NCBI RefSeq assembly: GCF_014066305.1
Contig: NW_023501068.1
Coordinates: forward strand, 481,501 to 545,500
Length of the DNA stretch: 64,000 bases
Origin: Letharia columbiana
Taxonomy: Eukaryota > Ascomycota > Lecanoromycetes > Lecanorales > Parmeliaceae
Direction: 5' to 3'
Each line of letters begins with the position of its first letter. Position 1 is the first letter of the stretch. The notes under the pieces were generated by a model that had not been told where the DNA came from, searched no databases, and saw only the letters and a list, made by a program, of their open reading frames with translations. Below are positions 1 through 64,000 of this stretch, one piece after another. A program made the translations under genes and the position numbers.

Positions 1-1918
1 AGTAGGGTTGTGAAGAACAAGGCCTCCCAGGTCACTGCTACTCCTGGTGCGCTTCCTCGCTAATCTTGCAATTGGAGTGGATGACTCCGTTGCGCTGACT
101 GATTCTACCGCACCAGGAAAAGTGTCTTCTAGGGGTTTATCGTCTAATGAAGCGAGTCTGCTGGAAGTGTAGTCCAAGTTAGTATAGCCATCAGCTTGGG
201 ATCGTTAGTCCAATGTCTTAGGAGAAGTCCATAGGAGAGGTGAAATAGCTTCAATAGGCGTTGCTGCTTGTGGCATCGAACAGTCATAGCTCGGTTGAGC
301 TGACGCGGCCGCAGTAGTTGCTGCGGCTGCTTGAGATAGCAGGAAACTATCAAGAGCTTCCTTTTGCCGGTCTTGTGCTTGCATTTGTGCCAGCTGCGTA
401 TGATACGATGCGTGCCATTCGTCCACCGATGTGTCCGCACCTTGAGCTGATAGTGATGTTTCGCCAAACATTCTCGGGTTTGGGCTGTCTTCTCTTGGAG
501 TCTGGTAAGTCCAGAGAACCCTGCGCTATCCAGCTTGGCTCAGCATAGGTCTGAGGCACGTCTCGTCGCGATTGGGAGCCAAAGGCTAAGGCTGAGTGCG
601 ACATTGTCGGTGCTGCTGATGGTTGTTCGCTGCTATTCATGTACGAATGTTGCTGTGGATAAAAACCCGCACTTTGCACAAAAGGTTTTGGATTAACAAT
701 CGGAGGCGCCATCATGCACTGCCCTACGGTATCTTGACGTTGATATTGCTTGACCCTCTGTTGATTCTGCCGCTGCTGAGCTTGGTGCAAGTGTTTCTGG
801 AGGCCGCTTACAAGAGGCGCGATAGGTTTCGCCGCCATTGAGCCCCATCAACGTTGGTCGGGAGTATCTAGAATTTTCATTTCGTGCTTATACGTCCGCA
901 AGATCTCGACCTTGACTCGATCGCGGCTATCAACTCGAATGTCGTACTTGAGTTCGTCGACCTCGTTGAGTAGGTTATTGACGAGGCTAATGTAGTGCTT
1001 GAGATGGGAGAAGAGTTCATCTTCTGCCGGCTCATTGTCTTGCATCTCCCGCTGCGGTTTGGTGTCATTCGGTTCCTGCTTCACAGGCATGTTCTGAACA
1101 CTGATACTAAGGAACATATCGCCTGTGTTCATGTGTGGTGCATGGGCTTCTTGTGGGTCGCTTCCCTTTCTAGGTTCACCACGCTGAGAGTTTACCTGTG
1201 GCTGCTCCTGTAGGTGCCAACCCATCTCTCTGCTAGTCCCACCCTTTTGGGAATATGACTCTTTTGTGCTTTGATTGTCTTCGATCCCCAGCTTCAAGCT
1301 CTCGAAGTTGCGTATGTAGTCCTGATTGGACCTCGCCAAATCTTCGATTAGGGATCTCTGATCTTTGATCACTGAAGAAGGCTAAGATCTATCATAGTAT
1401 TAGCGAAGACCCATTATTGGATTAACAACATCTTAAAAAACCAGGTCATACCTTCCAGCAACTTGCCTAGCATAGGTAATGACATTCAGCATACAACAAC
1501 GTACTCTTCCATCTATCTAAGTTGTCCTCAGCAACTGCAACTTTGTCTGTAGGTATGACCACTTGACTCTCTCTAGCAGCACCACGGCTTTCGGTCTCCT
1601 TTCCCGGCCTAGCTCTCAAATTTGGCATCTTCTTCACCAATATAGTATCTATCTCTTCGAAAACCTCCAAAACTCTTTCACGACCTTACCAGCGGTCTGC
1701 ACTGCATTCTCCGAGACTATCCGACTCGATTCATCTTTATCAAGCAACGATCCCAGCTCTTTGAGAACGGAAGAGGTGAGGGATACGTCTTTGGATATGG
1801 AGATGACGGATCTATCTGCGTTCGAAACAATTTCACCGAAGGTGTAGAGCTTGATGCTTAGACGTAAGCCAACGTCAGCGATTTGGACCACGGATGCTAT
1901 AATGCCGAGTTTTGCCAT
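1..1918 (-). pseudogene. STAND/NACHT-type fungal N-terminal domain gene, broken, cut by the left edge
   Basis: The ATG at 1918 opens a helical domain (MAKLGIIASVVQIADVGLRL) of the kind that starts fungal STAND/NACHT-like and related regulatory proteins. Several breaks are visible. The frame changes near 1665 in a T run, again near 1515, where the downstream frame resumes with MLNVITYARQVAG, and again near 500. A TAA at 205-207 then interrupts a frame that stays open on both sides to the window edge; a CAA to TAA change would explain it. A probable intron lies at about 1375-1455 (GTATGA donor). The middle is polar and Gln-rich with no recognised effector domain. Three frame changes plus a stop favour a pseudogene, although this assembly also seems to contain indel errors. 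The 3' end is outside the window. Confidence 0.6.
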
Positions 1919-2721
1919 GCTGGAGGGCTACTTGGAGAATGCAAAAATTTTGCTCAAACACTACTCAGGTGTGGTTTGGAAACCCATTCCGACATAAAGC
2001 TTTGTTTTGACCAGTCTATACAGAAAACCACCGTCAATCAAAGCACAGCAAAGAAGAGACAGGCGAACAGCCTCATTCATCGAAGTTAATCACTCCAATG
2101 GTGACGATAAACTATGTGCGGTAAGAGAAGATGCTTGAGAGAGTCTCAGAGAACCCTAAGAGTGATAGAATATTGAGCACAGCCTTGCAATCGTCCCTCC
2201 GCCACAATATGCTGTAACATTGTTGCAGCAGCTTACCCTTCCCCCTCCGCCACGTTACCAAAGTCCGAAGAGTTTGGTGATGGCGACCCAGAGAGAAGTC
2301 ACGTCCACGTCTTCATCCGGCTTTGGGACAGCATCAGACTTCGCCTACCACGGGGTGACGATAGCGCTGACTTCGCGCATCAGAGCCTCGAGCTTGATGA
2401 CATCAAAAATTAGAGAGCGGCACCAGCGGGGTTGGTTCAATCACTCTTCCCCCAATTTTTTCATCCCAAGACCTTGGGGATTCATTTTCCATGTTGAGCT
2501 CCTGACGCTCGAAACGCTGGAAATCGTCCGAGAAAACCCGCGAAGCTGGAAAAATCGACCCTCACTACTTTGTTCTTCACATTACAACCGATACTGTGCG
2601 ACTCGGGCTATACCGCAACAGCGCTGCTGTGATCTACCTACGCATGACACTGGCCACTTCCTCTCACATAACCGTAACGACCACTCTGCAGCATTTGAAT
2701 GAGTGAGAAACGCGAAAGCAC
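1919..2721. other. Intergenic, no gene seen
   Basis: This stretch holds the upstream region of the N-domain gene and the downstream region of the ABM-like gene. Short open frames exist on both strands but have no recognisable protein character. Confidence 0.5.
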
Positions 2722-3707
2722 TCAAGTCAGCTCCACATGATAAACCTCCCTCTTCACCAACCCCTCCGCCCCATCCAACACTCCCACCAACCCCTCCCCC
2801 GCCTTCCCCTTCTGCGCCCCCCACCCCTCCCACCCCACCGTCCCCATCCACGCCCTCATCTCCCCTTCCAACCCCTCCACCTCCATACCCTCCACAACCC
2901 ACCCACCATGCACATCCCTCACCCCCTCCACCTCCCTCCCCCACCCTCGTCACGAATCCCTGCCATGTAGATTCCCACTTCTCCTTTTGCTCCGTCGTGA
3001 TGGCGAGGGGGAAAGTAGGCCATTACGACCTCGGTGACGGGGGCCTGTAGGGTCTTGGGCTGCGCGGGGTGGAAGAGGACGTGGATCGGGATCGGCGGGA
3101 CGGCGCAGAGGGAGAGCAGTTGGGCGCGGAAGGCCGGGAAGTGGGGCGTGTCGTAGAAGGAGAGGTGGTCTGCTTTGCTGTCCCAGTCTGGGGTTCATTC
3201 GCGTTGGTGTAAGCAGGCAGACCGACTGAGGGGGATAAAATAGGGGGCTGGGGTGATGAGGCAGGCTAGGTGCTAGGGAAATTGGCAGTCGAAAGGGTAC
3301 GGATGCTCATATCTTTCGACAAAATCAACTCCAGCGAGGATCTCCTTGCGCTGTTGAACGCTTTTTTTTTTTTTTTTTGGAAATGGACTAATCACTGACG
3401 AGACGGTCCTTCAAACTGATAACCAAACTCAAAAGATTTCAACTTCTCAAACAGCCACATCTTCTGACACCTTGCCTGGGGCGAAGAAAAAGGGGGGGAA
3501 GGAAAAGAGGCATTTACTAAGAAACATGCGGGCTTTGCTCCTATCCTCGACGACGCTACTGGTGTAAATGTCTCGGAAGCCGGGACATTTTTTCAGGGTG
3601 GAGATGGAGGATGCCCAGATGGCACCTTCGGGAGTGGAGGGGTCTTTGAGGTCGTACGGGGCTTTGAGGTCGATGATGCAGACTTCTGTGACCGGGATTT
3701 GGGACAT
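2722..3707 (-). CDS. ABM-like dimeric alpha/beta-barrel protein, one frameshift
   Basis: Exon 1 (3518-3707) starts at the ATG at 3707 (MSQIPVTEVCIIDLKAP). The donor is A|GTAAAT and exon 2 (2722-3187) follows CCCCAG, joining as RMFLNWDSKADHLSFYDTPH. Two antibiotic-biosynthesis-monooxygenase-like halves are visible; the first ends in the APVTEV/AYFPP strand and the second in REVYHVELT. The exons sum to 656 nt, one short of a full frame (about 218 aa). The frame change falls in a very G-rich tract on the coding strand near 2930-2965, so a missed G is the simplest explanation. The 330-bp intron is long for this genome and contains a 17-base T tract. Family function is often small-molecule oxidation or stress response, but the substrate cannot be read from sequence. 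Confidence 0.72.
3362..3378 (+). repeat. T17 homopolymer inside an intron
   Basis: Seventeen consecutive T on the + strand lie inside the 330-bp intron (3188-3517) of the ABM-like gene, reading as A17 in the transcript. Confidence 0.9.
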
Positions 3708-4312
3708 TTTGGGGGGATGGGGTTTCACGGTGAGATTTCCTGTTGTTCTGATGGAGGGATATGTGAAGACACAATGGGAGAGAGTTGTCCGTGGACAAAG
3801 GTCGTTTGAGCCGCGATATGCCCCTACGGCATCGGTAAGCGGTTCCAAAGATGCATAAATATTTCTCAGCACACAGGGTACTACGAAAGCATCCGTTCAT
3901 GGGAACAACCCTTTTGGGAGAGCATTCGTACTGTCCATTGGCTGCAAGACTGTATGGAGACATTATGCTTTGCAAAGTTCGCTTACCAATGCTTTGGTAA
4001 TATCGAGCTAGCGCATGACCCTAACAGCAATACTAGCGCAACTGACTCAGTGACTCGAGCTCGGCGACACGCATCATGCATTGAGATGGGTGCAGTGTGC
4101 AATAGTGTGGCAAGGAGAAATCTAGCCGCAAGTGGAGAAGTCGACGAGGAAAGGGTCCCACAGTAATGGCAATGCATCGCCAGGCTGCTAGAGGCTCCAG
4201 GTAGAACAGCATATCCAACGAGACCCTGAGAGGGTTGCTGAATGCCATACACAACATACTACACCGTATCATATTGCCTTCTTTGTTTGAGCAATATCTA
4301 CGTGTCAGTGCA
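3708..4312. other. Intergenic, no gene seen
   Basis: This stretch holds the promoter of the ABM-like gene and the 3' region of the F-box gene. No coding pattern is recognised. Confidence 0.5.
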
Positions 4313-6172
4313 TTAGAGTTCATCAAATGGGTCCGGCTCTGGGTCGGATTCCTCGCATGAAGCCTGGGTCCCGCAGAACTGACCGGGCTCAAAGTCGAAC
4401 TTCTCTTCGAAAGCCCTGCCAATCTCTAAGGTAATGGGAAGTTTGCCATGGGAATGCTGGCTTGCGACTCCAAGGTCCTTATCTGCGACAGCGTCAGCTA
4501 GCGCCAATGAAGCCGTGTTAGCCGATGAGGATGGCGGACTTACTCGCAACGACCCATTCGACGCCCGTTTCCTCCATATCTGCGGCAAGCTGAACTTCTT
4601 CCCATGTATCGTTCGGCTGACAGAGACCGTGCCACGTTATTATTCTTCTGAACCACGGTGTCTTGGACCCTTGAATCAAACGGGCCCGTTGCTCGTCCTC
4701 CTCGTCGAGCAATACTTCGGCTTCTCTTCGGGCTCGAGCAGCACCAAGATTTGCATTGGTACCCCCGCCAAAAAGAGATGACGTTGTTGTTCCTCCGCTC
4801 TGCGCCTTGGCCGTCGCAATAGCTTCCTTGATGCGGCCAGTGCGGTGTTTCGATCTCTTCTGTCTACGACAAGCTTGCACAGTCTCCCCAATTGCGTGGG
4901 TATCGAGTTTTTCATGACCTTCGATTGCGCCCCCCTCCGTTCCAAGGCCAGTCGTGATACCATTATGTCTCAAGCTTCCTATCTCGAGATCATCAAAGAA
5001 AAGCTCACGACAGACTGTAGAAGCAGCATATTCCAGATGGACAAGCTTCTTACTGAAGTCTCTAATCAACGGGCACAAGTGCGGACATTCTGTAGCGTCG
5101 TAGCCGTGGTAATCTCGATCATCGTCCCAACAGAGAAGTACAAGATGCTTCAGATTGGGCGGTGCATGGTAAAGCAACTTTGAGATTGTTTCGTAATCAA
5201 GATTGCAGAACCGGAGCTCAAGCTTTGCCAAGTTCACAGCCACCGAATCTGGATTACCAAGCAATTGCATGAGCAGTGGAGAGTCAAGCTCAGGGGGGAC
5301 ATTCAAGCACAATGCTCTCGAACCTTTTCAGACCTTTAGTTGGGCCTACTATCTGATCTGCTCTCAATGGAGTGTCCACGAAGTTACTGTTAAGTCTGCC
5401 GCCAGCAATTCCACGAGGATTGCGCATATTATAGCTGCCGTAATTGGTCGAGACGTTAGTGTAGCGCTTCTGCAAGTCGAGACTTGCATGCATAGGTGGA
5501 CTGGTTGCCCAGTAGTGACGTATTTCGAGATTCAAACAGTCTGGGAATGAAACGCCGTTGACCAAAGGACGCCAGAATTTGGCGTTCGGTACGCAACTTG
5601 TATGAGCGCGGCCATGGGTTTCCTGTGGGTCGTGTCGTCCAACATAGAGGATGAGCTTGGTAACTCGAGGGAACGTTTCACTGTCAAGACCTGAGACGGG
5701 TGTGGATTTGCATTGGCAATGTGCAAAGCCAAGGGTGATTGCTAAGTTGGGACATCGCCGAACGATAGCTTGGATGTAACGCGAGACCAAGATGGCCGCT
5801 GGAGGCTGGTCATTGTTTCTTGCACTATCTTTAATCTGGTCGATTGTAAGATCCAAGGTCTTTGTTTGATCCAGGCACTCTTGGGTTGACCACTTGTGAT
5901 CTGCCTTTCCCATGTATGTTGCTCTGGTAAAGGTTCGAGAAAGAAGCGTGAGGGACGTGGAAGATGAGACATTGGGATGCCGGTAGAGTATTGGGCGGAA
6001 GAGCTGGTAGGTGGCTTTGGAAGTAGCTGAAAGTTTTGAAACTTCCTGTTGCTGAAGAAAGGTACAGATGTAAGATCTATAAGTGCCAAATCAGGATCAG
6101 GCTGCAAGGGCAGTGTTCAGTGACTTACGCTATCTCAATGGGCAGCTCCCCGAAAGAAATAGCTTCTCTCAT
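4313..6172 (-). CDS. F-box / leucine-rich-repeat-like protein, one frameshift
   Basis: Exons are 6129-6172, 4544-6076 and 4313-4482, with introns of 52 bp (GTAAGT...TTATAG) and 61 bp (GTAAGT...CGCAG). Exon 1 and the start of exon 2 join into an F-box: LPIEIASYICTFL followed by EVSKLSATSKATYQLFRPI. Leucine-rich, LRR-like segments follow. The C-terminus is acidic (CEESDPEPDPFDEL). F-box proteins usually bring substrates to SCF ubiquitin ligases; the substrate is unknown. The exons sum to 1,747 nt, one base too many. The frame breaks at a C6 run on the coding strand near 5293-5298 and would run through at about 581 aa with C5. A more upstream acceptor (CTTGCAG) was rejected because it gives a stop at once. 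Confidence 0.75.
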
Positions 6173-6472
6173 TTTGATCGTTGCAATTGGAACCGACGGA
6201 CTGTTTAAAGGCTGTGAGTTGTTTGGGATTACTACTGAGGTAGGATGAAGCTTCTCAAACATACCTAAGTATGTAAGGTAAATATGACTCTACACTTGCG
6301 GGGATATATTATAGCTCCCGTCCCGGCTTACTTTTAGCGGCGGGTAGAGTATTCGTCATCCGCCTGGAGTTGAGCCGCATCAATCACTCCTTATTGGCTT
6401 TGAGAAGCGAGAAAAGCCCCTTCGTTGTCTGACGTCTGGCATTTGGCATCCTGCCCTCCATGCACCAAAGTG
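6173..6472. promoter_or_regulatory. Shared divergent promoter region
   Basis: These 300 bp separate the F-box gene start (6172, minus) from the apyrase start (6473, plus), so they must carry both promoters. No specific operator was identified. Confidence 0.5.
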
Positions 6473-8770
6473 ATGTCTGGCGACGTGGATAAGAGATCGT
6501 CGCATTGGCGGTATGGGATCATATTCGACGCGGGTTCCTCTGGTACCCGTCTACATATCTACAGATGGCTCGACAGCGACAAGGCAAGAAAGGAAGCGGG
6601 AGTGAAGGAATTAGAGTCGCTGCCTGTATTGGAGACTAAGAGCAAATGGACAGAGAAGATACATCCTGGTATTGCGACGTTCGGAGAGAAGCCCGATCGT
6701 GTTGGGCCAGACCACCTGGAAAGCCTATATAAGAAAGCCCGCAAAGTCATTCCAAACGGTCTTGAGGAAGACACGCCAGTATTCCTGCTCGCCACGGCTG
6801 GCATGCGCTTGTTGCCTGAGAACCAGCGTAACGAACTTCTGCGGCAGGTTTGCTCCTACACTCGTTCAAACACCAAGTTCCAATTACCAGAATGCGATGT
6901 ACATATACAGGTCATCCCCGGCGAGGTCGAAGGTCTGTACGGATGGGTCGCCGCGAACTATCTGCTCGGAGGCTTTGACGCGCCGAAGGATCACGCACAT
7001 GGGAAAAACCATCATACATATGGCTTTCTCGACATGGGCGGCGCCTCTGCGCAAATTGCTTTCGCCCCAAATGCAACGGAAGCTGAGCGTCATGCGAATG
7101 ATCTCAAGCTGCTCCGGATGAGGACTATTGATGGGACAGCAGCGGAGTATCGAGTCTTCACCACCACGTGGCTCGGTTTTGGAGTCAATGAAGCCAGGAG
7201 GCGATACGTTGAAGCGTTGCAGAAGGCTAGTGGTGCCATTGATACGGAGGTCCTCCAAGATCCATGCCTTCCCGCCGGCTTAAGCGTTACTACCAAGGGG
7301 GATGTTTTCCTACCAGGGTCAAAGACAATCAATGGACAAACCCCTCATCTGAATGGGACTGGACAATTCGACAAGTGTTTGATGATGACGCTGCCTCTTT
7401 TGGAGAAAGACCATATCTGTGAGGATAACCCTTGTCTTCTCAACGGAGTACACGTCCCTGCCATCGATTTTGACGTCAACCACTTTGTTGGCGTCAGTGA
7501 GTACTGGCATACCACGCATGAGATATTCCAGGAAAGCCACAAAGACAAAGCATACGATTTCAATACATATCAACAGCGAGTCAGCGAGTTCTGTAGCCAG
7601 GATTGGGATATCATTCGCAAAGGGATAGACAAGCACGAGTGGGGGAAGAAGGTCGATGAGCAGACCGCTATCGAGGTGTGCTTCAAAGCTAGCTGGCTTA
7701 TCAACATCCTCCACGAAGGCATTGGAATCCCGAGAGTGGGATTGGAGGCAACTCCAGATAGCATGCACAATGGTACGATGAAGGTATTGGATAATGCAAA
7801 GGACAAGGGCTTTACAGCTTCTTTTCAAGCAGTCAACAAGATCGATAATACAGAAGTCAGCTGGACTCTTGGCAAAATGGTCCTATACGCATCCAGCCAG
7901 GTCCCTCCATTAAGAAACGACGCCCTTGCTGTTGGATTTGGTAGCAATATACCCGGTATCCCCGCAGATTTCCAATACGCCGGCTCCGCAGCGGTCCTCC
8001 GCACGGAGAACTCCACTTCTACGGAAGACCATTGGCACTCGAATCTTTTCCGCGCATCATCACCACGCCGCATACCTGGCTTCATTCTCTTCCTTTTCAT
8101 TCTCTCCATTGCGCTGTACCTCCTCTGCGGTCGTTCCCGCCGTCAACGTATCTATAGCAGGTTCGGCTCTTCACCGCGGCGTGGCCTCGGCTCACCACCA
8201 CGAAAGCGTGGACTATTCGGGGGCAAAGTCCCGTTTTGGCGCTCCAACACGAGTCTAGGCAACTACGAGCGCGTACTCGAAGAAGGGGCAAATGACAATT
8301 TCGAACTCGGTTCTGTGGACGACAGCGACGAACCTGAGACCTCAGACTCCTCCTCTGCGTCCCACGGAAGCAAGACATCGGGGTGGGCTACCCCTCGTAG
8401 TCGAAACAAAAACGGTCTTGATGGAAGAGACCCTTTTGATAACCTTGGCAGCGGTCAAGGTCTCGGCATTACTGGCAATCCTATGGATAGAAGTGGGTAC
8501 GTACAATTGGATTCAAAGGGAGTCCCCCCCGTTCTGTACCGATATTCTTGTCTCAAGAGATATTTACGGGGCGATCAACGCTTCTTACTTCTTAACTTTG
8601 TCTATGATTTGCCCCCAAGTACCAACGCTAATTCGAAAAATCTGGGCAGGTTGATCGGTCGTACTGAAAGTAAGGAACGCATAGCCGGCATGGCTGAGGG
8701 TAGAAAATCCAGGAGAGGCAGCCCAGCGAGGCCAAAGGGACTAGGATTGAAACCTTTGGTTGAGGATTGA
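6473..8770 (+). CDS. Golgi apyrase (GDA1/CD39 nucleoside phosphatase)
   Basis: The join of 6473-8496 and 8650-8770 gives 714 aa. Apyrase conserved regions appear in order: DAGSSGTR at about residue 19, LATAGMRLL, GEVEGLYGWVAANYLL and GFLDMGGASAQIAF. One membrane segment (FILFLFILSIALYLLCG) sits near residue 535, then a basic, Ser-rich cytosolic tail, as in yeast Ynd1-like Golgi apyrases. These hydrolyse nucleoside di- and triphosphates in the Golgi lumen and support glycosylation. The ATG at 6473 is the first in frame. The 153-bp intron (GTACGT...GGGCAG) is a multiple of three with no stop, so unspliced mRNA would add 51 residues; splicing restores a tail reading GRTESKERIAGMAEGRKS. A C-terminal membrane anchor without an N-terminal one fits the Ynd1 type. 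Confidence 0.9.
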   Translation: MSGDVDKRSSHWRYGIIFDAGSSGTRLHIYRWLDSDKARKEAGVKELESLPVLETKSKWTEKIHPGIATFGEKPDRVGPDHLESLYKKARKVIPNGLEEDTPVFLLATAGMRLLPENQRNELLRQVCSYTRSNTKFQLPECDVHIQVIPGEVEGLYGWVAANYLLGGFDAPKDHAHGKNHHTYGFLDMGGASAQIAFAPNATEAERHANDLKLLRMRTIDGTAAEYRVFTTTWLGFGVNEARRRYVEALQKASGAIDTEVLQDPCLPAGLSVTTKGDVFLPGSKTINGQTPHLNGTGQFDKCLMMTLPLLEKDHICEDNPCLLNGVHVPAIDFDVNHFVGVSEYWHTTHEIFQESHKDKAYDFNTYQQRVSEFCSQDWDIIRKGIDKHEWGKKVDEQTAIEVCFKASWLINILHEGIGIPRVGLEATPDSMHNGTMKVLDNAKDKGFTASFQAVNKIDNTEVSWTLGKMVLYASSQVPPLRNDALAVGFGSNIPGIPADFQYAGSAAVLRTENSTSTEDHWHSNLFRASSPRRIPGFILFLFILSIALYLLCGRSRRQRIYSRFGSSPRRGLGSPPRKRGLFGGKVPFWRSNTSLGNYERVLEEGANDNFELGSVDDSDEPETSDSSSASHGSKTSGWATPRSRNKNGLDGRDPFDNLGSGQGLGITGNPMDRSGYVQLDSKGVPPVLYRYSCLKRYLRGDQRFLLLNFVYDLPPSTNANSKNLGRLIGRTESKERIAGMAEGRKSRRGSPARPKGLGLKPLVED

Positions 8771-9485
8771 GTGAAATCCTGAGGTCCGAAGAATCACATC
8801 CTAAATGAATTGAAAAAGACACGGCTAGCGAGCAGACTCCAAGAGCAAAGTGAACCACCGCCCGCGCAATTACCATACCGTCCAGCGAAGTCGCAGACCC
8901 AGGTGATTGTGCCGAAGAGCCACCGCCGTTCCTAGTGCATCCACTGAGAAGCTGGCGCGGGAAGTATTGGTCCAAAGGGTGGTTTCTAAGGCTCCAGTGC
9001 TTAGGGACAAGGTCCATTGTTGGCATCTTAGGAGACATTGCAACGATACAGATCATGTTGTATCTGACAGGGAAGGCTGCAGGATTCCCAAGAGGTGGAA
9101 TAGGCTGTATGGTTGAGGCGGTCGTGTATACTGGACTAGGGCCATTTGGGACTGGTGGCTGAATATCCTTATAGACTTAACTCACGATTTGACAACCTCC
9201 AAGTCTCGCAGTCTCGTCAACCACCTCTTCCTATCAGGAAGCTATCCTCATAAGCTCATACAGAAATATTAGGAACCTTCAATTCTAGTCTCTCCAGCGC
9301 CACAGCGTCTGAGAGTACTCCTTGCTGACAGCGCATGTTGCTGACGTTGCATGTCATTCTTCCCCTCAACGATCGAGGCAAGAGCCGACCTCGAATGGCT
9401 GGTAGGAGGGACCATAATATAGCCAATTCTGGCAATTCTTCTTGTACGACTCGCATTATCCTTCTAAACCATATCCAGAATAACG
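8771..9485. other. Intergenic, unassigned open frames only
   Basis: Minus-strand frames between about 8780 and 9160 are open (for example PPVPNGPSPVYTTASTIQP) but lack an ATG in place, splice partners or family resemblance. No gene is called. Confidence 0.4.
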
Positions 9486-10344
9486 AAACCGCCAGTCTCT
9501 CCCCATCGCATCTTTGTCTTTTAATCATCCACGTACTATATCTCAGAGGTTTAACACATCGTTTGCAAACCATGAGGGACTTGAGAACATCTTCCACCCT
9601 TTCATGTGCGCTTCCATGTACGGACCTGAAAGGATACAACCCGCTTTCAAACACAGCAGCGTTGCAGAAGATGCACGAGTCGTTTTGGTCGCAACGCTCA
9701 TATGGAGAGAGAGACTAATCAGGTAGCGGCTCAGCGCCTCACAGAGTCAATTGCGACGGCTGAGAAGAAGAAGGTAAACCGCACGAGATGAAAGATGATC
9801 AAAAATGAAGGGGCGTAGGGAGATGACTGATGGAGCGGCCCTACATAGGAAAAGATACACTCTGGAACAAGAACTCTTTGGCGACAAGACTCCTGATCGA
9901 TACTACGGGAAGCCAGTTTCAACGCCCAGCGGTAAAATGGGTAACCCGACATGGATCCCCCACGACCTTTACACGTCTCTCTCGCCCCTCATTCTCATCC
10001 GTCATCCGGCTCGCATCATCCCATCTTTTCCACCGCACGCAGGCAGGCAGACGTGTTCAAATCGCAAACCACAGACGAAGAAGATTTCGCAACGTTCACC
10101 CGTCTCCGTATTTACGGATCATCGGTGATTCTTATCGCGAACTCTACGCTGAGAACCACAATCTCGTCCACCCGTACTCCAGCTGCGGTACGATCAACAG
10201 CAAAAAAAGAAAAAAACCCCCCCATCTGGTCATTTGTAACAGACGCCGAAGACGTGGTACACAGCACTCAAGCCATTGTCTCGAAGCGTCGCAACATCTG
10301 GCACACCGATCCGCGCGGGGTTCCATATCCATAAAAAACCAATC
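9486..10344 (+). pseudogene. Decayed sulfotransferase-like P-loop protein
   Basis: Pieces of one protein are scattered over all three plus frames in the correct order. A start-like piece PVSPHRIFVF runs, after one extra T in a T4 run, into NHPRTISQRFNTSFANHEGL, the P-loop region. Then come FHPFMCASMYGPERIQ, the helix QVAAQRLTESIATAEKK, ALHRKRYTLEQELFGD, and the core segment NPTWIPHDLYTSLSPLILIR followed by HPARIIPSF. The end pieces include TDEEDFATFTRL, SYRELYAEN and PIWSFVTDAEDVVHSTQAIV. This order resembles the fungal sulfotransferase-like family seen in secondary-metabolite settings. At least four frame changes and no usable ATG (ACG sits where one is expected) argue for a true pseudogene. 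Family assignment is from memory of conserved segments. Confidence 0.6.
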
Positions 10345-11445
10345 CAAAAGAAAACCGACCTAAAAACAGACAAGATATCCCATAGACTCCTCGACACGCA
10401 TCCAAGCTCCACGAGGGTGCCACAAGGGAGGGAAAAACGTACGCTCCCATCCCACCAAAATCTCCACCGTAGCCCCCGCTTGGTTTCAAAAAGCTTTACC
10501 CGAGTGCCTTTCTTTCCTCTCGGCGAGCGCGAACGACCCGTCTTTGGACATACCCATGTTAGATGGGGAAATGGCCACGTGGACGGCGGAATCCGGAGGG
10601 GAAGAAGTCGCTGACTGATCGGAGGCGGCAGTGGCTGCGATGCACGATTATGAACACTTGAGGAAAATTCTGTCCGTGTGCGTAATCGATGGTGTGACGA
10701 ACATGCGAAGTATCATGCCGTCTGCTGCATTTCGGACTACGATGACCTCAACCCTTCACGGACGCTGCTGTCAGGAGGGTGACCTTTTTCCATCGACCCG
10801 AATCTAAGTGTAGATTTGCTGTGTCAGATGTGGAGAGGCGCCCTGGGTGCCTGCACGATGATTAAAGGGGTGAATACCGCCTTTTGACAGTCTCTCTACC
10901 GCACTCAGACATGAACCAGGACCACTACCGGACAGATGTCGCAAGAAAGAGGGCGCGGCGCGAGATGGGAGGTTAGGATCCATGACCGATGGACTTAATT
11001 TTTGCCTAGATTGCAAATCAGCATCAGACACCACTGCTGTACGAAGGTGGAGCTGGCTCTGGGAACAGCTGGCTGATGTTCTGGGTTCACATGATACGGG
11101 GGACGGAGATGGCTTCTAGCTTCCCCCGTGAGGATGGCGCTAGGGATGGTGATTTGTCCATGTCGGTGCTTAAGGGTGTGGAAGTATTGAGCGAAGTATT
11201 TTGGATAGGTGCGATCCTACCTCGACGGAAAAGGCTGGGTCAAAGTTCCTCGAACAGAGGCAAGCTTGCGGTATCAACGCCGAAATCATAGACCGGTTGA
11301 CATCGACGGGGAGGGCTTTCCCCGCTGTGGTTGCGAAATGGTGAAATTGACGCCTCGAGCTGGCAGATGACTTTCTTCACAACAAGCAAGAGGGGCATGA
11401 TATCGAGAAAGCTAGCTAGGTACATCTTGCCTACGATCCGGCACC
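10345..11445. other. Intergenic, no gene seen
   Basis: About 1.1 kb between the sulfotransferase-like relic and the 3' end of the Clr2 gene. Only short unrelated frames are present. Confidence 0.5.
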
Positions 11446-13575
11446 TCAAAACTGCCCGCCAACATAGTTCTGCGTAAACCCTTCCTCCATGCGATCCAGA
11501 TCCATGAACTGCGCAATATCACCATCGCTCACCCCCTGCACCTGCTGCCCTTGTCCTCCGCTCCCCTGAACACTCGACTGAGCCGCCAATTCAGTCCCAG
11601 GCTGAACCGCCATCGTCACAGATGCTTGCATGCTCGACGGATTGGTAGCCGGAAATACGTTCTCCTCCGCGGGCCCATCTAACCCCCTACTAATCTTCGT
11701 TCCAGCCGGAACAGCCTGGTCGAACGCCTCGAGGCGGTTACTGAATCTCTTGCCCGGTTTCCCGGGCGCGCTGTTCGCGTCACCGCGTCCATTGATCCAG
11801 GTGCCCACATCTGTAATCTCGCCACGCTGGACGTCTTGTTGGAACGCCGCTGCACCGTGGAGGATAGGTAGCAGGACGCTCGACTCGTACCAGCGGCCTT
11901 TGATCTCTGTGATTTCGAGACGGTGTGCGGCTTGGATGATTTGCCAGTAGGAAATTGTGCGCTTGGAGGCGATGGAGACGCGATTGCGGTATTTGAGGTC
12001 TTGGCGGAGACGCATTGGGAGGTTGGGGTTTTCGGCAGGCTCTTGCCCGACGGCGTACGGGATGGTGGAATAGCGATAGATATCACCAATGAGATAGACG
12101 CTTGCGGAGGCAGAGCTCGTGGAGTTTTGTTTGAGTTTTTCGATTATTTGGTGGATGATCATCACGTCGTGGCCGTGGCCGACGCGGAGACGGACCGGCT
12201 CTCCAACCCAGAGCTTTTCGCCGCCAAAGTAGATACCATTGTAGGAGCGCTCCCCTGTAGTTGTGGTGTTGTTGCTCAGAGGGTCGATGAGGGTGAAGCT
12301 GTCATCTATCCATTTCGCGGCGTAGATGCTGCCGTCCACCTCTGCATCTCCGACACCGTAGTGGCCGTCGATAACGCCTTTCCAGTCGACGGTCCTGTAG
12401 TCCCAACCGGATGTGGCTAAGGTTTGATGGGTTGGACCTGGAGCACTCCATGCAAGCCAGGGGCGGAGGTCATCCTCGGAAGAGATAATCTTCGTAGTGG
12501 GATGAACGTATGGGTGTGAGAGAGGCTGCACGAGATACCTTGGTCGGTCCTGACCGCGCTGGTCTTTGAAGAGGTCGCGCTTGACGATGACTGAGAGACC
12601 CCACGCGGAGCCTCTGTTGAACCAAGTGAGCTCACCGGAGCGGTAGATGTATTTGCTGTACTGGGCATCTTGGTCTTGTTCCAAAGATTTGGCAGGTGGC
12701 AGAGGAGTCGGTGCTACTAGAGTTGGAACAGGAGCAGGAGTGCGAGCTGCCGGAGTGTTGACAGGCTGTGATGCAGCTTTGGAGGGTACAGATGCCATTT
12801 TGGCAGCCGGAGGTACAACTTTGGCAGCTGGAGCTGGAGCAGGGCTTTTGGTAGCTGAAGGTTGTGCTTTAGGAGTGGGAGGTTGAATTTTGGGCACAGC
12901 TTTTGATACCTTGTTGCTCTCTTGGGACATGGAGCGTTGCTTGATCACCACTTGTGGTTTTGGTATCATGTTGTCTCTCAACACTGCAGGATTGTCCTTT
13001 TGAAGTGCCGCAGGTTCCGTCTTCGGAACAAAGCCGCTTTTCCCAGGCAGAATGGATACGTTTTGAACCCATTCAGGAGAGCATTGCTTACACTCGCAAT
13101 CGGTACGCTGATTGCTTGTACCCTGAGCAAGCCACAATAAATGTGGGAAGAAATCCACCGCGCTCTTGAATCGCTTCTTATGACCTAATGGATAGCCATA
13201 TAGATAGAAATCTTCAGATCTATTGCCATCCTTTCCATCAGCTTTGGCCGGCTTAGATAAATCTTTAGTACGAGATTTGGACTCCTTTTTGTCCTTGAAA
13301 CGCTTATACAGGCGATAGTTCTCCGGAAAGTCCACCAAGATCCATATCTGATCTGTTGGACCCTTCTGTTCCCGATGGAGCATACCTCCTAGAATGCGCT
13401 TCCACTCGATTGCGACAGGATCGTCGATATCAAGTAGCTCGTAGTAATCATTTTCGCCTGAGTTCCTATCCAGCTGAGCGCTTGTTGGCGCATTGAGCTC
13501 TCGCCCATTTTTTTTAGTCTTGATCTCATATTCACCGTCTGAGCGAGCAATCCAGACCGGCTTCCATTCAGCCAT
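11446..13575 (-). CDS. clr2: Clr2-like transcriptional silencing protein
   Basis: A single exon of 709 aa starts at the ATG at 13575 (MAEWKPVWIARSDGEY). The N-terminal Clr2 region shows FYLYGYPLGHKKRFKSAVDF then FFPHLLWLA, followed by a short Cys cluster (CECKQC, about residue 160). A low-complexity Pro/Ala linker separates this from the C-terminal Clr2 domain (IYRSGELTWFNRGSAWGL; GEKLWVGEPVRLRVG). In fission yeast Clr2 is a subunit of the SHREC complex, which brings histone deacetylation and remodelling to heterochromatin. An SNF2 remodeller gene lies next upstream on the same strand. Function beyond Clr2 homology is inferred. Confidence 0.85.
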   Translation of the reverse strand: MAEWKPVWIARSDGEYEIKTKKNGRELNAPTSAQLDRNSGENDYYELLDIDDPVAIEWKRILGGMLHREQKGPTDQIWILVDFPENYRLYKRFKDKKESKSRTKDLSKPAKADGKDGNRSEDFYLYGYPLGHKKRFKSAVDFFPHLLWLAQGTSNQRTDCECKQCSPEWVQNVSILPGKSGFVPKTEPAALQKDNPAVLRDNMIPKPQVVIKQRSMSQESNKVSKAVPKIQPPTPKAQPSATKSPAPAPAAKVVPPAAKMASVPSKAASQPVNTPAARTPAPVPTLVAPTPLPPAKSLEQDQDAQYSKYIYRSGELTWFNRGSAWGLSVIVKRDLFKDQRGQDRPRYLVQPLSHPYVHPTTKIISSEDDLRPWLAWSAPGPTHQTLATSGWDYRTVDWKGVIDGHYGVGDAEVDGSIYAAKWIDDSFTLIDPLSNNTTTTGERSYNGIYFGGEKLWVGEPVRLRVGHGHDVMIIHQIIEKLKQNSTSSASASVYLIGDIYRYSTIPYAVGQEPAENPNLPMRLRQDLKYRNRVSIASKRTISYWQIIQAAHRLEITEIKGRWYESSVLLPILHGAAAFQQDVQRGEITDVGTWINGRGDANSAPGKPGKRFSNRLEAFDQAVPAGTKISRGLDGPAEENVFPATNPSSMQASVTMAVQPGTELAAQSSVQGSGGQGQQVQGVSDGDIAQFMDLDRMEEGFTQNYVGGQF

Positions 13576-14545
13576 ACTGAGAGCGGACCCCAAGACCCAA
13601 GGGCAATTCTTGTAGATTCGAGCTGATGTACCCAGGGAAAGAGAAGAGAGAGATCATGCAAAGGTCAGGACTTGAGGATCGGAGAGTTTGCCGGACAATC
13701 CGATGTGATGATCTGGATAGACGATTTCGATCCTGCTCGTATTTCTCAAGGATGGCTTATGTGGATCCTTCAGACATTTACTTCGGCTCACTCGATTCTG
13801 GCTTACACAAATAACTCCTATTGCCAGCTACGTATCTGTGCCCTCTTCTCGTATGAACGGCAAATGGTCGAAATGGGCTTCTTGAAATAGATGATCTGGT
13901 GGAGAGTCTTTTCGCGTCAATTTTGTCCTACCCGACGGGAATCACTTGGCAAAAGACCTGTGTCTTCAGTTGTCCGGGCGCTGAGAATTTTACATATCCT
14001 AGCCTAATGTGAGGTTGTCTGCAGCACTGATAGTGGCTGCTTGAGTCTAGGTTCTGGATGTGGTTGCGGTGTTGTGGAAGTGGCAGGTGCTAAAATGACT
14101 CGGTAAGTACGAGTAAGGTAAGGTACTCCTAGTCATCCGCAAATCTGGCATACGCTAGTCCAAATCAGGCCTTATGAGAGAAGTACAATGGGACAGATCG
14201 TGCCGCTATAGGATGCCCATTTGAAGCTACGTATTGCAATAGGGTTACCTAAGGACTGCGAAAACGGGAGAGTATTCGATACAAGCTGCGCAGATTGGTT
14301 TACATTTTGGGTACACGCAATCGAGCTAAAGCTATCCCGGCCAGATGTGGGGAACATAGTGAACTATTGGCACATGAAGATAAAGTCTCCCTGGATCTAA
14401 CATCGCCGACAGTGGGTATAAACGCTAGTTGCACCTCGAGGGCTCATTACATCCAAGCGGATGCATCACTACCCGATATCGCAACACCCATAGCCTAGCG
14501 CCGCGATGACTTTCCCTCCCTAATACCGAAGACGCTGTTCTTCCA
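13576..14545. other. Intergenic, no gene seen
   Basis: This stretch holds the Clr2 promoter and the 3' region of the SNF2 gene. Nothing coding was recognised. Confidence 0.5.
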
Positions 14546-17500
14546 CTAAATTGAGATACCCTTCGAACGCTTTGAGGGTGTAGGCGTTTGTTTGACAGAT
14601 TGTGGGCCATCTTTGCGTTTCCGGCTGCTCGTAGTATTTGCAAAGTCTCCAAAGCGAGGGGTGCTAATGCCAGAACTGTTGTCCAAGGTCGTCCCATCGG
14701 TCAGACTCTCAGCCGGCGTTTGAGGCACGGGCTTCTTCCCGACCTGTGTGGCAGCTGCAACCAAAGCCTGCGCTTCCACTAAGACCTCATAACGAGCATC
14801 GATCTCTGCGGCCTGATAAACACAATAATCGGCTGCCTCAGGAGTCTCAACATGGTGGTCGAAACAGCTCGGACATTTTATGTAAAATGCTTGCGCGACT
14901 GCCGGAAAGCCAAGTAGTTCGTACTCTTTAAGATTTTCGCCGAGAAGTTCCGTTTTGTCCCAGTCGAGACAGTCCTCACAGAATCCTCTCTCACACCAGC
15001 GGCTGTAGACCTAAATTAGTACCAATTTCATTTAAAGGACCAGAATAATATGGAACTTTACCATCGATAGAGCATGCCGCCAGCATCAGTAGTGTTTTGT
15101 TGGCAGTCCGCACACTGGTGTTGCGGACAGTGAAAGTGCATTTTGCCCTTGGACTTCGATTTGAAGTCTCTGTCAAGGCATGTATAGTGATAGGAGCGGG
15201 GACATCCTGAACAGAGGACTAGGTTTCCGCCATCCCAGCAGACCTGGCATTGCTGTAGTACCTGGTAAGCTTAACCAATTGGATAACTGATCAGAACACA
15301 TACCTCCTGATTAACTACTTCGGGCTTTTTCTCCCGCCTAGGCTCCGCTAGCCGAGGATCTTTGCCCGCCATTGTTGGCACAGCCTCCCAGTCGGCACAA
15401 TTGGCGCTTTGCTTGCTTACTACATGGCCATCTATGATGACAGTAGTGTTTTTGCCAATTCGTCTTTCCTCTCTGGACCATTCTTGAGCAATTCCATCGT
15501 AGCCATTGGATTCTCTAACCTTGATATGCTTTTTGCCCTCGAAGACACGCGCCTCGACTTGTTCTATCTGAGCCAACCATCTCTTCTCGTCTTCTTCCTT
15601 CACAGAGACACCGACTTGTATCTGCCCCGAGACGTGGATGTCGGCGGGTTGATCTTTGCACTTCTCGAGCATTGTTGAGAAGTCCCAACTCAGCATCTCG
15701 TTCACGTCAAGTTCTGGACGTGCGAGTGCCTGGGCTCCTCGTCGGACCAAGGACATCAACTGGGTTGTATCAAGCTGCGGCATATCATCTTCTGCTGCTT
15801 CCACAACTCTACCTCCTGGGCCTTTCTTCTTCTTCGTTGCCGACTGTAAATGAATATCTCGCATTGACTCTGTCACCTTCGCAGAGAGGTAAAGCTTTTT
15901 CTGAATTCTGCCCATCATCTGCTGTTCAACCGTGCCTTGTGTACAGAGCTTATATACGGTCACAGGCTTCTTCTGTCCTATGCGATGAGCACGAGCTTCA
16001 GCCTGCAGCATGATCTGTGGGTTCCAGTCCTGATCGAGCATAACGACATCGGATGCTGTCGCTAGGTTGATACCCAGGCCGCCAGCGCGAGTCGAGATTA
16101 GCATAACCCGATACTCGGATTCTTCCTGATTGAACATGCGTATACCAAGGTTCCGTCGGGCTAGGCAGGTTTTGGAGTCAGTGTCGCTTTTTTGAGGCAC
16201 AATTCCGAGAAATGAGACAAATATAGAGAGCATAGTGATCCTTTCGCTGCCGAAACGAGGCGTTTCACCTGAATGAAAAGACAGTGCTGGGGAGTGAAGA
16301 AGCTTTCTGCTCCCTGAAAATGGCATGTGGCCCCAATCTGCTACCGAACAGGAAGAATTTACTCCGAAATATACGTACCGCGCGAAGTACCTCCGTCGAG
16401 TCTGACGTATTTGAATTGCTCCCCAGCACCGCGTAGGTGCAAGAAGTCTTCGCAGCAGTCCAGCATACGAGTAAAGCCAGAGAAGATGAGGACTTTTTTC
16501 TTTTGTTTCACGACCAACTCATCGATAATCTTGTCGAGTACGATAAATTTGGCTGATGCATGGATCACGTGCTAAATGATTTCAGAGTCAGTGCTTCTCT
16601 TTGGGGATGGACCAAGAGTCAGGAGACATGTCTCAAGAGGCGGAAAAGGTCTCCGGTCCCCATGATATGATGAAACGGGGAATGATGGGTTGGAAAATAT
16701 GACTCACTTCGCCGAGGTAATACGGGTCTGGCTCTGCATGAGGAAGAGTGTATGGGTGATTGCAGCACTTAATCAGGTCAGCTAAACTTCGTTATTTGGC
16801 TCTAGACAGACACACCTTTCTCAATTGCATTAAAAGGTTCATCAGCTTCTTCCAGGCCGTACTCCTGTTTTCGTCCTGCTGTTCGTGCTCCAGGGCTTGG
16901 CGCATAATTTCTTTAGTCTCTTGCCACTCAGTCGCGGCTTCTTCCCCTCCGTATGCTTTGTTTTCCAATGCTTCTAGCTCTTCTATACCCTTTTCTTGCA
17001 AGATGCCTCCCTCTTCCGACTCCTGTTTGAGAGCAACGGCCTCCTTTTGTTGGGCACCTTGAAACAACTCCTCCAAAAGTCCTTTGTCGGCGCGAGTCAA
17101 TAGTCTCATATACCAAAATCTCTGCATAGGAGTTAGAGGAACGTATAGTAGTACTTCGGTTTTTGGTGGAAGATTGAGATCCACTCCAGGGCTGTTCTTC
17201 ATCCTTCTGAGCATTATGATCTCAAGCAAGCGCCGAGCATCGTCCATGACTTTGGTGCTGACTTGTCCCTTATTAAGGTTGAACGAGGACCTGAAAAGCT
17301 CGGCGGTCTTCTCCGTGAAGACCTCAGGATAGAGCCAATGGAGCAAGGCCCACAATTCTACTAAATTGTTCTGCAATGGTGTGCCTGTCAGGATCAAACG
17401 GTACTCTGCGCCTAATCCTTGAAGCGCTTTGGAAACCAAGCTGAGATCATTCTTAATTTTGTGTCCTTCATCAAGGACGACGTAGCTCCAGAGGAATGCC

Positions 17501-19063
17501 TTTTTGAACCAGCCTTGCTCGGCCAGGTACCCTTCGTATGTTGTAACGATGAGATCAACTCCCTGAGCATCGTCCGCATCGGAATCTAGATCAATGATAG
17601 GCTTGCCAGTAGCAGTGCGGCGATCATTCTTCTTTTTGCGTGCTCCTCTGGTCTCATTGCCGAAGGTATCAATATCGCCCATCGCTATCCTCTTCAGTCG
17701 GTCGCGCTCATGTACAGACCCATGGAATCTCAAAACTTTCAAATCAGGAGTCCATCGTCGAGATTCAGCCATCCACGAGCTAAGGACGCTCAAGGGGCAT
17801 ACCACGAGACAAGGTCGAAGCTCAACACCTGTAAATTTCGAAGTCAGCATAGCTTCTTTGAGGTAATATGCCCAGGATATAAGGCAGTTTTAGCGGTTGA
17901 AACCCGCATACTGCTACTTCTTCGAGAAAGGATATCTAGGTTATAGGATAGTCTTGGGAGTTGAGGCCGGCCCCCTGCTCACGAGATAGGAATTGCGGCT
18001 CAAGACCAAGGGTTCGATCAAGACCAGATTACTTCGAAACATGCACTTACTCGAGGTTGAAAGCTTTCGACTCTCTTTCAGGTACTGGATCAAAGACAGC
18101 GTCTGTAAGGTCTTTCCGAGACCCATTTCATCACCGAGAATGCCAGATAGACCATTCCTGTGAAGATAAATCAGGAAAGACAAGCCCAGTAGCTGATAGG
18201 GCTTCATGTCCGCTTTGATTCTGCAGATTAATCAGCTGAATCCGCTTCTGAGACAGCAAATGACCTTACCCTGCAGGCTGATGCTCAATGATCTCATAAG
18301 GCACACTCAGATCTTCTTCCCTCTTCCCGCTTTGTTGACGTTGAGCCATAAGGCGCTGAACATGGTTGCCTTCCGGGAGTAAGGGTAGGAAGAGGTCCTT
18401 TTTTGCCACAAAGAAGTTTGATCTCTTTCCGGCTGTCGCCGTGTTAACATGGTGTCGGAGTTCCTGACGAGCTGTTTTAGGAGCCGAGGGCTGTAATATA
18501 GTCTTCGGTTTTGCATGCCTCTTTGTGATCTTTCTCTTCTTGGCGATACGCTTATCGCCATTCTCCTGTGCCCGTAAGGACAGAGCGAGTTCGTTGGGTT
18601 GACGTAACGCATGCCCGGCAGATGAGAGACGAGGGGGTGGAGTTTTAGGTGATTCAATTTCCTCGAGCTCATCTTCAAGATCGATAATGCTCACCCGCGT
18701 CCGAGGAGCCTTCTGAGGCGTAGAGAATGTAGAGTCGAGCGAGGAAGAGGCGTCAACGTTGTCCGAGTCATCTGATATCTCGTATGAAATCTGCTCCTTT
18801 CTGCGGGAGCTACGTTTTCCCTCCATGGCTATCGGAAACTCTTGAGGGGAGACGCGGTCTGATGAAGGTGATTGCTTCGGTTGGGGTCTTGGCGAGAACG
18901 CTGCGAGTATCTGTGATGCGGTGGTTGATCGCGGAGTCGGAGTCTGAGTTTGGGGACTGAGGTGAGGATCAAGGGGGGAGGACAATGCCGTGGGTGTTGC
19001 TGGCCATTCCAATTGTGGGGAATCCAAGTACATTCTATGACGAGCCCAAGATCTGTCCTCCAT
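14546..19063 (-). CDS. SNF2-family chromatin-remodelling ATPase with C-terminal PHD-like zinc fingers
   Basis: Eight exons (18270-19063, 18051-18220, 16816-17828, 16708-16767, 16379-16571, 15304-16160, 15062-15261, 14546-15002) sum to exactly 1,248 codons. The disordered N-terminus is Ser/Pro-rich. Motif I is GDEMGLGKT, motif II DEGH, motif [12 protein letters not shown]; the second RecA lobe has [17 protein letters not shown] and the arginine motif [13 protein letters not shown]. The C-terminus carries cysteine pairs (CQVC, CSGC, CADC, CRWC, CEDC), consistent with tandem PHD/RING-like fingers. The ATPase moves nucleosomes; the fingers could read histone tails. Layout resembles fungal ISWI/LSH-like helicases but the exact subfamily is not certain. 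The CRWC motif requires the second of two nearby acceptors (CTACAG). Confidence 0.88.
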
Positions 19064-19476
19064 GTAAAAATATGAAATTTGAAGACGTGTGGGGGACCGT
19101 TGAAGTTATAAGAAGGATGGGTGCTGTAAGTGAGTTTCACCTTCTGCCGACAAGTGAAGGAGGAAATTGCTGCTAATTTTCAGCACTCTTCCAGGATCGT
19201 GGCATTGAAAGCGAGCATTTTCGTTGATATCGACATTACAAGGCTCCCAAAAATTCTACGCCGCGACGATAGTACTGTCCCTTGCATTATTGACTGCTTA
19301 AAGGTCCAGACGACATTGCGCTTAGAAGAAAACTTAAAGCTGTGACGCGTTTCGCGTACTCTCGCTACCCGAACCCCTGTCAGCGAACTCTAGGCTTTGC
19401 TTGGCTCTTTATGTCCGAAACAATCGGATTTCTTGCTCTAACACAAATACAGTACCGACAACTTGTCAGTGTCCCG
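19064..19476. promoter_or_regulatory. Divergent promoter region, SNF2 gene and POP4
   Basis: About 410 bp between divergent starts at 19063 and 19477. No specific motif is claimed. Confidence 0.45.
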
Positions 19477-20261
19477 ATGGCAAACAACAAGCACATTGCC
19501 CACGATCTCCTAACCCAAGCCCACCCTGCCCCACTCGCCGCCTCAATCTTTGTCGACAAGGTCCTTCACAAGCCACTCCACCTCCGCCCTACATCCCCAG
19601 ACCACACATCTCAAGATGCTCGAGCCAAACGACGTATCCAACGCCTTCGAAAGAAAGAGAAATCGCAGCGACGCCAGAAGGTAAAGCCTTTATCTGCGAA
19701 AGAAAAGCGAGATTCTGGTATCTATGAGATTCCAGATACTGCGAAGAAGTATGAGATATATGTGCCGTTGCATAGGATGTGGCTGGGATACGTGTGGGAA
19801 ATATTGGGTATGAATATGGATGAGAGGGCTTTTGTGACTGCGGACAGCGCCGGGAGTAAGCTCGCAAGTGCGGACTACCATGGAGCGGAGGTCACGGTTG
19901 TGAGGAGTAAATGTATGGGAATGGTGGGACTGGCTGGAATCGTGGTTAGGGATACGAAGTTCACGTTCCAGATCGTCACGAAAAAGAATGAGCTCAAGAG
20001 TAAGAGTCCATCAACAGCCGAACGGGGGTTTTAGGACTGACGATGTTGACTGTCTTAGCCATACCCAAAAAGCATACGATCTTTGGGTTCGAGATCCCAC
20101 AACCTGTATCCAACCAGAGCTTGGGCCAGGAAGCTGCCACGGCAGAAAGTAAAGCCGAATCGGCAAATCTGGTGTTCGAATTGCATGGCTCACAATTCGA
20201 GAACAGGGCTCCAGACCGAGCAACCAAGAAGTTCAAGCAGAGGAACACGAATGATCTATGA
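19477..20261 (+). CDS. pop4: RNase P/MRP protein subunit Pop4 (Rpp29)
   Basis: The join of 19477-19999 and 20059-20261 gives 241 aa with an exact frame across a 59-bp intron (A|GTAAGA...GTCTTAG). The basic helical region RAKRRIQRLRKKEKSQRRQK precedes the Sm-like barrel: MWLGYVWEI, KLASADYHGAEVTVVRSKC and GIVVRDTKFTFQIVTKKN. The tail holds IPKKHTIFGFEIP and ends near the FKQR basic stretch. Pop4 binds the RNA of RNase P and RNase MRP in the nucleus and is needed for tRNA 5' processing and rRNA maturation. An in-frame upstream ATG at about 19411 would add 22 residues; 19477 is chosen because the family usually starts close to the AHDLL segment. It is convergent with pantothenate synthetase, 44 bp away. 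Confidence 0.9.
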
Positions 20262-20305
20262 TAAGATTTTGCCAGCGCAGGCCTACTCTACAACGGCTTC
20301 CAACA

Positions 20306-21376
20306 CTATGGTATATATCCAACCTTAGCTGACAGAAGCTCCAAACGTATATTATCGATCAGTCTCACGGTCGATGTCCCTCCGCCAAGACCAGTTTCCT
20401 CTCCTTCATGAGGCTCTTCAAGTGGGAGCATTTTGATAGCACCGCTCAATATGGCTCCGCGCTCCGAATCCACCTCTTCCAACTCGTCCAGGGTGTCAGG
20501 ATCCGCGATCGAGATGTAGTCGATCTCGAATCTTGCACGCTTCTCTCTCGGCAAGGCGTACTGCTGTTTTTTCATGACGGACAGCTTGTCAATCGCCGCA
20601 TTGTACAAAAACCGCCTCTTCCTAGCTCCTCTAGCGAAGACTTTTTGAACCTCTTTGAAAGAAGCTAAGAGCACCAATGCTACTTTGCGTCTCCGTTCTC
20701 CAAGATAAACGTTGCGAGAGCTCATAGCCAAACCATCCGGTTCACGGATTGTCGAGCCAACGCGAACCTCCGTATTGAGATGGAAATCCTGCACCATCCG
20801 CTTGACCACAAATGTCTGCTGAATGTCCTTTTGCCCAAAGTACACCCTTTCGGGCTGCACTATATTCAAAAGCTTCATGCAGACTGTTGCAACACCGCGG
20901 AAGAAGACCGGTCTCGAAGCACCTTCAAGTCTCGATGACAAAGGGGTGATGGTCACAAACGACCCTTGACCGTCGACCTCAGAGGTTGGAGGCGAGCACG
21001 GATACATCTCTTTTGTACTTGGCATGAATATAACACTCATGTGGCCTACTAGGCTGTCATTTTTAAACTCCTTTGCCAATGCCGCGAGCTTGACTTTATC
21101 AGCGTCCCAGGTCCGAGGGTACGAGCTGAGGTCCTCATTGACGCCGAATTGAGTAGGGTTGACATAGATTGAAACAAAGACCTGATCGTTTTCCCTCGCA
21201 GCTTGTCGTATCAAGGCCAGATGGCCTTGGTGAAGAGCGCCCATCGTTGGCACAAATCCCACTGTATTCCCTGCAAGGAGCGCTCTACGGCGCTTTTGAC
21301 GGAGACTTGGTATTGAAATGACTCTTTCGAAGCCTGTAAGCTTACGAGGCTTGATGATGCTCAACCGTAGTCGCAT
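20306..21376 (-). CDS. pan6: Pantothenate synthetase (pantoate-beta-alanine ligase)
   Basis: A single exon of 356 aa starts at the ATG at 21376 (MRLRLSIIKPRKLTGFERVI). ATP-binding motifs are FVPTMGALHQGH (HIGH-type signature) and VSIYVNPTQFG; the pantoate/ATP site shows FRGVATVCMKLLNIVQP and YFGQKDIQQ; the late signature is RVGSTIREPDGLAMSSRN. The enzyme joins pantoate and beta-alanine with ATP to make pantothenate for coenzyme A synthesis. The open frame runs further upstream but only from a TTG codon. Yeast Pan6 is about 310 aa; extra length lies in inserts around TSEVDGQGSFVTITPLSSR and in the Glu-rich stretch near the C-terminus. Confidence 0.93.
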   Translation of the reverse strand: MRLRLSIIKPRKLTGFERVISIPSLRQKRRRALLAGNTVGFVPTMGALHQGHLALIRQAARENDQVFVSIYVNPTQFGVNEDLSSYPRTWDADKVKLAALAKEFKNDSLVGHMSVIFMPSTKEMYPCSPPTSEVDGQGSFVTITPLSSRLEGASRPVFFRGVATVCMKLLNIVQPERVYFGQKDIQQTFVVKRMVQDFHLNTEVRVGSTIREPDGLAMSSRNVYLGERRRKVALVLLASFKEVQKVFARGARKRRFLYNAAIDKLSVMKKQQYALPREKRARFEIDYISIADPDTLDELEEVDSERGAILSGAIKMLPLEEPHEGEETGLGGGTSTVRLIDNIRLELLSAKVGYIP

Positions 21377-21705
21377 AGTGAAGGCAGGAGAAGAACAGCG
21401 ACTGCCGTGGCTGTGGCTTGTATTCACACTCAACCAAAAGAATTGGAATCCAACAAGACTGTGGGAAGCAGGTCTTCCCAAGTCTCCCCCGAAGCAACGA
21501 TTCGAGCGAACAACCTCATCGTGAGTCAAATTGGTCGCTGACAATAGGAATGAATGGGCGGTGTCGTGCGTGATAGAACCTTCAGCGTGGAATTGGGACG
21601 GCGGTATAGCGCTACTCTAGCGTCGTATTTTTCATCTCCCATAGGACCTCGATCCCCATCGTCACCGAAACCTCCATTGCATCCAAACTCTCCACTCTCC
21701 CAAGA
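21377..21705. promoter_or_regulatory. Divergent promoter region, pan6 and Rieske gene
   Basis: 329 bp between two divergent housekeeping genes. No defined site is claimed. Confidence 0.45.
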
Positions 21706-22718
21706 ATGCCACCACTCCCAGCGGCCCGCAGCACCCTGCTGCGCCTCTGCCCACGGCAACATGTCCCATCCACCATCACCCCCTCAATCCTCGCTGCCAC
21801 CCAACAACGGCGCTGCAAAGCCGACATCGTCGAACGTCACTCGGGGGAATACGAACGAACACCGCGCTTCGAGTCGCCGTTCAAAAACCGCGACGAGAAT
21901 CCTACAACGAAGATACCGAGTTTTGCCAATTATATGAGCAAGAAGGGCGAGACGTCGAATAAGACGTTTCAATATTTTATGGTTGGAGGAATGGGGCTGT
22001 TGGCGGCGGCGGGGGCAAAGGCTACGGTGCAAGGTGAACATTCACGAGGGGTTTGGGGAGGCGTAGCATGATACTATGGGATGTGATGGGAACGTGGGAG
22101 GACGCAATGGCTGACAATCGTGCTCGAATGCAGACTTCCTAGTCAACATGTCCGCCTCCGCCGACGTGCTCGCGCAAGCCAAGGTCGAGATCGACTTGGC
22201 CGCCATACCTGAGGGCAAGAACGTATGCTATTTCCTCTCCGCTCACCGCCGCAACGCGATGGTCACTGATCTCCTGCGAACAGGTAATCATCAAATGGCG
22301 CGGCAAGCCCGTCTTCATCCGCCACCGCACGGCCGACGAAATCAAAGCAGCCGAAGACACAAAGTGGGAATCGCTACGAGACCCGCAACCGGACTCCGAC
22401 CGCGTCAAGAAGCCCGAATGGCTCATAATGCTGGGTACGCTTTCCCCCTCCCTCCTCCTCCTCCCCCCTCCCCTGCCATCCTCACGATCGCAGAACCCAG
22501 CGCGGCCAAGCTAACCTCCACCCTCCGTCCCACCAGGCGTATGCACGCACCTCGGCTGCGTCCCCATTGGCGAATCCGGCGACTTCGGCGGCTGGTTCTG
22601 CCCCTGCCACGGCTCGCACTACGACATCTCCGGGCGGGCGCGCAAGGGCCCCGCGCCGCTGAACCTGGCCGTGCCCGAGTACGACTTCTCGGAGGACGAG
22701 AAGGTGGTGATCGGATGA
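21706..22718 (+). CDS. rip1: Rieske iron-sulfur subunit of mitochondrial complex III
   Basis: Exons 21706-22033, 22134-22222, 22284-22434 and 22537-22718 sum to 250 codons (249 aa). An N-terminal mitochondrial presequence (Arg/Ser-rich, no acidic residues in the first 30) is followed by the membrane anchor [20 protein letters not shown]. The 2Fe-2S cluster ligands are in CTHLGC and CPCHGSHYD, in the last exon. The protein accepts electrons from ubiquinol and passes them to cytochrome c1 in the inner membrane. All three introns (100, 61, 102 bp) have GT-AG borders, and the last has a GCTAACC branch site. Confidence 0.95.
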
Positions 22719-23299
22719 GCTGTTCTCGGATGCGAGGTGGGAGGGGGATGGAGTGGCGGAGAGGGATGGAATAGACTAGAAACGAAAAGAAAAGAAAAGA
22801 AAAGAAAAGAAAAGATACGGTTGAGCGGAGGGAGGTCTTCTAGGTTCGCCGCATTGTATCATAGAACCTAGCACAGCAATGGGAGTGTTTGCCTACGGGT
22901 GTCAGGACACGGATGCAACAGAGTGCCGTTCGTTGAACGTTCCGTTCTCAGGATGTGTTTGTTATAGTACCTTGCTTGGACCTGTATCCGATCGTTCCTC
23001 CTCCGAAGTGAACCTCAAAGCCAACACAGATCCGATAGCTGGGGCGACATCCCCTCTCTGTATCGATTCAAAACCTGGAAACAAGCCTTACGTTCTCAGA
23101 ACAAGGTTTTACGGCAGGAGATGATACAGGCGGGCCAAAAGTTCCTTTTTATAAACATTATAAGTTATCTACACCATACCCCTCCTTGATTTAATATATC
23201 CAAAAACGCCAATGACGTGCAATGCAGTATGCGATATGCCCTGTCATGATTCGTCAGAGACGGTTTCGAAGACCAAATCATCTTTCGGCTTCTGATCAA
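22719..23299. other. Intergenic, convergent 3' regions
   Basis: This stretch holds the 3' regions of the Rieske gene and the SNG1-like gene plus a GAAAA microsatellite. No further gene was seen. Confidence 0.5.
22784..22813 (+). repeat. (GAAAA)6 microsatellite
   Basis: Six perfect GAAAA units lie about 65 bp downstream of the Rieske stop codon, probably in the 3' UTR. Confidence 0.95.
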
Positions 23300-25177
23300 T
23301 TAGTTTTTCTTCGCCTCGGCCTCCTTCCTCTTCATCCTCATCGTCTTCCAGCGCATGAAATAGCACGCGAACGGGAACAACATTGTATTAATCGCACACC
23401 AAACGAACAAGACTCCGAAGTTGAGCCCGATCCTCGAATGCAAATCGAACAAGGTGCTCCGCGACGCTTCGACGATGTTGTGCAACGGCCACGCGTAGCC
23501 CCAGTAGTACCACTTCGGCGCCAAGTCCAGGGAGTAGAAAGCGGTCGACACGTTGGAGATGACCCAGAAGATAAGCCACATCGCCGTCCACGGCTGCCCG
23601 ATTGCCATTGCGACATTCTCGCAAGCGAGGCCGAGGGCGATCATGCCGATGAAATTGATCATCCAGTAGACGACGAACGTGCCTTTACCGTAAGCGTCGG
23701 GGTTGTTGGCGACCATCGTAGTCGGAGCAGTGGGGTTATCGAAGGGAATTTGGAAGGCGAGAGAGATGAAAGAGTAGGCTAGGGACATGAAGAAGTAAGC
23801 TAGGACTGTGCCGATCCAGCGGATGACAGATGAATTTCCAGAATTTGATGGTCGGGTGCCCTCCGGGTGTGACGAGCTTGGTGTAGATGGGCAGGAAGAA
23901 GGTGAAACTGAAGAAGGCGATGATGATGAGGTAGATGAGACCGATTGTGACTGCTGGGGTGGTGACGGGAGGGCCAAAGGGGCGGAGACTGAACATTGAG
24001 AAGCCGATTGCTGGGCTGAGTGCCTGCGGTGCCGCTTGTAGGTTTGTGATTGGGATGCTGGTGTTTTTGAGGACCATGCCCGTCCACATCTGGCCGAAGG
24101 TGGAAGTGATTTCCGTCTGCAGACTCGTAAGGGACGGAAGGATGTAGTCATAAACGGTATCTTGATCTCGAGCTTCAACCCAGATGGTTTGACAGGCCCC
24201 CAGAGGTTCATAACTGGCATTGCCCTGCTGTACAGCTTGTTGGAGGAGCGCTGTAGCGTTTGCATTGATGACGATTGCTGCCCATGCCTTGAAGTCATAC
24301 ACAGCTTGCCGGACGTTCATTGGGTCGTTGTCGAAGAAGGCTGGATCCATGGTGATGAAACCCAAATGGCCCCCGGATTGTCCAGACGATATCATTTTTT
24401 CGGTGGTTTGGGTGATCAAGGGACCAACAAGAGGCGTGACTCCCGTATATGGTGCTTGAGTGCCGTCGAAATCCACAACATACACGTCGAGCGAGGACAA
24501 GTTTTGTTCCACGTTGAACAATACCGCCCAGTACATACTCATGACAAGGAGGATAAAGACACAGAGAATCAAAGCTGCCAAAGAGTCAGCGCGAAGTTTT
24601 CCAACGAGTGGGGCAATGCTCATTTACTGGTTCTTGCCCACAATCCCAGCAGCTGCAGTCTCAATTTTGCGAGTTCCGAATGCCAGAAACCAACCACGGG
24701 CGGCGAACCTCGCTCACCCCCCTTTTCTCCCCCATCTCTCTGCTTTTCGTCATGGAGAGAGGCATTGCTGTATCGCTGCTGTCCATGACCCTGTCCTTGA
24801 TATCCTAGGGTATGATGTGAATCCGGCGAACTATCATGACGATCGCCACTCAAGGAGCGGTCCAGGTTGCGACAATGCTCACACTCCCTGCCAGCCATGT
24901 GGTTGAAGCAAACAGCAATGAGCTGATGAGGCTGATACGAAGGCTCTGGAGAAGAGGGATGATAATAGCTGGCTGATCTGCTGGAGTGACGTTTATTATT
25001 TGCCTGGATGAGAGGCAAGGCATCGCGAGCATCTTGGGCCCTTTGTGCGGAATAATGTTCGAGACGCCTATGACTTGTCGATTGCATCACTCTATCCGAA
25101 AGTTGGCGAACCATGCTAGTGCCGGATCTGGTCCCGGAGTTAGACCGGGTCGGATTAGGATAGTACGGGTATGACAT
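23300..25177 (-). CDS. SNG1-family (DUF3533) membrane protein, one frameshift
   Basis: Exon 1 (24628-25177) starts at the ATG at 25177 (MSYPYYPNPTRSNSG); exon 2 is 23300-24574 after a 53-bp intron. The N-terminus is polar and probably cytosolic. The first membrane segment is LILCVFILLVMSMYWAVLF, then the diagnostic DVYVVDFDG. A large extracytoplasmic loop leads to a cluster of membrane segments (IGLIYLIIIAFFSFTFFLP; VLAYFFMSLAYSFISLAFQ; TMLFPFACYFM). The family includes the yeast nitrosoguanidine-resistance protein Sng1. The exons sum to 1,825 nt, one too many: the frame breaks near 23838, and losing one T in ATCTGTC would read into VIRWIGTVLAYFF. This indel is not in a homopolymer, so real inactivation is possible here. 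Expected length is about 607 aa. Confidence 0.78.
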
Positions 25178-25981
25178 CTTGTTGGCTGAGATGCGGAATG
25201 AGAGATGCCTTATACCCGCTTGCGAGTTGGGTATGCTCTGACAAAGTACTCTGTGCTTGAAATACACTCCAAATGCTGGAACAAATCAAGTAAAATATCT
25301 TTCAAAAGACTAGGTAAATTTCTGCTGGAAGTCCATGTTTAAGTAGCGAATCTCACATGAACGACTTCGGTCGCCGACGGGGAAAACGGCCACGACCAAT
25401 GCAACCGGGCACCAATCATTCAACGCGCTTCATGAGCTATCCGTCTCTATTTCCAACAGTCAAGTGAGCTATCCGTCTCTATTGCCAACAGTCAAGTCAG
25501 TTCTTGCTTCTAGGATTGCCGTATGCTCTAGGCCGGCCTGACACAACCGGCTCGATCCGGGCTCCTATCCCCAGACCGTTTCTATCCAGAATCAAACGCA
25601 GGACCTCCAGGCGCGAAGACCGGGAGCAATACATCGGCACCGTCCAAGTTGTCGTTGATGCATGCAACGATTGGTTTGGCACGTGACAATAGCAGACCAG
25701 TAGAATAGGTTTGCCCAGCGTGCAGTACCTCGGAAAGCTCAGCCTCTTTCGTCGCAACCCTGCTCTACAGGACATCCTTGGCTGGAAATCGAGAGCTCGG
25801 AGCCAGCATAGAGTACCCCCATGGGCACACTGTCATCACTTAAAATGCAAATTCTTAAGTTGTACTCTATTGCTCCTGACTATTATTCACACTTCACTCC
25901 CTGCCCTGTCCTACAACCTGTCTCATGCATCGTTCGCCACGTAAATTGCAAGTTTGACCTTATATCATCCTGTTGCACCCA
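25178..25981. other. Intergenic, no gene seen
   Basis: This stretch holds the promoter of the SNG1-like gene and the 3' region of PKC. A near-perfect direct repeat (GAGCTATCCGTCTCTATT) occurs around 25434 and 25467. Confidence 0.5.
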
Positions 25982-29840
<3,859 letters not shown>

Positions 29841-30822
29841 CTTGACTGCTTCCTCGCCTCACAGGCGGAGAGGATAGATTGAAAGCACGCGGTCGTTGAG
29901 GGTGTAGCCTGGAAGACCCTGCTGATGCTCGAACCAGACCGAATGAAGGAATTCTTGGTATGAATGGCCTTGGGAAGGAAGTCAGTAGACGAGGAGTCGC
30001 GATTTGACTCTTGTGATTCTTCTCTGTTCGGAGTACACCTCAAAGAGTCTTTGTCATAGTCTCGGAGTGAAGGCTCAGATGCTGTGGAGTGGCGCGCTAT
30101 TGCCCCACGCAAGTCGCCAGGAAAATGTCAGCCAGCCCTTGCATGTAAGCACAGCAAATCTCCAAGAAGCTTCACGGAGCAGGTGAGTAGTGGTACAATT
30201 CGTGAAAGGTATCGCAATTGCGATGTTTCATGATCGGCACTGAGGCTGTGAGGCAACCCGCGGTGGGGAAGCGAGAATCGCAGAACAACACAAAATGTTC
30301 TGTTTCTACAAAAGATGGCTGTAGACTGAAAATCTCTTATATAGTTGTTACTAGAAGCACTTTACATGAGCCATTAATTATCTGCATACCAGGTCACTGT
30401 CTGGTCTGTCAGTTTGTTTATTAAGCGTGATAGGCTGTAGACTGAGGTGGAACTGTTTGCCAGACTGAACAAAGCAGTAAATACTGACTGTCATAGCTCT
30501 CTTCATCCCTTCTTTGGTATCATTACATTAGAATACAGACATAGCCGTAGCATCCGTGCGGGATCATGCCCGCCCCGTGGGCCCGTGTATAAGAATTCAG
30601 CCCTTCTGCCCGCAAGTGCGCTGGATCTCTTCCTCACATTCATGACAACGCCTCGCTGATATCTATAGCACACATAACGACGAAAAGATTTGACTTTTGG
30701 CGCAAAGCCATCCAATGTGACTAGGTAAGTCGGTGGCATCCTAAAACGGAGGCTGGCTCTGCAAGATCGACTGAAGTAGATGGCTGAGAACTACTGGGAG
30801 ACGTCCCGAGTATTGTCGATTA
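29841..30822. other. Intergenic, no gene seen
   Basis: PKC promoter and 3' region of the transcription-factor gene. No coding pattern recognised. Confidence 0.5.
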
Positions 30823-32954
30823 TTAAAAGTGGTTGAAATTCTGCCCTCCTGGGTGGTGTTGAGGTGCGACGTAGTAGTTCTGATAAGGATGGATCGGCTG
30901 GCCAAAGTCCGCCCTGGCATACATAGGATTTGGTATACCACTCGGTATCGACTTTGACGGTGGTGCAGGAGGTAATGATGTTGTAGATGCCTGCTGCTGG
31001 AATCCATAGTTCAGTGGCTGCTGGAGACTGTCCTGGCCGCTCCAACCCCATTTTTTGATCAGTCCTTCAATCACGAAATTGATGCCCCAGCCGGTTTCTT
31101 TATGTATCTTGTTGACAATCGTAAGAACCTCTTCTTGCTCGGGCCGAGAGATCAGGCATTCACCAGCGTGATGAATGGAACGGAGTGCTACACTTGCAAC
31201 ACCCCTGATGGCCGTTAGCAGGATGCCGAGGAGGAGGTCTACCTGGTGGGAATGGTACCTATCCTTGACATGGGCTATTATGCCGCAAAGCGTCTGGGCG
31301 TTCTGCATTTGCATTTCCTGCATATCTTGTACTTCTTGTTGGCTTACAGATATCATGGGATTTGTTTGTGCCAGGCAGATGAGCGCTGTGTGATAGAACA
31401 TTCGAGCAATGACAGTGGCTCGTTTAATCAACCTATACCGTCAGTCCGTACCCAAAAGTCATTTCAGTATATCAATTCTCACCAGACTTCAGGAAACAAT
31501 GACTTCGAGGTTTGCTGAAACGGGTGCGAACGACCCAGCGGTTGCATTGTGCGAGGAACACTATTATCCCAAGCATCACACCAATCTTTCAATATCTTCC
31601 ACTCTTCGTATCGGTTCTGGATCCGCATATGGTCCTGTGGTGGGTCCGAGGAGCGAGGTGTCATCAGCGCGCGGAAATTTGCTACCTTACCCAATATCCA
31701 CAATATCCGGTATGTCCAGATTTCTTCGCGTCCAGGACCTGTAGGCCCGGAGAAATCCATGTCAAGACCCCAGTCGTTCGGATTCCATGCTACCTGCCAA
31801 TTGAAATGAAGACAGCTGAGTAACTCCATGCCCACATTTAGCCAAAAGCACGCGGCTCCGACTCCGACCGAGGTAGCATTCCAGCCGCACTCTTTGATCA
31901 GGGCACGAGCGCCAGCAATATGATTCATCCTTTGAAGTGGTTTCTCGCACATGATCTCGTAAACATTCAGGATCACAGCCGTCGTTGCGCAGATGACAGT
32001 GTCTCGGTATGGATTTTGCAATTGCCGGAGCAGCAATCTGGTTGCGGAGTCGTAGTAATGCAGAGCCTTGTCTTCCTGATATGCTGGGTTCACCAGGACT
32101 AGATGCCGAGCTCCGCAAGCAAGGAAAGCGTTCAACAACATCGGTTCGCTCAAGGAATCGAAGGGCAAAAGTCGGGAGAACTGGACATTCAGTCAGTTTG
32201 TTCCTCGGCGCGCCAAAGTAGATCCCCTTACATGCTTGTAAGGATCCATGCTATCCATCCATATCCCAACTTCTTCAACGAAGACTTGCATGAACAGCAG
32301 CTCCTCCGGATCAGTCAAAACTTCTCGCGTTTCGCTTGGCGGAGTCAACGTCTGCTTGGTATTGTTGTATGAGGATACAGAGGTGGCACCAATGGTATGA
32401 CTAGAAAAGGTCGAGTCCGAATTGGTCGAGCCATGTCTTTGATGCTGATCTCGACCCTGATCTGGCATTGGCTGCATCGACGCTGCATATGCCTCCACTC
32501 CACCCGGCTGGATTTGCTGGGAAGGTAATTGCTGATGGGCAAGCACAGGAGCTTGTATCATGGGATCGGCGAAATCGAACGTCGATTCCTCCTTGGGCAC
32601 CACGTCTCCTTCAGCCTCTATCTCTATTGCGGCATAGCGACTGAGACCCCCTCGATATTCTGAAGCAATTTCTCGCGACTCGTCTTGAAATATCACGTCC
32701 CAGTCTTCCGTCGGAGGAGTGATTGGCGGATTCCTGATGGTGGTATCGATGAAGTTCAAACGAACTCCTCGTTTGCATTCTCGGTTCGATTTTTTGCAAT
32801 TTTGGCAGTCAGGAACACCTTCATCGCATTTGAGATGTCGTTCTCTGCAAGTCAAACAGCCAGTCCGTACCCTTTTCGGCTTGGCTGCGGCGGCGGCGGC
32901 GGCGGCAGCTGCAACATCTGCCGGCACTGTTGATGGGCCAGTCTTGCTTGCCAT
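30823..32954 (-). CDS. Zn(II)2Cys6 transcription factor
   Basis: Exons 32232-32954, 31483-32180 and 30823-31432 sum to 677 codons (676 aa). The ATG at 32954 is followed by a run of ten alanines, then basic KPKRVRTG and the binuclear cluster CLTCRERHLKC / CQNCKKSNREC (Cys 33, 36, 43, 50, 53, 60). A Gln/Ser-rich middle leads to the fungal transcription-factor homology region (FSRLLPFDSLSEPMLLNAFL; ACGARHLVLVNPAYQEDKAL). The C-terminus is rich in Pro, Gln and Tyr. Such proteins bind CGG-type DNA triplets in the nucleus; the target genes cannot be told from sequence. Gene content nearby is housekeeping, so no cluster role is suggested. Confidence 0.88.
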
Positions 32955-34795
32955 TGGATCGTATTGGGTGCTATGGCCTCGGGCCTGAGCAGCCCTGGCT
33001 GCGCAAGCCAAGAGGGGGTCACTTCAGCAGGGTTCACAGTCTTGACGCGATCTTCGGGAGCGATGTGATTGCGGATTCGTCTCCAAAGGCGTACAGGAAT
33101 GACGGAAAAGCTTAGCAGCAAGCAGACTTTGTGATCCGAAGGACAATTTTGTCGAGGTATGGCAGGAACAATGGAACGGTCCAGAAGAAAACGCCTTCAG
33201 AAGAAGGGATGAGAAGTATGGGCGTCCTGGCGCGAGGTCGTTGCCGATGGTTTTCTCTGATATTGTTACCGTCCGAATTATGGTCACAGAATGCGAATCG
33301 TAATGATTGTCGTTGCCCATTCACTCCGCGTGTGGGCCCAGCATGCAACGCGACATGCGAAGTCTCCTTTCAGTCGCAATTGATATATGAGAGGGGGTCA
33401 ACGGTGAGGTTGGTTGGAGAATGGAGGATCGAGGGTACCAGTGGTGGAGTGAGTTGCAACAGGGAAGGGGAAGGGGAGGTCTTAGCGAAGATCGCCTTTA
33501 CTTTAAAATTTTGGCTTGCGGACTCGTCCCGAACTTCCAGTTGAGAAGAGCGATGAGGATCTGGGCCTGGTAGGGGGGGCACCCTTTTGACAGGGGCTTA
33601 GGGGCTTTGATGGGTTGATGGCGCAGCGTTGGGATGCGACCGGGCGGTTGTTTCTTCCTTTGAATTTTCGGCTTTGGAGGGATCCTGGTGCTCTCAACTC
33701 CGTTTGGTCAACTCTTTTGCTGTCGATTTGAACCAGACACGAGGCAAAGCTTAAAATTGAATTTTGGAGCAGGGTTCTTCCCACGGTCCCACCATCAAAA
33801 TTCCTTTCTTGCTAAAGTAGGTACTTTATAATTCCGAACCAATGACACCGGACTCCAAAGACTTCACTTCAATACGTGGAGAAAGATGGAGAAGAGGAAG
33901 AAGAGAAAAGAAAAGATGCAGGATGGAAGATGAACGTTCTGCTGCCCCTCGGCCTTACTCTGGAGTAAATACATTCGCCGAGGAGGTCGGTAAAGACGTC
34001 AGCGGCGGTTCTAGACTTTTAGACTTTCTTTCCGGCATTGAACCTGGTCCAGCAGATTGATTGGCAGGGCAGAAATCAACATTGTACTTAGGTACTACTG
34101 CTGCACCGTAGAGTATCTCTCTCTCTCTCGGCTTTCCTTTGTCCTACCGGTAACACTACAATAAATAATATTTTAAAGTACCTACCTATAATTTCTGAAT
34201 GTTGACACATTTACCTGATTAGTATCAAACCTCAATGTTGTCCCGGCCACCAAACATGAGCCCCCCCGCCATTCGTCAAACGTCTAGCAATAAGTCGGAT
34301 CTTCACAATGCCGCTCCGAGGCATGCCAACGTATCACTGCCAAAATCCCTCTGCTCTGCCGAGGTCAAAGGTCAAGTCCGTTTTTGTAGCATCAAAGATA
34401 TGCCATCATACCCTCCAATCTTCTGCTTCCGCCTCCACAGTTGCTGTAAATTCTCTGTTGAAGCTCTTCCGCTTCAATTTTCTCGACCGGTACTTGTACT
34501 TTGGGGGCTGAGACCAAGCCCTACAAAAACACGTTTCTTCGCTGCGCAAAGACCAATCTCTTCTCCCGCTTTACCTACCTTGGCCCACCAACTGCCAAAG
34601 TTCATGGGTGCCGAACCGCACAACCCCCCAGACTGCAGCTCTTTTGCTTCTGGTATTTCGGTCAAAACACCAAGCTGTCCCCCCCTCCGGAGGCAGACTT
34701 ATCGCTCTGCCGCTCTCTTCTTTCATCATATATATCAACCTTCCTGCATTAGGCACCTCTTCTTTCTCTAACAGCCTATCTTTCCCCTACCCAAC
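32955..34795. other. Long divergent intergenic region
   Basis: 1.84 kb between the transcription-factor gene (minus) and asa1 (plus). A CT-rich tract sits near 34115. A 178-codon open frame at 34235-34771 has biased, non-domain composition and is not called. A long promoter is common for fungal regulatory genes. Confidence 0.5.
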
Positions 34796-36221
34796 ATGAC
34801 CACGGAGCTGCTCCCTCCCGCACAGCCAGCTTTCATTCTTCGAGGCCACTCTGCTCAGATCCACGCCCTACACTTCACACAGGGCAACACCAGACTCCTA
34901 ACGGCCGATGCCGAGGGTTGGGTCGTTTCGTGGAACCTATCTTTCAAGAGACCGGTGGCCGTCTGGAAGGCTCACGACAACGCCATCTTGGGCGTAGGAT
35001 CCTGGAGCGCAGATCGGATCATTACGTGCGTACATGATCCAGGATGGGTGATCCCATGCGCCGGCTAACCCGAAAGGCTACAGTCATGGCAGAGATCACA
35101 AGCTACTCGTATGGCAGCTCGGTCTGGCAGACGAGCTCGCCATGGACAAAACGCTTCCCGTTGATGCTGCCCTCACCTCGAGGAAGCAGCCGTGGCTGTT
35201 GCACGCGCTCCCGGTCAACACGTTGAACTTTTGTGCTTTTGCAATGTGTCATGACGGCATGCCGCAGGTCCTCTCTTCTGTCAAGGCCTTGCAAGACAAG
35301 GACGTTCCATGCCCGATTCTGATCGCTGTGCCAAACACTGTGGATTCCGGTGGCGTACGCAGACCGTCCGTGACCAACATCCGCTATTCATACTGATTTT
35401 ATGTACAGATTGACATATACCAGCTCCCTTCCGAGCACCGCGCTGCCGGTATAAACGCAGACCGATTCATCACGACCGGTGGGCCGAACGCAAACCCCCA
35501 AAGCTCCCATCACTGATATCACCAGGCATGGTCATGGCCCTGAACATCCTAGCCGAGTCCACCCGGATCCAAGTAGCCGCCGGCTACGAAAGCGGCCACA
35601 CAATGGTCTTTGTGCAAAACGACCCAGGCGCCCCCTTTCAAAAACTCTACTCCGCAAACCCTCACACCCAACCAGGTCAGCCCGCCTCCCACCCCCCAAA
35701 AAACCCCCCCATCTAACCCCCCCCAGTCCTCTCCCTAACCATCGCCCCGTCCAAAGACCACTACCTCACCTCCGCCGCCGACGCCACCCTCGCCAAGCAC
35801 CCCTTGCCCCTGGGCCACAACATCTGGAACACCGAACCGAAACCCCTCAAGGTGGTGCAGACCCAGCACTCGGGCCAGCAGGGGCTGCGGTACCGCTCCG
35901 ACGGCCGGGTCTTCGCCACCGCGGGCTGGGACGCGCACACGAGGGTGTACTCGGGCCGGACGATGAAGGAGCTCGCGGTGCTGAAGTGGCACCGGGTGGG
36001 CTGCTACGCGACGGCTTTTGCGGCCGTGGAGCAGGCCGCCGATCGTGACGGGGCGGGGGATGGGAGGGGATGGGGATGGGGATGGGGATGGGCAGGCGGT
36101 GAAGGCGCAGGGATCGGTGGTGAGCACTGTGCAGCGGCGGCGGGATCAGAAAGCGCAGGGCACGCATTGGCTCGTGGCGGGCGCCAAGGATGGGAAAGTG
36201 TCGCTGTGGGATATCTATTGA
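34796..36221 (+). CDS. asa1: ASTRA-associated protein 1 (WD40), one frameshift
   Basis: Exons 34796-35025, 35084-35354, 35409-35478, 35526-35675 and 35727-36221 describe a WD40 beta-propeller: [15 protein letters not shown] opens it, repeats include [14 protein letters not shown] and [17 protein letters not shown], and the last blade reads [19 protein letters not shown]. Asa1 belongs to the ASTRA/TTT machinery that helps assemble PIKK kinases such as TOR and Tra1. The exons sum to 1,216 nt, one too many for 404 aa. The break lies in a G-rich, GGGGAT-repeated stretch at about 36045-36090, so a miscounted G run is likely. The gene is convergent with dbp7 only 29 bp away. Confidence 0.85.
36066..36092 (+). 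repeat. GGGGAT hexanucleotide repeat in asa1
   Basis: Four GGGGAT units plus GGG lie in the last exon of asa1, at the place where the reading frame changes. Confidence 0.9.
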
Positions 36222-36250
36222 AGTCTGCGGACAACGCTGGGGGTGGGTAA

Positions 36251-38704
36251 TCAGCCGATGTTAAATTCGCTGGCACCGGCCATATGCTCCTTCATCTTCG
36301 AGCGCATTTTCTTCGCCGCGTCCCGCCCATCGTTAGGGGCCAGGGCCGAGTCTTCCTTCCCCGGCCTCTTTTCTCCCACCGAACCGTCACCACCGGCGCC
36401 ACCACCATCACCGGGCCGCCTCTTCTCCCGTTTCGTCGGGTTTCCGCCTCCGACGGTGTTCCCTCGACCCATATTGCCCGGCCTCTCCCTCAGTGCGAAC
36501 GCCTTGGCTAGGTGTCCCAAATGCAACCCCTTCACATCGAACATGCCCCTCTCCTTGGCAACATGCGTGGCATACGCCCTAACATGGCTCACGTACGCCT
36601 TCCGCGCCATCTCCCCCGCTCGCTTATCCTCAATGACCCAGCGCTCGAGCTCAAGTTGCCATTCTGTCGCTTCATCGTCCCATTTCCCTCCAGTGGTGGC
36701 GGTACCGTCCAGTTTGTTTTTGGCGCTTGCAATCTGTTTTCCAAATCCCTTGCGCAGGACGTCTTCCGCTCCCTCTCCCTTGATGGCACTTTCACCTGCA
36801 CCCTCCTTCAGTACTTCCACATAGCCTTCTTCCGGCCCGGGCATCAAGAAACAACACGCTCTACCCTCTTTGCCAGCCCTTGCGGTTCGCCCCACACGAT
36901 GCAGATGGTCGTCTGCAGAAAAGGGTGGGTCGTATTCGATTACCAGGTCGATGTTCGGCAGGTCTAGACCACGGGAGGCAACATCTGTGCAGAGGAGGAT
37001 ACAGGGATTAGACGAACGCGTGAACGATTGGAGGGTGGCTGTTCGTAGAGGTTGGGCTAGAGAGCCATGGAGTTCATAGAGCGTTAGACCCGGATTTGAA
37101 GGTGAAGCCAAGCTGAACGCGGGCGCAACCGTGGGAAATTCTGGCTTCTCACTTTTTCGACTTGTTTCTGGCATCTCCGCTGGGGTCGAAGCATCCTGAG
37201 TCCCGGGTGTTTTGCGTGTTTTGTTACTCCTGGTGTTTTGATCAGAGGACGTGGTTTCTCTTGGCGGTTGGGCCTCTTTTCGTGAGAAGGCTTGGAAATG
37301 GAAATCCACACTGTCGGCGCAGGATAGAAAGACTATCGCTTTCATTACTGAACCTTTCCTTGCAAAAGTCCGCTTGAGTAGCGCCGCGAGTGTTACAAGG
37401 CGTTGCTTGGGAGGTACCACGATATAGGACTGCTTCAGCTGCGCTGGCGCTAGAAAAGCCGTCTGTTTGTCCTCTTGCTTACTTGCCGTAGCGCTCTCTG
37501 AGTCGGTGGACAATCCAGGATCAGCTTTGATATGCACCGCATCTTTCAAGCTTATCTCCCCCAGTTTTTGCACTCCCATCTTCATTGTTGCGCTACACAT
37601 AACGGTGGTCCTCTTTTCCGGCAGTCCCTCCACCCTTTTTCTCAATCTCCATTCCCCCCTTTTCTCGTCTTTCCGCTTCTCCAATTTTTGGACAATGCCT
37701 TTGATGTCCTCCTCGAATCCTAATTCCATGAGTCGATCCCCCTCGTCCAGCACTAGCCACCGCACATTTCCTACATCCAGGACCTCTGTGTTGTCCAAAT
37801 GATCCATCAGTCTACCAGGAGTCGCGACAAGTATGTTGAGACCTTTTCGTAATCGCGCCTTTTCGTGATTCTTGACGGCGCCCCCTGTGACAGTGCCAGC
37901 GACAAGCCAGGGCATGGGACGCAGGAGGCGGGTGAGCACGGCTGAGATCTGGTGCGTGAGTTCACGGGTTGGGGCGAGGATGAGGGCGAAGAGACCGGAT
38001 GTGCGGTTGATCTTCTTCTCATCTTTCCTTTCCTTCTCCGCTGAGTCTGTGTCTCCAGTCGGGGTGAAGGGCGCCGCACTGGACAGGGCCATTATCCGCT
38101 GCAATATTGGGAGAAGGTACGCCAGCGTCTTCCCAGATCCAGTCTCAGCTTGTATAAAGGCATCGCTATCTTCACGGAGTAGCTGCGTTATGGTTGCTTT
38201 CTGAATTGCGGTTGGGGCGGTGAGATTGAGATTTTGGATTAGATGGGTGGAGAGGAACGGGGAGAGGCCGAGAGAGGTAAAAGTGGAGAGGCTGGCATCG
38301 AGAGGAGCGTTGGAGGGTAACGGAGCTGGAGCTTCTTCCGCTTGTTTTGCCTTCGATGCTGATGATTTGGTGGCAGGGTTGTAGGTGAAGAGGGAGGAGA
38401 CAACTTCATGCGATTTCGACTTGGCATGATTGTTCCTAGATTGAGCAGACTGCGCACCACTGATCTTCTGTCTCTTGGCAGACCTTGGATTATCCTCTTC
38501 TAGACTAGGTTCCCTGGTCTTTGTAGGGACCGCGACGGTATTGCTTCCTGTAAGTGTCCCGTTCGTTTGATTCTTCTCCCGTCGGCGCTGTGAGCTTTTC
38601 TTTGCTTGCAGTCTGTCTCTCCAGCGGCCGCCTTTGAAAACGGCTTTTGTTCCTAATGAGTCTTCTCCTATGAAGAAGTTCATCAACATGCCATCTTCGG
38701 CCAT
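36251..38704 (-). CDS. dbp7: DEAD-box ATP-dependent RNA helicase Dbp7
   Basis: A single exon of 817 aa starts at the ATG at 38704 (MAEDGMLMNFFIGEDSLGTK). Motifs in order: Q motif with TAPTAIQKATI, Walker A AETGSGKT, APTRELTHQ, ATPGRLMDHL, motif II DEGD in place of DEAD, SAT, then VIEYDPPFSADDHLHRVGRT carrying the motif VI residues HRVGRTARAG. DEGD is usual for Dbp7. The N-terminus has basic nucleolar-type signals and the tail is Gly/Lys-rich. Dbp7 remodels pre-60S ribosomal particles in the nucleolus and helps snoRNA release. The long N- and C-terminal extensions match the family. Confidence 0.93.
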   Translation of the reverse strand: MAEDGMLMNFFIGEDSLGTKAVFKGGRWRDRLQAKKSSQRRREKNQTNGTLTGSNTVAVPTKTREPSLEEDNPRSAKRQKISGAQSAQSRNNHAKSKSHEVVSSLFTYNPATKSSASKAKQAEEAPAPLPSNAPLDASLSTFTSLGLSPFLSTHLIQNLNLTAPTAIQKATITQLLREDSDAFIQAETGSGKTLAYLLPILQRIMALSSAAPFTPTGDTDSAEKERKDEKKINRTSGLFALILAPTRELTHQISAVLTRLLRPMPWLVAGTVTGGAVKNHEKARLRKGLNILVATPGRLMDHLDNTEVLDVGNVRWLVLDEGDRLMELGFEEDIKGIVQKLEKRKDEKRGEWRLRKRVEGLPEKRTTVMCSATMKMGVQKLGEISLKDAVHIKADPGLSTDSESATASKQEDKQTAFLAPAQLKQSYIVVPPKQRLVTLAALLKRTFARKGSVMKAIVFLSCADSVDFHFQAFSRKEAQPPRETTSSDQNTRSNKTRKTPGTQDASTPAEMPETSRKSEKPEFPTVAPAFSLASPSNPGLTLYELHGSLAQPLRTATLQSFTRSSNPCILLCTDVASRGLDLPNIDLVIEYDPPFSADDHLHRVGRTARAGKEGRACCFLMPGPEEGYVEVLKEGAGESAIKGEGAEDVLRKGFGKQIASAKNKLDGTATTGGKWDDEATEWQLELERWVIEDKRAGEMARKAYVSHVRAYATHVAKERGMFDVKGLHLGHLAKAFALRERPGNMGRGNTVGGGNPTKREKRRPGDGGGAGGDGSVGEKRPGKEDSALAPNDGRDAAKKMRSKMKEHMAGASEFNIG

Positions 38705-39031
38705 TTTGTCGGTAGGAGCTTGGCCCAGCTCGTGCAAGTGTGAGTCCTTCCTTCGAGCCCCTCCAGAAAAGATTGAACCTCGGACCAGTTGAAGAAAGTT
38801 TTCCCGATGATTAAGCGCTAGTGCGCTTATCGGATGTCCCTGCTGCCGAGCTTATTAATTCAACTGCCGGCATCAAACCTCGAGCTCTCTAATGCTTTTA
38901 AGAAGCGGTCAGTTCCCAATCCCGACTTTTTCATGTTGCGTTATTTGCCTCGCACAACCAATTGCTTGCCGAAACGACCTTCTCCAATCTTGTGTCCTAC
39001 CACTCGTCAGCGATCTCACAGAACTATAATT
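38705..39031. promoter_or_regulatory. Divergent promoter region, dbp7 and hemerythrin-like gene
   Basis: 327 bp between divergent start codons. No defined motif is claimed. Confidence 0.4.
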
Positions 39032-39594
39032 ATGGCAGGAGCATTGCCGCCTCTCAGTCCCACAGACAGAGACACTTACGCCAGAATGGGTACAACTATG
39101 GAGTGGTTCCATAACAACTTCAGAAATACTTGGAAGGTGCTCTACGGGGCTTGTTCAAGCGGGAAACGCCCTGCGAATATGAGCATAAGACAATTCCTGA
39201 ACACCGGCTCAGAGTTCGCTCATCATCTCACTATGCATCATACCATTGGTATATCTATCTTATTAGGGCTCACAATGTTCTCCACCCACTAATCGCACTT
39301 GCAGAGGAGCAGCACATCTTTCCCGTACTTGCGCAGAAAATGCCAGCATTCAAGAAGGAGTTGGAACTCCTTACTCAGCACAAGCAGATACACAATGGCC
39401 TCGATAAGTTTGAAGCATACATTGACGATTGCAAAGCTGGGAAACGTGATATGCGAATGGACGAGCTCAAAGAAATCATGGATTCGTTCGGCACGGTTCT
39501 CTGGGCCCATCTGCAAGACGAAGTTGACCAGCTCTCCGTTGATAATATGAGGAAATATTGGTCTTTGGACGAAGTAAGAAGGTTACCGATGTGA
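39032..39594 (+). CDS. Hemerythrin-like (HHE) domain protein
   Basis: The join of 39032-39248 and 39305-39594 gives 168 aa across a 56-bp intron. Metal-ligand-type residues appear in order: MEWFHNNFR, EFAHHLTMHHTIEEQHIFP, THKQIHNGLD with the preceding Gln, and LWAHLQDEV. This His/Glu pattern across four helices fits the HHE cation-binding family, which binds a di-iron or similar centre. Role (oxygen, NO or iron handling) is not determinable. The frame is open further upstream (an in-frame ATG near 38933 would add a basic N-terminus that could be a mitochondrial signal), so the start is not certain. It is the last clearly conserved gene before the accessory half. Confidence 0.82.
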
Positions 39595-40656
39595 TCGAAA
39601 CCACTCATCTCGGCTGCGGTACTCACGCGCTGGCCTAAGATATTTTGGCGATACGGTAGGCGTCATGCCTGAGACGTTTGCTTCAAGAGGAGAGAAAATA
39701 GAATTAGGTTTGCGAGGGCTTCGATCTCCAATTTGTGTCCAGAGCAGCGACCAAGATCGCCATCACACCAAAGGCAGCACAATAAAACAGGAATGGAGCG
39801 GGCTTGAGCTATTGCGTCCCCCACAGGTAGCGAGAACATTGGCTCACCACGTTGTGGCTTCCCACTGGAGGTTCGAGGAGCAGTACCATACAGTATGCAC
39901 TCCGTAGAGAAGGGGCACTAGGGGAAGGTTGGAAGCTCGCGTACGGATATTGCATACGGAAATTTGATTGCGCAGCACATAACTCGAAGTCATCGATTTG
40001 ATTGTCTACTTTTTACTTGGAAGTGTTCTGTACTCGCACACTTCGCTGCAGAAAACGGTGACCGTCGTCGTATTGAGAACAGCCGGTCAATGCTTTCCAC
40101 GCCACATGACCGCCTTGCAAATATTCGCTTTCGAGGGCCCTTAGCCGAGCAAAAGTCCGCAGGCTGGAGAGTATTGGCTTTTCATGGCCACTAGCGAAGA
40201 TGGCCAAGCGAGTCGATTTTCGTCTCCACCAAGTAGTAGTGTTATAGCAGGTTAGCGGTACCTTTGCTATGCGAGCACTGATGCCAATCTTCTGTATCGA
40301 AAAACGTGAACAAACCGAAATTTGCCGTCTTAAAGTCTGGCCTTTATCCGTTCAAATCTCACCTCACCTCAGTTCCCAAATACTTGGTCAGTCAACACGA
40401 TCAATGGCCAACCCTCTCACACCTTCCAAATCCTCGCTCACAGCCCTCTATCTCACAGCACTACAAAGCTCCGACGATCAGTCTCATCTGTCTGAAAGTT
40501 TCCAGTACTGAGAAGCACCCACGGATTGCAGCGCAACCCGCAAGACTTTCTTTCGTTGTCACTACACGACCGACTCTGCATTTGGCGGCCCGATCAGGAT
40601 GAGTCCACCCAGGAACTTTTTCACTGAGGTAGCAGATCAAGGTCAGCTCAAGTACC
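39595..40656. other. Intergenic, start of the accessory region
   Basis: No protein family is recognisable here. From this point gene density falls sharply and relics dominate. Confidence 0.45.
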
Positions 40657-42142
40657 TTGGCTCAAAATGAAATTGTCAATCAGAGTGTCGAAATGCTGCA
40701 GGGTCACAGCAGGACCCAGCCGACCGCGACTTGGGCTATCTCATCAACGACAGGCCACCGTGGATGTGCGAAGCCGATCAACACGTCTCGTGGTTCGAGG
40801 GCGTCGAGCGGACGACTGTGCTGTTGCTCAAGTGTGTCGACATTGAAATCGATCCAGGACGTACTTCGCAAGGCCATGCATTTCACAAAAACGTTCTTGA
40901 GGTATTAAAATAGAAGAGAAACTTTTATCACGACGCGTTGGGAAACGGACCAGTACACGCCACTCTATCGCAGGCCAAGCAATTCCGCAATATGTGGCGG
41001 AAGAACGGTATTACACAATAGTCGCCGCGCTTGTCAGCCATACTTGGATTCGCTCTCAAGCAAGGAAAGGTCAGTCGACGCTGGTTTATTGGAAGCCTTT
41101 CGCATTCTCGGCACAAGATACGAACCGACTGGGACCGTGATGATGCAGAAAATACCAGCCAATGAAGAGCAAGTGAGTAATGGAAAGGGGTTTTCTAGAA
41201 CGAGAAAAGAGAGCCTTGAACGAGAGTCTTGCATTGAGAAAGGAAACAGTCGACAAGGGGTTGGCAGACTAAGAGAAGACATCGTAAGGGATCATAACCA
41301 GGATCGAGTTACGCTGGAACGAGAACGCGAAACTTACAACAAGCACGTGAGGAGAGGAGCATGACGGCGGATCCGGAGAAACGGTCGGCAGATATGGAGG
41401 AGGAAAAGTCAACTCTCCAGAGAGCTCTGCGAACTCATCGAGCGCTTGAGAGAGACGTAGAAGAGATGAAGCTCGCTAGGTAAGATGGCGTTGAATATAG
41501 AGAGAGATGCGAACGCGAAGAACGTCGAGTCCCAATCCCGCATCGAGCACAATCAGATGGTGCAGTTGCAGTGCAAAGTTGCAACACCAAGACGCGGAGC
41601 TCGAGCACCTACAGGAAGGCAAAGAAGCTACCGGATAGCACAGTCCTGACGTATCGCACGGTGACCTATACGCCATCCTCTCCCATCATCGGCGCTCGCA
41701 AGAACCGCAGGAGCTTGCATTACTCGTTAGAAGAGTGGGCAGAGGATGATGGCGAAGATCTTGCCGGGATGCTCAAGAGGTTACCGACAAACCATGCACG
41801 AGCGGTCACTGAGGCGAGAATCGCAAAAGACCGCCAGAGCGTTCTTCAGCAAGCGAACAAAAACCATAGCCAGCGGCTCGCCAATGCGGAGACGCAGAAC
41901 TCAATTGACCGAGTAGTCGTCGGGTCTGCGCTCTTGAAAGTGGAAGCTTGCGTCGATTCCGGAATCGGGATGTTGAGGCTTTTCTTCTTGAAGCAAGAGC
42001 TTCGTCGTGGTTCAGGAAGCCAGAGGGAGTCGTCCGCTTCGAAGGAGCGTGGGTCTTCAGCTATGCTGGTACAAGCTCGCTGGTCTGCCGCTTCCATGTG
42101 ACGCTATGGCCATGGAGTGTATGTGAGTTGGGACGGGAATAA
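40657..42142 (+). pseudogene. Possible relic of a coiled-coil protein gene
   Basis: Highly charged coiled-coil-like segments occur in order but in different frames: EEEKSTLQRALRTHRALERD (about 41395-41455), then ERDANAKNVESQSRIEHNQM, then KLQHQDAELEHLQEGKEAT (about 41575-41635, ending in a stop), and later AKDRQSVLQQANKNHSQRLA (near 41825). Upstream charged pieces (RLREDIVRDHNQDRVTLERE) lie at about 41265-41325. No start, splice set or domain unites them. The boundaries are guesses and a real multi-exon gene has not been excluded. Confidence 0.3.
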
Positions 42143-42321
42143 ACGTGGAATATGCTAGCGGAACAGTCTGAGACATGCCATTGTACACGGTATCGTTCGT
42201 TCTACATATACTTCCCGTTCTAATGAAGACCGCGCTTCAAGACAAAGCCTCCCGGCCCTCCCGCCGCACGTTGTGACAACCTTGACCCCTTTGCCTCTAC
42301 AACATATGACAAGCCAGGATC

Positions 42322-43700
42322 CTAACCGCGGCGAACCCTCCAGATCTTTCGCTCGCACTGCCAACATCCCAGTGTTCCGGGGGGGGCGGAATCGCACACG
42401 GGGCTAAAAGTCTCGTACGAAATACCAGCGCTGGGCCCACAGTCTCCAGTGCAGAGACCATGGCATGTGCAGCTGTCGATATGCAGGCGCGGGTGTTGAT
42501 CCTCGGGACTACCGAATTGATATAGCGTTTCGATTGGTTTGGGGGACCGTGTTGTTGTGGTGGTGGTGGTGGTGATGGTCAGTGTCGAGGCCGATGAGAG
42601 TGGCTCAGGGCTACAGACGTCTTCCATCATCGCCGCCATCCTGTCGCTTAGCCACCACGAGGCCGCGTCTGACGTTTTGCGTCCCTGCATCGATGTTGTC
42701 ATATGCCACCACAGGGCCCCCTTGAACCGTCGGGTCGGAGGAAGCGAGTATGTCGATATCCGAAAAATTGTTTTTTATAGATCTCGCATTGTATTTGGCA
42801 TCGGTCATACGTTGGCAGGCCAGTACACCAGTCACCCCTGGCGCACCTGTCGCCATGATCAGATGAGTTCCGTTCTCTGCTTTTTCTGAGAGGATACTCA
42901 TTGAAAGATGTCTCGGAGATTGTTAATGGGCCGCATGATGATCCCTGGTGCGTTCCATTGACGTTAGTGCTATTGCCAACTGCATCGTTTCTAAACCAAT
43001 TCGCGGTGCTCTGATAACGCCAAGCGTTGCCCGCCGAATGCACGGCTCCTGTGACGACCACCCTGTTGTTCGTTCGCCCCAGTATTTGAGGATAAGTGGT
43101 GAGGTGTGTGCCATTGTTCCCGGCCGCCGTCATCACCAGAGCATCAAGTTGCGTGACTCCATTGACGGCTTCTGTCAAACTTTTGATCATCTTGTCCGTC
43201 ACGGCCTACGTAGCGCCTTCGAATCCCCGAGACATGTTGATATAAGCCGTGCCTTGAAGTTTGTTGTCCTTGATATCCTTGCGGGTTTTTCCGTAGCGCA
43301 TCTACTGATGCAGGCCACCTTCTTGGATCAACTGAAAAGTACGCGCTGTGTGGGGTAGTCCTGACCATACAATGTTGACCACCTTTGCAAGATCCGATGC
43401 TCTTTGACGCTATCTCGGTTGCAAATTCTACCGCATGCTCGTCGGAGGAGGTGTTTCCCTCAGGTTTCACATCTATACTGCCGTACGGGTCTGTGCTGGG
43501 AAATTCCTGGCTTTGTGTCAGCAACATGGATGAGCTAAGCTAAGGTTCGGAACCAACAGATCGTAGTATCGACTTCAATGAAGTCGAAGTTGAAAAGAGC
43601 GAATAAATTAGATAAACGGCCGTTCCAGTCCCTTGTCCGACGTTGTATGCATAGTCATCCAAGTTCGAAACGGGCTCCTGGGGTTCCAGCCCGTTGACCA
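42322..43700 (-). pseudogene. Decayed subtilisin-like (S8) serine protease
   Basis: Subtilase segments follow one another in changing frames. DDYAYNVGQGTGTAVYLIYS, near 43650, matches the Asp motif but has Tyr where the catalytic Asp belongs. DEHAVEFATEIASKSIGSCK, near 43430, is the His region. MVRTTPHSAYFSVD follows, then VMTAAGNNGTHLTTYPQILG near 43090 with the oxyanion Asn region, and MATGAPGVTGVLAC near 42850. The residues before that last piece read NGTHLI, not GTS, so the nucleophile Ser is not where expected. A short Cys-rich tail (CTCHGLCTGDC) follows near 42450. Multiple frame changes and altered catalytic positions indicate a dead gene. Confidence 0.6.
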
Positions 43701-45870
43701 TTGGCATGATCAATTTGTTGCAAAAAGATCGCTAAGCTTGGATCTTCATTTAACTGCAGAACAACACCCGTGGTGTAGAGGCGGTATTGCTCTTGCTTCT
43801 ACGGAAGCTCCCCCCCCCCCCACTTTGCCTGGCGTCCTTCATCAGCCTCGTCTAGCGAAGAGGCTCCACGCGCAGCCAAAGAGCTTTCCGTGTCATTTCC
43901 TCCCAAGTTTTGGAAGTAGAGCTTTGTGAATTCGGTGGGAGTTTGGGGGCTACAGGTTGCTTAAATTCACCCCGTGATTTCTCAAGTTCTGTACGTGCTC
44001 ATTGTTTAAGTCTGCCAACCAAAACAAAATACCCACGTCCTTATCGACTGACACGTAGATAATAGATGGGTCAGCGAATTCATACAGAGAGCCATCGAAA
44101 GCGTCCTTGATTGCCGGGTATTTGGCACTATTCCGACAAAACGCAAAACTAGTAGGTATCGAGAACTCGCAGACGATGTGAAGAAACTGGAAGCGGTGGT
44201 GGCGGGCTGAGTCTTTGTAGTCGGTGTCTCTGAAGGTTCCGGGATTTCGCCCATCGACATCCACAGTCAGCTGATTCACTTGAATTTCGTCCTCGACGCC
44301 CTCTACATTCTTAGCACTCGTCCCCGGCCGCGGGTTGGCACACAGAAAGGAGAAAAGGCATCGAGAAAGCGATATATCCGGCGGCTCTGGAAGACGAGTG
44401 ATGGTGATGGTGGTCCCTTTACGAATCTTGGGGTTAACTCCGGCAGGCGTGCAAGACAGACCAAGGCCCCAGCCTAACTGCCCCACCACCACGTGCGATA
44501 AGCTCGCCTTCTTGGTTGCAATTGATGGCGCCGACATTCGTTGGTAAAGATGTGGGGGCTGCTACGCTCTTGGTGCCGTTTTGAAGATTTTTCGAATGGA
44601 CAAGAACACAAATTGAGTCATCGTCAGTGTACCATTGATGACAGCTTCAGCCGAGACAACGATAGATAATCCCAGCAAATTAGATGCCGTTGGGGTGGAA
44701 GACGCGTTAGTTGTTGTGTGAGTAATGAGCGTAATATTTTTAGGCGTAGATGGAGTTGCCGAAGCTGTGGTACGCTTGCTCCGCAGCTTTACCCAAACTT
44801 ACAGTGGATGACATTCCAAAATTAGACGAGTTCGGAGCACCAAAGTGTGTAGTGACGGTGACGCTTTGGGACGTGAATGGAGTGGTCGAAGTTGTGGTAC
44901 GCTTGGTCGCGGTTTTGCCTAAGATTATGGTAGATGATCCTCGGGAACCAGACGAGCTCGGAGAAGGAGTCTGTGGTTTCACATCACTATTGGGCTAACG
45001 CTTCGCAATTTTGAATGGCCTTGTTGAGGCCGAAGACGAGATTTGGACATCGTGGCCGCAGGACTCATTAGCGACAATTCCATTTCGAGATAAGGAAATT
45101 TGGTTGTCAATGGAGTGATGGTCTCGACGTGGCCGTTCTACCATATCATTACGTTCTCAAATCAATTGGACGGTTCTAGAATTAAATATGTCAAAGCATG
45201 GTGATCTTCATTGCTGAACATGACCAACGCAAAGCCGCAGAGCGCTAGAACTTCTTGGACTTACTTTTGAAGAACTCTCGGAGGATAAGGCGGTGATGTT
45301 GGCGCTGGTACCGGAGTCGACGGTTGGCATGATTCCCATTCCCATACTATCGGATGGCACATTGTAAGTAACAAGGCGTGGCCAATATGAAACTCACTCG
45401 ATCGCTAACCCCAGCCATTAGATACTACCGTCTGTATTGTCTCTTGAACCCAATCATCTATGGTAGAGATCACGGTCAATGTCCCTGGGGTTCGTGGCGT
45501 ATTGAGGTATCTGCGAAGCCACCAGAGTAAAAATGATCACATGGATGATTTTCCCCATAGCATAAGCTGTTGTAATCAACCGCGACGGACCTTCGTAAGT
45601 CGATAGTGAACCACTCGAAGCAATATAGATAACTGGAGCGGTGGTGGGTTGGCTTTGGCAAGAGCAGATTGAGCTCAGTGAAGCGGTCGCTGATGTAGAC
45701 TGCCTCGACCGCATCGGAGACGAGTGTAACGTTGGAAGAACTGGAAAGCAGACAATGAGAAGAGGCGCACAGCATTCTCGCAGAGTAGGAGCCTACGTCG
45801 TGCATCCCTACTAGCGATGTCTGTCCTGCTTATAGCTGAGGCCAACATACCCCACGCCCTCCATCGGCAA
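43701..45870 (-). other. Degenerate Ser/Thr-rich region, perhaps the N-terminal part of the dead subtilase
   Basis: Minus-strand frames contain Ser/Thr-rich stretches (KRTTTSTTPFTSQSVTVTT near 44870; RSRQSTSATASLSSICSC near 45690) that look like a secreted, glycosylated linker, broken by stops and frame changes. Large secreted fungal subtilases can have such an N-terminal half. A 196-codon frame at 43950-44537 has no recognised domain. Confidence 0.3.
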
Positions 45871-46827
45871 TTTTGCACGGTTGAACAAATGACGGGTTGC
45901 TAGGCATCTAGCATCTGCCTCAAAGCCTTGTTCTGCAAACAGGGAATAGATCCCAACACATTTCCGTTCTGATGTCAACCAGTCGATTTTTTCAATTTTA
46001 ATTCAAGTAGAGAAAAGACAGGAAAAGCTTTGATTAGCAGCACAGTCAAGATCACCAATCCTACCAATGCTTTTCAATTTGAACTTCTTCTCCGTCCCAA
46101 ATGCAGAGATGTTACTCTGTACTCCGTAGACGTAGGTAATTCTGGCATCAACTTGCTGGAAAGTCCGCCATGGGCCTGTAGAACGATTGGAACCTCTGAA
46201 TCTACCTACAAAAGTGTAGCTTCGAGACGTCCCATCGATATGAGCGAGGCTTGCTGTCGTACTACTCCTTCGGGCCAATTGTCATGTTCAAATACAACCA
46301 ACCTCGAGATCAGTCGAGGCGCTGCGCCGCTCACGGCTCAAATCCAGATGTTTACTCCCAAAGCACGTACCTATTCTCTGATACTGCCCTTGCACATACT
46401 ACCGGGCTCCTTGCTTTATGTACGTGGCTTTCGCTCTCTCAACGAGCTCTTCGGGTGGTACTTATTGTTAAATTGATGACGACTAGAGTCTTCATTAGAG
46501 GGTGAGATACGAGATAGCCATGACCTGATTGGCTGGGTACATTAATGGATAGATTATGTAATCTAATCTACGTATCGCCCTCGCCGTCAGCCATCCACGT
46601 GATCAAACCTTCCCTCGTTTCCAATCTTCCCTTGAGTGCTCTCTTATTATCTTGATAGCAATGCAAACTCGACAGTATGTGAGCATCTTTCTACCACCGG
46701 AGATCTGTGTCATAGTAAACACCACCAACGCTCAACTTCCTACAACGTACTGTCCTTTGCAAACCAGAAGCACTCCGCATTGGCCCTCTACTACCAAACC
46801 CGCAGTCGTGATGGCGCGCCTTCGTCA
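45871..46827. other. Intergenic, no gene seen
   Basis: AT-richer spacer downstream of the UstYa-like gene. A 148-codon frame (46030-46476, plus) lacks a clean ATG and any family resemblance. Confidence 0.45.
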
Positions 46828-48068
46828 TCATTCCACCATCCCGCCATGCTCATGAAGGAAGCCAGGATGTCCCGGGATCTTCCCAGTGTTCTTGAACTCG
46901 GCCTCTGGGAACGAAGGACCTAAGCGGCGATCGCGACCCTCAGTCAGCTTGAGATACGTTCCACGAGCGAGCTTGGACATACCTAAGGTTGGATGGACAA
47001 GGATCGTTTCGTCGAAAATGTTAAAGGCGTGGTCTTCGGCCCACGCATCAATGCTCTCCCAGTTCTTACATTCGTGTTGGATGTCGAAGTTCGGCTTTGG
47101 TGCTCGATCGTTTGAAACCCAGTCGAAAGTCAGGAGGGAGACATCGGCTTTGCACACTATACACCATCTTCGTTAATTTCTTTCCTGCTGCTGGTTGGAT
47201 ATTTTGTGCGTACTGAGGTTTTGACGAAGATTATCAATGCAATGGTCTGCGTCTGCGTTAGACTTGGAGACCTTCAGAGCCAGCCCGACGGCTTACCAAT
47301 GTGTATGGGATTTGTGGGCTTGTTGATACGGTAGTAGTCGTGATAGAGCATCTGTCGAAGGAATTTCTAATGCTGGTTAGCCAAGGCATCCATCTGCCAT
47401 TATTCGTTACGGCTCACCAGGCAGTGTAGCTGGTGGTAGACATCTGTTAAGCCATATCATCAGCCACAGATCCACATTATGGCCCCTGTGTTGAGAATAC
47501 AAGCTGATGCATGGCTCTCAAACTCACCAGGAATTGCGTAGTATCCTGACCCATCTCCAAGCGGGACCGAGGTACGATTGATCTTCTGAAGGTCGTCCGC
47601 AGAGACGCGCACGTTGGAGTTCACAAATAGTTGGTGCCATGCGTCGTCTAATTCTGGGCTGGGGGGGCCTTTGAATGGATTCTTCGATTTCAACGTAGCG
47701 TGGACCATCTTCTTCTCGGGGATAAGGGCTTCATTGAGCGGTGCTTGTCATAGGTCATGGAGGTCAGCCGAATGCTCACATCGTTTTCTGCGGATACACT
47801 GCCTTGGGTTTTGATGCTCACAAAAGACTAGGTTCATCCCGGGCGTGTTAGGACGAACGCTGTTGTATGATAGAAAGAGAAATCCCAATGTGTACACAAA
47901 TATCAGAATGATGTGAAATGTGGGCATTGCGTAGGGCGAGCGGCAGTAGGTTCTGCGATTTCGCCCTTGAAATTCTTCCTGGTGACATTCATGCTTTAGA
48001 AGCCTCTCTTCATCATTTGTGTACCTCTCTTCAGATGAAGAGCGCCTGTTGCTTTTGAAATTATCCAT
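46828..48068 (-). CDS. UstYa-family (DUF3328) RiPP oxidase
   Basis: Six exons (47822-48068, 47528-47743, 47418-47443, 47297-47366, 47214-47246, 46828-47156) sum to exactly 307 codons (306 aa). A short cytosolic N-terminus precedes one membrane segment (FHIILIFVYTLGFLFLSY, residues 51-68). The luminal domain has the family stretch FKGPPSPELDDAW, NRTSVPLGDGSGYYA, the first metal-type motif HQLHC (158-162), LYHDYY, and the second motif DHCID (187-191), followed by MCKADVSLLTFDW. UstYa proteins catalyse oxidative cyclisation of Tyr-containing RiPP cores (dikaritins such as ustiloxin). Exons of 26 and 33 nt carry the two motifs, which makes automatic annotation likely to fail. The divergent precursor gene 1.9 kb away is the probable substrate source. 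Some UstYa proteins serve other pathways, so the pairing is inferred. Confidence 0.9.
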
Positions 48069-49959
48069 TCGAGCGCTCTTTGGGCTTGCGGTTTGAATGT
48101 TTGCTCTCTGTGTGATGTTGTTAGAGGGCAAAGTCTGACTGGGCGGGTTTTTTGGAGGACTACCACCAAGATGAATGCCCCACTGTCCAATTTGAGCAGC
48201 TCAGACTCAGCTCTCTGGAATCGAGATACTCTCGGCTTTGCTCAAGATGGATTGGGGGGTCGTAATTGCTCGGTCGCTTACACTGTCGATCAATAATTGT
48301 GTTATTACTATGCAGCAGCAGTTCGACTAGCTGCGCAAATCCCCCACCTGGCAAAAGTGGGTCCTTATTTATACTCGAGCAGGCAATGATGTCCAGCATG
48401 CATTAGATCAAGGTCTTTCAGAATCTACTGTTTCGTGCGGGGCTGCCAAGCACCAACAGTGGGGCGGTGTGCAGCCAATGTGGAGGCCTCAAGAAGGTCC
48501 TGAAAAGGACATTCGCTCTCTCTGGCAGGTCGTCGCCTCTGATTGATCCGCGTTTTCCCCGTCAGGTTTCGATATGCACATCTCGGTTTCGTTTGTTGGA
48601 ACACTCATCCCTCTTTCCCCTACGAATCCTTCCGGAGGACGACTAGATGCGGCATGACGCACTGTTAGTCTCTCGAACCTAGCTCTGAAGCAGGTATCAA
48701 AATCAAGAGACCCCTCGAGACGTGGAGACTTCATCAGACCCTGCTTAACACCGTTGAGTATAGCCAATCCAAATTTTAACGTCACGCGGACTCTCTAGCC
48801 AGCATTATCGAAATTTCTATATGCAACTAAGGTACCTCAGATACCTACGTTATACTGTCTGGATCGCACCTTGCCCACAGACTAAGTCGGATATGGCACG
48901 TCCCGTGGATTAGCGGCCGACTTCTGCACTATGACAAGCATCCTTTTCTTTTCATGCACAGTAGAAACGGAGATATTATTCTCGCATGAATCGATCACAT
49001 GTCGACGTTGTCGTCGATTGAAATTACTAGCGTATACTCGTTTCATGCGGGGAAAAGGATTCCTTCGGAGAATTTTTAAGAGCGAGCGCGGGTGTAAGTC
49101 CTTAATTAATCCTCCCGACCGTGCGGCACGGATCTACCCAGCAATTGAACTGCTCACTGAGGGTACCATAATCGAGTTTGATTGGTGGGTACGTCCGTGC
49201 CGGACTGCCGAGAGAAAAGACTAGTTGCCCGCCCGAGTATAAAGATCTGACGTAAGCTGAGCTCGGTCCTTCATGAATCGATCAAGGTACATCTCGGCGT
49301 CGCCCCCAATTGAATTTGTTTACGTAAATTTTCCAAGGAATTCTGTTCGATGTCCGATGGAGATACCGATTTTATATTCAATAACACTTTTCAAGTATTC
49401 AGAAGCAACTTACCCAGCCAATCATCGTTTAGAACTCATTTGTGCGTGTAGTTTTGGTGGGGTATTAAGCGAGACAACACTGGCTCGTACGTGGTATCAC
49501 TAGTAGCCGGACTTCTCCCACATAAGGCTAAGGTAGTGATCGACTGGCTGGTACTCCAAGCAGGGTCCTTGATCAGACCATCGATAGTGCGTGCTTGTTG
49601 CAGATGCAGGCGGAGTCCATGAGCGAGAGAGAAAAAGAGCTACATCGAAGCGTTCTGCTAGTTGGAGAAGCATTACCCTGCTTCTGCGATTCATGGAGTC
49701 CTCAAATCTCTGGTTTGGCGATTCATGAACTCTCTCACCTGCATCTGTGACGCAGTTGGGACCGACGAAGACCGCTGCACCCGTCTGGAACTAGCGGGTT
49801 GTTGAAGTATATATTGCAAGTGGATCGGCCGTCTGCTATACAACAGCAGCAGTCGGTCCAGGAAGCTTGGATATCACCTATCACTTCACTTCACTACCAC
49901 TTCCAAATCCTCAAGTCTGATCCAACAACCATCTTCACATCCATCCCAAGTTCAACAGA
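48069..49959. promoter_or_regulatory. Intergenic region between the UstYa-like oxidase and the RiPP precursor
   Basis: 1.9 kb separates the divergent starts at 48068 and 49960 and should carry both promoters. A 98-codon minus frame at 48489-48785 lacks an ATG at its start and shows no domain; nothing else is called. Confidence 0.45.
49807..49813 (+). promoter_or_regulatory. TATA-like element of the RiPP precursor
   Basis: TATATAT lies about 147 bp upstream of the precursor ATG. It is followed by a C/T- and CA-rich leader (TATCACTTCACTTCACTACC) typical of highly expressed fungal genes. The position fits a core promoter but is not proven. Confidence 0.4.
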
Positions 49960-50513
49960 ATGCTCATCAAAGCTTCCCTCCTGGCCCTCTGGCTCGCCTC
50001 CCTGGCAGCCTCTGTTGTCATTCCAAGTCCATAAGCCTAGCCAACCCTCGTGTGATCGTCACCGACTGACCGACAGTCCAGATTCCACACATGATGTTGC
50101 TGCTTCCCACGAGGCCAAGACCCGAGGTGCCCGACGGTGATCTGTACGAGTACAAGAGCAAGAAAGACAAACGCGAGAACCCCGACGGCGACCTATACGA
50201 GTACAAGGCCAAACGCGAGGAGCCCGACGGTGATCTGTACGAGTACAAGAAAGACAAACGCGAGAACCCCGACGGCGACCTATACGAGTACAAGGCCAAA
50301 CGCGAGGAGCCCGACGGTGACCTGTACGAGTACAAGAAGGCCAAACGCGACGACCCCGACGGTGACCTGTACGAGTACAAGAAGGCCAAACGCGAGGACC
50401 CCGACAGCGACCTGTACGAGTACAAAGCCAAACGCGAGAACCCCGACGGCGACCTCTACGAATACAAGCGTACTTCCAAAATCGACAAACGTGGCGACCT
50501 CTACAACCACTAA
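49960..50513 (+). CDS. Secreted kexin-processed RiPP precursor, dikaritin/UstA type
   Basis: The join of 49960-50026 and 50077-50513 gives 167 aa in exact frame; the 50-bp intron has a CTGAC branch and ends CGACAG. Residues 1-18 are a clear signal peptide (MLIKASLLALWLASLAAS). From residue 39 eight repeats of 14-19 residues follow, each carrying PDGDLYEYK (PDSDLYEYK in repeat 7) and closing with Lys-Arg before the next acidic residue. The protein ends GDLYNH after the last KR. KR sites suit cutting by the Golgi protease Kex2, releasing several near-identical Tyr-Glu-Tyr peptides. UstA-type precursors have this design, and a UstYa-family oxidase lies close by. The peptide core is not one I recognise. 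An alternative acceptor five bases downstream reads a plausible hydrophilic segment but hits a stop before the repeats. Confidence 0.88.
50124..50492 (+). repeat. Eight tandem core-peptide repeats of the RiPP precursor
   Basis: Units are 50124-50174, 50175-50216, 50217-50261, 50262-50303, 50304-50348, 50349-50393, 50394-50435 and 50436-50492. Units 2+3 and 4+5 form a nearly perfect 87-bp higher-order duplication (one GAT/GAC difference in the cores). Variation is confined to the two residues before Pro, one Gly/Ser, and the linker before Lys-Arg. Confidence 0.95.
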
Positions 50514-51765
50514 AGGCTTCGGCCTGTTCGAGATTCGGTGCGTGTGTGGTAAAACGCTCACGTAGGGTTTTTCATTGACATTGGACTATAGGTCGCCTCA
50601 CCGCCAGCGCGTTTCTCGAATGCGGCTCGTAAGAAGGCTGGAAGACGTCATCATGATGGAAGGGGACGGGAAGCAGCATAGTCGGTGGATATTGTGGAAG
50701 CGTGGTTTGATCTTGTTTATTCGGAGATGTGCGGCCTCAGGGTAGTTAATCGCTCATTCACCTAACTGTTCAACTATCAGCCTTGCTAGCTCATAACTGG
50801 ACTTTCTCTTGCACCATCTGCTGGATCCTTAACCGATTTGTGAAATTCGAGGAAGCACTTCCGGGATTCGTTTCCCTTGTAGAGTCCATTTACACGCCCA
50901 GCAAACCCCGCCCCGCCCCGTAGCTCGCTGCGAGCGTGTATGTAGAGCTGACTAGACGCCATGATGGGACAATCCCTTCCTCCTCCATCCCCAACGAGAA
51001 CAAAACCACGAAAACGTATTCCATCCCACCATCCTCATCGCAAAATCCAAGGCTACTCTCCAAAACACAATCAGCCGAAACTTCCCTCCCCCTTCCCCCG
51101 TCACGTCATCGACCACGTATTCCCACCTCCCCAGTACCCCACCAGACGAGATTCCCGGCGACTCGATCGGAGAACCAAAACCCCGGGCCGAGTAATCTTA
51201 ACTTAAACAACCGTGTCGCTATATTCCGACATCGTGACCACTGCCATTTTCCAAAGTAGCGACCCCACAAGCATCGAGCCGATCGCATAAACACCTTTAA
51301 GGCCGACGCCGTAGCACGGTGTTGAGATCTATCTCGGTCGCTGCTGCTGAAAAACTAAAACTTTGAGAAGGGAGTTCGATCATGGCCTCTGGCTCAGCTT
51401 TCGTTCCTTCGGCTCCTGCGCTGTGCGTTGGGGGGTCCATGATAGAGGAGCGGTTTTCGAAGGAAGGGGGGAAGTGTATAGTGCCGCTGTTGGAAGCAGG
51501 ATTTTGTTGCGTGCAGATGCTCACGGTTCGCGAATTGAAATCTTTCTTTGGTGGTCGGGTTTTCGGTGTACCTAAAGTCAGTTTACTAAGTTATACCATG
51601 ACATTCTCATTAGACGCTAATATTTCAACGGCAAAGTTCTCTATAGCATCAGTTGAAAACACGTATACAAGTGGGTAAAGATGGCCACAGAACTTCCTCT
51701 GCTCGAAACGCTGGTAGCGCCAATCGTTGTGCCGAAACTACTAGTTCTAGACATGCGATGGCAAG
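50514..51765. other. Intergenic, no gene seen
   Basis: Downstream region of the precursor and 3' region of the HET-domain gene. Short frames only. Confidence 0.5.
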
Positions 51766-53514
51766 TCACACCAGATCTATCTGCTGCATAGGACTCTGCG
51801 CAGCCGCAACTGCTTCGCCATCCATGATTCCGTGGATGTAACATGTTCCAATGACCTCATACGCGTTGCCTTTCGGTCGTAGGAGGACAGGCACGAAACA
51901 ACCATAGAGCACGCTTATTATATCACCTTCCTTTCCAGCTTTGGGAATCCATCCCATGCGACCGCTTTCCGACATGCAAAAGCGGCGTTCTCTAGCTATG
52001 TCAATCACCTTTGTTTCTACATTGGTAACACGGACCAGGTCATAGCCATCCCAAGTTGAATCAGATTCTAATTCAGGATCGAACTGCTGCATGAACTCCC
52101 AGTAGCTGTTGAAATCGTTTTCATGATGTTGACGTAGTCTGCAGTTGTCTGTCCAATTTCCCCCGAGCAGAGTCCGCCAGAATGCCTGTTTGCGTATAGG
52201 TTCGGGAGCCTTCCAGCACGGCATACTTGTCAATTGTAATGCTTCTCGGAGTACATGAAGCTGGTCCATAGCACCTTCTGCTAGAAATTTGTGCAAATCG
52301 CCAATCCTAACTGTGACTTCCAGGCTACGGCTCGCTGATCTTGCAATCTTTTCCAATAGTAGTCCTGGGGCTGACAATGTATTATTTCGCACAGAGAGCC
52401 TTTTGGACTCATCGTAAGGACCGCAGGCTTCGAAGGGATCCTCCACAGTTTCAACCATGCTAGGAATGTCTTTTGAACGCGCGAGATTTGGCACCCAGGA
52501 TGGTGTTCCCAATGCGTCTTCCGAATAAACGCATAGAGATAGCACGTTTAAAGCTTCGTATTCAGCGATCCAAGCGACCGTGAAATCTTGGTATACTTTG
52601 CCTACTGCGATACGGTAGTCTGGCTGATATGGTAAGAGGGCACTATCACTAGCGATGGCAATGAGGCTGTAGAGTTTATCTCGACGATCTGTGGCCTGAC
52701 GTGATCGAGTCATTGCGGCGAGTTGAAGCAGGGTAGTGGGTCTATTGCGAAATTGTTTTATAACGGTGACCTGACCCATCGCTAGATGAGATGACATGTT
52801 TGAGAGCCGGAATCCAATGCCGAAGTCAAGCACTAGTTTAACGAAATTCGCCACGTCTTCGTAAGGGATAGTTCGGTCACCAGCAAAAATTGTTGCCTCA
52901 GAAGCACAAAGGACTTCCTGAAACGTCCAAGCTCGTCGGAACCAACTGTTACCGAAAAAAAGATTTAAAGAAGACAAGACCTCGTCTGTAAGTTTAGAAT
53001 ATAAGTCTTTGATGAGACTCCTCACAGCATGGGGATCACCAAGTACAGGGCCAGGCGGATATTCGAATTTCTCAAGGGCGTACGAAATGTAGTCAAAAGC
53101 TGCACCGTACAAGTCGCCATCCTCTCCCAGCCAGATAAATAGTCGTAAGCTTTCAGAGTAAATCTTCCGCATCAGTAAGACCTGCTGGGACCGTTCATCG
53201 AGATCGTCTTGGTTGATGCATATGGCATCAGCCCACACAGTCATGGGTTGATCCACTTGTCGGATTGTTTGCAGGGCGGCATGAAGGTTCTCGGTCACGT
53301 ATAGTATACCACTGATATTGTCCGGGCCTGTACAGGAAACCTTGCATGGAAATTTTGCGTCTCCCCAGACGTACGAGATTGTTGTATAGATTGTACCATC
53401 ACCCGGTTGCACTTCTCGCAGGGTGCAGTGCATATCGCTCCCGTAGGTACCAGGTTCAACAGCCAAGACCCTGTTAGTGCTCGCAAACAGTGAGGCCATA
53501 CAGAAACAACGCAT
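51766..53514 (-). CDS. HET-domain (heterokaryon incompatibility) protein
   Basis: One long exon encodes about 582 aa from the ATG at 53514. HET-domain blocks are in order: YTTISYVWGD, MTVWADAICINQDDLDERSQ, VLLMRKIYSESLRLFIWLGE, and later NSWFRRAWTFQEVLCASEAT. A downstream region shared by many HET proteins (SLIAIASDSALLPYQPDY; VLSLCVYSEDALGTPSWVP) is present, and the C-terminus is intact. HET proteins trigger cell death after fusion of unlike hyphae or act in related immunity-like responses. The N-terminus is uncertain: a good acceptor (GCACTAACAG) lies just inside the first codons, so an upstream exon may replace the first 17 residues. Confidence 0.85.
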   Translation of the reverse strand: MRCFCMASLFASTNRVLAVEPGTYGSDMHCTLREVQPGDGTIYTTISYVWGDAKFPCKVSCTGPDNISGILYVTENLHAALQTIRQVDQPMTVWADAICINQDDLDERSQQVLLMRKIYSESLRLFIWLGEDGDLYGAAFDYISYALEKFEYPPGPVLGDPHAVRSLIKDLYSKLTDEVLSSLNLFFGNSWFRRAWTFQEVLCASEATIFAGDRTIPYEDVANFVKLVLDFGIGFRLSNMSSHLAMGQVTVIKQFRNRPTTLLQLAAMTRSRQATDRRDKLYSLIAIASDSALLPYQPDYRIAVGKVYQDFTVAWIAEYEALNVLSLCVYSEDALGTPSWVPNLARSKDIPSMVETVEDPFEACGPYDESKRLSVRNNTLSAPGLLLEKIARSASRSLEVTVRIGDLHKFLAEGAMDQLHVLREALQLTSMPCWKAPEPIRKQAFWRTLLGGNWTDNCRLRQHHENDFNSYWEFMQQFDPELESDSTWDGYDLVRVTNVETKVIDIARERRFCMSESGRMGWIPKAGKEGDIISVLYGCFVPVLLRPKGNAYEVIGTCYIHGIMDGEAVAAAQSPMQQIDLV

Positions 53515-54589
53515 GCACAAGTAGATATGTAGATATATGATTGGGCATATCCAACACTGGGGCAGCTAAGAGCTTTTTGGACATCTGGACTGAGCAGATA
53601 GCCCGAAAAAGGCCCCAGCGCTAGAAAAACTCCCATGTCTGAGCGACATGCCCTGGAGTGAAATGAAGCTATACATAGGTGTGGGTGGGAGGGAGAACAA
53701 TAATATGGCTCTGAAGAGAACAATTCGAATGAAGAGCCCACTCCTTGTGCCCGGCATACAAATAGTACTCGCCATGCCCACCTGTCTCCCTAATATCGCA
53801 TATCGCATAGTCGCATAATGATGAAACGGCTGATCAAACAGCCACCAACGCTATGGCCTCATAATGGACCCACTAACCCACAGTCCAACTGTTAGTATTA
53901 GAAGGCGATTCGAGAGGCTTGTATACATACTTCCTGCTTGCAGCAAGAGACTGGTCCTGCATTGCTCGTCCCGAAGCATTAATTGCCTAAAGGCTGACGG
54001 GTTGAAACTCAAAGGTTATGACCAACAGCGCCTTGATGACACGTGCACGCGTTCTGTGATCCATGTTGGTGTGGTCGAAGAAAGGAAACGGCTGCCACCT
54101 CTAAACAAAGACGCCAGTCATACCGCGGCCACGCATACGGTATGATGGAAAGGTGAAGACTTACAGCAAGGCGAGAGATAAGCTAATCGGAGCTAGAATG
54201 ATAGCTCCGGAGCCAGCCACTCATCCAATCGGCTTTTGGGACAACCTGGCTAAATCCGGCAGCCAATTCCCAGATTAAAATCGAGAATATGCTTCATACT
54301 TATCATTGAAGGTACCATGCACAATACGTCGCCCCACCTATGACATAGGGGCGGATACTAGAACTGATGATGTTCTTTGTAACACTTACCCTTTATACGC
54401 CCGGCCTCTCATATTTCTACAAAGGTCTGTAGTGCCTTCTCTGTCGGTCGCCACCTGCAAGGAATCTCTTGCAAAATCTCACCCAAACCCGGACCGGAGT
54501 GATAACACCTCCCTAGCTGTTACGAGCGTACCCTACATCTCCCTTAACACACCATCCAGCCCTATTGCCTATTAGAGTCTAGCGTATCT
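53515..54589. other. Intergenic, upstream region of the HET gene
   Basis: No gene recognised apart from a possible unplaced first exon of the HET gene. It includes the unmutated copy of a duplicated segment (53692-53892) and runs into the AT-rich block. Confidence 0.5.
53692..53892 (+). repeat. Unmutated copy of a direct duplication
   Basis: This segment can be aligned by eye with 55866-56062. The other copy differs mainly by C to T and G to A changes, and the last ~40 bases (CCTCATAATGGACCCACTAA and onward) are almost identical. Confidence 0.8.
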
Positions 54590-54719
54590 TAATAAAGACA
54601 TCTATTACTACTTAATATCTTCTATCTATATAGTTATTCGATATCTAATTAACTTATTTAATATATCTATATCTATATTATATTTATATCGATTCTAATA
54701 CTATAATTAAATTATCTTA

Positions 54720-55100
54720 TTAATATATATAATAGAATAAGATAGAGCTAAGCTTAAAAATCTTAAATTTATATATATAGTTAATTATAAATTTATTAGA
54801 TCTACGCTTTTTAATTAGATCGACTAAGTTATCGTAAATAAATAAATTAGTATTCGCAACTATTAAAATCTCTTACTCTACTTTTAACTCTTTAATAACT
54901 TTACTATTTTCTATTAAAATTTTAAGATTTTTTTTTTAAATTATAGAGCGAAGATTACGCTTTTTAATAATCTAAAAATTATAATATTTAATCTTATAAT
55001 TATTAAAAGATAAGAATCTTAAATCTTACTTATTAAAGTTCTTTTTGCTTATTAAAGTTCGCTTATTAAAGTTTACTCGACAGTTCTAATTAAAAAATAG
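54720..55100 (+). repeat. Dispersed RIP repeat, copy A
   Basis: Shares long runs (AGATAGAGCTAAGCTTAAAA; TTAATTAGATCGACTAAGTT) with copies at about 60915-61300 and 62285-62650 in the same orientation. Confidence 0.8.
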
Positions 55101-55574
55101 ATATATATTATTTAATTTTAGAATAACTTTTTTATTTTCTATTAAAATTTTAATTTTTTTTTTTTAAATTTTAGAATATAATATAAGCTTTTAGAAAAAA
55201 AATAAACTATTAAATTTAATCTTATAAATATTTTAAAATAAAGAGTTTTAATATCGCTTATTAAAAACTTATATACTCTTTTAAGAATACTCTTTAATAT
55301 AAGCTTAGATAGTCGAGTGATAATAATTTTAATAATTTTCGAAATTATTTCTCTTCGTCCTCGATTCGAATTCATAAATCTTTCTCTCTAAAAAATCGTA
55401 AAATCGTAAAATCGTAAAAATCGTAAAACTAATAAAAAGTATAAAAATTATAAAAATAAAAATATTAATAATTAATATAAGTAAACTATAATAGATATTA
55501 AAATTAACTTCTTATTAATTAAATCTAAATTAATTTAAAATTAATTAACTCTCTAGAAATCTATTATAAATATA

Positions 55575-55810
55575 TCTTCTCTTTTTTCTATTTTAAATTT
55601 TACTTTATTTTTTTTTTCAATTATAGAACTTATTTTACGCTTTCTAATAATTTAAGATTTATAAAATTCGATCTTATAGTTCTAAGTAAATCTTAAATTA
55701 AAGTATTTTTACTCTTTAAGAGTCGAATTTAATCTCGAAATTAGATTTAAAAATTAATTACTTTTTATAAATTTAATTTATAAGTTTAAACTTATTTATA
55801 ATAGTTAAAT
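55575..55810 (+). repeat. Dispersed RIP repeat with an inverted partner
   Basis: The reverse complement of about 60240-60480 matches this segment, including TCAATTATAGAACTTATTTT and TTTAATTTATAAGTTTAAAC. Confidence 0.78.
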
Positions 55811-55865
55811 AGTATATTTATAATAGTTAAATAAAGATTAATATATATAAATTTAATTATAAAAA

Positions 55866-56062
55866 AAAGAATAATAATATAGCTTTAAAAGAGAATAATT
55901 TAAATAAAGAATTTGTTATTAGTATAGTAACTATATAAATAGTACTCGCTATAAATATCTATCTCTCTATTATTATATATCGCATATTGATGGAACGATT
56001 AATTAAATAATTACACAAACTATAGCCTCATAATGGACCCACTAACCCACAGTTCCACTGTT
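55866..56062 (+). repeat. RIP-mutated copy of the 53692-53892 segment
   Basis: Aligns to the clean copy with mostly C to T and G to A substitutions; mutation fades toward the right border, where the sequence is almost identical up to 56062. Confidence 0.8.
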
Positions 56063-56489
56063 GCGAATTGTTACGCTGTATGCGTCTTTGTCTGACAGAC
56101 GCAAATATCCCCGACCACGGGGCCGGCATATCATGTCTGACGTGGATGATGTGGCAGAAGTTGGTCCATGCTTCCTTGACACAGAACCAGAGATTTACCC
56201 TATGCAGTGCCCTGGAACGCAGTGCCTATTCTGCTTGGGAGATGATAAGCTGGCGGCGGACACACGAACTCGATGTTTTGCAAAGCCATTCACCCTATCT
56301 CGGCATGTGCACACTCAACATCTCAAATACCTTCCGGAAGGCAAATTATTCACCTGCCCGCACCCTGCATGCTCATTGCATTCCGTTCAACTTACAAATC
56401 ACAGCCACTTCAAATCCCATGCCTTGCAGGACCATAACATCGTCCATACTATCTCCGCTGGCATTCTCAGGATGAGCCTCAAGAGCTAG
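56063..56489 (+). pseudogene. C-terminal fragment of a FluG/DUF3435-like Cys-His protein
   Basis: An open frame abutting the RIP block encodes a Cys/His-rich tail: QCPGTQCLFCLGDDKLAADT, RHVHTQHLKYLPEG, FTCPHPACSLHSVQLTNH and FKSHALQDHNI. This pattern (CxxC ... HxxxxH ... CPHPxC ... H) recalls the C-terminus of fungal proteins annotated as FluG-domain or DUF3435, a group related to transposon tyrosine recombinases. The rest of the protein is missing; the left border falls at the end of the duplicated segment. Family recall is from memory, so the call is tentative. Confidence 0.5.
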
Positions 56490-57393
56490 GGGAGTCCGGA
56501 TTCGGTATTGTCCCTGTTCATCAACAATGAGCAAGTTGAGGACAGAGTTAAACAAATCAAACAGTCTCATTCGCATCTGGTACGGCCGGCAGGGGACAGC
56601 TTGTAGCGAGCAACTGAGCTTGGCAAAACGGAAGTGGTTGACTTGCTACTTTGACGCGGTGCTGTCCCAGCTATCAGTGACTGTCAAGGTTGTCTCCCTG
56701 TGGAAGTCGCAGAGCAACATAGCCACCATGAGGTTTTAAAGTGCCTGAGACAAGCTCGCTAACAATCGTGGCAATTCATCAATGAGATTGATGGGTAGGT
56801 GGAACATGGCTTTAGCTTCTACAACAATGTATGACATCAGGTCATGGGTGGGCGTTGACTGCGCATTACAATGTCCATGAAACTGCAGCTGTACAAGCAC
56901 GCATATTGGTCGAAGATCTGTGATAGCAACCTTATGTTGAGGATATTGCTATATTGGAATTATACCAGTGATTGTGATGCAGCAGCGGTGGTGCAGGTGT
57001 AGGCGAAAAGGGAGAAGAGGTAGATTGTGTGAAATGCTCAATTGTGTCCTCCTGACATACTCTCTACTCAATGTGATCTTGAAGTGACAGTAACAAAGTA
57101 GTATGTATTGGTCTTTCGTCAACACTCTTATATGGGGCACGGTAAATGTAGTCTTCACCACAGCTATCTATTTTTCAGGATAAAACAGCTTCGTAGCACC
57201 CGAGGCTGTATAGTTTCCCTGGAAGCATGCATATTAGACAACGTGACATGTGTGATAGGAATGTTTGTGATCAAGGGCCTCTCAAGACTGTCGCTTGTCG
57301 CATTCCGACGGCCAATCCAAGCTTTCGGGTACTCCATCCTTTTCTGTTTGCCAGACCCTCTGATCTGCCTTGATGAGTCCCGCTAAAAACGAC
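56490..57393. other. Intergenic, no gene seen
   Basis: Between the FluG-like fragment and the 3' end of the P450. No coding pattern recognised. Confidence 0.5.
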
Positions 57394-59091
57394 TCATTTG
57401 GCCCCGAATGTAGAGAATGAAGCTTCGTACTTGGATGCTTCCTCCTCGATAAGCGATGCGTGTCCGGCACTGCGAACGGTGGGCTTCACAGGGAATGGCT
57501 CATTGAGGGTTTGGTGATTGAGTCTCTCGTCGTCGATTGGACCGTTCTAGAGACGTCTCATATGTTAGTGACTCGTTATTCTGAACCAAAGATGAGGAAT
57601 AGAAAGGCAAACGTGTAACGAACCGGACTCAATTCGAAACAATAAAGCAAACGGGCATATGCAATGAACAGAGCTTGCTCCGCAACTTTCGAGCCGACGC
57701 AGATTCGACGGCCGCCTCCAAACCCCCAGAAGTTGGGTGTCTTATCGGCTCCTGAACTGTCAATCCATCTCTCGGGCTGGAATTCATGGGCATTGTCAAA
57801 CTCGCTCGACAGCCCGATTGAGTTGATCAGGAAGCTTGTGCCGGCAGGGATAAAGTGCCCATCAAACTCCAGGTGCTCGGTGAGTTGGTGGGGTGGAACA
57901 ATGGGGACGGTCGGTCGCCAGCGTAGAACCTCTTTGATCATGGCGGCTACGTAGGGCATGGCCGACAGATCAGACATCCGGGGAAGCCGGAGCGATTCAC
58001 CATCCGTGCACACTCGATCGACTTCCTCGCGTGCCCACGACTGGGCTTCGGGGCGCGTGACCATGGCCATGATGAACACGTTCATCGTCATGCGGGTGTT
58101 GTCACCGCCGGCTGCCATTACAGACGTAGCCAGGTACATGGCCTCTTCATCATCTCCAGAAAACTTCACATCTGGATGAAGAAGAACGTCGCGGACGAAT
58201 GAGGGCGGCGCCGAGCCGTTACTCACGGCGGTTTTGATGGGCTTCCACCATTCCTGGAAGACACGGCGGTGGAAGGAGCCCATCTGAGCCCAGAAACGCC
58301 GCCAAGGCTGTAGGAAATGGGGGAGCTTGCTGACCGAAGGGAAGAAATCCACGTAGCTCCGGTTGATGGTCGTGACAAACTCGATCGTTACCCTCTGATA
58401 GTCGTCGAGCTGCGCTCTGGTCTTGTTGAGGGGGTAGCCCATCACGATCCGGTAAAGCACGGATGTGGCATAGCGATAGTTGTGAGCAAACCACAAGTTG
58501 GGCTCCCGAAGATATCGGCGCAGCATGTCCACGCTCTCGAGCTCCTGCATGCCAGCGTAGACCTGGAGATTCGAGCCGCTGAGCAACTGATGCATCACAC
58601 GGCGTCCCTCTCGCCATTGTTCTTCTTGTCGTATCACTGTGCGCTTTCCGTTGCTCACAAGATCACTCGCGACGGGCATATGGGGTCTCTCGTTGGTAAT
58701 CTTCCCTCGCTTGGCTATGATTTCCGAGACGACGCGGTCCGAGTTGAGCACAACCCACGTCTTGGATCCCATTCGCAGCGTCACCATTTCACCGTACGAT
58801 ATCAAGGAGGCCAGCTGCCGAATGTTTAGACCAAGGCGCATTCTCCTGTTGGACAGGTTTGAGACTCACCCACTTATTGAATGAAAGGGCTCCGCGGCGG
58901 GCTTGCATCATCTGTGGCAAGTTTCCCAAGACCGGTACGCCCGGTGGCCCTGGTGGCATTGCCCATCTTTTTGTGCCAGGCGACCATTTCAAGTCGGTAG
59001 GTTTTAAGAACTGAACGAGCGCTACGCAGCTGCTGCATAGCAAGAGAAAGAGACCCAAATAGGGGGAGTACGAGCTTTCGATTGGGTACAT
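57394..59091 (-). CDS. Microsomal cytochrome P450
   Basis: Exons 58870-59091, 57624-58814 and 57394-57546 sum to exactly 522 codons (521 aa). The N-terminal anchor is YLGLFLLLCSSCVALVQFL, then the proline hinge MPPGPPGVPVLGNL. The I-helix motif is AGGDNTR, the K-helix KEVLRWRP, and the heme loop FGGGRRICVG near residue 440. The last exon supplies the usual C-terminus (EPFPVKPTVRSAGHASLIEE), which a single-exon reading would miss. Introns are 55 and 77 bp. This looks like a fungal secondary-metabolism P450 of the OrdA-like type; the substrate is unknown. It is intact while sitting between two RIP blocks, which suggests selection. Confidence 0.92.
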
Positions 59092-59529
59092 GCTGGCAGC
59101 CACGGGTTAAGAGACAAGATGGCCTTGGTAGTTCTGATGCTTGTCGGCGCATTGAGAAGAAAGAAATGGAGAGGGTCGCTGGGAAGGATGGACGAAGGAC
59201 CAAAGCCTGATTAGTAGCACTTCCCTTCCTTATCCGGTTGAACCCTATCTGCTCCATGAACTCGCGCATTAAGGATGGTCATACTCGGCCATCCATGAGG
59301 ATTGGCATTCATAGTTGCCCTGTGGGGCGTGTTCCGTCTCACCTGCATAAAGCGGTACGTATCTACATGGGGCGAATTGCATTTTGGGCGAATACCCCTA
59401 CACCAAATTCCACCCAAAATTGGGGTATGATTCGGTAATTTACCATTGCTCGGGGTATGATTCGATAAGTTGTCGAAAAGGCCTCAAACTACAAAGGAGA
59501 TAATCCGCGATCTAGCCTGTCCGACTATA
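59092..59529. other. P450 upstream region with short repeats
   Basis: Holds the P450 promoter. A 17-base motif (GGGGTATGATTCGGTAA) at 59422 recurs at 59452 with one mismatch, next to the transposon terminus. Confidence 0.55.
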
Positions 59530-59627
59530 GAATACTCGTTTCCACCCCCATTTGCACGTTACCCCCATTTGCACGCTCTGAAATCCGATAAATCCGACGC
59601 AATACCAAAATGCCTATTATTTACCAA
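59530..59627 (+). repeat. Unmutated transposon terminal sequence
   Basis: ACCCCCATTTGCACG is repeated at 59544-59558 and 59561-59575, followed by AAATCCGATAAATCCGACGC. The same terminal sequence appears RIP-mutated at 62716-62760 and inverted near 63356. It marks the edge of the right AT-rich block and probably the end of a DNA transposon. Confidence 0.65.
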
Positions 59628-60239
59628 CTCTATGTAATAAATTAATATAATAATAATAAGCTTTTATTACTATTAAGACTCTATAAGAAAATATTTAAAT
59701 TACTATTTTTTAAAATTAATTTATCTATTAAATATTTAATTTATCTATTCTTATCTTTATTTTTATTCTCTATTATTTCTTTTAATATTTTAATATTTTC
59801 TATCTTTTCTATATCTCTTTATCTTCTTATATTTAAATATATTTTAAATTATCTTATTATTATTATTATAATTATAAGCGATACTTTTTATAATATTTAA
59901 TTATCTTTAAATAAAGTTAGATATAATATTTTTCTATTATTTTAATAAACTTATAATACTTATCTATATTAAATTATATTCTTTTTTCTATTACTTTCTC
60001 TTATTAAGATTATTATTAATAATATAAATTAATAGCTTATTAAATAATATTAAATAATATACTTTTTTAACTTTTATAATAGTATTAAATTAATATTTTT
60101 AATCTTAGTTTAAATTTAATAAGATTAAGAGTATATATAATTATATTATATATTAAAATTATATTATATTAATATTAATTTTATAATAATAATATTTTAA
60201 CTTTAAATAGCTTTTAATATTATAATTTTAATAGCTATT

Positions 60240-60480
60240 ATTTTATTTATTTATAAGTTTAAACTTATAAATTAAATTTATAAAAGTAATCTATTTTTAT
60301 ATCTAATTTCGAGATTAAAATTCGACTCTCGAAGAGTGAAAATACTTTAATTTAAGATTTACTTAGAATAATAAGAATTAAGATTAAATTTTATAAATCT
60401 TAAATTATTAGAAAGTGTAAAATAAGTTCTATAATTGAAAATAATAATAGTAAAGTTTAATAGAAAAAAGAAGTTATATA
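60240..60480 (-). repeat. Inverted copy of the 55575-55810 repeat
   Basis: Reverse-complement match to the left block across about 235 bases, with RIP-type differences. Confidence 0.78.
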
Positions 60481-60914
60481 AATAATAGATTTCTAAATAA
60501 CGTATAAATAAGAGTAAAAACGAATAGAAGAATTTCTTTAATCGTATTTAATATAAATAATTTCTAATTATATCTTACTCTACGCTTTAAGATTTATAGA
60601 GTTTATCTCCTTCGAAGACGCTTTCGAATATCTCTTATACTAAAAGACTTAAATACTTAATACGCTTTAGAGATATTCGACTCGAAGTAGAAGTGTAAAT
60701 ATAGTCTAGAGATATCTATACTTTACGCTATAAATAAAAATACCTCTACTTAAATCTCTATAGAGACTTTAAAGAAATAATTTCTAATAAATATTTATTA
60801 TATCTATAACTAACTTACTTAAATAAACTATTATAATAAGTATAAATCTTTATTAAATTATATTTTTAAGTAATAGTAAAGTATCGAATTATACTTTTTT
60901 TCTAAATATAATTT

Positions 60915-61300
60915 AATATTAATATATATAAAAGAATAAGATAAAGTTAAATTAGAAAATCTTAAATTTATATATATAGCTAATTATAAATTTAGAGTTA
61001 TTATATCTTTTAACTAGACTAGCTAACTTATCGCGAATAAATAAATTAGCGTATCATAATTATTAAAATCTCGCCCTTCCGCGTCTCTCTTATTAAAAAA
61101 ATAGATATATATTATTAATATATAGAATAACTTTTTTATTTTCTATTAAATTTTAGACATTTTTTTAAAATTTTAAAGCGCTATTTATGCTTTTCGAATT
61201 TATAAGAATTTCAAAATTTAGTCTTATAATTATTAAAGCGTAAGAAATTCAAATATCGCTTATTAAAGTTCGCTCGATAGTCGAATAGCTCTAATTAGAT
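60915..61300 (+). repeat. Dispersed RIP repeat, copy B
   Basis: Aligns with copies A (54720-55100) and C (62285-62650), sharing TCTTAAATTTATATATATAG and GCGAATAAATAAATTAGCG. Confidence 0.75.
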
Positions 61301-61450
61301 ATATATTATTTAATTCTAGAATAACTCTTTTATTTTCTATTAAAATTTTAAGATTTTTTTTCAAATTATAGAACGAAATATAGACTTTTAGAAAAAAAAA
61401 AATTATTAAATTTAGTGCTATAACTATTAAAGTATAAGAAATTTAAATAT

Positions 61451-61500
61451 CGCTTATTAAAGTTCGCTTATTAAAGATCGCTTATTAAAGATCGCTTATC
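61451..61500 (+). repeat. 14-bp tandem repeat
   Basis: CGCTTATTAAAGTT / CGCTTATTAAAGAT is present about 3.5 times; shorter versions occur at about 55020-55080 and 62600-62630, at the same place within the dispersed repeat. Confidence 0.8.
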
Positions 61501-62284
61501 TACTTACTCGATAGTTCTAATTAAAAAAATAATTATAAATTTAATTTATAGATCTTTACTCGTAGATATATAATCTAATAAGAATTTATACTTTTAAGAT
61601 ATAATTCGATAATATACTCTTATATTTTTATTCTCTAAACTATAAAATTCTTATAAAATTCTATTTTATCTTATATTTTCATATCTCTTATTAAAAAAAT
61701 AAGATATAAATTTATAAATTATTATTTCTCGAAGTATAAAAATATAAGTTATTATTTCTTAAAATATAAAAATATAAAATATTAATAACTCGTAGATATA
61801 GCTATCTCGATATTTATATATAAGAGTTTTATTAATTATTATATAATAAGATAGTATTAAGAAATTATTATAATTTAACTTATATATATATATAATATAA
61901 AAGATATTAATTATTCTATATAGTTTATAAGTATATATATATACGACGCTAAGTCTACGCTAGTAACTCTATAAGTATCTCTAAGATATCTTATAATAAT
62001 AATCTATAAAAAATAGAGAAATATTATATTTTATAGCAAGAAGTATATATATATGATTTTTTAAACGTCGAAAAGATATAAAGATATTAGATTAATTAGT
62101 AATATATATTTCGTAAATTCTTCTATCGTAATAAAAGTCTTTCGAATAGTATTGAAGTAAGATATTAGACGATTTCAATTCGTCTAAATATATATTATTC
62201 GATATTCTTCTATAGAGATTTAATTAACTATAATAATTTAACTACGATCGACGTAATAGAATCTTCTCTTATAACGTTATTATA

Positions 62285-62650
62285 GTAATATTAATATATA
62301 TAAAAAAATAAGATAGAGCTAAGCTTAAAAATCTTAAATTTATATATATAGCTAATTATAAATTTAGAGTTACTACGCTCTTTAATTAGATCGACTAAGT
62401 TATCGCGGATAAATAAATCAGCGTCCGCAACTATTAAAATCTCTTACTCTACTTTTAATTATTTAATAACTTTACTATTTTCTATTAAAATTTTAAGATT
62501 TTTTTTTTTAAATTATAGATCGCAATTTACACTTTTAAGAAATAAGAAAATTATGAAATTTAATCTCATAGTTCTTTAAGGGTAAGAAATTCAAATAATA
62601 CTTATTAAAGATCGCTTATTAAATTCGCTCGACAGCCCTAATCAAAAAAA
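62285..62650 (+). repeat. Dispersed RIP repeat, copy C
   Basis: The copy nearest to copy A in sequence, sharing AGATAGAGCTAAGCTTAAAA and CTATTAAAATCTCTTACTCT. Confidence 0.78.
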
Positions 62651-62708
62651 ATGGTTATGAATTTAATTTATAGATCTTTATTTATATATACTCGATAGTA
62701 TTTAATAT

Positions 62709-63400
62709 CTAATAATACTCGATTTAAAATTCGATAAGTTCGGCGTAATATTAAAATATAAGTATTATTTTTAATTTTACTATATATCTATCTAGATAAG
62801 ATATTATACTATATCGAGACTCTATAATATAATAAAATATTATAAAGAATAGCCTAGTTATTATCTCGAATTAAATCTTTTTAAAAATACGAAGAGAGAT
62901 AGAAATTCAGTTAAGAAAAAGACTATTATATCTTCTATATTAGGTCTATTAATACTATAAACGCTTATCTCATTATAGTAATAATAGTAAGATAAAGAAA
63001 GATCTACTTTATAATAGTAGCGAGTTTTATCATAGACTTTCCTATAGACTTTATTATAGACTTTACTAGAGACTTTATAATAGTAATAATAGCGAAATAA
63101 AAGAGATAAAAGATATAAGAAGATAGTTAAAGAAGATATAATAGAAGAAGAGATAGTAAAAGAAGACGTAGTAGAAGAAGACGAGATAGAAGAAAAGATA
63201 GCGACAATTTTTTTATAAATCGATAGATCGATAAGGTTTAAAAAACGATAAATTAAGTTCTTAGATATATTAATATTACTAGCAATAAAAGTTTAAATAT
63301 TATTCTTTATAATTATATCGAGTTATTATAGAATTTTAATAAAAGATAAATTTTTTAATATTACGTCGAACTTATCGAATTTTAAATCGAATATTATTAG
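62709..63400. mobile_element. Short RIP-mutated DNA transposon with terminal inverted repeats
   Basis: Positions 62709-62753 and 63356-63400 are inverted repeats of 45 bases with two differences, enclosing about 600 bp with no reading frame. The ends match the unmutated terminus at 59530-59627 apart from a deletion and RIP-type changes. Size and lack of a transposase suggest a non-autonomous (MITE-like) element. Confidence 0.7.
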
Positions 63401-64000
63401 ATATCGAGTACTTTCGAATATATACGAATACTCGTATTCTATTAATATAATATTATCTAGATATATAAAGATAGTAAGCTAAATTATAGTAATATTCTTC
63501 GCTTACTAAGTAATAATTTAATATGAAATCGTAGAGAGTATATAACGTGGGATCTTAAAGAGCTAAGTCGTATTCATAATAATAATAATCTTATTTTCGC
63601 TTACTTTCTTCGTAACGTTCTTCATATTTATCTACTATAGTACTTTCTTCTCTTACTAAGTATTAGATTAATATAAGATTATAGAGAGTAGATCTATTAT
63701 ATTACTACTACTAACTATCTCTATAGTTATCTTCGTACTATATTATATTTTCTCTTATAGAATATTAGATTAAGTAACTAATTAAGTAAATCTAAATCGA
63801 GCTTCTAATACTTCTAGTCTTATATATATAAATCTTATTATTTTTATTATTTTTATTATTTATTTCTTAAGTAAGACGAGTAGAGTATTATCTAATTAGC
63901 TAACTTATTATTTCTACTACTCTTTTATAATATTCGAAGTTATTATAATATCGATAAATCTAGTAAAAGAATCGATAGAATAATATTAAAAGATATTTCA

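Follow-up and report, generated by a model that had tools for sequence, protein, structure and literature searches.

A probable dikaritin-type RiPP locus with a repeated Tyr-Glu-Tyr core in Letharia columbiana

A divergent gene pair of Letharia columbiana, a wolf lichen fungus of the Parmeliaceae, is probably a dikaritin-type (UstYa-dependent) RiPP locus with one oxidase, since a kexin-site repeat precursor together with a full UstYa oxidase is the published anatomy of such loci. The pair lies in the window, a stretch of 64,000 nucleotides at positions 481501-545500 of contig C33; the genome searched was the 52.2 Mb assembly of this species. ORF translation and the gene model place the precursor on the plus strand from 49960 and the UstYa/DUF3328 gene on the minus strand at 48068-46828. 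The start codons are 1.9 kb apart, and these coordinates agree with the divergent arrangement of the original prediction. The intergenic stretch, 48069-49959 by the gene coordinates and flanked by both start codons, presumably holds both promoters. The two UstYa matches on contig C33 are both exons of one gene, leaving a single UstYa gene there. A locus of oxidase and repeat precursor is a further example of a kind already known, because a DUF3328 neighbour is recorded for 1758 of the 7878 KEPs in the kingdom-wide KEP survey (PMC7329392). In that survey the frequency of DUF3328 genes peaks adjacent to KEP genes, and Y is present in 65.6% of the repeats that neighbour a DUF3328 gene, compared with 38.2% of those that do not (PMC7329392).

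The precursor and its repeats

Pattern matching and translation located eight copies of PD(G/S)DLYEYK at 50130-50468 on the plus strand, spaced mostly at 42 or 45 nt. The original prediction of eight KR-bounded cores held for the eight in-frame copies and for the KR within a few residues 3' of each (8/8); upstream, KR precedes seven of the eight, and the first core is without a dibasic site in the frame of the 50-nt-intron model described below. A 27-base degenerate core pattern matched eight times in the 52 Mb genome, always inside the precursor array, while its reversed control gave no match in the same sequence. The array is beyond chance expectation. Six sites vary among the eight copies, five at synonymous third positions and one changing G to S. 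Random single changes to the core would be synonymous in 16 of 81 cases (10 of 27 for transitions), giving a binomial chance of about 0.0015 for the synonymous excess and 0.03 for transitions, both calculated by hand and rough, as the copies share ancestry. The cores thus appear to vary in a pattern of purifying change that fits a coding repeat.

Exon 1 of the precursor (49960-50026, plus strand) encodes a signal-peptide-like N terminus, MLIKASLLALWLASLAASVVIP, judged by eye from the translation, in line with the signal peptide predicted earlier. The candidate intron that best fits the original model is a 50-nt GT-AG intron at 50027-50076 on the plus strand with a weak GTCCAT donor. Exon 2 (50077-50513, plus strand) would then comprise a short pro-region, the eight cores, a degenerate last unit GDLYNH and the stop codon at 50511-50513. 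The intron search found at least three GT-AG introns that leave the repeats open. With a signal peptide (judged by eye) and at least three similar repeats between Kex2 sites, the precursor fits the KEP class. Pfam placed no family above its cut-off on the precursor (a YqzH match fell below it). A fungal alpha-type mating pheromone precursor was considered and rejected, as a Pfam mating-factor match was absent.

The core had not been recognised when the locus was predicted, and that stands: DLYEYK was not found in the literature searched, with an earlier listing possible in the KEP survey's supplementary tables, which lay outside that search, and the searches found the core in one other protein (P0001). 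P0001 was the sole protein at E<=0.001 among 4302 candidates in the precursor search (E 1.9e-18). An unspliced ORF of 178 aa, it has three cores and shares its tail with the window precursor. Its upstream part closely matches the window's conceptual translation, so that the two DNAs would have to be alike. The pro-region of P0001 runs in frame into the repeats, with RR just before the first core; because the window's equivalent sits in another frame, the N-terminal model of the precursor is unsettled. Of the exact spliced frame originally claimed, the joining of signal and repeats by GT-AG introns is retained and the N-terminal part becomes tentative. Either a different 3' splice site may be used in the window precursor, or its allele or sequence may be altered. 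A repeat-only alignment of three rows, searched up to E 10, returned P0001 alone among 7827 candidates. When P0001 was scanned against genome contigs and viral contigs, 75 and 9 pattern stretches were obtained, respectively, and no relative was confirmed among them. For other fungi that have UstYa relatives, neither the E<=0.001 search nor the repeat-only search found a precursor counterpart.

The UstYa enzyme and its neighbours

Comparison with homologues gave a 285-aa model of the UstYa/DUF3328 gene at 46828-48068 on the minus strand, with seven exons: 48068-47822, 47743-47528, 47443-47418, 47366-47297, 47246-47214, 47156-46983 and 46919-46828. The need for a multi-exon model had been anticipated. 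The exact frame proposed for it has to be revised: it read through an in-frame 63-nt intron near the 3' end (46982-46920, minus strand) and so gave 306 aa instead of 285. We take this stretch to be an intron because HPxLG joins PS(F/Y)P directly in eight of nine fetched homologues, the annotated protein included. The exception, P0024 (Epichloe festucae C2857_004664), is a UstYa protein with C-terminal repeats like AEPDRHQSYLKERSR, and is either an enzyme-precursor fusion or a merged gene model. The suggestion that annotation might miss the UstYa gene was not upheld, as it is already annotated as HO173_007882 (238 aa), which equals the last 238 residues of our model. The longer start is favoured since P0003 and P0004 (284 aa) span 100% of the query; P0003, from a 1946-base contig, could be a transcript rather than genomic.

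The enzyme is intact, as predicted, with a Pfam UstYa match of E 5.8e-57 for the 306-aa form (intron retained), and the expected HQLHC and DHCID motifs are present as HQLHC and HIDHCID. Forty-two homologues were found among 421 candidates. The nearest after its own record are one at 69%, one from Usnea florida at 70% and one from Letrouitia at 60%, followed by proteins of Talaromyces, Aspergillus and Penicillium at 54-60% (P0006-P0011). Across the 42 aligned rows the first HxxHC motif retains its two His and its Cys in 34, 33 and 33 rows and the second motif in 37, 39 and 39, the exceptions being mostly gaps. An AlphaFold model of the annotated 238-aa form (pLDDT 80.8, pTM 0.62) puts the motifs on neighbouring helices, 108-123 and 136-152. 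In copper-dependent CctR the HxxHC(x)nHxxHC motif is located at a four-helix dimer interface and binds two coppers, and the predicted pair of adjacent helices resembles the arrangement reported there (PMC12435403). No solved relative was found by sequence at E<=1, nor a PDB fold match at E<=0.001.

Next to the precursor lies an open HET-domain ORF of 599 residues (51769-53565, minus strand; PF06985, E 2.3e-26). An open P450 ORF (57579-58865, minus strand; PF00067, E 8.5e-63) is 7 kb from the precursor, between two AT-rich blocks, and nothing ties it to the pathway. The other Pfam matches in the window were Zn2Cys6 (32196-33023), DUF3533 (23739-24623), a DEAD helicase and, below threshold, hemerythrin, and neither these nor the HET-domain ORF could be linked to the precursor-UstYa pair. 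A scan of 18 selected ORFs of the window, which split genes could escape, showed no tyrosinase, methyltransferase, transporter or peptidase. The AT-rich blocks, at about 54600-56000 and 59650-64000, have 16-25% GC in 2-kb windows, and one copy of the 5.8S/rDNA, on contig C7 (L017), is strongly A+T-shifted; both would fit repeat-induced point mutation.

Repeat candidates at other UstYa regions

The 35 exon-level UstYa matches in the genome were grouped into 17 regions, namely 16 loci of 10 kb and the window. Repeat candidates were taken from two scans, one of them TRF, followed by inspection, with signal-peptide-like starts judged by eye. KR-bounded repeat candidates with such a start were present in 6 of the 17 regions, counting the window; the other five lie no more than about 2.5 kb from UstYa matches. 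L018 carries the repeat DxDAxYDH (2814-3139, plus strand), convergent with its UstYa match, and L028 carries ADDEPGAPGIW (3072-2915, minus strand; found by TRF) on the same strand as its match. Divergent arrangements at 1.4-2.4 kb were found in four of the six: the window, L021 (DYxYPFKTYP, 7745-7980, plus strand; found by TRF, with an array that changes frame), L025 (DADAAYGVY, ORF from 7260, plus strand, with an array that decays) and L032 (ADADEAWGGG, 2570-2433, minus strand). Trp cores occur in two of the six (ADDEPGAPGIWSVEKR, ADADEAWGGGTEKR). In the three loci tried, L018, L028 and L032, signal peptide and repeats could be joined by a GT-AG intron, that of L018 having a poor donor.

KR-bounded repeats were found in none of five other 10-kb loci, a small and weak control in which three loci are AT-rich, and in none of six 10-kb blocks of the window outside the array. 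The reversed-sequence control was positive in 3 of 16 loci, which counts against the specificity of the scan; it was dropped as a null because reversal preserves tandem repeats, and the L018 array was mirrored there. Repeat-scan matches in L020 and L027, and those on the second strand of the window and of L032, were discarded because they were low-complexity or mirror frames. The first scan missed L021, L028 and L030, all three of which were found by TRF. L030 has SLDYVKPREADAEAE(P)EHM repeats near its UstYa match (7280-7674, plus strand), with EAEA spacers and a frame change inside the array; it was excluded from the six since its repeats are without dibasic sites. The Kex2 P-domain had one match in the genome, on contig C4.

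Interpretation of the locus

Under the current definition of dikaritins, in which DUF3328 is class-defining, the pair appears to fit the class: the enzyme has two HxxHC motifs, and a secreted precursor with eight cores and KR sites (signal judged by eye) starts 1.9 kb away. An older definition in five parts (Ding et al., cited in PMC12048977) calls for more than one DUF3328 gene and for a tyrosinase, methyltransferase, transporter or peptidase in the cluster; with one DUF3328 gene on contig C33, the pair falls outside it. In the pathway that we propose, the signal peptide would take the precursor into the secretory pathway, where Kex2 would cleave after each linker KR to give about eight near-identical (E/D)x-PD(G/S)DLYEYK peptides, whose short basic tail would probably be trimmed by carboxypeptidases. 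UstYa, presumably anchored in the membrane with the copper domain facing the lumen, would oxidise the tyrosines of Y-E-Y, most likely giving a side-chain ring. The joint action of the two genes, the cross-link, the trimming and the order of steps are what we infer from this anatomy.

Several points count against the dikaritin-type reading: the precursor depends on an intron whose donor is poor, its pro-region frame is at odds with P0001, the sole relative, the searches gave no precursor for UstYa relatives in other fungi, the control with other 10-kb loci is weak, and the 18 scanned ORFs showed neither tyrosinase nor methyltransferase. A doubtful though by no means negligible variant is that the locus is of dikaritin type and the precursor is not fully read, signal and repeats being out of frame through allele decay or a small sequence error. 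The frame difference from P0001 would suit this, as would the frame changes in the L021 and L030 arrays and the decay of L025; Nanopore MinION was used for wolf lichen long-read genomes (PMC10512270), presumably including this assembly. Against it, at least three GT-AG introns still connect the signal peptide with the repeats and core variation is mostly synonymous. We regard it as unlikely that UstYa hydroxylates, halogenates or dehydrogenates the core and forms no ring. DUF3328 members do perform halogenation and hydroxylation as well as macrocyclisation (PMC12435403), but known Tyr-containing dikaritins are cyclised via Tyr ether bonds (PMC7329392), and by analogy a ring would be expected here. 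That the precursor yields linear, unmodified secreted peptides while UstYa acts on another substrate seems improbable in view of the divergent 1.9 kb pair, the Tyr-rich core and the further UstYa-repeat pairs in the genome, even though 78% of KEPs (6120/7878) are without a DUF3328 neighbour (PMC7329392).

A dikaritin-type locus with one oxidase can be set beside several described systems. The asperipin-2a core is FYYTGY, and its locus includes a reductase and a transporter, neither of which was seen among the window ORFs scanned. The Letharia core, PD(G/S)DLYEYK, differs from it, and AprA/AprY are likened to our pair by description, not by sequence. The asperipin-2a locus (AprY) shares with ours one DUF3328 oxidase and a Kex2-processed multi-Tyr repeat precursor (PMC7329392, PMC12048977). 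Ustiloxin and phomopsin loci also combine a UstYa family enzyme with a KR-site repeat precursor, but have two and five DUF3328 genes, respectively, plus tyrosinase (PMC7329392), compared to one UstYa gene on the Letharia contig. Dikaritin clusters of Venturia inaequalis, a different fungus, have a signal peptide, kexin-site tandem repeats and a DUF3328 neighbour (PMC9632046), a likeness again of description, not sequence. Parmeliaceae RiPP clans R1 and R2, from the same lichen family, have UstY homologues too; R1 has two UstY genes, tyrosinase and methyltransferase, and in R2 the UstY gene is accompanied by GNAT acetyltransferases (PMC12048977), none of these accompanying genes being seen at the Letharia locus. 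According to this 2025 survey, RiPP clusters make up about 17% of lichen-fungus clusters, and no repeated precursor was found in its two conserved clans, R1 and R2; its main text does not mention Letharia (PMC12048977). Our literature search found nothing joining Letharia and UstYa.

It is possible, if somewhat short of probable, that Letharia uses several precursor-oxidase pairs to make a set of peptides modified by UstYa enzymes on Tyr and Trp cores, in which this locus gives a new Tyr-Glu-Tyr (i, i+2) side-chain ring via a single copper oxidase. If true, the precursor of a lichen dikaritin would be known. What the locus adds is a concrete precursor candidate from a lichen fungus, with a testable core, where the survey found no repeated precursor in its two clans. 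From the core sequence and the five further candidate pairs, peptide masses can be predicted and searched for in lichen extracts, and the Letharia cores may offer new Tyr and Trp substrates for probing UstYa chemistry.
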